Shown piece by piece: positions 1 through 64,000 of a stretch of DNA of 64,000 bases. A program made the translations under genes and the position numbers. The DNA comes from Phyto melanocephala. Taxonomy: Eukaryota > Arthropoda > Insecta > Diptera > Rhinophoridae. The stretch is taken from positions 21,119,201 to 21,183,200 of the forward strand of contig OW799235.1 in assembly GCA_941918925.1 (NCBI GenBank), given 5' to 3'. How positions within the stretch are numbered: position 1 is the first letter of the stretch; the number at the start of each line of letters is the position of its first letter. The notes beneath the pieces were generated by a model that saw only the letters and a list, made by a program, of their open reading frames with translations, did not search any database and was not told the DNA's origin.

Positions 1-414
1 AATGCAAATTGAATGTAAATAAGAAAAGGAAACGGAAACATTATTTAAAATGTAATTAACAATTGGTATTATATTGTAGAAAAAAATATATCGAGTGGAA
101 AAATATTTACGAGCTTAGGGGTATGTTTGCTGAATATTTGTTATCTTTTAAATTTAAAGATTATATCCTTAGTGTGGTAAAAAGTAGCGATTTTTTTTAA
201 GAAAGTTGCTATTTTGTTTAATTAATAGCTAGTTAGTATACTCAGGGGATCAATTATTGTTCTGTAAAAAGTAAAAATTAAAAGTTTTCTTTCCTTATCA
301 AAGTGCCTTAGATTTACATTAACTGAAAACTTAGTACATCATATTTAAATACAATAAAAACGTATAGTGTGAATGTGTAAATTTCTGTTTTAATATTATA
401 ATATTCCATTTTTA
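1..414. other. AT-rich sequence, nothing recognised
   Basis: No open frame, tandem repeat or transposon end could be recognised here. Composition is like the rest of the intergenic DNA. Confidence 0.5.
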
Positions 415-635
415 ATACTCTTTATCTGTGGTGCTAAAAGTATATAGCTTTGCCACTCCGTTTGTAATTCTACCGTATTCATTTACTACCCCACATGTTG
501 CACAGTTCTGTATGTAGCAATAATGTTTTCGAACTATTCGGAAATGTATCAGCACAATCGCCCAATAACTTTCTAAGATATGAGCAATTGAACACGAATG
601 CCGCTATTTTTTTTATATTTTACCACAATAATAGT
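415..635 (-). repeat. Family A dispersed repeat, first part (interrupted)
   Basis: This matches a family repeated about nine times in the window. Shared phrases are the 'gccactccgtttgtaattct' type start and the 'actttctaagatatgagcaa' stretch, which also occur near 49.57 and 49.79 kb. The repeat stops where the Jockey relic begins and appears to resume after about 1190, so the LINE fragment seems to have inserted into an older family A copy. The strand label means opposite orientation to the copy at 47511. Confidence 0.6.
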
Positions 636-1135
636 CTAATTTCCCAAAGTGACTGCGTTTTATATCTAGCAATACACATAGACAGGAAATTAACGTGGAA
701 GACATATATAAGAGCAATGTTAAATGTTAAATGTTAAAACCAAAAGACTATTTTGGTTACTAGGACCAAAAGCACAGCTTAGCTTGGAAAGTAAAGTAAT
801 AATTTACAAAACAATGCTAAAACCCATTTGGATGTATGGGATACAGCAATGGGAAACAGCCAGTAATTCAAATGTTGAAATACTCCAAAGATTCAAATCA
901 AAGACTCTACGAATGATTGTAAATGCCCCACGGCTTGTGATTGAGATAATAATAATACAATTCACACCGATCTATATACCCCAAAAGTTATATACGAAAT
1001 TAGAAGATTTACAGAAAACTATCAGGAAAGGCTAAGTCATCATATCAACCCATTAGCTATAGCGCTTCTTGATGATGCTATGGAAGTCAGAAGACTCAAA
1101 AGACTTTACATACTTGACTTGTCGTACAGGAATTA
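636..1135 (+). pseudogene. Jockey-type LINE relic, C-terminal part of reverse transcriptase
   Basis: Conceptual translation gives the end of a Jockey-clade reverse transcriptase. In order there is a 'LYLAIHIDRKLTWK' thumb motif, 'LFWLLGPKAQLSLESK', 'IYKTMLKPIWMYGIQQW', 'SNSNVEILQRFKSKTLRMIV' and a tail reading 'YQERLSHHINPLAIALLDD'. Those blocks are characteristic of Drosophila Jockey ORF2 ends. At least two frameshifts break it: a small duplication of 'aatgtta' near 720-735 and another shift near 945. No fingers/palm motifs or YADD box remain, so it is a 5'-truncated dead copy. It lies inside a family A repeat. Assignment to the Jockey clade is confident from the motifs; the species-level family is unknown. 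Confidence 0.85.
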
Positions 1136-1189
1136 ATTGTATATATGTGTATATGCAAAAAGTATTTGGGAATATATATTTTTAAAAAT

Positions 1190-1995
1190 GTCAAGTTACT
1201 AAAGGTCCTAATTAAGTTTTGGACAGGGTAAATTGCAAGCCGTGGTCTTGCAAATTATTCGTGGGAAAAACTAAAAACTCGGTTGTAAACTAACTGAGAT
1301 ATAAGCACCAAAATACTGCTCTGGTGTTTTGCCTAAAATTTAAAACCGAAAGTCTTTTTTTTTAACATTTTAGACAATCGAAGAGGTCAATATGGACATA
1401 AAATGAAATGATAAACAAAATGCAATACGCTATAAAAACTTATATGTATGTATATATAATAATAAATTTATATAAGTATAATTTATATAAAATCATAATT
1501 ATTAACACTACAAAAAACTTATATTTAAATCAAATCTAGTAAATAAAAATCTACCCTTTTAACCGCCTTAATATTGAATCGAGTGAGACGGATGGACCAG
1601 TAAAGTGCAGTAATCTGTGGAAAATTCCATGAAGGGCTGATATATGCGTAAAATAAGGTAAATGTAGAAACTACGGCTTTGTCCCTTTCAATTCCGACAA
1701 TATTGGTATCAAATAAGAGGGGCTGACTAGTAGAATAGAGTAAACTTTGAAAAAGTGTTAAATGTGATATAAAATTCGAAGTAAAATGGCAGATATTGTT
1801 TTCTTAACCCAACAAGAAAGGGAATTAAATGTAAGGGCTTACTATGCTAAAATGTAAAATCAAAGATGGCGTCAAAAATAATTATGAAAATTAACGTATA
1901 ACGTTTAATCTGAAGTCTTGGTACGATGTGGTCAATATACATGATGGATAAGGGTATTATCGGATTCAGCACGGCCGAATAACTCTATTACTTGA
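1190..1995 (-). repeat. Family A dispersed repeat, second part
   Basis: This continues the repeat interrupted by the Jockey relic. It contains degenerate versions of the family's 'ctgactagtagaatagagta' and 'caaagatggcgtc' phrases and ends near 1965-1980 with the terminal hairpin (ttcagc/acg/gccgaa) followed by 'ctctattacttg'. It is old and diverged. Confidence 0.65.
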
Positions 1996-3758
1996 TATAT
2001 TTTTATTTTAAATCACAGAATATTCAATAACTTAAGCGGCTAAGAATGCTTTATTTCAGTACAATACGAACGAGGATCTAATAACAGTTCCTAAATCTAA
2101 ATACGGTCCTTGAGATCATGCCTTACCAACAAATGCATCAATATATTTTTATACATGCACTGAGAAATATACTGTAGTTCCATTTTATAGAAATAATGTC
2201 TTTACTATTCCTATTGAATTTTTATAAGCAAAATTCAATCAATTCTCATTTACATCATAGCATGCTAAAAGTATATCTCTTCATAATTCCCTGTTAAGCT
2301 TATAATTGAAAATTTTGCCTAAAGCTTACAAAATGAGCACTATGGCCATTTGTTTAATAAAAGTAAAATATTTATACAATTTCTAAAGTGATTTGAATTT
2401 TCTATCTAATCTTTTATTTTGATTTCGTACTTTTCTCACTAATACCCTTAAAGGCAAATAAAAATTAGATAAATCAACTCTTGAGTCAGCATAATTACTA
2501 AAAGCTTTTTGCGTTATTTGTTGCTATTTTTATGATTTGCGTGTAAAAATGCGTAAAGCATACACTTGACCTTTTCTGTTTTTTTTTTTCACATACAAAG
2601 AGATGAATAAATACTGTTACGACTGCAAAAGTATATTTAATTTTCCTTCTAATATTCGGTGCGTGAGAATTGCACATTTTGCCATACATGACTGTTTACA
2701 AAGTAGCTGATCCTGTTGTTGTGTGTGGTTAATCAATAAAAGGGTCACGTTTATGACACACACTTAGATTATTGTATATTCTCACTCGTAAATTATTACA
2801 AACGAGTTCCTACTGTTCGTCCAGCAAACAGCAACAGAAGAAAATCTAAAAATCATGTAAAATGACAACTTTGCAGGATAACGGGCAGGAAATCTCAACG
2901 TACAAAAATTCCTAGATACAAATTATGAATTGTTATGAGTTGCAACAACAACAACAACAACTTAAATTTGGCTCTGACTACAGAATCTATATTCGCATTT
3001 GAACACAACTAACTAACGACTGTAAGTTGTATAATCAAGTGTATTTTCAATATTCCAAACACATCAACGTATTTTGCTAATTGAAAATTAGGCAGTTTCT
3101 TTTCGTTTTTTTTGCTGTTGTTGATGCTGGCTTTTATTCTCTGGTATTTTGCTAAGTACAAATGTTATTGATGCATTACAATACATGAAAGCAAAAATGT
3201 GCGAGGACTGTGTGAAATAACTTCTATAGGCAATTTTAAACACTGGACAAACTTAAAACCAAAAGTGTTTGTTAATGGTAGGAAGAGAAAATTAAATGCC
3301 AAAATAGTCCAGGATCATTTTCTGGGTTACCTAAGTGTATAAATAAAAGGTGTTGCTGTGCAAAAGCAAAGCAAAGAAATAATAATGGGATAAAAAACAG
3401 AAATAAGTAAAGAAAAGTACAAGAGAATAAAATATATTAAAGTGGGTAATTTGAGGAAAGATACAAAGGCCCCTCTATACCTATAAGGAAAGAAAGAAGA
3501 GAACTAAGAATAAGAGAAAAAATAATAGCAGCCGTTATACCAAAAGCATAGTTTATAGACTGTAGTTAGATATTAGTATTCGCACAGTCTTTTGTTGAAA
3601 CCTAAACAATGCTGGATTGTAAATGATTGTCCTCTTCATTTGAGGGGGCAAATGCCCACGTTTCTTTAGGATTCCCGGAAACTTTCATCTAGAATTTGTT
3701 GCAAGCTAAACACTAACAAAAATACCAAAAATAGAAACAGGAAAAATCTGTGGAAAGG
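1996..3758. other. Intergenic or intronic sequence with a CAA microsatellite
   Basis: No gene or element was recognised. A short (CAA)n run lies at about 2944-2962. The open frame at 2498-2689 on the minus strand has ordinary AT-rich composition and no recognisable domain. Confidence 0.5.
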
Positions 3759-4536
3759 AAGGCAGTTAGATTCAGTATCATGAAATACCTGGCAGGGATA
3801 TTTATATATTTACTGACAGCAAGGCGAATATTAAATCCCTGGAAAGTGTGTACAGCACATTGAGAATTGCCCAGGAATGCCGGGTGTCTCTTGAGGAGAT
3901 AGCGAGACATTCGACGGTTACCCTTGTGTGGGTTCCAGGACAAGGGGATATTGATGGTAATAATAGGTAGGTTGAATCAAGTTGTACTTTAGGTATTCCC
4001 TTATCGAAGAGTAAGCAGCTAATCTCTCATCGATTCTATTTGGATGCTAAGGAAAGATGGGTGAGAGAACCCACTTGCTTGGAAGCCAGAAAGATGCGCA
4101 TAGGACGCAATATGCGGTGAATATGCCCCGAATCCACCTTAGGAACCTCATAGCGGTCATTACCTGACACTGGCCTATAGGCCCACATACGATAAGGCTA
4201 AATATCCCTTACAACGACTTCTGTAGAAGTTGCGATAACGAGGAAGAGGAGGAGTCAACTGAACATCTTCTCCGTAATTGTCCTGCATTCGGGGACCTGA
4301 GACACCAGATTCTAGGTCAGCAAATACTTGAAAGTAAAACTTGTCTTTCCGCAGTTGATCTGGGAAAGATCCACACCTTTATAAACATGACAGGATGGCT
4401 GAGGAACGACGGTCAGAGGACATAGACAAAAGGGCGTTGATGCCTACGGTATCACAACGGGACCCTCGGAGGACCGAAGTGAGCTATGCCTTCGGGCGGT
4501 TGCCGAATCTAACATAACCTTACACAAGGCAGTTAG
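3759..4536 (+). mobile_element. 5'-truncated RNase H LINE copy 1 with 11-bp target-site duplication
   Basis: An 11-bp direct repeat 'aaggcagttag' occurs at 3759-3769 and 4526-4536 and brackets a 756-bp insert at 3770-4525. The insert carries the RNase H end and 3' UTR of a non-LTR retrotransposon. Its 3' portion is shared with the minus-strand copy at 53490-54147. Clean duplications of this length are the signature of target-primed insertion of a 5'-truncated LINE. Confidence 0.85.
3809..4424 (+). pseudogene. LINE ORF2 relic: RNase H domain and Cys-rich tail
   Basis: Translation shows an RNase H1-type segment with 'IFTDSKANIKSL' (catalytic Asp) and 'VTLVWVPGQGDIDGN'. The usual His of the HxGxxGN motif is Gln here. 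An in-frame TAG follows directly ('GNNR' stop). Downstream, 'LDAKERWV', 'LNIPYNDFCRSC' and 'TEHLLRNCPAFGDLRHQILG' match the C-terminal zinc-finger region of RNase H-bearing LINEs (LOA, I and R1-like groups); the clade is not resolved. The mid-part needs frame changes. It cannot encode a working protein. The related copy near 54 kb keeps the His but has the same stop. Confidence 0.8.
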
Positions 4537-5397
4537 TTATTCTATTACGAACGGCGAAGAGACACTGAAACGTATGCAGAACCAAATTGCGAATTGTATA
4601 AATGAGATGAAGGAAAACTTTCCAAAATCGTTTTAATAACATTTTATTTCGGGAAATGTGCTGTATATATTAAGCATTAATCCTTTGATTGGCCTATGGT
4701 CTATGCCAAAAAGCCAATTTCTTAAAGCAGCTTACTACTATCTAACAACCTTCCTACATTTCTGTCATTTACTTAACAAATTATAAGGTTCGTTTTTTTG
4801 TTACATTTCACATACTTACATTAAAGCACGTAGTCTTCAGAACTTATGTTTAGTCTTTTCCTCTTACGTACGTGTGTATTATAAATTTATTTATGTCTAC
4901 TGACCCTTTATATAAAAAGTAGCATTTTATTTTTGCAAATGTCTGTATATACACATACATGAGTAAGTATATGCACACATGCACATTTATAATTTTGTTT
5001 TCCTGAAGAGTGTGTATATTTTCTTTTTTTTTTTTCCCATGTCTCTAGAGGGTGTCATATTACAATTTGCTGTGCGTAAAATTATTGAGGTCAGTAGCGT
5101 TATATTTGGTATTGGTACAACAACCGATGACTTATATTGGGTAAAAAGGGAAGGGGTCTGTTTGCTCAAAAGGCGAGAATCCGGAGGGAATAAAAATAAT
5201 TGTAAGGATTATATTGAAGTGTAAAATGGATAAATTAATGTGAAATATTGTTATTGCCAGGCAAAATTAATAATCTTGCCTTGCGCGTTTTGGGTTGTAA
5301 AAAATTTAAAGACAGGAATTTAAGGATGTATAATTTAAAGATAATAACTATAAAGATTTTGATAAATTTTTAATTTTCAAGATAATTATTTAAGAGC
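4537..5397. other. AT-rich intergenic sequence
   Basis: No gene, repeat boundary or RNA structure could be supported. Two overlapping opposite-strand open frames near 4979-5224 read through low-complexity T and A runs and look like chance. Confidence 0.5.
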
Positions 5398-5683
5398 AAT
5401 AATCTAAGAATGGGGAATGGGGACCTTCGCAGAGGTGCACTTCGGTGCGGAACGCTCTTTGTCTGCTATTCACTTGGGAATAGCAAGAAGCAATTCCTCT
5501 GTATGAATTTTCCAAGCAGCTCACTACTTCCGGTCTTAGACCAAGTATTCCCTGGTAATGCCATTCAGACAACCGTCTGGTGGCAGCTAGAGTGAGAAGG
5601 CTAAACCTGCCTAGAGGTAGTTGGCAGCCCCAACACTAGGATCGGGATGCAGTGGTCTAATCAGCCCTCATTCCTAAATCAAA

Positions 5684-8609
5684 ATGATTACAGAAACGTC
5701 AATTAATTCAAATAACAATCCCCCCTTGATGACGACTTTTGGCTTTAAAAGACGGTTTATGATTGGTACATGGAACGTCAGAACTCTATCGGAAACATCT
5801 CGAATAGAGCAAGTACGCAACGAAATGGCTGTATATAGCTTAGATATTTTAGGACTAAGTGAAGTACGCTGGTTAAATAATGGTTCTACAAATTTATCGT
5901 CTGGTTATCATTTTATATATTCGGGTAATACCACACATAAAATAAGAGGCGTTGGACTACTTCTTTCACCGAAAGCTAACCGTGCTTTACTAGAGCACAA
6001 TGCTGTATCTGACCGCATTATCACAGCGAGGATAAACTCCAAGTTCCGAAAGATATCCATCGTCCAGTGTTATGCTCCAACCGAACCTGACGAAGATACT
6101 GCAAAAGATGATTTTTATAACCAACTTGACGCAACAATAAACAAACTTCCTACTGGTGATATTAAGGTAATAATTGGAGACTTTAACGCTAAAGTGGGAA
6201 ATAATAACAATAAATTGCAGCTAGTCATGGGCACACATGGACTCGGATCTGTCCGAAACAACAACGGCGACAGGTTTATATATTGGCGGAACGAAATTTC
6301 CTCATAAGGACATCCACAAATATACGTGGGTGTGCCCAACTGGCCGAACACGTAACCAAATTGATCATTTTCTGATAAGCAAGTTTTTTTTGGGATCTCT
6401 AATGGATGTTAAAACTCAACGGAGAGCAGATATTGACAGCGATCATCATCTTCTCGTTGCAACACTTCGTCTAAGACCTGCTGCAATTAAAAAAAGTTGT
6501 AAGCCCGAAAAATACAATACCACGCGGCTATTGGATCGTAATATAGCGCAGTCATACAACGAAAGCTTGAGGACGGCTTTGCACAATAGTCATCATAGCA
6601 CTTGGGCAGATGTATCACTGGCATGCAAAGAAACAGCAAAGTCAGTACTAGGTTTGAAAGAAGGCAAAAATAAACCCTGGATCAGCGATGAAACTTGGTT
6701 AGAAATTCAAAACCGTAAACAACTTCATAATGCAAGGATCAATGCTAAATCCCCAACAGAAAAACAACAAGCAATGGCAGAATATCGACAATCTGCTAGT
6801 CGAGTAAAACGTATGGTTCGTACAGACCGAGAAAAATATTATAACACCATAGCGGAGCAGGCGAAACAAGCTTCAAATACCGGAAATCTACGTGGAGTAT
6901 ATTCAGCCATAAAGCAGATAAATGGTAACAACATAAGAGGGACTGCAGAACTAAAAGCAATAGATGGAGCTGATTTAACAACATCGGAAGAACAATTAGA
7001 GCGATGGCGTGATTACTTCTCTTCCCAAGAGCCAGCAGAACAACAGGAAGACAATACACTTTTTAATCGTCGCCGAAATCCTAGGAGGGATATAGCCACA
7101 GATCCCCCGTCATGCTCGGAAATAGAAGCTGCTTTGAACGTGCTGAAAAACAACAAAGCCTCTGGTCCGGACAACATTCCTTCGGAACTGTTGAAGTATG
7201 GTGCAGGTACCCTAGCAGAGGTTCTTACCCCAATAATTCGCAAGGCCTGGATTTTAAATCGTATTCCGGATGAATTGAAAGAAGGTTTAGTTATTACATT
7301 GCCCAAGAAAGGCGATTTGACGCAATGCAAAAACTGGCGTGGAATAACTCTCCTTAATTCTATTGGTAAAATTATAGCATCCCTAATTAATCAACGTATC
7401 TCCCCTATAGCGGAGCAAATACTGCGTAAAGAACAGGCTGGTTTCCGGCAAGGTCGGTCGTGCGCAGATCATATCAACACGTTGCGCATCATAATTGAGC
7501 AATCAGCCGAACAAAACACTCCCTTATATCTTCTTTTTGTTGATTTTGAGCGCGCTCTCGACACAATATTCCGTAATTCAATGTGGTCGGCACTGTTATG
7601 TAAAGGCATTCCCGAAAAAATTGTAAACCTAATTCGTGAACTCTACAGGGATGCTAAGTGTAAGATTCGTTTTAACGGAAATGAGAGTCGCCCGTTCTTT
7701 CCCAACACTGGTGTAAGACAAGGTTGCATCCTTTTGCCAACGTTATTCTTAATACTACTCGATTGTGTCATGGAAAAAACCAATAGAGAAGCTCCTGTTG
7801 GTATTCGCTGGACCTTATCCGAATTTCTTTATGACATTGACTACGCCGATGACATATGTCTGATGGCCAATCGCTTTCAGGATATTGAAGCAAAACTTAG
7901 GTGTCTCTCCGAAAATGCTATAAAAGTTGGATTGAGAATCACCAGTAGGAAGACTAAGCTTATGCGAATAGGAACAGATGTAACAACTTCATTGGTGGTA
8001 AATGATGTTACTATTGAAGACGTAGATTCTTTTTGTTATCTTGGTAGTAAGATAACCAAAGATGGAGGGTCTCAAGCCGATGTTGCTGATCGTATCAATA
8101 AAGCACGCAGCTCTTTTTTATCGCTTTACAAAATTTGGCGTAGAAACAATATCTCGCGAAAAACTAAACTACGCATTTTCAACTGCAGTGTTAAGTCTGT
8201 GTTATTGTATGGCTGTTCTACCTGGAGCTTAACAAAAGAATCCATTCGTAAAATCCAAACATTTATAAACAAATGCTTAAGGCAAATTCTTAACATCTTT
8301 TGGCCTAATTGGATTACAAATGAAGCACTGCTGCAGATGGCGAACTCTAAGCCGGTAGAAATCGAAATTCGCAAACGCAAATGGACGTGGGTAGGTCATA
8401 TATTGCGAAGACCACAATCAGAAATAGCAAGAATAGCCTTAGATTGGAACCCACAAGGACAGCGCAGACCTGGTAGACCCCGAAACACCTGGGTGCGCTA
8501 CCTGAAACAGGAATGTGAACTTGCTCGAGTTTCATGGAATCAAGCTAAGGCGATTGCCAGAGATAGACAAAGATGGAGAGAATTTGTTGACGCCCTATGT
8601 TCACTTTGA
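5684..8609 (+). pseudogene. RTE-clade endonuclease-reverse transcriptase, one frameshift
   Basis: The first frame (5684-6307) carries an apurinic-type endonuclease: 'MIGTWNVRTL', 'LGLSEVRW' with the catalytic Glu, 'QCYAPTEPDEDTAKDDFY' and 'IIGDFNAKVG'. Reading then shifts to another frame (open 6237-8609, 790 codons) at 'LYIGGTKFPHKDIHKYTW', followed by 'SDHHLLVATL', which completes the endonuclease. Comparison with the usual layout suggests a small deletion around 6272-6280. The reverse transcriptase follows: 'NNKASGPDNIPSELLKYG', 'WRGITLLNSIGKII', 'QAGFRQGRS', 'LFVDFERALDTI', 'GVRQGCILLPTLF', 'YADDICLM' (about residues 536-543 of the second frame), then 'CYLGSKI' and the tail 'RKWTWVGHILRR'. 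RTE/BovB proteins have this domain order. The frameshift should abolish the endonuclease, so autonomous movement is unlikely now. Confidence 0.9.
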
Positions 8610-8676
8610 ACTTTTATTTAAGTATTAATTAAAAATCGATATGTATTTCTATTTCTATTAATATTTAATTAAATAA

Positions 8677-8682
<6 letters not shown>

Positions 8683-8707
<25 letters not shown>
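8683..8707. repeat. (TA)n tail of the RTE element
   Basis: A run of TA dinucleotides lies immediately before the downstream 12-bp target-site duplication. It forms the 3' end of the LINE. Confidence 0.85.
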
Positions 8708-8711
<4 letters not shown>

Positions 8712-8719
8712 ATCTAAGA

Positions 8720-9472
8720 TATTGAAACAGTTTTTTTTTTAATTTATAAAATTATTATTTTTTTTTATTCGAAAAATTTTTGTGAACAATTAAGTTTTTA
8801 TATTTTCTAAATTTAAAAACTGCTTATTTTATGTTGAAAAAAGTCTTTCACTATTTATTTTTTTGTACAAAATGCATTATTCTTTGTGGATTATAAGTTT
8901 TCGTTTTTCAAATTTCCTACATCCTTTTCTTTTCTCTGGCTGTAGAGAAACGTTCTGTTTTCTTTTCGTCTATTGTTTCCATTTTCTTAAGCTTCTTGCT
9001 TTATACATTCTTGTTTAAAGTTTAAAGTAACATTTGCAAAAGTTTAATTGAGAAAGTTAAAGAATTTCAATTAACCATGGACATTCGCTACAACATTTCA
9101 TTTTTTCACTCTGCTTCTTCTTCTTCTCCTTCTTTTTCGTATCGTTCGCCGTCAACAAAACATTTTCGTAGCCGCAGTCCTTGTGGGAGTTCATTTTACT
9201 TTTTTGTTGAGTAAAAAAGTCATTTAAAGGAATTTATTGTTAAATGAAGGACATAAGTATGAAGAGATACTTTCCTGAAGGTGATTTGAAAGAAGATAAA
9301 ACATTAAAAACTTTGTGATGACTTCAGTTTAATCCTTTCTGTAGAGTAATTCCAATTAAATAATTAAAGAGCATTTACAAAAATATATTCATTGAAGATG
9401 CTGCATTTGTTAAAAAAATTGATATTGTGCACTTTTACAATTGCGAGAATAAAAATCGCAGTAATTATTTTT
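8720..9472. other. AT-rich sequence with a CT-rich patch
   Basis: A pyrimidine-rich stretch (cttcttcttctcc type) lies at about 9105-9140. No coding frame or element end was recognised. Confidence 0.45.
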
Positions 9473-9660
9473 TTACCCGCTACCAAAAAAATGGTGGGGT
9501 ACAGACGGACAGACGGACATATCAAGATCGTCATAAAATGAAAGCAGGACTAAGAAAATATATACTTTATGGGGTCTAAAATGGATATTTCGATGTGTAA
9601 CAAACGGAATGACAAAATGACAAAATGGTGGCAAATATAGAAAATTTAAACAAAATAAAA
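9473..9660. repeat. Family B dispersed repeat, short fragment
   Basis: This holds the family phrases 'ccaaaaaaatggtggggta', 'cagacggacagacggacat', 'tatactttatggggtc' and 'taacaaacggaatgacaaaa', also seen near 40.2 and 54.3 kb. Only the hairpin-distal end of the family is present. Confidence 0.75.
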
Positions 9661-12245
9661 AACAAGAAAAAGGACACATATGTAAGATTAAGTGAGAAAC
9701 TCAGAAGGGAAAAAAAAGAATTTTAAAAAATAAACAAAGAATTAGAAGATAATGAGAGAAGGATGAAGCCACTAAAGAACTTATCTTTTTAGCTTAAAAT
9801 GATCGTGATATTAGACCCTTACGGCTAGAGTATCTTACGTTAATTCTGGTTTCATAAGTCAACCTTTATCTAAGAATTCATAGACCTGAACAGGTAATCC
9901 AATTTTAGTTTCAAGAGTTCTATAATATTTGAGTGACAAAACATGGACCTTATTAAGAATTATAAGAACTACGGCAAGGTTCAGTCTGCCGAAGCCACGT
10001 AATTAACCAATACAATATTAAGACGCTAAAATGAAATGCACTTTTTATCCTTCAGAAATAATGGCAATGAGCTCTTGACCTATCTTGGAATCTTAAAACA
10101 ATAAGTGCTTTTATGTTAAACTGTGTCAACATATTTTGGGAGTAGTAAATAACTGGCAAAAGAAATGAAATAATGAGCGGATAAAGTTATTGCGGTTATC
10201 AAATTTGAAAATTTATAGCGTTTTAGGACGAGTTTAAAAGAACTCGATTTATTTATGTTCGTCTGAACGTCCTTGGAAGCGTTGAAATCAATTTTTTAAA
10301 GCCATTTCTTATCCCACTGAATCGTATGTGGTATCAATTTATTAAACATACTTTCTAGAACTTTGGTATTGAAATGCAGAAAGTTTGACTGTACGTCACA
10401 TCAACATCTTACATACAACAAGATTGTATGTATATGCCATGAACCAACAAGAGACAAGACTGAACAAGTGTAAATAAGAGCCAGACTTAGGAAAATTTTT
10501 TGGCAATTTCATATAATTATACATAGTTGTATATTTACACTTTTGTAAAAGTGTATAAGATTTGCCACAGCCAAATATGGCGCACTTACTTGTTAGTAAA
10601 AAAATAGGTTCTGGCTAATGATGTATGTATAACTTATATCAACAACTTTTTTATAAAATATTGTTTATTTTGTGCCCACAACTGTGGAAATATACAACAT
10701 ATATTTAAAGAACAAAAACGGTCTCTTAAATTTTCTTGTATGTGTAGAAACTTCCGTTTAACTGTCTTTTAAAGAAGTATACACTAACAGCGCTCTTTTT
10801 CGCTATATTCATGGGCTTTACTTTTTCCCAAAAAGGTTTCATTCATCTCTTCTACAGCTGAAGCTAAAGCTACTGGTGTTGTTGCCTGTTCTTGTTTGGA
10901 AATTATAACAAAAAGAAAAAAGTGTTTAAGTATTTTTTTCTGATTCTGTTATTTTTTAGCCTTAAGCTGTACTGTTGTATGCCTTTGTCTACTTGTCTTA
11001 TACTTGAAGAAGAAGGCGAAATGCCCTAATAGCTTCATCATACAAATGCTAAAATACAATCAGCAACCGGCTAAAAGATTGTGGGTGTAAGGGACATTCG
11101 GCTATATAATACTGGATGCAGTTGGTTGTTAGCAACTTAGCAGTGTTAATGCTTATAGCCGTGTATTTAATATCCTATTAGTGTTATTGAAAGGTTAAAG
11201 AACTAAAAGAAAGACTAAAGAGATGGGAAATCAAAAGCAAGGAAAAAAGTTTACAAAACGCAAGTATCAGTATGTTATCAGTTAAAGTTTGTTTCAATAC
11301 AAATAAAAAAAATTAAAAAAAAATGCGAGGGTAGTTATGGAAAAATTTCTTACAATAAAAAAGTTGGTAATTTTTCAATGCAATTTTAATAGTCCAAGTT
11401 AAGTCTAAAGATACTTTTTTAAATATAAAGAGTGAGTTAGAATAAACTTATACTTGTATTAAGTTAAATAACTCTTAAACCGCTCGAATAATTTAAATGC
11501 TGTTAACACCTATAAAACATTAAAATATTGGAGTATCACTTGGTATTTCTTTATCAATTTTTTTCCGGAAATCGTGCATTAAAGATTTTAAAGTTGCTTC
11601 CGTTACTTCTGTGGACGAGGTGGTCCACATACGCTTAAAATCGGATATGTCCTAGGAAAAGTTTTCTGTGTTGTTTTTTACAAGATCCCAATATTTTTCT
11701 ATAGGCCGAGGCTCAGAACAAATGTCATTTTTTGATTACTAGGGACTTTTTTCCATAGTGGCATGTTGCAATTTCGGGCCAGAAATATGAAGGCACATTG
11801 TGCTATTCTAAAGGTAAAAGCCGTTTTTTAGACACTCTGTTACAAATATTTATATGTTTATCGCGTAGGATGTTACAAATGTTTTGCTTTTTGCTACAAC
11901 TGCAAACAGTTTGTCATTCTAGCAACTTATTGGTAAAATTTTTTTTGTTTTTTATCCGATATTATTCTTAAACATTACCGCGTATATCAGCTACACAAAA
12001 ATCTTAACCCGGAAATTCTAAAAACTATGCCCGCACAAAATTTTTATCAACCATCAGACACGTTGTATTGTTTAAGTAAAATTTATCTTAATAATTTCGC
12101 CAGTTTGTTTGCTTGTAAATTCTTTTGCCGCATCGCAATCTGGAACTTTTTGAACTTTATATGACTTCAATTCAGCATTGCCTTTAAATCTGCCCACAAA
12201 AGATTCTGATAGAAGTGTTAGTGCTCTTCAAGGAGTTGTAAAGCT
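9661..12245. other. AT-rich sequence, no gene recognised
   Basis: A perfect small hairpin (stem tacactttt / aaaagtgta) lies at 10536-10555. The part from about 11540 to 12240 is slightly less AT-rich and gives short peptide stretches on the minus strand that could be a decayed transposase, but no catalytic motif is identifiable. I see no supported gene. Confidence 0.4.
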
Positions 12246-12435
12246 TACAGTTCACGAAATGTAAAAACCCACATGCACATGTGGGTCTGACGTCAGTAAA
12301 ATGTTCAGCACTTTTTTGTCCAAAAATGCGAATGAAACACATGTGGCTAAAGCGGATACATTTATGATTTTTAATGACTTCAAAATTATGTCACAGCCAC
12401 ATGCGTATGTGGCTTTTAACATTTCATGTACTTTA
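12246..12435. mobile_element. Small foldback MITE with a palindrome in each arm
   Basis: The left end reads 'cacgaaatgtaaaaaccca' and the right end, reverse-complemented, 'acatgaaatgttaaaagcca'. Just inside each arm is a second palindrome: 'ccacatgcacatgtgg' on the left (about 12270-12285) and 'ccacatgcgtatgtgg' on the right (about 12403-12418). Total length is about 190 bp. It is non-coding. No target-site duplication could be fixed. Confidence 0.6.
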
Positions 12436-12465
12436 GGCGCATGACTTCTTTATACTATTAATTGG

Positions 12466-13509
12466 GTTTTTATTAGGGTGATCGTTTATTCGATTTTTTT
12501 AAGAAACCGGTTTTCAAATAGTTTGAAATTTAGAATTTAAAAAAAACCGGTTCATATTATGAAAATTTTGAAAAAACCGGTTAACCGGTTCGAATATATA
12601 AAATTTAATTCCTTAAAGAAATAATTAAAAAATATTTTAAAAAATAAAATAATAATAAAAATTATATCTAAATATGAAATTTTTACAGTTTATATACGTT
12701 TGACTGCACAATTTCGCAACAACTGACATGAATGCAGTTGACTAATTTGGTTTTAATTAGTTGAATTTAATGACAAAAGGTACTCTTTACAAGTAAAATA
12801 AATAAATACAATAAATTAATAAATAAATATATAAGACTTTTTATAAGGCTGTTATTAATTTTTGTATGTCCTTCTGTAAATTTCTGTAATTTGAAATGCA
12901 TTTTAAAGGCTAGAGAGAAAATCTTTAAAATTTCATTTTAAAAATTCTTTCTTATACCCCTGACAGACATACAAATATAGGCATAAACAAGTTTGTTCGA
13001 TGGTTGAATTGAAATTTAAGTTGACAGACACTCAATGCCATTAATTACAATTAGGATCTGGAAACAGGGGTTATTGGTTTTTCTTTATTGTAACTACACT
13101 TTTTACCTAAAAGTGATCGATCAACTTAGTTTATGCTTCAATTTCCTTTAACTTTTAACGTTGGGTTTATATCCTATAAAAAATAATATTTAAGCTTAAT
13201 TATTTTTCTTATTTGCAATTGTTTTTAAAACAATAAATGAATTCCTTACAATATTATAAAAAAATATATAGTAGTTTTTATTTTCTACTTTTTGGAAACA
13301 TTTCGTGTACTAAATATACAATGGTACGATTGGTTACAAAGATATATGAAAATAAACTTAAAAAAATTAAAAACCGGCTTTTTTGGATAAAAAAAACCGG
13401 TGTATTCGATATTCGAAAAATCAACATTTAGAAAAAACCGCCAGCTGAAAGAGGAAAAAACCGGGTTTTCCACCGGTTGTAAAACCGAGTCGATCACCCT
13501 AGTTTCTAT
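12466..13509 (+). mobile_element. Non-autonomous hAT-type element, copy 1
   Basis: The termini are 'tagggtgatcg' (from 12474) and its complement 'cgatcacccta' (to 13501). They are flanked by 8-bp duplications 'gtttttat' (12466-12473) and 'gtttctat' (13502-13509), identical at 7 of 8 bases. A TAGGG terminus and 8-bp duplication define the hAT superfamily. The 1028-bp interior has no recognisable transposase. Many 'accggtt' hexamer-like motifs cluster within about 120 bp of both ends, as expected for subterminal transposase-binding sites. Copy 2 at 20149-21235 is in the opposite orientation. Confidence 0.9.
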
Positions 13510-15062
13510 ACATCGTTTTTTTTTTTTTTTTGGAAAAGTTTTAATTATTTAATTTTTGTTTTCACGTAATTTTTGAAAGAAGTAACTGTTAAAAATTAAT
13601 AATTTAAAAGACCTGATATATGTTTAAAAGCTAACGTGCTTAAAAATACTAGTTTGTTGGACCAAGTATATGTTTTGGCTGGAATACTGTGTATACGTTT
13701 TTTCTAAGTTACTTTTTATTTTAGAAAAAAAATAGTACAAAATTTCATTCATAAATTAAATTTACCCCATCTGCTTGAAAAACTTTCTTTTTAATTCCTA
13801 ATTAACCCTCGTATTGTATATTTCTTTTTCGTGCAAATTTCCTTTTTCCAAATGATAAACTTTATTTCATGATTTTTAACATTATTTGCTTTTCTTTTTT
13901 GTTGTTATATTTTTCTAATTGTTGCTACTATTGTTAAAGTTGTTGTGCTTCTATTGTATTTCCAATACATGATCTTTATAAACCATTGATGGAGTATTTT
14001 TGTTGTTATTATTGCTGTTTTATAACAACTGATAACAAAATATTGTTACTTTTAATTGAAACTTTTGTTCAACTTAATTATTGTTGTTGTTACTGTGATC
14101 AATTCTGTATAAAGTTGATAATGAAAAGTTGTACTTTTTTCTTGTTCTATTTTTATTTTATCAGGAGTATTTATTCATTGAATTTTGTATAATTTTTTTT
14201 TGTTTCGCACATCAAAAACATGCATTCTTCGAAATAAATTGTACGTGTTTTATTAGCAATTACGTGAATTTTTTTTTTGGGTTTTAACACAAATTGTTCT
14301 TTGACTTTATGGTGTGTGAATATGTGTAAATACTGCTTAAACACATATTCATATTGTATATTCATATGTGCTTACAATCATAAACACATTAGAGAATTTG
14401 CTTTTATATTTAAAAACCACATGGGAGAAAGAGTTATTTAATACAAGTGAATTTAATGGAGTTAAATGTTGCTTTTAAGTTTGAAAGACTGTATATTCGA
14501 TAGTATTAGTGTATGTAATATTAGCATTAGTAAATAGTGTTTATGTCTTAACAAAGAAAATTCAGTTGAGATTTAGTTTTAATAAAATATGAACTTAACA
14601 ATTAGATTTACAAAAGTAGAAAGAAGAAGAATGCCAGAGAAAATTTCTTAAATTAAATTTTGTTATCAATAAATTAGTAAAGTGCTACTAGTTGCAAAAG
14701 CAAGGACTCGTAAAGAGATGATAAAAATGCAGTATAAATTTACTAAGAGGAAAAGATATATGTTGATGGACAAATAACCTACTTTATATCAAGCTATTAG
14801 ACAATTGAGTTGAAAACCTTTTTTATAATTAACGCTCTTAAAATGATAGTAATAATGATAAAATATGATAGTAATAGTAATGGGCAAGTCGGACTGCACA
14901 TTGATATTTTCAAGATTTTGGTTCACAATAACGGGTACTAGTAGTCTGTTAGTAGTTAAATAAATTACTATAATTTAATTATTTTTAAATCGAAGCACAA
15001 GGTGCTTTTAAATGTTTTCTTTGCTACGGGTGTATGGCTTTTAGTTACATTTTACATTTATT
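13510..15062. other. AT-rich sequence with TTG-type microsatellites
   Basis: Several imperfect TTG/TTA runs occur between about 13900 and 14095. Open frames here (13986-14192 plus, 14171-14365 minus) translate such runs and show no domain. Confidence 0.5.
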
Positions 15063-15815
15063 TATCACTAGCCAAACCCGGCGCGCGTTGCTACGCCCCT
15101 TAATGAATCGAAATGCATTCTGAATTTTTATTGAATATAAAATGCAAAAACCTAAAAATTATATATTTTTTTATGGGCGTGGCATTGCCCACTTTTCTAA
15201 TCAAGAAATTGTAAAGTCATAACAGCTCAATATGTGTGCAAAGTTTCAGAATAATCTGTCCAGTGCAAGTACCTCAAAATGATACCTTTTTTTTATGGGC
15301 GTGGCACTGCCCACTTTTCTAATCACGAAATTATTTAGTCATGACAGCTCGATATGTGTGCAAAGTTTCAGAAAAATCTTTCTGGTGCAGGTACCTCATA
15401 ATTATAACCTTTTTTTATGGGCGTGGCCCTGCTCACTTTTCTAATCACGAAATTATATGGTTATGACAGCTTAGTATGTGTGCAAAGTTTCAGAAAAATC
15501 GGTCCAGTGCAAGTACCTCAAAATTAAAACTTTTTTAGGGGCGTGGCCCTGCCCACTTTTCTTATCACGAAATTATTTAGTCATGACAGCTAGATATGTG
15601 TGCAAAGTTTCAGAAAAATTGGTCAAGTGCAAGTAGCTAAAACTGATAACTAATTTTTATGGGCGTGGCCCCGCCCACTATTTTCCAGCCAAAAATACTC
15701 CCTGGTATGTGTACAACAACTGGCCAAAGTTTGAGTCTGATCGGTTTTACAGTTTCGGAGTCTATAGCTACACACACACACACACACAGAGTTTCACTTT
15801 TATATATATAGATGT
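15063..15815. mobile_element. Dispersed element containing a 122-bp tandem array
   Basis: It begins near 'cactagccaaacccggcgcg' and ends with a (CA)n run (15771-15788) and 'tttatatatatagat'. In between are four full tandem units and a fifth partial one. The conserved 'gggcgtgg' occurs at 15175, 15297, 15419, 15538 and 15661, a spacing of 119-123 bp. Each unit has an imperfect hairpin 'gggcgtggc...gcccac' and a shared 'tgtgcaaagtttcagaaaaat' type phrase. Ends of the type 'actag...ccgg' plus 'tatatatagat' are common in arthropod dispersed repeats, but I cannot assign the class. Confidence 0.75.
15175..15660 (+). repeat. Tandem repeat, four units of about 122 bp
   Basis: Unit boundaries were set by the 'gggcgtgg' word. 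Units also share a 'cacgaaattat' word and a 'tcatgacagct' word. Divergence between units is modest, roughly 10-15 percent by eye. Confidence 0.85.
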
Positions 15816-16559
15816 GCAATAGATGCTTAAATTTTTTAAATTAGTGGACTTGAGCTATCGAAAATTTTAAGTAATAATTTCATGTTCTATTGGACATTTT
15901 AATATGTGGATCTATGATTGGGAGCATTTCGATTTGCTTTACTGCTGATTCAAAACAATTTTATGGTAATACTGTCATTGACCTGGGCAGATTTATGGCC
16001 TAGCGAGTCCTACCTTTGGTTAAATATCCTTTGATATTTCAGGCTTTAATTTATGTGATTTGTATCTGTGCTTAAGAGCGTGTCAAAGAAAAATAAAGAT
16101 ACCGTAATATATATTCTGATATCGGATAGCTGAGAAATTATCCAGATTAAGTTAACACTGTTGAAAGTATCGGAAGATGAGTATAATAAACGTGCTGACC
16201 ACCTTACACATTGTAGAGTGGGTCGGTGGAGCATTTATTTTCCCATGGTGGTTTCTTATTACTCCCTCCTTTTTGTTTGACAATAACAATCTGCATTTTA
16301 AAATGATTAGTTCGCTTGTCATTACGATAAAGCCGAGGCACAACGAAATGTCAATAGTTTTTTGTCTGTCTCTAGAGGCAGCCTGCAAAGGAATGTAAGC
16401 TTGGTAATATACTGTCTTTTGTGTTACTGCAGCTTGTGAAAAAAAGTTTGATTGTCTCTGGTAGCGGTGGTTGTTATCCAAAGGTAAAAGAGACCGGTGG
16501 TTAAATGATTACTGATCGCCCTAGTAAAATGTTATGCGCAGTACATTAACGTCTGTTGG
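15816..16559. other. AT-rich sequence, nothing secure
   Basis: The 109-codon frame on the minus strand (16152-16481) shows no recognisable domain. A 'gatcgccctag' word near 16516 resembles a hAT end but has no partner. Confidence 0.4.
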
Positions 16560-17720
16560 CGCTGAATCTTTTCAACTTAACTGGTAATTCAGCCACCATC
16601 GTAGAGTAAAACTTAGGTCATATTTGCATCTCCTAGTAACAGTAGATCTGGTTCTGTGGCTTCCTCTTAGAGAAAAAAAGTAATTGATTCTGCACAGAAT
16701 CGATGCGATTAACGTGAAAATTACATTTATTGTTCCAAACAACACATCCATACTCCAACATTTGACTTTTTTAAGACTATTTCTAAACATATGTTTTGAA
16801 AAATTTTTCTACCCATCGTTTAATATAAGGATGCACTCCACGGATTTTATTAATGATCATGGTTGTATGCTTACGGAAATCTAATTGAGAATAAAGTAAG
16901 ATTTCAAGATCCATAAATTCTTTTACCGATTCTAGATTAAATCCACATGAAGGGTAAGATACTGGAGAGCCCCAAATTTCTCAAGTTTAAACCTATCAGT
17001 CTGATTTAGCATCACGATCCAAATGTTTTAGGTAAACTTGATCTTCAGATATTTTATAACTAAAAATATTTTTTACCTTATCGGCAAACTAAAGAATGCT
17101 ACAGTGTTTTATTGAATTTGGCAGAACGTTTATAAAAAAAAGTAAAACACAGTGGGCCTATGTGACTCTTTTGTGGAACTTCAAATTTAACTACAATTTT
17201 ATTGGACATAAAAGTAGGATTTTTAAAATATGCAATTGGTGTTCTACCAGCGAGATACGATTTTAGTCAATTAGAAGTACGTTCAGTAAGCTCATCAATT
17301 TAAGCTTGATAAGGAGGAGGATATGGTTGATCTATTCAAATACTTTGCTGAAATATGCATAAATCTGTGGTTTTCATGGGCAACTACGTATGTCTTAAAA
17401 TCAAATTTTTCAGGAGTGCTACAAAACCGTGTTAGTGCTGAACGATTTTTGAATATATATGGAAGTTACGTTGTTATGCCATTAAAATAATCGGAATGGG
17501 TCCATGTTGAGAAATTTTTAAAACCAAGTAAAGGCCGTCTAAAACCAAACAATATGACATTATTAACTCAAAATCGTATAAAATTGACATACGCGGTTGC
17601 CCATGAAAACCACAGAAATAACATCAGTAAGTTGAGCACTAATAAATCCAAGACTGATCAAAGTAGTTAATTACTGAACAACCTTCCCTGAAACCATGTT
17701 CAGACGGAGACGTCAACGAT
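16560..17720 (-). pseudogene. Degenerate LINE reverse transcriptase (Jockey/CR1-like)
   Basis: Reading the minus strand from about 17710 to 16570 gives the RT blocks in the right order but with many stops and shifts. They are 'HGFREGCSVINYF' (usual GFRxGxS), 'LKSYLAGRTP', 'KFEVPQKSHIGPL' (usual VPQGSxLGPLLF), 'FADKVKNIF' (usual FADD, second Asp lost), and near 16730 'LEYGCVVWNN' followed by 'NRIDSVQN' and 'FSLRG'. Order and spacing match the palm, thumb and C-terminal part of a Jockey- or CR1-type RT. It is interrupted by a MITE at 17365-17615. It is very old. Confidence 0.8.
17361..17619. mobile_element. MITE inserted in the LINE relic
   Basis: The 30-bp inverted termini 'ctgtggttttcatgggcaac...' (17365-17394) and 17586-17615 match at 28 of 30 positions. 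The 4-base word 'aaat' flanks both ends and may be the target duplication. LINE-like peptide resumes on both sides, so it landed inside the older LINE. Confidence 0.75.
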
Positions 17721-18869
17721 ATTGCCTCATGAGAAATGAAATCTTATCATTTGATTTATTTCTTGATTTAAATAAAGTAGTATTGTTGGATTCCTTCCAA
17801 AATTGTAGAAAGTAACAATATTTTATTGACATATCAAAGATGATTGATAGAGGAGTAGCCAAGGATTGTGTACAGTTTGTCAAAATACAAGAGAGAACTA
17901 CTTCGGGTCCTCTATAAACAAATGATTAAATACATTTTATGGAGGTCACATTATAATGTTAAGCATCAGAATATGCATATGTAATTGTGGTATCATAATG
18001 TTTATCAAGATATGTGGCTGCAAAAGTCAAAAAACGTAAGGTTGTAGTTGTATTATCGGAAGATTCTTAATTCAAGTTTTTTATCATACTTTAGTACTCA
18101 GAAGATTTTATTTTAGAGTTTAAGAATGTATGGAGTGATTAAATTTTTATTTTATTAAGATAATTAGAATTTAATTTAGATTTTTTATATCTTTTTTCCA
18201 GATTTTTAATTAAGATTGTTGTTTAGAAATTTATGGAGGACCCAAATTATAACGTATAACAGGTTTAGGAATACACTAGTGCTAGTGTAGCTAGCAAGAA
18301 AGACATACAACATATTATTCGAGGACATTTCTTTGTAACTTTTCTACATTGCGAGCTTCTGTTTGAACTTTTGTGGATAATTTATGATTTTTCTCTCAAG
18401 GTGTTTTTTTATTCATCATTTAATAAATGCTTTTTTAAGAAATTAAATTTTTTTTATATTATGTTTAAAGGTTTTTAAAAATTTTAAATTTCAAACTGTG
18501 TTTATGCGTGCCAACATTGGAATCTAAGTTTAATTTAATATTAAATTAAAATTTTCCTGTAACTCCTGCAGCGTAAAATATGCACAAGCCAACATTGTGT
18601 TCCACTTTAACTACTCTCTATAAAGTCACTTTCTTGCAGGCTACGTGTATAGAAATAAGTGTATATTCACACACACGTAGCCAAAAAATTTATATGGCGT
18701 CACATTAAAATTAATGTTGCAAATTGTAAAACAAATATATAAATGAATAAACAGTGCAGCAAAGAATACAATATAACTGTGAACAAAATTATACACAAAT
18801 ACATGTTTATAAAACAGCATATATGAATATAGAAAACAACAAGTAAGAACACTATATACGTCTGTGACG
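17721..18869. other. AT-rich sequence, nothing recognised
   Basis: No supported gene or element end. The 91-codon minus frame at 18641-18916 is rich in Phe, Tyr, Val and Cys from T-rich DNA and overlaps the next repeat. Confidence 0.45.
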
Positions 18870-19960
18870 AAGCTGATAATACCCATCACCGTCATGTACA
18901 GAGGTATAAATACCAAATCGTAGTTAAGCCTAGATTTTAGATTTCATGTAATACGCCATTTTCTTTATTATTTTCGGCGTCATCGATCGTCGATTTTAAA
19001 TTTTTACTGTATTCTACTAGTCAAGCACTTTTATTTGATATCCATATTGTTGGGGTTAAAAATCTTTTTTCCACATTTTGTTTCAGACGCCATCTTGGAC
19101 TTTACACTTTTCTAATATTTTAATACATTGTTATGATCATGGTCTTTTAGTTGTCATTTATATTGTGGGGCTTAAATGAGACATAGCCGTAACTACTATA
19201 TTTTAATCATATATTCGCCATTTAATCTAGGACACCATCTTGGATTTTTTTCTTTTCATAGCTAATTATATTTTAATACTCAAGCCCTTTTCTTTGATCT
19301 CCATATTAGTTCTCTCGATTGTATAGAAACTTAAAAAATTCAATTTAAGCTAAGCAGTTGTACTCTGGTCCTTATATCTCAGTTGATTTTAAGCTGATTT
19401 TTTAGTTTTTTTTTTAGAAATTATTTCTGAGATTACGGTTTGTAATTTTGTGTCTTAAGCGTGGTCAGAAATTGTTTAGAAGTTTGAACAAATTTGACAT
19501 ATATAAAAAAAATATAGTTTTTCAAATAATTTTTGCATATAACTTTGTCGAATACTGACCAGTGGTATACCAAATCTGTAAAAAGTAACAACCGTGTCTA
19601 AAAATATCCTAGGGCTGGAAAATTTGAGTTTTAATGGTAAAAATAAGCGAAAAAACATGGACAGTCGTGTTTATTTGATCATATCTCAGAATGTTTAGGG
19701 CGATTATGCTGATTTCTAATACCGATATGCTGCCAAATATTTCTAATATTTTGATATCTTACACGGGTTATGTCGATGACGGGGGGCTTCAAGATGTCAA
19801 CGTACACAGACGGACAATGCTTAATTAACTCAAATATTCGTAAAATTTCCAAAAATATATACTTTACGAGGTCGAAAATGAATGTTGTAGAAATTTCACA
19901 CGGAATGGCAAACCTATATATACTCTTACACTCACTGCGAAGGGTATAACAACAGAGAAA
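18870..19960 (+). repeat. Family A dispersed repeat
   Basis: This runs from 'tacccatcaccgtcatgtac' through the 'gtattctactagtcaagc' and 'acgccatcttgga' phrases to 'gaagggtataac'. It carries the usual 'tgtcgatgacggggggcttc' and 'cagacggacaatgcttaatt' blocks. It has no coding capacity. Confidence 0.8.
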
Positions 19961-20140
19961 CATCAATATTTACATACGTATAAACGCATTTGCATACATA
20001 AAAGAATACAATAGTGGAATATGTATGACTGTTAACATACATACACCTACACCTACACAAACACAATACAAAGTGCAAATAAAATACACCATCCAACCAA
20101 CACGTAATGATGAAAATAATATTAATTTATAAAAAAATGT
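19961..20140. other. Short simple-sequence spacer
   Basis: It is rich in 'acatac', 'acctac' and 'acacaa' words. Nothing else was seen. Confidence 0.5.
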
Positions 20141-21243
20141 GTAAGTATTAGGGTGATCGACTCGGTTTTACAACTAGTGAAAAACCCGGTTTTTTCCTCT
20201 TTTAGCTGGCGGTTTTTTTAAATGTTGATTTTTCGAATATCCAATACACCGTTTTTTTTTTATTCGAAAAAAACCGGTTTTTTATTTTTTTTAAGTTTAT
20301 TTTCATATAACTTTGTAACCAATCGTACAATTGTTAATATATTTAGTATTCGAAAAGTTTCAAAAAATCAGAATATAACAACTATCAAATATTCTTCCAT
20401 AATATTGTAAGAAATTTATTTTTGTTTAAAAAACAAATGTAAAATAAGAAAAACAATTGAGCTTAAATATTATTTTTTATAAGATATAAACCTAACGTTA
20501 AAATTTAAAGGCAATCAAAGCATAAACTTAGCTGATCGATCACTTTAACGTAAAAAGTGTAGTTACAATAAAGAAAAACCAATAATCTTTCCTTTCAGAT
20601 CCTAATTTTAATTAATGGCATTGGGTGTCTATCAACTTAAATTTCAATTAAACCATCGAACAAACTAGCTTATGCCTATATTTGTATGTCTGTCGGGGGT
20701 ATAAGAGAGAATATTTAAAATGAAATTTTAAGGATTTTCTCTCTAGCCTTTAAAATGTATTTCAAATTGCTGAAATAATTTCAAACAAAATACGTTAGTG
20801 CATATTAGTTTAAAAGATTTATTTAACATTTAAAAAATTTACGGAAGGAGATACAAAAATTTATAACAGCCTTACAAAAAGTCTTATTTATTAATTTATT
20901 GTATTTATTTATTCTACTTGTAAAGAGTACTTTTTGTCTTTAAATTCAACTAAACCAAAAACCAAATTAGTCAACTGCATTCATGTCAGTTGTTGCGTAA
21001 TTGTGCAGCCACACGTATATATACTGTAAAAATTTCATATTTAGATATAATTTTTATTATAATATTTTTTTTAAAATATTTATTAATTTTTTCTTTAAAT
21101 ATTACATTTTATATATTCGACCCGGTTAACCGGTTTTTTCTCAATTTTAAAAATAGAAACCGGTTTTTTTAAATTCTAAATTTCAAACTATTTGAAAACC
21201 GGTTTCTTAAAAAAGTCGAATAATCGATCACCCTAGTAAGTAT
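20141..21243 (-). mobile_element. Non-autonomous hAT-type element, copy 2 (inverted relative to copy 1)
   Basis: The termini are 'tagggtgatcg' (from 20149) and 'cgatcacccta' (to 21235), length 1087 bp, with a perfect 8-bp duplication 'gtaagtat' at 20141-20148 and 21236-21243. The interior aligns by eye with the reverse complement of copy 1, for example the shared words 'caacaactgacatgaatgca' and 'gttgactaatttggttt'. The open frame at 20222-20410 shows no transposase motif. The perfect duplication suggests that this copy is the younger of the two. Confidence 0.92.
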
Positions 21244-21626
21244 ATTTGTATGAAACTCAATTAGAACAAGTAAAAGCATTACATTCGGCTGTGCCAAATT
21301 TTAAATACCCACCAACAATTTTGTTTAGTAATTACTTTTATAACACAAAATTTGTTAGTTTGTTAACAACTCTAATCACTATAGAATAATTTTTTTATAC
21401 AAAAATTTGTTAAAGTCCGATTTGCTATTAATTTATTTTTTATATTTAGTCTCAAAATGAAACTTAAGTATTTTCATCAAACAAGTGATATAAGACATTT
21501 CTTTATGTCCATAGAGAAAATATATGAATTTAAAAAAAATCCTTGTATTGGAGGTGGGCTTTAAAGTGGGTGTGTCATCTTCATTCTTCAATATTAAAAT
21601 GATATTACAATAAATAAAATCCTATC

Positions 21627-22283
21627 CTATTGTGACGATAAAAGTCGGCGCTCGTTTTTGTCGCCCACCAAAATTGTAATTTACTAAAATTATATCATTT
21701 AGATTTGCTATAATTATAACTTTATAATCTTATAAATTACTATCTTAATTACTATCTGTGTCAGTAGTTGTTTCCGTGGTGTCCCGCAGGTCCGCTACTG
21801 TGTTTCGAACGGAAGTGTGATTGGTTTTCCCGTGGTGTCCCGCAGGTTTACAATACACTTCAGACCCGGGCGCGTCAACCCATCGTCGCGCTTTAGACGC
21901 AGTAGTTGTTCCCGTGGTGCCCCGCAGGTTCGCTACTGCGGCTCCAACGAAAGCATTGTTGTTGACGTCGTGATGTCCCGTATAGTCACTAACTCTTCTG
22001 TACCACCGAGCGCCACCACCCTAGCAATCGATCGTTACCAGGTAGTTAAGGCAAATCGTTTTAGTTTTATTTTTATTATTTTAAGAGGTCAAAAAGACTT
22101 GTATAATAAAAATAATAGCCTTTTATAGAGAAATAAAGAGTAAAACGAGTGGTAAAATGGATTACTAAAATAGAAAAAGCACATGTTTCCTTTCACAAGC
22201 GGTCAAACAAAAATAAATTTTTGTGACAGGGCCTTGGCACCGGTGAGTTTTACCCCAGCTATTAAAAAGGTTCGTTACACTAT
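21627..22283 (+). mobile_element. Solo LTR of an LTR retrotransposon, CTAT target duplication
   Basis: A 649-bp segment (21631-22279) begins TGTGAC and ends GTTACA, and is flanked by the 4-bp duplication 'ctat' at 21627-21630 and 22280-22283. It interrupts a family B repeat. It contains a GC-rich block with three related copies of a 'cccgtggtgtcccgcagg' motif, an AATAAA signal near 22131, and no gag-pol. TG...CA ends with a 4-bp duplication fit a Gypsy-like LTR left by recombination between two LTRs. The 103-codon frame at 21817-22128 is probably incidental. Confidence 0.82.
21759..21942 (+). repeat. GC-rich triplicated motif inside the LTR
   Basis: 'cagtagttgtttccgtggtg' opens unit 1 (about 21762-21802) and nearly the same unit recurs at about 21899-21940. 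Both end in 'ctactg', the inverse of their 'cagtag' start, so each could fold as a hairpin. A shorter third unit lies at about 21824-21850 with 'cccgtggtgtcccgcagg'. Confidence 0.75.
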
Positions 22284-22800
22284 ATTTGTAAAATTTTAAA
22301 ATCGTTTAAATAACTATGTCGGTTTTATAAATAATAGAGAGAGGTGGGTGTTAAAGTAGGCGTTTAAAACAATTTCTGAATATAATTTTTGCTTAGATAT
22401 GAAAGTACAAAAAAATTATATGAATTTTAGAAAAATTGTTTTGTAAGAGATTAAAGATTTAAAAATTTTTGACCTAACAGCTATTAATTTTTATACATTT
22501 TAATTTATAACTGCTTTCATAATACCTGGAAACTTTTTTCGAACTAGTAATGTATTACATGCTATAACTCTCTTCCAGATAGATTGACTTAGCATATTTT
22601 CAACACTAAACATTTCTGATTTATGGGAAATATTCTGAGCTCTTTACCTTTTTCTCTTTAAGTTCTGACGTGTTTTTAAACGGACAGACCGACGAATAGA
22701 GCTCTATTGTCTCAACATGAAACCAGTACTCAAATGGTGGGGTCTAAAATGAATAATTTTATGTGTTACAATCCGAATGACAAAATGAGTATCCGCCAAA

Positions 22801-25317
22801 ATTTCTTTAGTTATAAAAGAAAATATCGTGACCAGTGAGGAAAAAGATTTTAAAGCTGAAAGTCTACATTCTAGATTTTTTCGGTTTGTACGAAAATTAA
22901 TTAAAAATGTATTAAAAGGTTTTTACTTAAAACAAGCCTAATAAAATTTAAAAATAAAATATTTTTTTTATTTAGAAAACACATTAAATTGCGTTAAATT
23001 TTTTAATATTTTTTTATATAGTTACTAGTACAGCTAAATTCATTATCCGCTAATAGTAGCTTTTTTGCATACTAAACTTCGAAACTTGATATAATCAATT
23101 CTACAGTAGTCTACATATACAAATTATTATATTACTTATTATCTTCCAAATGTAAAAATTATTACAGTTGTAAGACTAAAGTTTAAAATATAGGTTTGCG
23201 TTTAACCAATAAGTGGCATTGGGGTTAAATTATTACAAAAACCATTGTTATATAACGTGCATTATTAAAACTTTAGTTTTATTTTTGTAAGAAAAAAATT
23301 GTTGTTCGAAATTAATATTTAAATTTATATATCTAATGGTTTTTAAATTGTGAATTTTTGTGTGTTAATACATGCAAAAAAATATTCGCATAAATTTTGC
23401 GAGTGCGAATATAATATCACTAGTAGGGACGCACACACACTCTGCTGCAAAGACCGACAGATAGACAAATTTTTATAAATGTCACATACAATAGCAAAAT
23501 GAAATATAAAAAAGGCATAAAGATTTAAAAAAAGGAAGTTTTTGTCATTTACGAATATTAAAATTAAAGAAGATAAGATTTTTTTTAAATAAAATATATG
23601 TGTTAAGTGCATGTGTTTGTGAAATACAAATTATGTTAATTAAGGAAATTTTATAGCAAAGTAAATTTTTTTAAATTAAATTTTTTCACAAATTTGTTCT
23701 ATATATTCGGTTGTAAAAATCTTTGGCGACATAAACGCTTTCCTTAAAAAATATGTATGTGTCTAGGATAAACTAAATGGCCGCTACTTGATGTACATAT
23801 AAAAATACCTCTATGATTATAACTGCAGTTATAATCAAACCATGGTTACGTATGATTAATATTTATTCATTAATTTCACAATATAATTTACGTTAAACTT
23901 GAAGTACTCTTAAACTTAAAAATGTATTTTGTCAGCATATTTTCTTTAGCTCAAAGAAAACATATGGATGATTTATTTATTAAAACTCTTGACAATATTA
24001 TGCAAATGTTTGTGTATTTTAATAACGCCTTGAATGGTGTTACACCAATTGTAAAGCCATAATTTTTGCATGTACAAACTTGTAACTTAACTAAGTTAAA
24101 TTTAAAATTTTTTCTATTAAAAGTTTATGTGCTAAGACTGTCATTTTGTATTATAACAAGTTTATTTTTTTTTATGCGGAAGTTTATTTAATTTTTAGAA
24201 CAGAAATAAAACATTGTTTACACAAGAAAAGAACTATTCTTTTCAGTTTAACGTTGATGTTTTTTTTTGTTTGTAGTTTATCAACTTCTTAAATTGTTTA
24301 TAATATGGCTACTAAGTAGTAGTTGGTATGTTTTAAAAGCAGCAACTATTTGATTTTCCTTCTATCTTTATATTTATATTTGTTTACTTGCCTTATGGAC
24401 TTATAACAACCTTTTTTACTATTTAGTTTTCAATTTTTCTTTATTTTTATGTCTTAGTTTCGTTACCAGAATATGTTTCCTCCCAAGTTGTTGTTGTTGT
24501 TATTTTTCCTCGCACAATTTTATGAATTTCGATCACGAGTTTTTCCACTTAACATATTCAATGAGTTATGAGTTGTTACAAGTTAACGCATGAACGCCCG
24601 CTACTTTTCTTTGCTTTACATTCTATTCAGTTCATTCTATTCAGTTGTCTTCAACAACTCAAATTTTGTTGTCAACTCGCGTGTTCTTGTATTGATGATG
24701 TTCTTTTCTTGAATTTTTTTTCGATTTAGAAAAGAAAGGAAAGACAAACTATAGTGTCTAAAAATGTTGTAAAAAAACAACTTAAGGAAAATTGAAACTC
24801 TGTTGTCACATGTTGTTTTTATAACTTTGCTGTTTGGTGTTTCTTAGAAAATTGTTATTACATTTGTATAGTTTTTTTTGTACAAGAAGTACACGTAAAA
24901 AATATAAAAAATTTTTAAAATTTTTTTTGTAAAAAGTATATTATTTAAAAATTTTTCTATAAATTGAGAAATAATTACCGATTTGTTATAGGCACATTAT
25001 TTTTCAAAAAAATTTAACTAAATTTTTTTATTTTTTTTTATAAAATAAAGCTTAAATAAACGTCTAGAGGAAGTAACTTCTTAAGTTAACTTAAGCTTAA
25101 TTTGGATTTATTTAAATAATATAGTAATATAAAAGTAGCTTCAAAAGAATTTTTTTTAAAAAGTGAAAACTTGTATGTTTTATCTTACGAAAACCGATAT
25201 GTTCCTTAATAAATAATGTTTCTATTGTGGGGATAATAATATTATAAAAATCAACATCAAAAACTGCTTTATCAAAAAAACAAATAAGAGTGTTATATTC
25301 TGAATCTGATAAAGCCT
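22801..25317. other. AT-rich sequence, no gene recognised
   Basis: About 2.5 kb with no supported coding region or element end. Short CA and TTG runs occur near 23430 and 24488. Frames such as 23343-23612 on the minus strand reflect AT-rich composition. Confidence 0.45.
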
Positions 25318-26225
25318 TCACCATTATGTACATAAGTATAATCCCACACCGTAGCTTAACCTTTATATCATGTTATACGCTATTTTTCTTTTTTATTTCC
25401 GACATCATCCTCGATTTTGAATATTTACGTAGTTATCTGTATTCTACTAGTCAAGCCCTTTGATTTGATACCCATATTGATGGGTGCAAAAAAATTTGAT
25501 CCGCCATTTTGTTTTAGACGCCATCTGGTCAAGCCCTTTCATTTGTTTCCAATAGTGAGAGGCTTCAAAAAGTTACATTTCAAAACACCAAATCTAACCC
25601 ATATATAAATTTTTTGTCCGCCATTTTGTGGTGGTGCCCATCATGAATTTTAATTTTTTATAGTGCATTATATTGCGTTGGTCAAGTCCTTTTAGATGAT
25701 ACCAGAAGCTGAAAAAAAATTGATTTTAGTTTGTAAATTTTTGGAATATATATTTTTCAAAAGAAATTTTTGCCTATAACTTTACCGTTAGAGCACGCCT
25801 TTTCCAAAAATTTTCACTAATATCTCTAAAGGCAGATTATATCTACAAATAGAAGCAAAGGTACCTATAAATTATTCTATGGCTGAAACATTATAATTTT
25901 GGTGGTTTTGGTGGAAAAAAAACAGAGGCATTCGTATTTATTTGCTCATATCTCAGAAGATTATGAGGCGATTGTGCTGAATTTCAATAGCGATTCATTG
26001 CCGGATATTTCCAAAAGATTAATATCATACAAAGATCTGAGGAGTATATGATTGCTTCTAAAAGTTGATTTCAACCAACACACGGACAGACGGGCAGACG
26101 GTCAGAGTTTAATCGACTCCTCTATTCAAAAGCTTTCAGAAAATATATACTTTATGGGGTCGGAAATGTGAATTTTAGAAATTACAAATGGAATGACAAA
26201 GCTATATATACCTATGATCCTATAA
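25318..26225 (+). repeat. Family A dispersed repeat
   Basis: It holds the 'ccttcaccattatgtacata' start, 'gtattctactagtcaagccc', 'ccgccattttgt', 'cacacggacagacgggcaga' and 'tatactttatggggtcgga' blocks, and ends near 'aaagctatatatacctatga'. Confidence 0.85.
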
Positions 26226-26358
26226 CTCGGGAATGGCCTTAACAATTTGGCAAATTTTTTCTTGTAGCAAGCGTTAAAGTACTTGAGCTTCTTTGATTCT
26301 TACGGATAGTTTTATTTAAAATATTAAACATCGAGTGCGGCACTTCCAGTAAAAAAAA

Positions 26359-26368
26359 GTATATTTAG
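26359..26368 (+). promoter_or_regulatory. Possible TATA-like element upstream of the micropeptide frame
   Basis: The word 'agtatattta' lies about 85 bases before the ATG at 26445. The AT-rich background makes such words common, so this is weak. Confidence 0.2.
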
Positions 26369-26444
26369 AGAAGAAAAATGTTATTGATAAAACTTTTTAC
26401 AAATCAACAATTTCAAAAAACACTTTAACACATTTAAAATTAAA

Positions 26445-26561
26445 ATGGGCAAGAACGGATCAGGAGACTTGGTATCCCCTATACAAAACAAAAACACATT
26501 TGATGTTATATTTTGGATCATACTTTTTGCTACCCTTGTACTACTTGTATTCCCAATGTAA
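26445..26561 (+). CDS. Candidate 38-residue tail-anchored micropeptide
   Basis: A 38-codon frame starts at an ATG in a good fly context (ttaaaATGG) and ends with TAA at 26559-26561. The peptide has a polar N-terminal half starting MGKNGSGDLVSPIQNKN and a hydrophobic C-terminal half of about 17 residues (VIFWIILFATLVLLVFPM, residues 21-38), which looks like one membrane span ending at the C-terminus. Base composition and codon choice (ggc, aag, aac, gac, acc) stand out from the AT-rich surroundings. An AATAAA signal overlaps the stop codon (26561-26566). A Gly at position 2 with Ser at 6 raises N-myristoylation, but Lys at 3 is unfavourable. I do not recognise the family. Chance occurrence of so short a frame is possible, and it could also be one exon of a longer gene. 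Confidence 0.45.
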   Translation: MGKNGSGDLVSPIQNKNTFDVIFWIILFATLVLLVFPM

Positions 26562-26566
26562 ATAAA

Positions 26567-28645
26567 TACTTTCTATTATGATAACGCAAATCTTAAATTT
26601 TTAAAAAAAGTTTTGCTAGTAATGAATGGAATACATAATGGCAAAAACAAGTGGATAGTAGTAGCGCTTGAATTTGTAAGGATTGTTAAGGATTGTCTGG
26701 GGTTATTAACTTCACTCGGTCCTTCAAATAATCCCAAGGCGAGCAGTCGGGTGCCAAAACATCTGGCAAGCACGCTGTAAAATTATTTTTTGAATTTCCG
26801 GAAATTATTTACTCTCAAAAAATTTTATTAAAAAGTGCCATTGTATGACCTGATGAATAGACATCACTGGTCTGTTTTAAAAAACCGGACCGTAAAAATT
26901 TTTCTATTGAAAACCGATTACGGATACTTTTCGAAGAAGTAAGGCTCAATGAAATTTTTAAATGAAATGTGCTATTGGCGTTGATAAAGGGCACTTAGAT
27001 GTTCAGAACTTCAGAACCTATAGTTCTGCTTATGAAAAAAACCATTCAAATGAAAATGTGCTTTATCACTCAAAAAAGTTGAGTTCATTCTAACTTTTGT
27101 GGAAATAATAGAAAATATTTTTTTTCGACGTCCTTCTATGTATAATACTTTAAAAGATATTACGTAAACACAAAAAAAACTTTTTTTGTCTCCAGTTATA
27201 GTGTTTGCTTTTCTGCTTTCCTAAAGATTTTTATACTCAGTAAGAAGTTTCTATTAAAATCCATAGTCCACAAAATTCTGAATCGTTTACATTAATCGAT
27301 GTGTTGATACAAGTTATAGAATATAAATTAACTCAAACCAGGTTTTTTTATTTTTTACTGTTTTTCTTTGTATAGTGTATTTTAAAATTTGAAATAATTT
27401 GTTTTGCTAAAAGTGCACAGAATTAAAAGCGTCTTTATTTATTATTATAAAAAATTGCACGTGCTTATAAAAGTTTGGTCGCTAGTTCTTTATAAAAGCA
27501 GAATTAAACGGTAATCGGCAATATTAAACAGACCGACTTGCAGGCATATTGCGTCTCTTCGTAGTTTTATATACAAATTTTATGAAAATTAAACAGAAAA
27601 TTAATAGTTTTTCTTAGATCATCCAGATCTCTCGTGTACTAAATTACCTAGTATTTTATTGTATCTAAATTTTTTAATTATTTATCTTGATTTGTTTAAG
27701 TGTATCTTAGGGAATCTAAAGTTTAAATAGCAAGCAACTACTGCTCTCACCACATTAAACATTACACTCCCCTTTTTGGAATGGCTAGAAAAACTAACAT
27801 CTTTTTAAAAGACATGCCTTAAAAATTTCATTGTTAAAAATTTAATTTTTGTAAATAAAAAAAGGATTTTTTTTGTAATACAATAAGCAATGGTTGTTAC
27901 TACTCTGTTTAATCCTTATAATACCGACATAATCCTACCAAAATGTGTCTCTAAGAAAAATACAAAAAATTAAAAAGAAGCTTTAATTATTTTGTGTCAA
28001 GTAAATTTAAAGAATTTTTTTTTTTACTAAAAACATTGTTTACTTTTTAAATTGTTTTTTACCATTGTGATTCACAAACATTACTAAAACATTTTTGATT
28101 GCATCGTTTAACAATACGACTATTGTTAGAATCACACATATAAGCGTTTTTGCGTTTATTTGTTGAACAATTAATAACATTTGGTAAAGCTTCTTTCCGA
28201 GAAACTTCTAGCATTCACTGAACTATAGGCCGTTGCAAATTATTTCGTAATGTTTAGCATATTTGAGGAGCAATGAGTGTTTCAGCAACTTCTTGTAAGA
28301 ATAGTTTTCCAGCTCTTGTATCTATTTGACACTAGAAAAATGTATAAAAAAATTTTTAATAGGTTAATTTGACAAAATTAATGTTAAATAATAGTTTATA
28401 TTATCATTACTACATTGGATTAAACAACAAATTGTGTATCACAGACATATGTTGGGTTAAAAGGATGAAATATAATTTTTCAATAAATATTAAATAAATA
28501 AAATACATTTTCAGTATTTCTTGCGCTCTATTCCTGTAAAACAAACAGAAATACGACTTGTTTCCTTCAACTTGCACTTTGTCATATTGTTACGACAACG
28601 TAGACCATTCATCACCATTCATTCATCTCATTAATATGAAATACG
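26567..28645. other. AT-rich sequence with a possible very old transposase trace
   Basis: On the minus strand around 26780-26700 a shifted frame reads 'ACLPDVLAPDCSPWDYLKDR', which faintly resembles a mariner 'SPDLxPxDY' block. Nothing around it supports an element. The rest shows no gene or repeat boundary. Confidence 0.35.
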
Positions 28646-29346
28646 TACAGGGTGGACTAAAAGTCGCGCCTGCGTGTAAAAATTGAATAACTTTTTTGTT
28701 TATTATTATTTTTTATTAATTTTTTTTTTAAATTTTAATTATGAAAAATGATGTCAGAGAGATGACCACCATTTTCATCGATGCACAATTGGGCTCTTAA
28801 ACAGGCGTTTTGCATAACTGCACGCAAGGTTTCAGGCTCTATTGCCCTAATCTCAGCTTCAATGTTGTTCTTTAGCTGCTCTATAGCTTGAGGCTTGTTT
28901 ACATACACTCGTTCTTTGAGATAACCCCATAGAAAATAATCAGGGGCAGTTAAATCCGGTGAACGTGCTGGCCAATTAAATTCTGAATTTTTCGAGATCA
29001 TTCGGTCGTCAAAATTTTCATTTAAAAGCGTCATTGTGGCACGGGCCGTGTGTGCTGTTGCTCCATCCTGCTGAAACCACTTGTTGGCTGCCTCAGGGCG
29101 TACAAAATTATTAAGCATAGCGCGATATCTGTCCCCATTCACCGATACTGTATTACCAGTAAAATTGAGCGCCCATTGGAAAAGTAAAATTCTACCACTT
29201 TCGTTCGTTGCTCAGTCGTTAAATTTTGCATGGTGGTGTAACACGAATCGATGAATAAAATCTGAAAAAAAAAAAATAAAAAATATTAATAAACAAAAAA
29301 GTTATTCAATTTTTACACGCAGGCGTGACTTTTGGTCCACCCTGTA
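28646..29346 (-). mobile_element. Internally deleted mariner element (DD41D, rosa-like)
   Basis: The termini 'cagggtggac' (28648) and 'gtccaccctg' (to 29344) are flanked by TA at 28646-28647 and 29345-29346. The inverted repeats extend through 'cgcctgcgtgtaaaaattga' into the element. At 697 bp it is about half the usual mariner length, and the missing part is the middle of the transposase. The TA duplication is intact. Confidence 0.92.
28735..29232 (-). pseudogene. Mariner transposase, internal deletion and frame change
   Basis: The minus strand starts at an ATG near 29232 with 'MQNLTTEQRTKVVEFYFSN', the normal N-terminus of this group. After about 30 codons it jumps in another frame to 'NGDRYRAMLNNF', losing the DNA-binding domain and the first catalytic Asp. 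The remaining 135 codons (28735-29142) include 'WFQQDGATAHTA' (second Asp, residue 26) and 'WPARSPDLTAPDYFLWGYLK' (third Asp, residue 68), which leaves 41 residues between them. DD41D is the signature of the rosa mariner subfamily described in tephritid flies. The protein cannot be catalytic, but its terminal repeats could still be mobilised by a complete relative. Confidence 0.88.
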
Positions 29347-29444
29347 CATACATACATACATAGATGTTTCATTATCTTTTTAATGACTTTATCCACTTTA
29401 AAACATCCCATTGTAAAATTCTAAATTTGATTTACAAAAAAATT

Positions 29445-29832
29445 ATCAAAAAAAAAAAAAAATTTATCTTAACTGTGATTCGAACCTACGTTCATCCAGT
29501 TTGTATTAGTGTGAAAAGACGAGGTGGTCTAGGTTTTCTCACCATATCTGAGGTATTTTTCTGAATTTCAATATCGATCTGCTCCCAAATATTTGTTATA
29601 TTATAGTACCTTACACGGGTCTTATTAATGTTTGGGGGCTTCAGAAAGTTGATTTAAACATACAGACGGACAGACGGATAGACTAACAGACTAACATACG
29701 GGCACTGCTTAATCGACTCCCCTTTTCATAAGCTATCAGAAAATATTTACTTTAAGAAAATATATACTTTGTGGGATCGGAAATGAAAATTGTAGAAATT
29801 TAAAATGACAAACTGTGAAGGGTATAAAAAAC
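29445..29832 (-). repeat. Family A repeat, truncated, with tRNA-like word
   Basis: An A-run is followed by 'ctgtgattcgaacctacg', a pol III box-B-like word also present at 47963. The family blocks 'gaggtggtctaggttttctc', 'cagacggacagacggataga' and 'gtgaagggtataaaaa' follow. About the first half of the family is missing. Confidence 0.75.
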
Positions 29833-29970
29833 AAAATATTAAAATTAAAGTTGGATAGACGGATAAAAGTTTACGGAAAATGTATGTGTGGGTTGAAGAA
29901 TTTATTTTGGTAACTAATATGATTTTTTACATTGTCATGTTATGATCTGTTTGTATTTTTCTGTGTAAAG

Positions 29971-30051
29971 AACTTCCCTATGGCCGATAAGCTGGATAAA
30001 ATCAACAGGTCCAAACCTTTACCTAGTCAAAACACATTTGCTCTTTACGAG
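29971..30051 (+). CDS. Candidate first coding exon
   Basis: A polypyrimidine stretch ending 'tttttctgtgtaaag' precedes a GC-richer segment. It holds ATG at 29980 and 24 codons (MADKLDKINRSKPLPSQN...), ending at GAG followed by 'gtaaaa', a plausible splice donor, in phase 0. Codon choice (gcc, gat, aag, ctg, agg, tcc) differs from the AT-rich neighbours, as expected for real coding sequence. The peptide is hydrophilic and I do not recognise it. A 3' partner exon was not found, and the exons at 35521 and 42004 do not match its phase directly. It could be a first coding exon of a gene running right, or chance. Confidence 0.35.
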
Positions 30052-31606
30052 GTAAAAATCATAGCAAAACAAATCTATTATCTCATAACAATTATTTGTG
30101 TCCTTAAAAAAGAGCGTTAATTAGCAATAATTCCATACGTTTCGGCACCTTCGTTTATTCGTTGTTTCTTTTTTCAATAAAAAATCTCTTTAACCTCTTA
30201 TAAATCGTTATTGGCCGGCAAATTATAACCTCTTGTAATTCATAATGCAATGCAAGAAAGTTAACAGCTCAAAAATAATGCACACATCTATGTAACGAAT
30301 TATTTCAATTCTTCTCTAAATCAATTAAAACAATAACAAAAAAAAAATTTGTGTCTTACGTAATCTAAGTGTTTGGTTTATTCGCAAAAGTTCCTAAGAA
30401 TTTTTCAAAGTTAAACAAAAAAATTTTATTGACTTTTGTACAATTTTAAGCCTTTTACAATTTAGAAAAATATTGACACTCTGACACTAGGACATTTTGT
30501 AAATTTACTGATTGTAATATTATTGTATGTATAAAATGTCATTAAAACACTTTCTAAATTAGCCCAACTTTTTTCTTAAAATTTGTCTTAATAAAATTAT
30601 CTTAATAAATTTCTACTCCATTTTTTGTTTTGAAAATGCTTATATTCTACGTACTTAAAAATATATAACGCAAAACACTGCGATTATAAAAAGGGGGAAA
30701 AAATATTTTGTTTTGACACCTTTCGGATTTCTCACATTACTAAAAAAATTGCAATTGAATTCAAATCTCTTGTAATACAGGTATCATATTTGTTTGCGTC
30801 AGCATAAAAACCGATTTAAATTTGTAATTTAAATGTGAGCCAAAGTCAAACACACAGTGGACGATTTTCGAAATGAAAATAAATGTAAAATCTATTTTAT
30901 TTGTTTGTATGTAAAATATATATTGTACATAAAACATAATTTAAAGCTGCTTCAACGCCGAAGTTAAATTTTAATTTCTATTAATATTTTAGTTATTTCA
31001 AATAATTTTTTGTTTTATTATTTCCTTAGATTAACACATATGTTAAAGCAAGAAATTAAGTATTTTTAATTTGTAATTAGTGTACGTTTTTATTGTCTGT
31101 TATTTTTATAATTAATTTTGCAATTCTTATTAAGTTAAAGATACTGTAGACTTAAATAGTTTGATAACACTTTGAAAAATCTTTTCCTTGTGTTGCGTGT
31201 CATACGTCTATTTTCATTTATTAAATAATTTTCTTTGATTAAGTATTTCGTTAAGATTTTAACTGATTTTTTAAATAGCTTGTCATTAATTCGTTCAACT
31301 ATTATTTTAAGTATTCTTGAATTAATATCTAAAAAATGTTTGTGAATTTTTTCAATCAACTTTTTATTTGTTTCTGTTAAAAATTTGTTTAAAAGTCGGA
31401 AATATTTTATTAAAAATCTTACAGATTCAAACATAAAATTGTATTGGAAAAAAATCTAACTTTTTTTGGTTGAATTTACAAATTTAGTGATAGATACTTA
31501 TTCAAACAAATATTATATTTGGTTCTCTAAATTTATTTATTGAATCAAAAATTACATTTTTTTGTGGAGTTGTAATTAGGCTTATGTATACACAATGTAG
31601 CATTTA
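30052..31606. other. AT-rich sequence with one uncertain open frame
   Basis: The minus-strand frame 31135-31434 (99 codons, rich in Lys, Ile, Leu and Asn, predicted helical) has no recognisable domain. In DNA this AT-rich, a frame of that size is expected by chance about once per window, so I do not call it a gene. Confidence 0.4.
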
Positions 31607-31905
31607 TAAAAGGTTTTCCAATAAGAGTGATATGATTTCTTTAAAAAAAAACACACTTATTGTTAAGGAAATTCAAAAATAGTTTTTCTTTGCTTATTTG
31701 CTGCACCACTTAGATGAAGGTGAGCGAGCCTGGATTTAGTGGCAAAAGTGCTCGAAAATTGGGTTCATCGAATTCGTTCCTGAAGAAGAAGAAGTGAAGG
31801 CCATTTGAATGACGTTTTACTTATGACTTAATTGTATCCTTTGTACTTCACATTAAATAAAAAACTTTTGAATTTCATATCTCACTCTTATTGGAAAAAG
31901 CTTTT
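31607..31905. mobile_element. MITE with about 25-bp inverted termini
   Basis: The left end 'ttttccaataagagtgatat' and the right end, reverse-complemented 'ttttccaataagagtgagat', pair over about 25 bases. The element is about 299 bp and contains a GC-richer middle ('gaaggtgagcgagcctggat') that may be the remains of a transposase start or end. It may be an internally deleted mariner-type element. Confidence 0.7.
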
Positions 31906-31914
31906 CCAAGTTTT

Positions 31915-32950
31915 TATTCGAGCCACCAAAAAAATGGTGTGAAAGTATATCTATTTGGTCATTCCGTTTGTAACACATCGAAATATGTATTTTAGACCCT
32001 ATAACGCATATTTTTTCTAAGCCCTGGTATCATTTTAGGACGATCTAGCTATGTCCTTCCGTCCGTCTGTTTAAATCACGATAATATTCAAGCCGAAGTT
32101 AGGGGGCTCAAATTTTACCAGAATATTTCTTTTACACAAGCTTTGTTTGGTAAGGGCTAGATCGGTGCATTAGGTAGAGAGTTATAGCTCATAATACAAG
32201 CGATGTAAAAAAACCATGTCCTTTTAACATCAAATAGAATAAAATTGTGTTTAAAAGCATTGACGTGCAGCAATAAAAATTTCGAATGTATGTTTTCTGA
32301 GTAAAAAAATAACTTTCCCTGAAAAGTGCTCAAATTTATATACTACGAAAGGAGTTGTAAATCAAAATACATGAAAATTTATATCGCACAGTGTATTTTT
32401 CTGTATATTTAAAATTAATAATGTAATAAAATTGGCATAAGTTATAAAAAAAAATTTTGCAGAAATTTTTCTTTGATCAAAGGACTTTCAATAACGGAAA
32501 ATTGAGGTAACTCACTCACTTTTATGCCCGCCTCCCATATAACGCTATATCTCAAATTCATATAATTTCTCTATTAAAAAAATATTATGGAAGAATAAAG
32601 AACTCTATATTGAAATATTCAAGTTGATTTTGTCAGTAGAAACTACTTTGACACGCCTACTTAAATGCCTATTTCTTACATAATTTATTGTTTATGAAAG
32701 TAAAAAGCTTATAAAACCGATAGAATTAGAAGCATGATGATAAAATTTTGCATACTTACATTTCCGTGAATATAAGTATAGTTCCAAAATATTGAGGTGA
32801 CAAGCCTACTTTAACGCCCATCTTCCATATAAGACTTTATCATAAATTAAATTTTTTTTTATATGGACAAAAACTTAAAAAAAAAATCGTCTGTAATGGA
32901 TTATCTGAGTTGAATTTAAACACGGCACAGCCGAATATAGGGCTCTTATT
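31915..32950 (-). repeat. Family B dispersed repeat
   Basis: This runs from 'gagccaccaaaaaaatggtg' through 'cgatctagctatgtccttcc' and the 'ctcccatataacgctatatc' and 'gacacgcctacttaaatgcc' blocks to the terminal hairpin 'cggcacagccg' (32923-32933) and 'agggctctta'. It is a full-length but diverged copy. Confidence 0.8.
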
Positions 32951-33852
32951 GGTTTTCATGTAAAATAGAACTACCTGCACTAACCTGCATTGAAGTAACT
33001 AGCCTTAAAAATAAATAGGGCTAGATCTCTTCTACAGTTTCCTAAATTATAAGTTTTCCAGTTTTAAATTTCTGATTTATTTTTTAAGTTTTCTAGCAAC
33101 AGGCCCACTATGATGGTTAGTCGATAAGACGATGGAATCTAAAATGCAGTTTTCCATTTACTTAAAAACAAAAGAATTCAAACGGCGACAAACAGCGTAA
33201 TGTTATTACACCTAATATCGGTAAAATGGTTTTGTGATTTAAATATCACAGCAACGATTACAACAACAATAATAACAGCAGTAACCGTTGTTATAGCCAC
33301 AACTGCAGTAATGGCAGCAACAATGACAGCTATTTCAAGTGAACTAAAATAATGAAAAAAAAAAAACAATAATAAAAAACATGGCCAACTAACTTAATGC
33401 GTTGTGTATGTGTGTAAGTATAATTGTGTGCCACATTTTTTTTTTTTGACCAAGTAAACAAATTTCTGTTTAGAACCTGGCAAACAACTGCAATTTCATC
33501 ATCATTGGCAACATCATGATGGGACATGGACACTATGGTGGTAATGGTGCATCTGATGCTGACAAGGATAACAACAATAACGAATGTGTTATATTAATGA
33601 TTGAGCATGTAGTAGGGGGAACAGAATGGGGGCCGGAAAAACTCTGGCTACTAAAAACTTGATGAAATGCATTCAAGCATTGAAGTCAGTCATTTAGCAA
33701 AGCAAAAACATGGATTCGTGTTGTTTTTCTTTGGTTAAATTAACAACATAAACACGTTGCTTTGGCAATGAACCACATGTGCTTAAAACCCAAAATGTCA
33801 AATAAACCGAAAATTGCGTATTTGTTGACCAATAACAACCAGATGATCACTC
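32951..33852. other. Sequence with CAA/CAG-type microsatellites
   Basis: Imperfect CAA, CAG and CAT runs lie at about 33250-33325 and 33490-33585, typical of fly introns and UTRs. Open frames over them (33178-33369) only translate the repeats. Confidence 0.5.
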
Positions 33853-34370
33853 ACGGCCATATTCATAACAAAAAGTTAGCCACAGTTTATACACTACGTA
33901 CAACGAGCTGCTAACTAGAATGCCGATTAAGCTTGGCAGCTCGTTAGCACAGAGTTTATTCATAAGAAACTTTTATCCGTCTGCCAACTTTTCATAAATC
34001 AACTCTGAAATTGCATGAAACCCCTAAAATATGCAACAATTTTTTGTATATAATCCCTAATTTTGACATTTTTGTTTTTCCATCGATACTAACAATTTTT
34101 AAAATTGAAAAATAAATTAAAAAATAAACGAACAATATAATTTTTATTAAAATGGAAAGGCAACACAAACAATCTGTAAATTGGGAACAGGATGAAAAGG
34201 TAGGTAAAAAAATATTGGTAATGTAAAACAACAACACATAAAAGCTGTCTTTCACAAGTTGGCAAACGTTTGGCAGCTCGTTAACAAGAGTTTAGCCAGA
34301 GTTTGGCATGAGTGTTATGAATAAACTTAATGCTAACTTTATGCCAACTTTTTGTTATGAATAAGGCCGT
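33853..34370. mobile_element. MITE with 27-bp inverted termini
   Basis: The left 'acggccatattcataacaaa' continues to 'aagttagcc'. The right end, reverse-complemented, reads 'acggccttattcataacaaa' followed by 'aagttggc'. Subterminal repeats of 'ggcagctcgttaacaagagt' type occur on both sides (about 33935 and 34272), and the word attcataa or its complement occurs four times. It is 518 bp, non-coding, with no clear target duplication. Confidence 0.8.
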
Positions 34371-34650
34371 AAGTATTCACAGACGCATGTAAGCAGGCAC
34401 ACACACACTAACATACGCATTGTGTTGATGATATAAGTGTTTTTATTGTTTGTTTGTTTTTAAAAGTAAAATGGAATTGAAGTAAAGGGAGCTATAGTAT
34501 GTAGTACCGATATAATTATGTACTCTATACATGAGAAACTGGAAAGTTTTTATTTCTGCCTCTTTATTACATTTGCAAAAGAAAATATTCTTAAGTTAGA
34601 AACTACCAGAAGAACTTGATTCTGTGTGAACCTTAACAGCTTCTCTGTCC
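34371..34650. other. Spacer with CA run
   Basis: A short (CA)n run is at about 34400-34408. Nothing else was recognised. Confidence 0.4.
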
Positions 34651-34840
34651 AATGAGTCATATATGACTCACGAGAGGGTATTGGAATAAGTTTATGAGTC
34701 ATGTAAAACTCATTTCTATATACAACTAATACGCACACCAATATATGTATTTGACAATTATCAGCTGTCAATTAATTATTAGCGCGCCAAAACTCACATG
34801 TCATGCAAATTATTTCGCTATGATTGATGTGACTCATTGA
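34651..34840. promoter_or_regulatory. Cluster of bZIP (AP-1-like) sites with an octamer site
   Basis: TGAGTCA or its complement TGACTCA occurs exactly at 34653-34659, 34664-34670, 34695-34701 and 34830-34836. The first two form a palindrome separated by four bases. An exact POU octamer ATGCAAAT is at 34803-34810. Four 7-mers in 190 bp far exceed chance. They could mark an enhancer or be a coincidence of a local duplication. Confidence 0.35.
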
Positions 34841-35520
34841 ACGTGGTAAGATAAAATTTTTATTGCTACGTCCATGGGTCGTATATGGGTCACAAAATAA
34901 AGTAGCCAAAATAATAGGAATATATATCTAATCTTTTACCAAAATTATATTTTATGGTATATATGCATGTTATTTAGTAAATCAATACAAAAAACCAGTG
35001 TACGTGGAGCATTCACAAAGTGCGTTGTATGGGGACAGGGAAGTTGTTAAGATAGTTGTATTTTTAAGATGCCTAAACTTTGAAACGTAACGGAATAATT
35101 TTGCGAAATTACCAAATTTTTTTCAATTAGAAGACTTAAGACATTGTCATTATATTGCTTACTAAGTATTATAGTTTGTGTTCTGACGCTCATCAGTTCG
35201 CAATACCAGTGGTTATAATTGGCAGTAAATCAGGCTGTGTATCTACAGCGCGAAAAGTATGCACAATCGTTACTGATTTATCGACGTTGACCTAGGACTT
35301 ACCTACCGAAAATTTTTTCAACTTTTTTTAAACAGTGCAGACTTCAATCCGTTACCCTATTGAATCCATGGAAATGCTTAAACTGTTTCTAAACGAAAGC
35401 ACAAGATAGTGTGTCTACTGTAATAGTTGTTCTGTCAGCAATAGAAATAATAAGAATTATTTATTTCAATAGTACGTTTTGTTTTGTATATCTCTTACTT
35501 GCTTCTGCCTTTTTTAATAG
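34841..35520. other. AT-rich sequence, nothing recognised
   Basis: No element or gene could be supported. A strong-looking minus-strand donor word (gtaagt) at about 35300 has no open exon beside it. Confidence 0.4.
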
Positions 35521-35572
35521 TGGGTAAGGAAACGCACCGCATCATGTCTTTAAGAAGCGTTCTTGGAAGCAG
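35521..35572 (+). CDS. Candidate small internal exon
   Basis: A textbook acceptor (cttctgcctttttttaatag-like tract ending at 35520) and a strong donor (CAG then gtatgt) bracket 52 bases. One frame is open (starting two bases in: GKETHRIMSLRSVLGS), needing one base from the previous exon and leaving two for the next. The segment is distinctly GC-richer than its flanks. The peptide is too short to identify. It may belong to the same gene as the segments at 29971 or 42004, but their phases do not join directly, so other exons would be needed. Confidence 0.35.
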
Positions 35573-38500
35573 GTATGTACAATGTAAGCGATTTAAGAAG
35601 AGCTTTTTGGTAATGAAAATTTTAGTGGGTATATATCTATAGAAAAAATAAATCTCGTACATTCAAATTATTCAATTATATATTTGACATGCGTCATCAA
35701 CCTGTTGTTTTTAATACTAATGCTTTGTTAATCAGACAGAAAAGAGTATCTGCTTTGATCACCGTTATTTGGAAAATATGTGGATCAACAGTACCACTAA
35801 TTCATAAAACATACCAGAGTTTGTTTTGATCTAATGGCAACAATAGTAATGGCCGACAATAGTATATTATCGCTTAAAATGCAAAAATTTTGTTTATTTA
35901 CACAGCCATTATACAAATCAATATCCGTATCCAAATTATACATCTGATGTTACTGTTACTTTTGTCGAATTAAATCAAGATTAAAAAGAGTTATAATTTA
36001 CATGCGTTGCTCTGCAGTAAGTCTATTCATATTAAGCTGCCAAGTCAACTGAAAACAGTCAAATAAGCTATCATGGATGACATTGCTGCCAATTAAGGGT
36101 TATCTGCCCCTAAAAATACGCTATAGTAACCATATCCTAGCAGAAGTATATTTCTGATTGTTCTGTATCAACTTAATGACCTAATTAAACATATAAAAAA
36201 TTTTATTTTTAGTGGAAAAATTAATTGTGACCATAATATGGTCGTTATAATGAAATAAATTATACCAATAACCATAGTATTATTGCTATAAAATACTACA
36301 ATTGTATCTGCTGCACCATTTTTCTTTTGTCGTCCAGCGAATAAGAACAAAAGTTTGCCCTCGAATTGAAAGGGGGTTTTGATTTTATTTAGCACCAAAT
36401 CTCATCTCGCTTGAAAAATCTCGATGTAGTTTAGTCGCAATTTTGAATATTTTATCTCAATCTAATATTTTTTTTTTAAAGAAACAATTTTAAGAAATTT
36501 TTCCATTAAATGGAAAAATATATAAAGAACAATTTCTATTAAACAAGTTTCGCTAAAGTAGATAATATTTATTTAATATTATTTTAAGGAAATATTTGGA
36601 AACCAGTTTTTATACTCGATAATTTTTAACTGTTTGAGAAAAAAATACATTGGTTTGGTTCGTTATTTGTCAACTGTAGAAAAAACCCGCACAACCTTCG
36701 CCACAACAACAATGACATCAACAACCACGACCACCACATTAAATAGAAAACAATATGAACATGAGCACCAGTAACAACAGCAATTGCAACATTAAACCAT
36801 CATCAACAGCATCATCAGCAAACACAGCATAGCAATGACAATTCCATTGATGTTGTTGACAATGGCTTGCCGAGCACTTAATAGTTTTTTTCTTCTTCTT
36901 TTTCAAACATAAAAATAAACGTTTTATTTTATATGCCTTGAAATTTTGTGTGTGTGTGTGTTTTTTTTGCCATTGCAGCTTTAGCTATGTACAGCTGTAC
37001 ACTGAAAGTTTGTTGTTGCTCGTACGGCAATATAAAACTCATAGTCTTGTTGCCGTCTCTCCAAAGTATATTTTGTTAGATAAGAAGAAGAAGAAGATGG
37101 AGAATGTGAGGGTTTTTGAAATGAAATGCATTATAAAATGCATATTAATTGTGGCTTATGGTCTGACAAACAATTACGACCATATACGTTAATTAGTGTA
37201 GACTAACAAACACACATACACAAGCGTATTATTGCTTTTCCTTATATCTGTGGTATTGTCACATTAAAAACACTTTTGTATATATTAAGAGCATTGTGTT
37301 TGAGTGTTAACCACAAAATACTTGGGTATACTCATCTTATTTTTTTTATTATTTCATATACACATTTTTGTTGCAAATTTATGTGAGAATCTAAACACCT
37401 GTCTCTGTAGTTGTAGTCTTATTGCGTGTCTTCGTTATGAAGTGTGTGAGAAATTCGTATTTATTTTCTTAAAAGCGGCCGAAGTTTTGGTATTTGTTTG
37501 GAAAGATTCCAGCAATAAAATCATTGTGTAAATGGCTAAATAAAATGGTGGCTAAATATTTGTTATTAAATAAGAAATTAAGTGGTAAAATAATAATATC
37601 ACTTAATAAGAAGTAAATATTGCTTATACGCTATGTACATACGTGTAGATATTAATGTGTGTGTGTAAATTGGATAATTGAAATAAATACGAAACGATGC
37701 ATAGTGAGGCCAAAAGCCCTTTTTTCTACAACTACATTAGTGAGGCTTATTAAATTTTATTATATGTGTAGCTCTTAGAATATACGAGAAGTTCCAACGA
37801 AGTTTTAGCGGTATAAGGGGAAGGGATATGATTGCGGGTATTCCACACAAAGCAATTATTATTATTTTTATAACTGCAGAACTGTAACAGTGAGGCATAT
37901 GAAATTTAATGTGAATAACTCTAAGAACAAACAACAAAATCTTAAAGTGTTATGGGAGTTTGTTCCTGCAAAACCAAAATAATTTTTATCACCATGTGTA
38001 GCATAAATTTTTCTCAAATAACTTTTAGTTGTTCAATATTTAAAATAAAATTGAAATCTCTGCTTAATTCTGGCCAATTAATAACTGCATGTCCTCTTAA
38101 ACTGAGAAAATTAACTTTAGGATAATACTTTTAGTTTTCATGGTCCGTGATATGATCGCCTTTTTGTCGCTGTGTGCGATGTCTTGTTAAAGTGTCTACC
38201 AGATATTGTTTGTTTTATGAAATTTTTAATAAAATTTCTAATTCAAAAACTACAATTTTTGAATTTTTGCAAGATTTTAAAAATAAAATGTTAATGTATT
38301 TTAATAGATAAGAATTTTAAATTAAATTTTATTCTAAAAACTAAATATCACTGCACATTTCAAGAAAAAATCAGATTTATTAACTTACTAATAGACAACA
38401 AATTTTGGATATTTTTAAGGTTCGATGTGAAAAATATATCCGCAGATAAATGATCAAAGTAGGAAGTATTTTCGTAGCTACTTAAAAACTGTTTCTGGGA

Positions 38501-39519
38501 ATAGTGAACTTTCAATGTACTTATTACTGGGTTACAAAACACTTTAAGTTATTTTTAATTAAAATCTATTGACTAGACTAGTTACTAGACCATTCTGGGG
38601 GCAATGTTTTTTCCACTCCAAAAATTTGAAAAATATAACAATTTAAAATTAAGTATCTGCTTAAGATACGGCCAAACACTCATAATTAAAATATCGGAAG
38701 GTTTCTGTTTTAAAAAGGAAGTGTTCTGAGAAAGTGGCAATTTACAAATCTTCTAAATTTAATACTAGAATACAAAAAAAAAAAATAAAGCTACTGTTAC
38801 GATATAACCAATATTTATGTGGGAACCAGCGACGAGGTCCGGGATTCAGCTGGTTAATAAATTACAACTAATAACAATGTCATAACACCTTTTTATGTTG
38901 GATGAACTTTTACACCCAACACTAAAACAATACCAAATTGTGGTTATTTTAATTTTGTTATTTCATTTGAAACACATTAAAATATTCTCTGAATTCTGGA
39001 AACATTTTAAGACGATCTAGTAGTGTTCGTCCATCTGGAGTCTTAATTTAACATTAATATGTTAAGTATATTTGGTTATGTCACAAGCTGTCGTAGACGT
39101 TGTACGTCATAGTAAATGTACACATTTTGTAAAAAAAATACATTTTAGCTGGAAAAGTAAGTACCATCACAGTTTTTCTCTACAGTGAAGAAGTGAATTT
39201 CTTAGAACCAACGACTTCTACGACAGGTTGCAATAAAAACTGTACTTAACTTATTTAACATGGATTTAATAACATTCGTCTGTCTCTCTGTCAGTTGAGC
39301 TCAAACGAAAAATTAAAAAATATGTTGGCACCTCAACGTAATGATACAGATAATTTTTTATGAATGTTTTCTGAGTGAATTCTTTAAATCGTTGCATAAG
39401 AAAAATAAATTTAGATCGAAATTAATAAAATCGTTTACTTTGGTTTTTATAATTTAAAACTTCAAAAAACTGACAAAAAGTGAGGTAAAGGGTCTCTTAA
39501 TAAGAATGCACCTTTTTAA
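35573..39519. other. Long AT-rich stretch, no gene recognised
   Basis: It holds CAA/CAT-type imperfect microsatellites at about 36700-36830, a GT run at about 36950, (AAG)n at about 37080-37097 and a diverged direct repeat of about 150 bp (gtgaggc... at 37739 and 37891). A 'tgttacgatataacc' word at 38796 resembles some LTR starts but has no partner. No coding region is supported. Confidence 0.45.
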
Positions 39520-40095
39520 ATTTTGCGTCATCGTCATCATCGTCGAGTTATACTGAGACCGCTTGCAAGCTTCGAAGAATATTCACTCGAGTAAGTGCTC
39601 CTAATGTTTCAACCATTCCAAAAGTTATCAAAAAATATGCTCAAGATACTGTGCGTCAACTTTGCGGTCGGTCTCTTAAAAACATTGTTGTCGTAATTCA
39701 GATCAATCTTCAGTTCTAGACCAGAAAATATAAATTCGGCATCGTTCTGAGCAACTTCTAATTTTACAAAGTGAATATACAGTGAATTTAGACAAAAGAC
39801 CTCCCTCCATCTTCAAAATTCAACTCACTTAGGAGTTTAAAACAGCAGACCAAAAAAAATGCTGGCGAAGTAAACGCCAGTTAAAAAAAAATCATCTTCT
39901 CTCATGGAGCGCATCTTCATCTAAATGGATTTTTAGAAATTGTAAGTTTAGAGCTCAGAATTCTTATAAAATCCATGAGAAACAAATGCACCCACATTAT
40001 GTAATTGTCTTGTGAGAATTTTTCCTAAGTGGAGTGATTGGGTCTTACTTTTTTGAAGAAAAGGCCGAAATAACAATGAATATCAATATTTCGAT
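39520..40095 (+). pseudogene. Degenerate mariner-type transposase relic
   Basis: Across several frames the plus strand gives the N-terminal and middle blocks of the same transposase group as the 28.6-kb element. They are 'PPSIFKIQLT' (usual 'YKIQLTQEL'), 'HLNGF', 'KIHEKQMHPHYVIV' (usual 'HEKPMHPxxVxVWCG') and 'SGVIGSYFFEEKAEITMN' (usual 'GVIGPYFFE..GxxVTVN'). No terminal repeats were found and the C-terminal catalytic blocks are missing. The relic stops where a family B fragment begins, which probably inserted into it. Confidence 0.7.
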
Positions 40096-40362
40096 TTAGC
40101 CCATTTTTAATACCAAACAAACCTTGTGTATAAGAAAGATTCGGGCAAAATTTGCGCCCCCTAACTTTTTTGGTGAGACCTATATCGTGCTTTGAAGGGA
40201 TGGACAGACGGACGGACATAGCTAGATCGTCATAAAATCAAGCCCCGATTTAGAAAATATATACTTTATGGGGTCTTTAATTGATATTTTGATGTGTTAC
40301 AAACGGAATGACAAAATGAATATACCCCCACCATATTTTTTTGGTGGCGAGTATAACAAGAC
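40096..40362 (+). repeat. Family B dispersed repeat, fragment
   Basis: It contains 'acagacggacggacatagct', 'tatactttatggggtctt', 'gttacaaacggaatgacaaa' and 'tttggtggcgagtataacaa'. It abuts the mariner relic. Confidence 0.8.
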
Positions 40363-40867
40363 GTCGTGATTTGAAACATGCGCATAAACAATCCAATCCA
40401 ATCCCTGAACAAATAATTAAAAAAAATTTTGACAAGATCATGCAATCTAACACCATGTGATATTTGCCTTTTGTTTTTATAAAATTTCGGGCTTATGCGG
40501 ATAAGTCATAAACAATTCCTGAGCTTAAATCCAAGATCATCATCGATCATCAATAAGATACAGCCACATCTCTATGATAAACTCATAAAAATTTTCATTA
40601 CAAGCGAAATGAAATGTGGGAGCCACATGCAAATATTTTATTCCGTATTAATCGCAACATGTCTTCTTCACAAATCGATAGATTATCAAAAGTGAAATAG
40701 AATATTAAAATAATCCTATATTCCTGAAGTATATCTGTAATTAATTCTTTTTTATGCAATTTTTTATACTTCCCCATTGGAAATAAGTTAACGCATACTT
40801 TAATGTCCACCTCAAAAAAAATTAGTTTTATTTAAATAATCGTTTTTACAACCTTTACCTGTGATGC
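40363..40867. other. Sequence of unknown origin
   Basis: The 66-codon plus frame at 40495-40695 is open but shows no domain and no clear splice sites. I see nothing else. Confidence 0.35.
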
Positions 40868-41712
40868 CAAGGGTATAAAAACATTGCTTTGCTATTGCGT
40901 TTGTAATTTCTACTACATTTACTTCAAACAAGCTTACGACTCTTAAAAGTTTATGAATAGGGAAGTCTTTTTAGCGGTGTTGGCCTGCCTGTTTGCCTGT
41001 CCGTGTGTTGGTTGAAATCAATAAAAGTTAAGGTCATGCAGGTATTTCTGAATTAATGGCTATTAAAAACTAAAGCTAATAAACACAAATGGGTATATTT
41101 ATTCTCATATTTCTACCACAAAAATTAAAATTTTTCGGCCTTCGGAAATTTTTTGAGACACGTTTGTTACTATTTTTAAATATTATGTACCTCTAAGGCC
41201 ATTCGAACGAAAATTAATTGTTTCCGCTTCTAGATAACCGAGAGGGTCAGTAAAGGTATACAATTAAAGGCAAGCCTTAAGAATATAGCTTTATTTAAAA
41301 AGTTAGAAATCAATGATGGCCGCCACTATAAAAATGCGCAAAATAAATTTTTACTTGTGTCAAAGAAAGTAGTTAACAAATCTACTTTTATTAACACCCT
41401 TAAGTCTACTGCTACCAAATAAAAGGGCTTGTTAAGTTAAAGGACAGCTGGCGAAACAAAATGTCGGATATATGGGTCATATATGTATATTAATTTAGAA
41501 TTTATACCCTTGAATCCTTTTATATGGTTACCAAAGGGCTTGACCATTAAAATACAGTAAACTATAAACAAATTAAAAATCTAAGATGATTTGCGAAACA
41601 AAATAGCAGGTAAAATAATTTTCTTAACCTCATCACTGTGGGTATCAAATGAAAGAACATGACTAATTAATGATGAAGGGTATATGTAGTTCGACAAGAT
41701 CGAATAAAATAC
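40868..41712 (-). repeat. Family A dispersed repeat
   Basis: It starts at 'gccaagggtataaaaacatt', carries 'ttgcctgtccgtgtgttggt', 'gcttctagataaccgagagg' and 'atcaaatgaaagaacatgac', and ends 'atactcttacttgtttat'. The terminal hairpin is eroded. Confidence 0.8.
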
Positions 41713-42003
41713 TCTTACTTGTTTATATTGTCAAACGTTATGAATTATTATGGGACCCTGTCTTTCTTTATTAAACTTAAATTAAATTTGACGAAAATGT
41801 ATGATTCGCCTACAATAATTTTCCCACATAAGGTAAATTAATATATAAACAAATACAACAAAAAAAAAAAAAACACATGTATTTTGTTTTTGTATATATG
41901 CCGGTATATTTCACACAATTTTTTTTATTTTCTTCTTTAATTTGAATAATTTTTAAAAAACTTTAAAGCGAAAACTTTTTATTCATGGTTTTGTATTTTT
42001 TAG
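41713..42003. other. Likely intron 3' part ahead of the 42004 exon
   Basis: AT-rich sequence ending in a T-rich tract and 'tttttag' acceptor. No other feature was seen. Confidence 0.35.
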
Positions 42004-42215
42004 AACGCTTTAAACCAACTGAAATTGCGAATTATTTGTTACATAATAAAATTAAAAAGACTTTTAAAAAAGTTGGTAACGCTGAAGGCAAATTCATACA
42101 GCTGAAATTATCACCACATGATGATGGGGAAACACAATGTCTAACTTTGTTGAATTCTCCTAGATTCCATTTATTAACGCAGGAATGGAAAATTAGATTT
42201 TGGATTCCGAATTAA
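42004..42215 (+). CDS. Candidate 3'-terminal exon of an unidentified gene
   Basis: After a T-rich tract and the acceptor 'tattttttag', a frame of 70 codons runs to TAA at 42213-42215. The first codon needs one base from an upstream exon. The protein segment 'RFKPTEIANYLLHNKIKKTF...' ends 'LLTQEWKIRFWIPN'. It has balanced composition (Gly, Asp, Pro, Gln, Trp, His) quite unlike the Phe/Ile/Lys/Asn-rich chance frames here. A likely polyadenylation signal follows at about 42322-42327. I do not recognise the family, and no signal peptide or membrane span is visible. The in-frame ATG at 41985 lies in the apparent intron and is probably not a start. It could also be an old retrocopied fragment. Confidence 0.5.
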
Positions 42216-42321
42216 ACATTTAACTTAGCTGTGCTTTTTTGATGATAAATTTACCAACTTTATGTATATTTGTTGTTCTTGCACCATTTATAATGTGCTT
42301 CATAAACACATAACCTTTTTT

Positions 42322-42327
42322 TTAATA
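42322..42327 (+). terminator. Possible polyadenylation signal (AATAAA)
   Basis: AATAAA about 110 bases after the stop codon of the 42004 exon, in the right place for a fly 3' UTR. Such words are frequent in AT-rich DNA. Confidence 0.35.
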
Positions 42328-43442
42328 AAATTTTATTGAATTAAAAAACAACTGTTCCATCTCTGTTATACGAATTGGCCTTGACAGAAAAAATCCCCTA
42401 AAAAGTTGCTTTGTTGTATCAACTCGCCGTTGCATATACCTGTATGAATATGCCTTGGTAACGCTTAAAAAATGTATATAAAAAAAAAACAGTCAGCTGA
42501 TTGGACACGAGTACCTTATGGATATGCCTTGTACTTAAATAAAGATATTTTTAAAAACATTTAAATCCTATACTATACAATTATGGTGGTGGGTAGAAAG
42601 ATCTGGGATTAGCTTACGTTTTTCTTTATGATTAAAAACTCAAGTACATTTTCAAATTAATTTAGGACGTATTAAAATATTATTTTACCCCATGTCAGTG
42701 TTAAAACCAGAAGTATTATAATTTCTTTTAAAATTGTACAGCAAACTTGTAAACCATTTTTAATCACCATAATTTCCAAGTGCCAACCATATACATGTTA
42801 TTTACTTTCTTTTTGTACAAAACCCAGATAACAGCTTATTTCCATTAGCAGTTAACTTATTACTACAAACTAAAATACAAAAATATTTTTATGTTTGTGG
42901 GGTAAAAAGTTGATAAAAATAATAAAAATATTTTTATACCATCTACAAATTTGAAACCATAAAAATCTATGATAAAACTACCAACACCAGCAACTCAACA
43001 TAAAAATGCATAAAAATGAAAACTCGTCATCCTTTGAAAAATTCAAAGAAAGAAAAACAAAATTTTTCTTGCTAAAATATTCTTATCTCTAAGCTAAATA
43101 AAAAGTAAAAAAATAAATAAATTCCTTGACGTTTAAGCAGGCACACTGAGCAAGCAGGCAATCAGTATTCCATCTTACAGTTTTACTTCCTGTTATTGTC
43201 TGTCCTCATTTTCTTCATTTCACAGCACTGCCTTAAGTCTCTAAAAACCAACTAACCAACGGCCATTTCATCACAATTTTACAATCTTTTTTTTAGCTAA
43301 GTGTACCAGCATGAAACATTCTTGGCACAAACACACTTGCATACACATTTATGAAATGTTAAAAACGAATGAATGAATGAATGAATGAATGCAGAAAACT
43401 AGTTGCAGTAGTCAAAACTACTTTCTTTTTCTTATTCTTTAG
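42328..43442. other. AT-rich sequence with (GAAT)n
   Basis: A (GAAT)n microsatellite lies at about 43367-43391. No gene was recognised. Confidence 0.5.
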
Positions 43443-43523
43443 AAAACATGCAGTCGCTTGGTATCTCCGCCAGATGTAATGCCAACATTTGTTATTAACA
43501 CTTTTTATTCGTATAATCCTTGA
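43443..43523 (+). CDS. Weak candidate exon
   Basis: A strong pyrimidine tract and acceptor (ctttttcttattctttag) precede a GC-richer segment whose first frame reads KTCSRLVSPPDVMPTFVINT to a TGA near 43521. It could instead be a short exon with the donor gttatt after 'ccaacattt'. It is too short to identify. Confidence 0.2.
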   Translation, partial: KTCSRLVSPPDVMPTFVINTFYSYNP

Positions 43524-44219
43524 AGTATGCAACTAAATGTAATACAATATAAAAAAAAATGTAGAAAAAAAAAATTCGTAACAACAACAAAAAGTAAGAA
43601 AGTTAAAGTTTTATGCTTTTGCTTATCCTGGTCAGTTTCCGCTATGCCATGAAACTTTTGCTACTGCGTTAACACGCACACACACACTCAAACACATAAA
43701 ATTAATGCACACATCTACATATTTACAAAGAAAAACTATGATTGCAGCTGAAAAAGTTTTAGTTCTAAATGGCGTTAATCTTCTAAAATGATGCATTAGT
43801 CCAAGAAGAGAATTTTGTGTATAAAAGATGACACGCAGAGAGGAACCTAAAGTTTGTTTTAACTTTTTTCTAAGGAAAAGTATCATCAGGCTGTATTATA
43901 TCTTGCTGACAAACGAAACATCAACAATACTAACTAAGTTTTTTTTACGAAATATTCATTTATCTACTATACATCCTTTTGAAGTACTTTTACGTGTTAA
44001 GGCATCTTAATTAAGGACATGAATACTGTAAAAGGCATGGGATAGAGAAAATTAATTAGGTGAGATGTAATTTTGAAGGACTTAAGCAAATCTCTAAAGT
44101 ACAATAAATTTTATGTAAAAAATATGAAGAAAACAAATGTTCCATAGAAAGTTGATGATTTTGTTAAGAATATTTTTAACATAATGTTCTTTAACGAATA
44201 ATATGGAACAATTGACATT
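43524..44219. other. AT-rich sequence, nothing recognised
   Basis: Opposite-strand frames at 43632-43886 and 43828-44010 show no domain. Confidence 0.4.
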
Positions 44220-45815
44220 AAAAAAAATTTTAGGACAAAAATTTTTATAGGGAAAAAAGTTTAGGTCATTTAATTAAGCAATAACTGTTTTCCAGAAATC
44301 GTTTCTGGACAGTATATTTTTGGGACAGAAAATTATAAATTTTATTTGAAATTATATAGATTTCTTTAGACAACTACTAAGAAAAAGAATATTTTCAATG
44401 AAATAAAATATTTTAAACAATGTTTTTACAGATTATTTTTTTTTAAATTCATAAAAATGATTTTTTTTATTTTGGGACAATTATTTTTTTTTTTAAATAA
44501 TATTTTAAAAGTGTAAAGATTTAGAGTAAATGTTTAATAGAAATCGACTTTCTATAAAAATTTTTTTTGTGACATTTGTTTTATAGAAAAAATTTGGGAC
44601 ACTTTTTTATAATTTTTTTATTTTGGGGCAGATAATTTTTAAAAAAAATTGTGAATAGTTTTTAATACAGAATTAAATGTCAAATATTTGTTTATATAGA
44701 AATTAAGGTGGAAAGCTTATGAAAACAAGTATTTTTATTTTGGGACAATTTGTTTTTTATCCATAAATAATATTTTAAAAGTTGAAGTCTTATGAAATAT
44801 ATACATATTTAAAAACAAAACGATTTTCCATAAATATTTTTTGTGACAAATATTTTATAAACAAAAATTTTAGACTACTTTTATTTCTCAATAACAAACG
44901 TATTGGTTAAAATTATAACTAATTTTATTACACAGACTAATTGTATATATATGCTTATACAGAAGCGAAGATGGGACATATGACATTGCATTGTAGATTA
45001 TTTGTGACAATCAGTTTTTTGACATAGAAAAATTTTAATATTACTTTAACAATTTATTTGAAGGGAAGATTTTTAGTAGAAAAACAGAAACAATTTTTTA
45101 CAGAAATAATTTGTAACAAATAATTTATGAAAAAGATATTAAGAATAAATAGTATTTTAGATAGAGAATTTTTTATTAGAAGGAAATTAGTATTTTCTAG
45201 AATTTATTGTTGTTTACAAACTGATTTGGGACATAAGTTAAAGCTTATGGAAAACAAATAAGTTTTTATATCAAAAGTATGAATGTCATGAGTCATTATT
45301 AAAAGTTATTAAAACTAGTTTGGAAAAAATAAGTTTTAGAAATACTTTCGTACATTATAATATCTTTAGTTATTTGTGGAAAATAATTTGGGACACCTAA
45401 ATTTTCTTAAACAAAAATTTTTGTGATTTTCTAAAAAAAAATTTTTTTTTTTAACAGGCTTGAGTTGAATTTTTAGACATTATTTTTTAATCAAAAATTT
45501 TTAAAAAATTCTTCGTAAAAGAAGAATGTTAAAAAATTGAACTCACACCTGCTTAAAAAAAATTTTGAATATTAGTGTAAATATTAAAAGTTCGACAATA
45601 AAGAAAAATAAAAATAAAAAAAAAATATTTAGTAAATAAGCGTTAGCAGCTATTTATTTTCAAAAAAAAAAATTTAAGCATTGTTTAGTTATTGATTATT
45701 TTTATAAAAAAAAATGTAAACAAATATTTGTCCAAGAAAATATGATGTGGAACGATTTTTCCTTTTTCTTAGTTTTAGCAATTGTTTTTCCACCGAATCA
45801 AATTTGGGACAGGCT
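44220..45815. repeat. AT-rich tract with recurrent TTGGGACA words
   Basis: GGGACA occurs at about 44332, 44474, 44596, 44742, 44972, 45229, 45390 and 45808, with one-base variants (ggggca, tgtgaca, taggaca) in several gaps. Intervals are often 105-150 bp. Words like 'ttttctatagaaaaa' and long A or T runs accompany them. It looks like a decayed tandem array or a family of related short units. Similar A/T-rich text lies at 48370-49317 and 50549-51110. It is non-coding. Confidence 0.5.
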
Positions 45816-47510
45816 TGCTGTTGGTAAATATCATTCTAACTCGATGTGGTTAGAGAATATGAAAAAGGAACATAATATGTAGCTAGGAGCTTAATAAATG
45901 ATATCTTCATCTAAAACTAAATCACAGATCAAAGAGTGCTGATGATGAAATGATAGATGGTTTCAAAAATGCATTCCATTCATGCATAATCTAAAAATAA
46001 ATAATTATTTTTAGATTATTTTATACAATTAGAATTTCACCTTAAAAAGAAATTTTTAAAACTTTATTTCAAGCCTGAATAAAATTTATGTGCTAAATTA
46101 TAGAAAATATTTTTGGAAATTTAGTTTTCTATAGAAAAATTTTTATATACATGAACATTTTCCTAATTTTCAAATTTTAAGCATTTCCCCATTTGTCTTT
46201 CGTATTAATTATTTGTCATGAAACTTTCGCATAAATTTATTTTCCTCCTAAAATGGTGTCATATCCGTTTCCGTTTTGTATATGAAATTATAATTTCTAC
46301 TTTTTTTTTGCTACAGAAAGTTCTTATCATTAGTGGTTAACATTTTAGCCATTATTTACAAGAAAATTATAATACAAATGGAAAAGTAAAACTGAAGTTT
46401 TTTTTTGTTTTTTTTTCCTTCTTCTTGTTTGTTTGTAAATTGTTCTGGGTGTTTTTGTATTGTTATCAGAAGTAACACTAAACAAATGTTTAAAACATAT
46501 AAAGAAAGCAATAAACTTTAACAAAAGTATACACGTGGTAAAGTTGAGAAGTTATTCTAAATTATAAAATAACCCAACAGCAAACGATATAAGTTAAATA
46601 TTATAGTGCAGGTAGCAGAGTTTAGTTAAGCTCTGACTTTTAAGATTGGGATTCTTAAGCAATTTCTATAGAAATTTCTCAACCAGCCCAGTGGTATTTG
46701 CTTTTGATATGTACATTCACATAAGTATGTGTATAAGTGTTAATGTGTGTTGTTTTCGTGTGTGTCTCTTTGTCTCTATGTGATTATGCTCGAGTTGAGT
46801 GTGTAATGTACTAATGTGTATGTTAAAGTGTTTGTCAGTTCGTTTATCTGCAAAAAGAAAACAGGAAAGAACAACGAAAAAAAAGAAAACGAAAGAAAAA
46901 ATGCTTACGGCTCTGCTGTTTATTTAATTCTTTTACAAAAAATTTACACACACATAAAATTGTTAAATATATAAATGTAACAGCACACATTCACTTCAAT
47001 TTGCATGACTATACACTTACACATTTACACTCATTACAACGACAATTTTCTGAGTTCGTGTTAATGGCGTCTCTGTAATGGTTTACCCTCTTTGTTGTTG
47101 CTACTGTTGTTGGTGTTGTGATAACAGGATGCAATTTAGTGTGTGTTTGTGCCAAAACGAAAGGAAAAATAAACCCACACAAACACCGATAAAAATGTGG
47201 GAAATGTGTAACGAAAGGAAAAAAAGAATGTGACATTTTATGAAAAAAGAAAATTTCAACTTTGTGTGCGAACTAAAATTAAGTGTTACACATTATTTTT
47301 TTCGGACACCCATTACATTAAAATGATGGCGCCAGGGGACGTTTTCTTTATAACGAGTATAATTTTTAAGACACAATTAGGTGACTGTCAAAAAATGGCT
47401 GCGACAAATTTAACCACATTTGTTGTTATCAATTGATGAAAATCTAAAAGGTGTTTTATACAAATTAAAGGTTTGGCATCTTATGAAGGGTATATTTAAT
47501 CAGGTGAAAT
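45816..47510. other. AT-rich sequence with GT-rich microsatellites
   Basis: Imperfect GT runs occur at about 46720-46840. Frames at 47009-47236 and 47230-47436 have no recognisable domain. Confidence 0.45.
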
Positions 47511-47694
47511 ATAACAAGTAAGAGCGCTATATTCGGCCGTGCCGAATCTTATATACCCTTCACAACGTGTAGTCATGCAATAACAGTAGTTTGTGTCATC
47601 ATTCATCCCATATGAAATACGTAAATACATACATATAAAAACATACATATATAAAAACATCCCATTGTAAAATTATAAATTCACGTATGTATGT

Positions 47695-47948
47695 TAAAAA
47701 AAAAACAAAAAAATAAAAAAAAAAAAAAAAAAAAATTAAAAAAAAATTTAAAAAAAAAATTATTATATATATAATATATATGTATAAAACAAAAAAAAAA
47801 AAATAAAAAAATAATTAAAAATTTAAAAAAAAATTAATTAATTATTTAAAAAAAAAAATTAAAAAAAAATAATAATAAAAATATATATAATATACTAAAT
47901 AAAAAATAAAAAAAAAAAATTAAAAAAAAATTTAAAAAAATTTTTTTT
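47695..47948. repeat. Low-complexity A/T tract
   Basis: About 250 bases are almost only A and T, with long A runs and (TA)n patches. It sits inside the family A repeat, at the place where other copies have only a short A run, so it looks like local expansion. Confidence 0.9.
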
Positions 47949-47976
47949 TGGCTCAGCTGGGATTCGATCCCACGTT
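47949..47976 (+). other. tRNA-like word (fused box A and box B)
   Basis: 'tggctcagctggg' resembles a pol III box A and is directly followed by 'gattcgatccc', which resembles box B. The normal 30-60 base spacing and all tRNA stems are missing, so this is not a tRNA. Related words occur in the family A copies near 29472 and, more decayed, near 60155. Confidence 0.5.
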
Positions 47977-48370
47977 TACTCTAACTAGTATACACGTTTG
48001 TATGTATGTATGTTGTTGTTGTAATGTTGTTTTTGTGAAAAAAAAATCGAGGTGGTCGTGGGTTTTTGCTCATATCTCAGTTGTTTATGTACCGATGTTT
48101 CTGATTTTCAATACCGTTCTACTCCCGAATATTTCTGATATTTTTATACCTTACCCGGGTCCAACCTATGTCGGGGGGCTTCAAACAGTTGATTTCAACA
48201 TACACACGGACAGACGGACAGACTGACAGACTGACAGGGCTTAATCGACTCCCCTATTCATAAGCTTTCAGAAAATATATACTTTATGGGGTCGGAAATG
48301 AAAATTGTAGAAATTTCACACGGAATGACAAACCTATATATACCCTATTTCACTGTGTGAAGGGTATAAA

Positions 48371-49317
48371 AATGGGTATATATTTAAATGGTGTCCTTAA
48401 AGCTGTTTTCATTAAAGAAAAAAAAGTTGTTTTTTGCCTAGGAAAAAACAGTTACAGCCAAATTATTGTTTTTAATAGAAGTGATTTTTTTCAAGAATGT
48501 TTTGTTAAGAAAGAATTTCTTTTCAAAAATTATTTGTATAAAATTTTGTAAAAAATATATGTATGTCTGTCGTAAATAATTTTTTAAAGGAAAAATATAC
48601 CTAAAATTTTTTTCTAATTTTTCAATTATTTATTTAGTTAGTTTAATAGAAGAAATTATGCCCCAAATTATTTTTTATGGAAACCAATAACAAAAATAGT
48701 TTTCTATAGAAAAAATATCCAAAAGAATTTTTTTTTAAGAATAAAACATATTTTTCAAACTATTTTTCAAGGAAGGAAATAGGTCCTAAGTTATTTTCGA
48801 AGGGAAGAAATATGTCGTAAATATTTTTTTAATAAGAGGAAGTTTTCTCTAATTTTCTTCTGTTTAAACAAATATGCTTAAAATTATTTACTTACAATAT
48901 TTTATTTGGTTGTTGGGTTTAAGCTGGTCTATATGGATTTCAATGATGCTTATACCAGATCGTCAGTAGACCAATTAGCCAAATTCCTGAATACAAGTTT
49001 TATTTTCAAATTCTCATTAACAAAATGAGAACTCAAAAATAAAACGAAAAACTATAAAAAAACTTCCTCAAACTACCTTCTTACAATATAACATATCCCA
49101 AATAGTTATTATCACGAAAAAAATTTTAAAAAAGATTTTATATAAAAAAGGAATACGTGTCAAATTATTTTTTAGGTAGATGATTATCCTTTTAAAGAGT
49201 GTCTCAAACTATGTCACACATTAGTTTGTATTCATAAAATAAACACCAGTTTTTTAGAGAAAATTGTCACAAATTACTTGCGACTAAAGATAATATATAT
49301 GTATGTTCCAAGTTGTT
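48371..49317. other. AT-rich repetitive text
   Basis: Words such as 'tttctatagaaaaaatat' and 'aaattattttttatgg' recur, resembling the 44-45.8 kb tract. No coding frame with a recognisable domain. Confidence 0.45.
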
Positions 49318-50548
49318 TTTATCCCTTCACCTGTGGTGCACAAGGGTATTAAAATATTAAAAATTAAACAAAAATGGGATGAAATTAAACACAATTTGTG
49401 TAAAAAATTTAAAGATTTTTTGTTACAAATTAAACAAATTATGTTTAAAAATCAACACTATATTTAAAAAAAATAGTTGTGTAATTTTAGGTCGACAATA
49501 GCTTGTAAAGTGTTGCCTACTATTATCGACCTAATTTTTAGCAAAATTGTTTTAGAGTGTATTTATGGCTTTGTTATTCCATTTGTAATTTCTAAAATTT
49601 TAGTTTCCGACTCCATAAAGTAAATATTTTCTGAAAGCTTATGAATAGAGAAGTCTGCTGTCTGCTCGTCTGTCCGTGTGTTGAAATGAACTTTAAGAAG
49701 CAACCATAAGTTCCTCAGATCTGTGTATGATATCAACCTTTTGGTAATATCTGAGAATGAATTGCTATTGAAATTCAGCATAATCGCTCCATAACTTTCT
49801 GAGATATGAGCAAATAAACACGACTGCCTCTGTTTTTTCCTATATTTTTACCACTAAAATTAAAATTTTTCAGCCATAGAATATCTTATAAGATACCTTT
49901 GATAATATTTGTAGATATAATATGCCTCTAGAGGTATTCGTGAAAAATTTTGGATAAAGCGGGCTCTAATCGGTGAAGTTATAGCCAAAAAAAATTTTTA
50001 AATATATATTCCAAAAATTTACAAACGAAAATCAAATTTTTTCAGCTTCTAGACAACCCAGAGAGTCAATAATGGTATCGTTTGAAAGGACTTGATTAGG
50101 GCAATGTAAGCACCATAAAAAATTTAAAATTCATGTTAGCCGCCACTAAAAAATGGCGGAAAATAAATTAATATATGGGTCAAATATTGCATTTTAAAAT
50201 GTAACTTCTTGAACCCCCTGAATATTGGTATCAAATGAAATGGCTTGACCAGTAGAATACAGTAAATTATTAAAAAAATGTAAAATCCAAGATGGCGTCT
50301 AAAACAAAATGGCAGATAAAATTTTTTTTACCCCATCAATATGGGTATCAAATGAAAGGGCTTGACTAGTAGAATACAGTTAACTACGCAAAAATTCAAA
50401 ATCGAGGATGGCGTCAGAAAAAATAAGGAAAAACGGCATATAACATGAAATATAGGTTAAGCTACGATGTGGGATTATACCTATGTACATGATGGTGAAG
50501 GGTATTCTCAGATTCGTCTCGGGCAAATATAGCTCTCTTACTTGTTTA
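49318..50548 (-). repeat. Family A dispersed repeat, long copy
   Basis: It runs from 'atcccttcacctgtggtgca' through 'cgtctgtccgtgtgttgaaa', 'aactttctgagatatgagca', 'gcttctagacaacccagaga' and 'atcaaatgaaagggcttgac' to 'agctctcttacttgtttata'. At about 1.2 kb it is the longest uninterrupted copy. Confidence 0.88.
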
Positions 50549-51113
50549 TAGTAAAACTGGCTCTTATTATATTCTGTAGAAAATAGTTTTTCCATTTCAA
50601 TATTGAGATAAATTTGACACAAAGTATTTTGGTCAAAAGAATATCTCCCAAATTTCGTTCTGTTATAAAAATGTGTGCCAATTTATTTAAAATTCATCGT
50701 AAAATATTTTTCGTAAAAATCAAAAAAAAAAAATTCACTGCAAAAAATTTTCTATACATTATTTTAAATAAAAAAATAAATCCAAAGTTTTTTCTTATAT
50801 TTAAAAAAATAATTTTTTAAAGAAAAATTTTGTATATTTTTTTTGTTAAAAAATAACTTTTTGTAAATATTTTCTGTAAAAAACAAATGTAAGACAGCTC
50901 ATATATTAGTAATTATATGTATTTATCCTTATTTCGGAAAGGTCTGTCAAGGAGTATTTTTATGGACGGTTTTTTCCATATTAGTTTCGACAAAAAAAAA
51001 ACAAAATGGTCAAAAAATATTTCCTGTGCGAACAAATTTTTCACAATTTATTTTCTAAAGAAAAAATTTGGGAAAAAAATTTTACAAAATATATATATGT
51101 ATATATGTATGTA
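50549..51113. other. AT-rich repetitive text
   Basis: Similar in style to 48.4-49.3 kb. Short frames such as 50614-50820 are Lys/Phe/Ile-rich and unsupported. Confidence 0.4.
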
Positions 51114-52639
51114 TACTGTGAGCGTCAATTGAAAGTAAACACCACATATAACTTAAAAATTGTGACGATGTATATTAACAATTATTTATGATAAATAATT
51201 TTGTATAATTTAATTAAAAAAACAGAATTAAATTAATACACGAATAATAGTATTAAAAAGTTTAACTAAAAAAATAATAATTTTTGAAATGAAAAATACC
51301 AATTTTACGCGTCAAATGAAAGTAGACAGTCGCATCAATATTAGAGAATATATGTTGCAAAAGCAAAAATTAAGGCTGCTTCTTAATAATTTTTTTGCTT
51401 CTAAATTTAACGGGGAAGTACCGTTCCAAATATTCAAACTCCAAATTGTCAGAATAGACAATGGGAAAGCCAACTTCCCGTGAAATCATAACAAATTTAC
51501 ATAAAAAAAGGAAAACCACTGTATGATATAAATAAAATTGTTGGAAGGTTCCATTGTGTATTAAAAAAATATTGTAGACAAATAAACCCGCCTTAAAACA
51601 GTGGGTGGCGAATTTTGCCGGTAGAAGACGGCTAAAGTGTCTTATAGATAGGAAAGAAATGACTGTAGTTAGAAAAGTTAAGGCAAATGCCGCTTCTAAT
51701 ATAGTGAAAATAGCTGAAAATAGTTTAGGATGCATAGTCTTGAATTTTAAATAAATTGGGTCACATTTTTGCTAAAGAACGAAATTTGGGAGATATTCTC
51801 TTGACAAAAATACTTTCTGTCAAATTTACCTCTATAAAAAAATAGCTTCTAGAAATTCAGTAAGTTCTCATACCATTAGAAGATCCCTTTTCTAAAATGG
51901 CTTACATAGTAGAGTAAGTACCACTCAAATAGCTTTATATGTTGAAGGCAAACCAAATCAGAAGTGAATTTCGCTGAAAATGCAAAACTCAGCATTAAAC
52001 TTTTTGAAAAATATTCTCTTTATGGATGTGAGCAAATATAAGATATTCGATGTCAATAAGCCTCCAAAGATTTCACAAAGTGCGAATGAAGTATCATGAT
52101 AGAGACTCCATAATAGTCTGGAGATAAATGGCTGCATTGGGGGTCGGTAATATTGTTTTTATCGAATCAGTAATCGAAAAAAAGACTCCTTAATAGTCTG
52201 GAGATGAATGGGTCGGTAATATTGTGTTTATCGAATCAGTAATGAAAAAAAAGATTATCTGAGGATTCTGCCTCTAGTAAGGAGAAATATCAACCAGATA
52301 ATAAACCAAAAAATGCATCCAAAGTAATTGTTGCTCTATCGCATCCCTAAAACACTTAACTATCCATCACAATCCCTAAACCATAATCCAATCGAGCATC
52401 TGTGAGAATATGTAGACCAAAAAGTGAGAGCAAGAAACATTTCTTACAAGGATGACGTAAGGGCGACACTGCAGGATTAATGAGGTAGAAGTCTGCCTGA
52501 TATTTCCAAAAAACTTGTTGAATTGTTGTCGAGAAGGTTAAAAGCTGTAATTAATTTAAAAGGTCGGCAAACAATTTTAAAAATAAACTTTTGTGTAACG
52601 AGCAGACTTCCGTTTACTTTGATTTGACACGTTAAAGTA
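51114..52639 (+). mobile_element. Degenerate Tc1-like element
   Basis: The left end 'agcgtcaattgaaagtaaac' pairs with the right end, which reverse-complemented reads 'cgtgtcaaatcaaagtaaac'. TA lies at 51114-51115 and at 52638-52639. The element is about 1.52 kb, normal for Tc1-like transposons, and contains a broken transposase on the plus strand. The exact ends are uncertain by a few bases because the terminal ten bases have drifted. Confidence 0.78.
51460..52560 (+). pseudogene. Tc1-like transposase pseudogene
   Basis: The translation starts near 51461 with 'MGKPTSREIITNLHKKRK', followed after a stop and shift by 'VANFAGRRRLKCLIDRKEMT' and 'VVRKVKANAASNIVKIAENS', the paired helix-turn-helix region with its GRPR-like linker. 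Later blocks are 'KYHDRDSIIVWR', 'AALGVGNIVFIES' and 'NPIEHL' (with the catalytic Glu of the DDE triad) followed by 'EYVDQKVRARNISYKDDVRA' and 'LPDISKKLVELLSRRLKAVI'. Many stops and shifts are present. A direct duplication of about 75 bases (gactcc.taatagtctggaga at 52106 and 52185) is an additional lesion. It cannot be functional. Confidence 0.82.
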
Positions 52640-53334
52640 GTATTTATATTATAAATACAAAAATTAATTTCTTTCTTTTGTGACTTTATTTTAGTTCTTG
52701 TGTTAATAGATTCATTTTACTTTTATTACTAAAGAATTATTTTATTTATTTATTTATTTTTATTTTCAATTCTATACACAAGACTTATAGTCTCTTATTA
52801 CAGTATAGAATGCTTTAATATCAAAAAACCCAATTTTTTTTTTATTATAGTTTATTTAAACATAAAAAATATCTTTTTGAATAATTTGCGGTTTTTACTT
52901 TTATGCTCACAGGATTTTATTTATTTGTGTAATTTGTTTTCAAAATATTTTTTCTTAAATTTGTTTTTAAATTGTTTAGAAAAATTTTTCACAAATTTTT
53001 TTTTGTCAATTTCTTTTGTGAAATAAGTGGGTTTCAATTGAAATTATTTGCTACAGTAGAGTTGTAAAAATTGTGCATTAAATAAATAAAAAACCGCTTT
53101 ACATTTCTTTAAAATCCACTTAATTTTTAACTAAAATAGCAACAACAGTTCATAACACTGCACTAGTTAAAACTATAGGAAAAATTGCCATTAAAAAAAG
53201 TACCTCATAAAAATATGGGAAATATTGACAACTTATGTAAGTACTCAACGGTACGGTAATTTTGTTAAATTGTTTTTCAACGGTGTCTTTTAATTTAAAT
53301 TAATATAATTTTAAAACAAAAATCTTAATACATG
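52640..53334. other. AT-rich sequence, nothing recognised
   Basis: T- and A-rich text with a (TTTA)n patch near 52741-52760. No gene or element end. Confidence 0.45.
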
Positions 53335-53440
53335 TGAGCATGAAGGCACTTTTAGGTAGGTAAGGCTGGTGCAAAGTTACCCTCACACCTTCACTCGGAG
53401 ACCATTACGGTCCATTGTGACGCCTTAATAGAGAGAACAA
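53335..53440. other. Unidentified GC-richer fragment
   Basis: About 100 bases, 'aggtaggtaaggctggtgca' onward to 'cggtccattgtgacgcctta', are much richer in G and C than the surroundings. It is probably the 3' end of some transposable element, but neither ends nor coding motifs are visible. Confidence 0.3.
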
Positions 53441-53477
53441 TAGAATAAGAATAACGTTTAGTAATAAGTAAATGCCA

Positions 53478-54159
53478 AATTAAATGCTAGATTAGGTTAG
53501 ATCCGGCAGCCGCCCGAAGGCACAGCTCACTTGGGTCCTCCTAGGGTCCCGTTGTGATACCGTAGGCACCAACGCCCGTTCGTCTATGTCCTATGGCCGT
53601 CATTCCTCAGCCATCTTGTCCTGTTTACAAAAGTGTGGATCTTTCCCAGATCAACTGCGGAAAGAGAAGTTTTGCTTTCAAGTATTCGCTGACCTAGAAT
53701 CTGGTGTCTCAGGTCCCCGAATGCAGGACAATTACAGAGAAGATGTTCAGTTGTCTCCTCCTCTTCCTTGTTATTGCAACTTCTGCAGAAGTCGTTGTAA
53801 GGGATATTTAGGGCAATGTCCGGTAATGACCGAATCCTAAGGTGGATTCGGGGCATATTCACCGCATATTGCGTCCTATGCACATCCATGTCAGGCCAGA
53901 TCTTTCTGGTCTCCAAGGAAGTGGGTTCTATCACCCATCTTTCCTTGGCATCCAAATAGAATCGATGCGAGATTAGCTGCTTACTCCTTGATATACAACT
54001 GGATTCAACCTACCTATTATTACCATCAATATCGCCATGTCCTGGAACCCACACAAGGGTAACCATCGAATGTCTCGCTATCTCCTCAAGAGACACCCGG
54101 AATTCCTGGGCAATTTTCGTTGTGCTGTACACACTCTCCATTGATCTAATTAAATGCTA
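53478..54159 (-). mobile_element. 5'-truncated RNase H LINE copy 2 with 12-bp target-site duplication
   Basis: 'aattaaatgcta' lies at 53478-53489 and 54148-54159 and brackets a 658-bp insert (53490-54147). The insert corresponds to the 3' part of copy 1 at 3770-4525, in opposite orientation. The LINE 3' end is at 53490 (ggatctaacctaatc on the minus strand). Confidence 0.9.
53584..54143 (-). pseudogene. LINE ORF2 relic: RNase H end and Cys-rich tail
   Basis: The minus strand gives 'VSLEEIARHS', 'VTLVWVPGHGDIDGN' (His kept, unlike copy 1), the same in-frame stop directly after 'GNNR', and then a 123-codon frame (53584-53955). That frame has 'MDAKERWVIEPTSLETRKIW', 'PYNDFCRSCNNKEEEETTEH', 'LLCNCPAFGDLRHQILGQRI' and the end 'WLRNDGHRT'. 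The CxxC...H....C pattern is the C-terminal zinc knuckle of RNase H-type LINEs. About 30 bases present in copy 1 are deleted between 'LRIRSLPDIA' and 'LNIPYND', where copy 1 has the 'GHWPIG' block. Confidence 0.85.
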
Positions 54160-54285
54160 AATAACAAAAAAATATTTGATATTTGATATTCCAAAGGTAT
54201 TTCTAACAATTTTTGATTAAAATATACATGAAGAGTTTACGATCTTGACTAGAGGCACCTAATCGGGGTCTCATGGTACCTTTTT

Positions 54286-54908
54286 ATACCCACCACCAAA
54301 AAAATGGTGGGGGTATATTCATTTTGTCAATCCGTTTGTAACACATCGAAATATCTATTTTAGACCCCATAAAATATTTATTTTTTGAGTTCTGGTTTTA
54401 TTTAATGATGATCTAGCTATGTCCGTTCGTCTGTCCGTCTGCTGAAAACACGATAAAACTCGAACTTCGGATTATCGGGTTCGGGATAAAATTTCTCACA
54501 AATAGCTTTCTAGTCAATGTCATTGTTATGTTATAAAATGAAGGTGACACGCCCACTTTTACGTTTACCTTCCATAAACCTCTTATCTTAAATTCATATA
54601 ATTTCTTTAGGACAAAGTTTTTGGAAGAATAATGGTCTATATTAAAATATCTAAGTTGAATTTATCAGCAAAAACTATACTGACATGCCAACTTTAATGC
54701 CCATTTTCATTGCAAGACTAAATTTACGATTTTTTTTTAGCAAATTAAAGATACACAAAGAAAGTAAAAGATATTTTAGTAGAAAGAGTTTATTCGATAG
54801 CGATTAGTGTTAATAACAAAATTATTAATTTTTTGATATAAAAAATCATAAAATTATTGGTGGGTATCAAAAATTCGACATAGACGAATATAGCTCTCTT
54901 ACTTGTTT
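54286..54908 (-). repeat. Family B dispersed repeat
   Basis: It runs from 'tacccaccaccaaaaaaatg' through 'tagctatgtccgttcgtctg' and 'gaaggtgacacgcccacttt' to 'gctctcttacttgtttat'. It is shortened internally compared with the 31.9-kb copy. Confidence 0.85.
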
Positions 54909-57497
54909 ATATTAAATTGTACTCTATGTTTAACAATTTTTGAATTGTTTTCTGTCTTTTGGTATTTTATAAAACCATTTTTTGGATTTAGTTTTTACTC
55001 TTTTGTTAAAAGCAACTAAATTCTTTGGAAGAAAAATAAAACTATTCTTTTCTCATCTAGAAAAACAAACATTTAGTTTTTTAAGTTTATTTTCTTAACA
55101 ACTACAGAAATGAAAACATAAGTTTTTTAAACCAAAAGAAAGCGCGTTAAATAAATTTCTTTAACACATTTTCTTACTTGCTAGTTTAAGAAAAAATGTT
55201 TGTTTTTCTACAAGCCTTTACTTTTACTGATTCAGGTATTTTACTTTATGTTTTAAGGATGACATTTAAGAAAAGTTGTTGCATAATTTTCAATTCTATT
55301 ATTAACTGCTGCAGCTAGTGCAGTTGATGTTGGTCCGGGAAGAAAATAAAATTATTTATAAGAAAAGTTCGCAATGTGTAAAACTGCGGAAGCGTTCACA
55401 ATTCTTTCAAGGCTTTGAAATTAAAATATATTTGCAAGAGCATTGTTAAGTTTATTAAAGTTTTATTATTTAAAATCCTAAAAATGGTTAAAGCTGTGTT
55501 CGTATTAGGTAAATATTTGCCCAAATAAACGTAGTCACCACTGCGAAAAATATTTATTTAATTCTATGTAATTTTGCTTACTCCAAATATGCTAAAAACA
55601 TATTACAATCAATTAATATTGCAAATGGTATAAATTTAGAATATTGGAAGTTATAAGTGATTTTTTTTAGAACAGAAACTAATACCTTTTAGTTTAGGTA
55701 AGTTTAAAAAACAGGGGCACTAACAGCCCCAACCTGTAACAGGTATACAAGTATGCCAATTAGCATGTTTTGCTCTCAATAGAAATGAAATTCTCCTTAT
55801 AAAAACCAGAATTCTAATTTCATTAATATAAGTATCAACTAGGTCAAGGACTCAGTTAACAGTAATCCTTTATGGATTTACAATTCGAATTCCGTAGGTA
55901 CTCTAAGTTTTTTAACATAGGTATTCACGTTTAAAATCACATTAAACTAAAGGACTTTAAAGACTGGAGTCTGAGGCTAGAGATGCATGAAAATGTTTGA
56001 TGTTGGGTTTAAGGTAATCAACCTAAAGTTAACACTAAGTTGGCAAATATATTTATGGTTAATAAATTGTTTGGTTGTTGGCTGACATTGAACCTCTCAG
56101 GATGTTTCACTTACGCCAATGTTAAAGAGTTTCGTATTTGTTAAATCATAACTTTCACATATCTATTTTTTGATTTAAAAAAAGCTTAAAAAATTGCTAT
56201 ACACCAGCGTTAAATGTAAAATACAAAACATTTTAAAATTTATAAAAAAAAAAAATTTAAGAAAACACAGTAAGAGTAAAACTAAAATATTTTAAAACAC
56301 ACAATTGCTGGTATGACATTAATGAGAGCGCATGGAAAAACTATTTTTTACCTAAATAAAAAACAACGAAATATTTTTCTAAAGAAACACAAAGAGACAC
56401 GAAAAACACAAATTAACATGTATTACAACAATATGTAAAATTTATTCATAAACACGCAGTAAAAAGCATGAACGAAAAAACTAAACTGAAAAGTTAAAAG
56501 TGTTCCAATTTGTAAACTATGCAGAAAAATTGCAGAGACAACAGCAAACAAATTGTAAACTTGTACTTGTGCTTAAACATCAAACCGACTTAAAACAGTT
56601 CTTTGTTGAAAAAAGTCTCTATATATTTAAATAAAAAAACGCCACCCCAATGTTGAGTAATAAAGAGTTTAAAGCAATGGGTTTCAAACTTGTTGCTAAC
56701 AGACACTAGAATTTTTTTTAAAAGAAAAAATTTCTAAAAAATTTCTAACATCAAAAAAAAAAAATATATAAACAAATTGAATAAAAAAATTTACAGAAAT
56801 AGAAAATTTGTTCTAAATTCCTATTGGGCCTTACATTAAGAACCACAACTTTATTGTATTCTGCTGCAAACATCCCAGCACGAACTATGACAATAATCAT
56901 AAAAATCCACAATAAACTGCTGCATAAAACTAGGCTAACAGCCAGAAGTATGCAACAACAGCCAACCAAGAGTAATGTCAATCATATGCTGGCATGTGTG
57001 TGTGCGTGTATGAGTGTGTATGTGTTCGAAAACATGGAGATAATTTAACACATGCATTTATACATATGTACGTGTGTATGCATACAACTTAAACGTTATT
57101 TGGTTTTACTTAAATGTGGTTTATTTTTATATGCCAGAGATATAAAATTTATGATCTGTTTTTGTTTTTCTTTTGGCCCAGCAGCAGTTGTTTTTTTTTA
57201 ATTTCAACAGATTTTTAATTTTTTTTCTTCTGGTAAATAAGTTTTGCATTGCATATAAAAATAGCAGCAGCATAAATGACGTTGTTTGTTGTTGTAGTTG
57301 TGAAAATAAATTAACAATTTCTTATAAATATTCATAAATGACAAGGACGTTTTTACCTTTTTGTTTCCTAGGACCAATGAGTTTTATTTAGACACAGAGT
57401 AGAGTTGTTTTTGGTTAGTGCATAATTGGGTGTCGTGCTTTTATATGATTTGTTATTCAAAATAGTTGTGCCATTTTTGGTGACATATAATTTAAAA
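54909..57497. other. AT-rich sequence, no gene recognised
   Basis: About 2.6 kb with only short simple repeats (GT-rich near 56995-57025). Opposite-strand frames at 56751-56981 and 56824-57048 overlap each other and show no domain. Confidence 0.45.
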
Positions 57498-58560
57498 AAC
57501 AAGTCAGAGCGCTATATGCGGCCATGCCGAATCTAATAATATCACATCGTAGATTTTAGATTCCATGTAATATGACATTTTTCTTATTATTTCCCAGGAC
57601 ATCTTTGAATTTGCATTTTTACAAAGTTAACTGTATTCTTCTAGTCAAGCCCTTTTATTTGATACCCATATTGTTAAGGTTAAAAAATTTGTTCCGCCAT
57701 TTTGTTTCAGACGCCATATTAGCTTTAAAACTTTTTTTTAAATTTACTAAATTGTACTGGTCAAGCCCTCTTATTTGACACCAATATTGTGGGGGCTAAA
57801 AGGGACAAAGCCTTAACTATTACATATAACTCATAAATTCGCCATTTAATCTAGGACGCCATCTTGGATTTTTCTTTTCATAGCTAACTACCCTTTTTTT
57901 GATCCCTCTTTTGGCTCTCGCGGCTGTATAAAAACTGAAAAAATTGGATTTCCGTTTGTAAACTTTAGAAAAACACCAAAGCAGTTGACTTTGGTGCTTA
58001 TATCTCAGTTGGTTTCAAACCGATTTGTTAGTTTTTCTTAGAAATAATTTCCGAGGTTACGGCTTATAATTTAGTATCTAAAGCGTGTTCAAATATTGTG
58101 TAAGAGTTTGAAAAAATTGATATATTAAAAAAAAATACAAAGTTTTTCAAATAACTTTTGCCTATAACTTTGCCGATTAGTGAGCAATTTATCCAAAATT
58201 GTGCATGAATATCTTCAGACGTATAAAAATTCTAAAAATTGTAACAATAATAATAATAAGCAACAACAAGAAATTTTTGTTGTAAAAAAACCAAAGCAAT
58301 CGTGTTTATTTGCTCATATCTCAAATAATTATGGGGCGATTATGTTGATTTCCAATAGCAATCTGCTCCCGAATATTTCTGAAATTTGATACCTTACATG
58401 TGTCTTGGCTGGCCTCGACCTAGCTTCAAAAAGATGATTTCAACATACACAAGGACAGACGGTTAATGCTGAATCGACTCCCCTATTCATAAGCTTTCAG
58501 AAAATATACACCTAATGGGGTCGAAAATGAATACTGCAGAAATTTTACTTGGAAATATTA
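57498..58560 (+). repeat. Family A dispersed repeat
   Basis: It begins 'aacaagtcagagcgctatat' with the hairpin gcggc-cat-gccg at about 57518-57529, carries the 'ttctagtcaagccctttta' and 'gacgccatcttggattttt' blocks and ends near 'tggggtcgaaaatga'. Confidence 0.85.
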
Positions 58561-58589
58561 TTAAAAAAAATATCCATTAAAAAGTAACA

Positions 58590-59480
58590 CTGAAAAAAAA
58601 TTTGTTATGCTTAAACAAACTCTTTTTCTCTGCTCCTGTATGCTTTTTGTAAATGAATTGTTTGCCACATATCCATTTTAATAGGTCTGGAAGTTGAAGG
58701 TTCTAAGAAAGCTATTTTCACAAAGCCATTCAAATTTGTAAAACGCTTTATTAAAGTAACACAATGAATTGAATGCAAAATTTGTTTTTGTGTTTTAAAT
58801 ATAACAGATCAAGTCTGAGATTGTGGAAATTACGATAAATATGTAGTGGTTGAAGGAAATTTATAATGAAGCTCCGTTACGTATTTTTTTTTAGTACAGC
58901 CAAGCAGTAATCAATTCTTTGGGGAACAAAAATGTTGAATCTTAAAATGTCCTACAAAGGAAAAATGAGATAAGCCCATAAGCAGATTATAAACACCTTG
59001 TGAGGAGTTACGTTTTTTTATGTATAATGAGACATTGGATTTATTAGAATTTAAGCATAGTCGATACCCGAGCCGCAAAGATGAATGTTGTTCAAATCAT
59101 AATTAGGTTTGTTAATATTTTCTGTGATTGATTGCACCGGGCTGCAAATATATACAATTGCACATCATCTGCATACATATGAACATTACAGTAAGATAAT
59201 TGTTTTGGTAAATCATTAACGTAAACTGAGAATAAAAGTGGTCCAAAAATTTATCCTTGAGGCACAGCTATTTTAATTTGAAGGGATTATAAACTGTGTT
59301 GTAAACATAAACTGACTAAAACCTATCAGAGAGATACAATGAAATTAGTTTTGTAGCCGTCATTGAAAATTTAAATAAAGATCTAAGTTTCGTACAAAGA
59401 ATGCAATGATCTACCTTATCAAATGCCTTCGAGTGATCAACGTAATCACCTTAACGTTGTAACATTCTACACGTGGAATT
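58590..59480 (-). pseudogene. Degenerate LINE reverse transcriptase (Jockey/CR1-like)
   Basis: On the minus strand, from about 59445 downward, translation gives 'VDHSKAFDKVDHCIL', 'KLISLYLSDRF', then 'IAVPQG', a stop and 'IFGPLLFSVYVNDLPKQL', 'HMYADDVQLYIFAA' (YADD intact) and 'CLNSNKSNVSLYI'. Near 58830 'YRNFHNLRLDLLYLKHKNKF' matches the expected tail. The motif order is that of palm and thumb of a Jockey- or CR1-like RT. Several frameshifts and stops are present and the N-terminal part and endonuclease are missing. Confidence 0.83.
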
Positions 59481-59784
59481 ACTTTCATAATTGTTAGATA
59501 GTATCATACTTCAATAATTTTTTTATATACATCAAAGTTTTCATCCGATTTTGAGCTGAATTTAACTTCGAGTTAGGGATATAGTTTTTTGATTCTATGT
59601 TGACTCTTCATTATTTTTTTTATCAACTTATATTTTTTTTATCTTTTTATTTTGCCTATACACCTTGTTACAAAAGTTGATATATTATTGTTTTAAGATA
59701 TTGTTTACCAACGCGTGTATAAAACAACTGTTTCTAATTTTAGTTTTGGAAATATCTGTTTTGAGAAAAATTAAAAAAATTGTA
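59481..59784. other. AT-rich spacer
   Basis: Nothing recognised. Confidence 0.4.
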
Positions 59785-60175
59785 ATTATACCCTTCTCAG
59801 TGAGTGTAAGGGTATATATATGTAGGTTTGTCATTCCGTGTTAAATTTCTACAATTTTCATATCCGTCCCCATAAAGTATATATTTTCTGAAAGCTTATG
59901 AATAGAGGAGTTGATTGAGCGTTATCCGTCTATCCGTGTGTGTGTTGAAATCAACTTTTAGAAGCTCCCTAACATTGCCTGGACCTTTGTGAGGTATTAA
60001 AATATCAGAAATATTTGGGAGCAGATCGGTATTGAAAATCAGAAAAATCGATACGTAACCAACTGAGATATGAGGAAGAAACCCGACCACCTAGTTTTTT
60101 TCACAACAACAACAACATAGAACACATACATACAAACGTGGTATACTGGTCAGTGTGAACGTTGCATCTAATCAT
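59785..60175 (-). repeat. Family A dispersed repeat, end fragment
   Basis: It starts 'ttatacccttctcagtgagt', carries 'gtttgtcattccgtgttaaa', 'agcttatgaatagaggagtt' and 'cgaccacctagtttttttca', and ends near the decayed tRNA-like word at about 60155. The distal half is missing. Confidence 0.82.
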
Positions 60176-60333
60176 AGCTGATATTTTTATTTTATTAATA
60201 TTTTTTTATTTATTTTTAATTCGTTTTTATTATTATTTATTTTATTTTATTTGTTATTTTCGTAATTAATTTGATTTTAAAGTTAATTTTTGTAAAATAA
60301 AAAAAAAATAAAACAAAATTTTTAATTGTTATC
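60176..60333. other. Low-complexity TTTA-rich stretch
   Basis: Almost purely A and T. It separates the family A fragment from the 3' end of the defensin-like gene. Confidence 0.6.
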
Positions 60334-60359
60334 TTTATTTAGATATATTAAAATTTATT
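60334..60359 (-). terminator. Polyadenylation signals of the defensin-like gene
   Basis: On the minus strand AATAAA occurs at 60359-60354 and again at 60339-60334, about 80 and 100 bases after the stop codon. The distance suits a compact insect 3' UTR. Confidence 0.55.
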
Positions 60360-60438
60360 TTAATGTGCTTTCAAAAACTTTTAAAAATAAAAAAAGCATC
60401 AATCGTATACAATATTATGTTTTCACTCAACGGACTTT

Positions 60439-61035
60439 TCAGATCTGGCACAAACAAACGCCTCTGGAATTACAAAAGCCAGAATTAAAGCTACTTTTTT
60501 TACAATTAAAATTGCAACGTATATGATTTCGTTTAAAGGGAAAAAATGATAATATTTCGTCGCATATATCTTCCATACCAGAAGACACTTTTAAAGCAAA
60601 ATTAACAAATCTCTTAGACATCTCCTTATCAGAAGCAGTATTATCATCACTTTCGACTCTTTTCAAATTCTTACAGACACAAACGCTTTTGAGTGTACAA
60701 TAACCATTTTTATATTTATTATTTACACAATAAAAAACACAACGCAAGTGATTTGTTCGGAAAGGAGTAATCGCTATGCTGCAAATATTTGGATCAGTTA
60801 TTGTGACAGATCTGCTCATATCTCGTTTAGCACTTCTAAAATCTAAATTGTCTTCAAAGTCAATTTGAACAGATTGTTTTATTCCGTCCTCAGCAGCCAT
60901 TGCTATAGCATTGGCTTTAGTTACACCAAAGCCAAACTTGTCGAGAACGTTAATAACATCTTCTGATTTTTCAGCTTTAATTTTTCCAACAGCCAAAAAT
61001 AAAATGTGTAACAAAAATGTACAGAAGAATTTCAT
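60439..61035 (-). CDS. Two-domain defensin-like (CS-alpha-beta) secreted precursor
   Basis: This 198-residue protein is by far the best host gene here. Residues 1-20 form a signal peptide (MKFFCTFLLHILFLAVGKIK). An acidic pro-region follows to a Lys-Arg at 70-71. Module 1 has Cys 85, 99, 103, 113, 119 and 121 (C-x13-C-x3-C-x9-C-x5-C-x-C). Module 2 has Cys 158, 174, 178, 188, 194 and 196 (C-x15-C-x3-C-x9-C-x5-C-x-C). That is the six-cysteine spacing of insect defensins, including the GxC gamma-core ('GYCTLKSVCVC', 'GFCNSRGVCLC'). Between them an acidic spacer (127-140) is bounded by Lys-Arg at 125-126 and 141-142. By family knowledge, such sites are cut by proprotein convertases, so two basic peptides (about +7 and +3) may be released into haemolymph or a secretion. 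The ATG has a good context (ataaaaATG), and a TATA box and polyadenylation signals fit a single-exon gene. Antimicrobial action is inferred, not shown. Confidence 0.88.
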   Translation of the reverse strand: MKFFCTFLLHILFLAVGKIKAEKSEDVINVLDKFGFGVTKANAIAMAAEDGIKQSVQIDFEDNLDFRSAKRDMSRSVTITDPNICSIAITPFRTNHLRCVFYCVNNKYKNGYCTLKSVCVCKNLKRVESDDNTASDKEMSKRFVNFALKVSSGMEDICDEILSFFPFKRNHIRCNFNCKKSSFNSGFCNSRGVCLCQI

Positions 61036-61110
61036 TTTTATTGGAATATCAATTCACCGCTAACTATAATTTAAAACTTAAATAAAAAACAGTTATTAGT
61101 TTCAAGTAAT

Positions 61111-61141
61111 TCGTTTGAGCTAATTTGTTGCGGTATTTATA
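61111..61141 (-). promoter_or_regulatory. Core promoter of the defensin-like gene
   Basis: On the minus strand TATAAATA occupies 61141-61134. An initiator-like 'ctcaaac' lies about 25 bases downstream (around 61118), giving a 5' leader of about 80 bases. I saw no clear NF-kappa-B (GGGRANYYYY) site in the roughly 100 bases left before the neighbouring repeat fragment. A forkhead-like tgtttac lies at about 61193. Confidence 0.65.
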
Positions 61142-61232
61142 TCAAATTTTGTGAAATGGCTACTAAATTTGTTTTGTATTATTGAAACAATTTGTTTACT
61201 TTTATGAATACTTGCATTAAACAACGGGTTTT

Positions 61233-61345
61233 ATACCCACCACCAAAAAGTAGAGTTGTTCATATATTTATTATGTCATTTCGTTTGTAACAAATTTTAA
61301 AAAAAGTTCAAGCAATGTCTGTCCGTCTGTTAAGTGAGGACACAT
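61233..61345 (-). repeat. Family B dispersed repeat, short fragment
   Basis: 'tacccaccaccaaaaagtag', 'gtcatttcgtttgtaacaa' and 'aatgtctgtccgtctgttaa' match the hairpin-distal end of family B. It lies about 90 bases upstream of the defensin-like gene's TATA box. Confidence 0.75.
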
Positions 61346-61354
61346 AAACTACTT

Positions 61355-62092
61355 AATACACGCAAAGAAAAAATATGGTTGTGGTAACCATAATCGAAGG
61401 GCATCATACTATGATTAAATTGTATGATTATGTTTAAAATAATAATGGTTACTAGTTATCATTATTATGTTTAATTTAAGGTTCATTCAATAATCATTTA
61501 TATGATTACAATTGAAATCGACAATCTTTGCTTTTTTACGGCAAATTATTGTCTTTTGCTGTAACATACACATGTTGATTTTACTTACCAATTTAATTGA
61601 AATTTTTTACCAATATTTTTTACATTTTCTCGTTTATTTTTAAATTTTCATTTATTTTTCAAAATTTTTGTTCATGTTTTTGACATCTCAAACTTTTCAA
61701 ATAATAAAAATTTATGAAGCAAGAAGAAGAACATTTAAAATCAAATTATTATTAAAAAAAATCATAGCTTGATTATTTTGTAATCATACTGTTGTCTCAC
61801 TCATTATTTAATGATTATTTTTAATTTTTAATGATTTTGAATATAATGTTATTTTTATCAAATAAATTTTTTTAAATCATACTATTTTTAAATGATAACT
61901 ATTTTGAAATTTTTACGAAAAGTAAACATTTAATGATACAATTCGAACAAATGCTTGATTATCGTTACAAAATATATGATGAAATGAAACAAATATAACT
62001 ATTACTTGTTTTCGACAACCAAATATTGTTCTAGAAAAAATAATATGACCGTCGTGATCATGTCGTTACCATGGTTTTTCTTTGCGTGTAGC
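61355..62092. mobile_element. MITE with 16-bp perfect inverted termini
   Basis: 'tacacgcaaagaaaaa' at 61357-61372 pairs exactly with 62075-62090. If the outer TA is the target duplication, the termini are cacgcaaag..., as in Tc1/mariner-derived MITEs. The roughly 730-bp interior is AT-rich and crowded with TGATTA/TAATCA words. It is non-coding. Confidence 0.8.
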
Positions 62093-62165
62093 TAAAAAAA
62101 ATTATTACGAAAAATGCATTTCACAATTTCTGGCCTTTTACTCCTGCAAGGAGCATAGGGCTGTG

Positions 62166-62893
62166 AAAACCATATAACAATCATATTTCAATAACTAAAA
62201 GTAAGAAGTTTGTTTAAATTATGTCAGGTGAAACACTAAATAATCAACTGAGTCTTGTTCTTTTCTTTTCAACTTTTTTATCGTCTGTCAATTAAAGAAT
62301 AATACGGTATCATTTAAAAAGTTTTGTTGTTCGCAAATATAACAAATAAAAAATATAAATAAACAATTAGGTCCCTTCGATTAATGCAAAATTAGGTTGA
62401 TTGACTCGAAAAACGAGAACCCAAGGCCACTTAGTCATGGAACCAGTAGTCCTGAGATTGCTTTCGTCGTTTTAAAATTGGACACCAAATTTTAGATAAG
62501 AATTATAATAGCTCGGATCCTTCCCCCTAATTACCAATTTTTAGCCCTCTCAAAACGATGTAATGTCAGCTTTTGAAAATATTAATTTTTGCCACACCCA
62601 AAAAACCTTTTTTATGCATATTGTATATCGTTGTTAATGGCTTGACTCAGCTTCACTTTTTTTAAAGGTCAAACACTGGATACCACTTTTTTGCATTAAT
62701 CGAAGGAACCTAAGTGTAAATTTTTATTTACATTTTTTTTATTTGAGTTGAAATTATATTTACGAACAATAAAACAGTAAAAAAGTCGAAAAAAAGAACA
62801 AGACTCAGTTGATTATTCAGTTAATCACCTGACATAATTTAAACAAAATTCTTACTTTTAGTTATTGATATATGATTGTTATATGGTTTTGAA
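62166..62893. mobile_element. Long foldback inverted repeat
   Basis: The left arm (62166-62295) with 'gaaaaccatataacaatcat', 'aattatgtcaggtga' and 'aatcaactgagtcttgttct' is the near complement of the right arm (about 62770-62893). A second inner pair, 'cccttcgattaatgcaaa' (62373-62390) and 'tttgcattaatcgaagg' (62690-62706), makes the whole unit palindromic with a spacer of about 300 bases. No open frame or clear target duplication. Confidence 0.82.
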
Positions 62894-63014
62894 AATAAAA
62901 TTTCCCAAATTATAAAACAGTTGTTTTAGAGACGTGCTAATTATGTGTATTTTTAAACAATACGAAACACTCTTATACATTAAGGTATTGAATCACCATC
63001 TATTTAGTTATATT

Positions 63015-63273
63015 TGAGTAGGTGAGATGCAAAACTCGTTGGTTACATTTTAAAAAAAATTTTAGAAGCGCACATAATCAAGGTGCTGCTGGCGAAATGC
63101 AGCAATTTAGGGGATCGATTTTGACCCTAAAATAACATGACATTCTTAGTTAAATATTTGACATTTGAAAAATCGAAAATTGAGGGAATATAAAAGAATA
63201 ATGAATTAAAGTTTGAAGCGAAAAGAGTTTTTTTTAATTTTGTAACGAACGAGTTTTGCATCTCACCTACTCA
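63015..63273. mobile_element. MITE with 33-bp inverted termini
   Basis: 'tgagtaggtgagatgcaaaa' onward (63015-63047) matches the complement of 63241-63273 at 32 of 33 positions. The element is 259 bp. The high identity implies recent activity or a young copy. The target duplication is unclear in the AT-rich flank. Confidence 0.85.
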
Positions 63274-63311
63274 TTTATATACTAGCATCACATCTAAAAT
63301 GTTTACTTAAG

Positions 63312-63642
63312 GCTATAATAGACCGCATGTTTTTTACATCTGACTTTAAAATTTGTGAGACATACATATGTTGATCTACATGCCTGTCAATATTATACTT
63401 TTATAGGCAACCGTCGCTGACTGCTTTGCAGCAGCATAGATTTCCGCCAACGGCTAATGTCACATGATTTTACAGAAAAAAATAGAGCGCTCTCTAATCG
63501 AAATTTTGTCAAATGTCTCATGTGTTGAGAAGTACAGAAGTTACAGAAGTAATATTTTAAAGGTAACACACGACATGTTCGTATTAGCAGTGAAGAATTT
63601 CACAAGTCAGATGTAAAAAACATGCCGTGTATTAGCTCCTTT
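63312..63642. mobile_element. MITE with inverted termini, 20-bp perfect core
   Basis: 'catgttttttacatctgact' (63326-63345) pairs exactly with 63605-63624. Weaker pairing extends outward through 'ggctataatagaccg' and 'cgtgtattagctcc'. It is about 330 bp, non-coding. Confidence 0.75.
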
Positions 63643-63744
63643 ACCTAGTAAGTTAGTTAGCAATATTGTAGATAAACATAAACTAATAAACATACTTACT
63701 AGCGGCCCTATGGCCCAAGCCCAGGAGTAAAAAGCAAATAGATA

Positions 63745-64000
63745 TTAGGGCGGGTCAAATTGTATGGATCGATTTTTTTTATGAAGCGTATAGCAAAAAC
63801 GTAATTTATAGGTGATTCTGAGAAATTTTGCTCAAGAGACCATAGCCCTAATTCGGGTTTGGAGCCCCCCAAAATTTCAAAATAGATATTTTTCCATTCG
63901 TATGTACATAGAATAATTTAAAAAAATTCGTCAAAAAATCGGATAGAATTATAGAAGGTTCCTCAATCTGGGCGATATTGATTGCACTGGGCGAAAATAT
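63745..64000 (+). mobile_element. Start of a TAGGG-ended element, cut by the window end
   Basis: 'ttagggcgggtcaaattgta' looks like a hAT-type terminus (TAGGG). The following 250 bases are unlike the neighbours and GC-richer ('gggtttggagccccccaa'). The other end lies outside the window, so this stays tentative. Confidence 0.4.

Follow-up and report, generated by a model that had tools for sequence, protein, structure and literature searches.

The window, that is, the whole stretch of DNA analysed here, is 64,000 nucleotides long, and on its minus strand it contains an open reading frame (60439-61035) that starts with an ATG at 61035, ends with a TGA at 60439 and encodes 198 amino acids plus the stop. 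The frame is defensin-like, with two modules, and its parts and the signals beside it are as follows:

60439..61035, minus strand: two-module defensin-like gene, a single open frame of 198 amino acids
60973..61035, minus strand: putative signal peptide, residues 1-21, predicted from hydropathy only, with an inferred cleavage point
60823..60972, minus strand: prosegment, residues 22-71, assigned from sequence, net charge -3, ending C-terminally in RSAKR
60784..60822, minus strand: N-terminal extension of module 1, residues 72-84, with 8/13 aligned residues unlike the nearest paralog
60673..60783, minus strand: defensin module 1, residues 85-121, matching Pfam Defensin_2 at 25.0 bits
60565..60672, minus strand: linker, residues 122-157, which holds the 14-residue acidic spacer
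60616-60657, minus strand: acidic spacer, residues 127-140, flanked by KR125-126 and KR141-142
60448..60564, minus strand: defensin module 2, residues 158-196, matching Defensin_2 at 21.2 bits
61134..61141, minus strand: TATA-like box TATAAATA, 106 to 99 bases 5' of the ATG, kept in the paralog
60334..60339, minus strand: AATAAA poly(A)-like signal, 100 bases 3' of the stop

Simulations demonstrated that the long frame and the doubled cysteine pattern are not due to chance. No frame of at least 198 codons arose in 60 simulated 64-kb windows (mean longest 112, maximum 168), and the doubled cysteine pattern appeared in none of 200,000 residue shuffles, the single pattern in 2. The signal peptide named by the first-pass annotation has a hydrophobic start (residues 7-17, mean Kyte-Doolittle hydropathy up to 2.5 over 11 residues) and, with hydrophobicity as its sole basis, is given here as putative. 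The promoter and 3' end described there were found as the TATA-like box and poly(A)-like words, the latter being a weak sign because such words are common in A+T-rich DNA of this kind (nine AATAAA or ATTAAA words in 300 A+T-rich bases on the 3' side, the listed one included).

About 4.5 kb upstream of this gene, just past the window edge, is its nearest paralog (G000:C3:21184763-21185413), with 73% identity over residues 1-197. An insertion with 23-nt terminal inverted repeats (61357-62090) is situated 322 bases upstream of the window-gene ATG. The match between paralog and window runs to 61358 and resumes from 62096 with the insertion absent, so the insertion is younger than the gene duplication, unless it was lost in the paralog. 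Directly downstream of the gene is an interspersed repeat (59786-60340), of which the window holds six more long copies (71-77% identity, 264-589 alignment columns). Elsewhere in the window, an element (5678-8606) that we take to be LINE-type has its endonuclease (5678-6304) and its reverse transcriptase (6225-8606) in different reading frames, and a transposase fragment at 28738-29211 (DDE_3 below its cut-off, E 0.0026) is presumably mariner-like.

The first-pass annotation had described two complete six-cysteine modules in one precursor and had proposed a search with the Pfam arthropod defensin profile. In that search, the window protein gave two Defensin_2 matches (33 bits as a whole), and each module scored above the curated cut-off of 20.4 bits, which bears out the description. 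Module 1 is spaced C-x13-C-x3-C-x9-C-x5-C-x-C and module 2 C-x15-C-x3-C-x9-C-x5-C-x-C. We compared both with a set of 160 retrieved defensins, mostly from insects; the last four gaps of the two modules (3, 9, 5, 1) are those of 155/160, and their first gaps exceed 12, the value that, combined with those four gaps, is found in 137/160. Searched by sequence against the insect defensins of the PDB, module 1 gave a best E of 6e-8 and module 2 of 6e-4. The single-sequence model of module 2 showed a helix and two strands, with Lucifensin as the top Foldseek match (probability 0.98, E 0.068). The model of module 1 was poor (mean pLDDT 59, best Foldseek probability 0.23), and the fold of this module is therefore predicted from its sequence and cysteine spacing. 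With its Defensin_2 match, last four gaps, putative signal peptide and prosegment, the window gene resembles the classical fly defensins (phormicin, lucifensin, sapecin and Drosophila Defensin), but the retrieved defensins carry one module per precursor (160/160) against its two, their first gap is mostly 12, and the CxxHC-type and GGYC signatures, present in 145/160 and 151/160 of them respectively, are kept in neither of its modules.

The fly's own genome (740 Mb, 9 contigs) was also searched. The Pfam family search returned 19 matches over the cut-off, 14 of them within open frames of 177 to 868 amino acids, and the window gene itself was absent from these 19. Searching with the window protein returned 126 matches at E ≤ 10 and 94 at E ≤ 1e-3. 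The latter, merged when less than 1.5 kb apart on the same strand, defined 59 gene-like places, window gene counted (36 on C5, 20 on C3, 2 on C2 and 1 on C6), so that 56/59 sit on two contigs. An open frame of at least 170 amino acids was present in 53/59 places, and in 9/59 a match contained a stop, which in some cases was the end of the frame itself.

Nineteen frames of at least 110 amino acids, window gene counted, were read from the loci of the Pfam matches plus 200 kb of C5, and 18 of them belong to the 59 places, among which multi-module status is established for the read ones alone. Because these frames were picked via the searches and the fetched stretches, they favour strong matches; the set excludes two shorter frames that also bear modules (77 and 50 amino acids), and one frame (C5:71399235) is clipped at the end of its stretch. 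Together the 19 frames hold 57 modules: three have one module, eight have two, five have three, two have five and one has thirteen, and thus at least two modules are found in 16/19. The first cysteine gap ranges from 8 to 15 across the family genes examined. One family gene of 500 amino acids carries five full modules plus a sixth whose first gap is shortened, and another (L016) has apparently lost most of its first module. The larger result is the multi-module family around the window gene, not that gene alone; the first-pass annotation missed it because the family lies outside the window.

Further observations concern individual loci. The 868-aa open frame L023 (G000:C5:72452235-72454838) contains 13 defensin modules and 78 cysteines, and by eye its modules 4-8 resemble modules 9-13 in order, a sign of internal duplication. 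Within the 120 kb of G000:C5:71280001-71400000 (L024-L035), nine frames of at least 110 amino acids, with one to five modules, all lie on the minus strand; a gene near C5 71336000 runs on in a second frame, perhaps as a broken third module. Elsewhere on C5, a weak match recurs three times with identical scores (72237128, 72322613 and 72406532), as does a second one (72253514, 72337429 and 72421348), each time about 84-85 kb apart, which suggests a large segment present in three copies. C4 (G000:C4:116539500-116561500; L013 and L021) has another group of defensin-like genes, small and with one module each. Their first gap is very short, at 6 residues in L013, and inspection by eye showed a furin motif in none of four frames. 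The canonical defensins of the same genome are on C3, near 116 Mb. The best single-domain one (L009) is 82-83% identical to Lucilia/Protophormia precursors and 43% identical to that of Drosophila, and L010 is 80-82% identical to the Lucilia/Protophormia precursors, values that mark the host as a calyptrate similar to blow flies.

We then examined the linkers, of which the 19 frames contain 38 between modules, or 26 without the 13-module gene. The furin motif RX[KR]R was found in none of the 38, and [KR]R was present in 11/38. Ahead of the first module, RX[KR]R lay at a distance of at most six residues in 6/19 frames, and the C5 cluster includes single-module genes that have a furin site two residues ahead of Cys1 (RRAKR-EAC and RRAKR-ADC). 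By eye, linkers are often prosegment-like, which suggests copying of a prosegment-plus-module unit; in L020, EEPVKIA stands ahead of the third module and EGSVKIA ahead of the first.

The two modules of the window gene share 13/33 aligned residues. At these identical residues the same codon is used in 7/13 cases, with 7.2 expected from codon usage, and third positions agree in 20/33 against 16.1 expected, a level reached in 8% of simulations. As codon sharing is no higher than codon usage predicts, the module duplication is old, in agreement with the earlier proposal, and the accompanying view that both modules have been kept is matched by the paralog, in which 12/12 module cysteines are intact. 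A tree was built from 5 canonical defensins and 47 of the 57 family modules, 52 modules in all, with ten from the 13-module gene omitted. In it, module 2 grouped with the neighbour's module 2 (99/97) and next with the final modules of L016 and L020 (81/83); module 1 fell outside every starred group, and many forks were unresolved. In an earlier 39-row tree that did not include the family, modules 1 and 2 had formed one group (93/67, unstarred). We prefer the wider tree, neither being decisive; since module 2 goes there with those final modules and not with module 1, the two-module layout looks inherited. After a lost KR site, the paralog reads DIC where the window gene reads DMS, and this, together with the mostly deleted first module of L016, suggests that the window gene formerly had an additional module ahead of module 1, of which the extension at residues 72-84 may be a remnant.

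We interpret these genes as a fly "defensin rosary" family, X-tox-like in its working but not X-tox, whose modules would stay joined, and give this reading a probability of about 0.6. The ancestor of the family would have been a defensin of one module whose prosegment was cleaved by furin; in-frame duplication of the prosegment-plus-module unit, and then gene duplication, would have produced the 59 gene-like places. Family members are probably secreted. The signal peptide would be removed, and possibly also the prosegment in members retaining the furin site, and the joined modules would act as a multivalent secreted defence-type protein, as has been concluded for lepidopteran X-tox.

A tandem arrangement of defensins is already known in insects, from moths. 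In excerpts of the X-tox literature (PMC2728511), the X-tox proteins, such as Spod-11-tox, are described as secreted, derived from defensins and confined to Lepidoptera, with a variable number of motifs and spacers without conserved cleavage sites. As a point against an unprocessed chain, the X-tox protein itself was cut into smaller fragments there, although these were not active defensins. The motif consensus, as excerpted, is C-x4-C-x3-C-x7-G-x-C-x3-K/R-C-x-C. On the basis of these excerpts, the fly family would likewise be secreted and defensin-derived and has tandem motifs of predicted CS-alpha-beta type in variable number (1 to 13), its linkers are without a furin motif (0/38, with dibasic pairs in 11/38), and the C3-C4 gap x7-G-x is common to both. 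By the same excerpts, the two differ in the first gap (x4 in X-tox, 13/15 in the window gene) and the fourth (x3-K/R against 5), and X-tox is lepidopteran, whereas the fly genome also holds furin-site single-module relatives along with its 59 gene-like places. The earlier remark that a two-module fly precursor would be unusual was too narrow in view of the lepidopteran X-tox. Our literature search returned no multi-module fly defensin among the matches listed, and the main-text excerpts of house-fly and stable-fly papers (PMC5400391, PMC7944917) give defensin numbers or clusters with no mention of multi-module proteins.

Defensin-type domains are paired in other lineages too. According to excerpts of PMC5700942, the bi-domain plant defensin MtDef5 likewise has two defensin domains in one secreted chain with a short linker, and its two-domain form is more active than the parts; it differs in belonging to a plant family and in having domains that are 84% identical, against 13/33 residues in the window gene. 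The avian double beta-defensin AvBD11 (PMC9138766) and the fungal Bizyarsin (PMC5234102) also have two defensin-type domains but come from other lineages, and in the excerpted accounts of the two no large family with varying module number was found. Baramicin A of Drosophila offers a parallel as a single fly immune precursor with several peptides, and is described in the excerpted source (PMC11116330) as cut at furin sites; these lie between its peptides, whereas such sites occur in 0/38 linkers of the fly family.

The alternative that survives best retains the same architecture but gives the secreted peptide a role outside immunity (salivary, larval-excretory, reproductive or venom-like), its surface residues changing fast on a fixed cysteine frame, and we regard this alternative as possible, though rather unlikely. 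The missing CxxHC-type and GGYC signatures are consistent with such a role, as is the lack of enrichment of NF-kB-like sites in the 1.5 kb upstream of the gene: two patterns gave no site within one mismatch and a third gave one one-mismatch match, counts that say little because 0.85 would be expected for one pattern. Both modules also match the robber-fly venom peptide 6px8, which has the same scaffold, but the match is weak (E 0.018 and 0.09), and ordinary insect defensins match better. Between the window gene and the paralog, coding sequence is less alike (518/597 bases) than the 5' flank (139/150 bases just upstream of the ATG, 154/172 in another stretch) and the 3' flank (149/155 bases). 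However, silent divergence (0.18) exceeds that of the flanks too, so the contrast may stem from gene conversion. The dN/dS values between the two genes were 0.136/0.178 (NG86) and 0.133/0.207 (ML), with a bootstrap median of 0.75 (0.46-1.40) that is not clearly below 1; both estimates were above 1 for module 2 and for the extension ahead of module 1, and we do not claim positive selection, because silent sites, too, diverge more than the flanks.

More doubtful is a two-peptide precursor, in which a dibasic-specific convertase would cut at KR71, KR126 and KR142 to free two defensins and the acidic spacer. The first-pass annotation had proposed such a cleavable spacer, and the 14 acidic residues between Lys-Arg pairs are present as it described (127-140). 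Of the shuffled sequences, 0.05% had KR in each of the three boundary segments, which had been picked after sight of them, and KR or RR lay 10-19 residues ahead of the next module in 8/26 linkers (1.5 expected; maximum 6 in 2,000 shuffles), an excess inflated by shared ancestry; some processing at dibasic sites may occur in the family. Against release of two peptides, all three boundary sites lack Arg at P4 (the prosegment end RSAKR is not a furin motif, because P4 is Ser), a residue present there in 146/148 of the retrieved precursors that have a dibasic site ahead of the module; such a site was found in 148/160 and in none of the other 12, and it stands two residues ahead of Cys1 in 148/148. 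Where classical precursors have RX[KR]R at this distance, the window gene has RSAKR and a 13-residue tail, and the peptides predicted from the KR cuts would bear N-terminal tails of 13 and 15 residues. A fourth KR (168-169) sits within module 2, and in the paralog this internal KR is retained while the three boundary sites have become KH, ER and KE. Dibasic pairs stand at both linker ends in 1/26 linkers, that of the window gene itself. Release of two peptides at the Lys-Arg sites is thus weakly supported, and the cleavable-spacer proposal is not supported.

It is improbable that the window gene is a decaying copy without its own function in a birth-and-death family, a reading in line with a dN/dS interval that spans 1, the stop-holding matches and the reduced L016, since the 198-codon frame is intact, the upstream flank is kept and all 12 module cysteines were spared although 54/198 positions had changed (chance 0.019).

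In the defensin rosary reading, the fly family is thus a counterpart to the rosaries of Lepidoptera, through convergence or a shared tendency. We consider the odds slightly in favour of flies having evolved a large arsenal of such proteins independently of moths, with whole modules gained and lost, so that their number (1 to 13) would itself be an evolving feature of the immune or secretory repertoire, the cysteine frame kept while linkers and surfaces change, and surviving single-module intermediates marking the route from cut to uncut. Defensins are textbook one-gene, one-peptide immune effectors. If the reading is true, one species would show the change from a cut peptide to an uncut multi-domain protein, its members ranging from one module preceded by a furin site to thirteen modules that lack it; in the excerpted X-tox work, this change was inferred by comparing defensins with X-tox genes. 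The family would also offer a tractable system for asking whether activity is gained when modules are joined, as in MtDef5, or whether killing is given up, as the excerpts cited above conclude for Spod-11-tox, and it raises the question of whether a class of proteins in maggot secretions has been overlooked.
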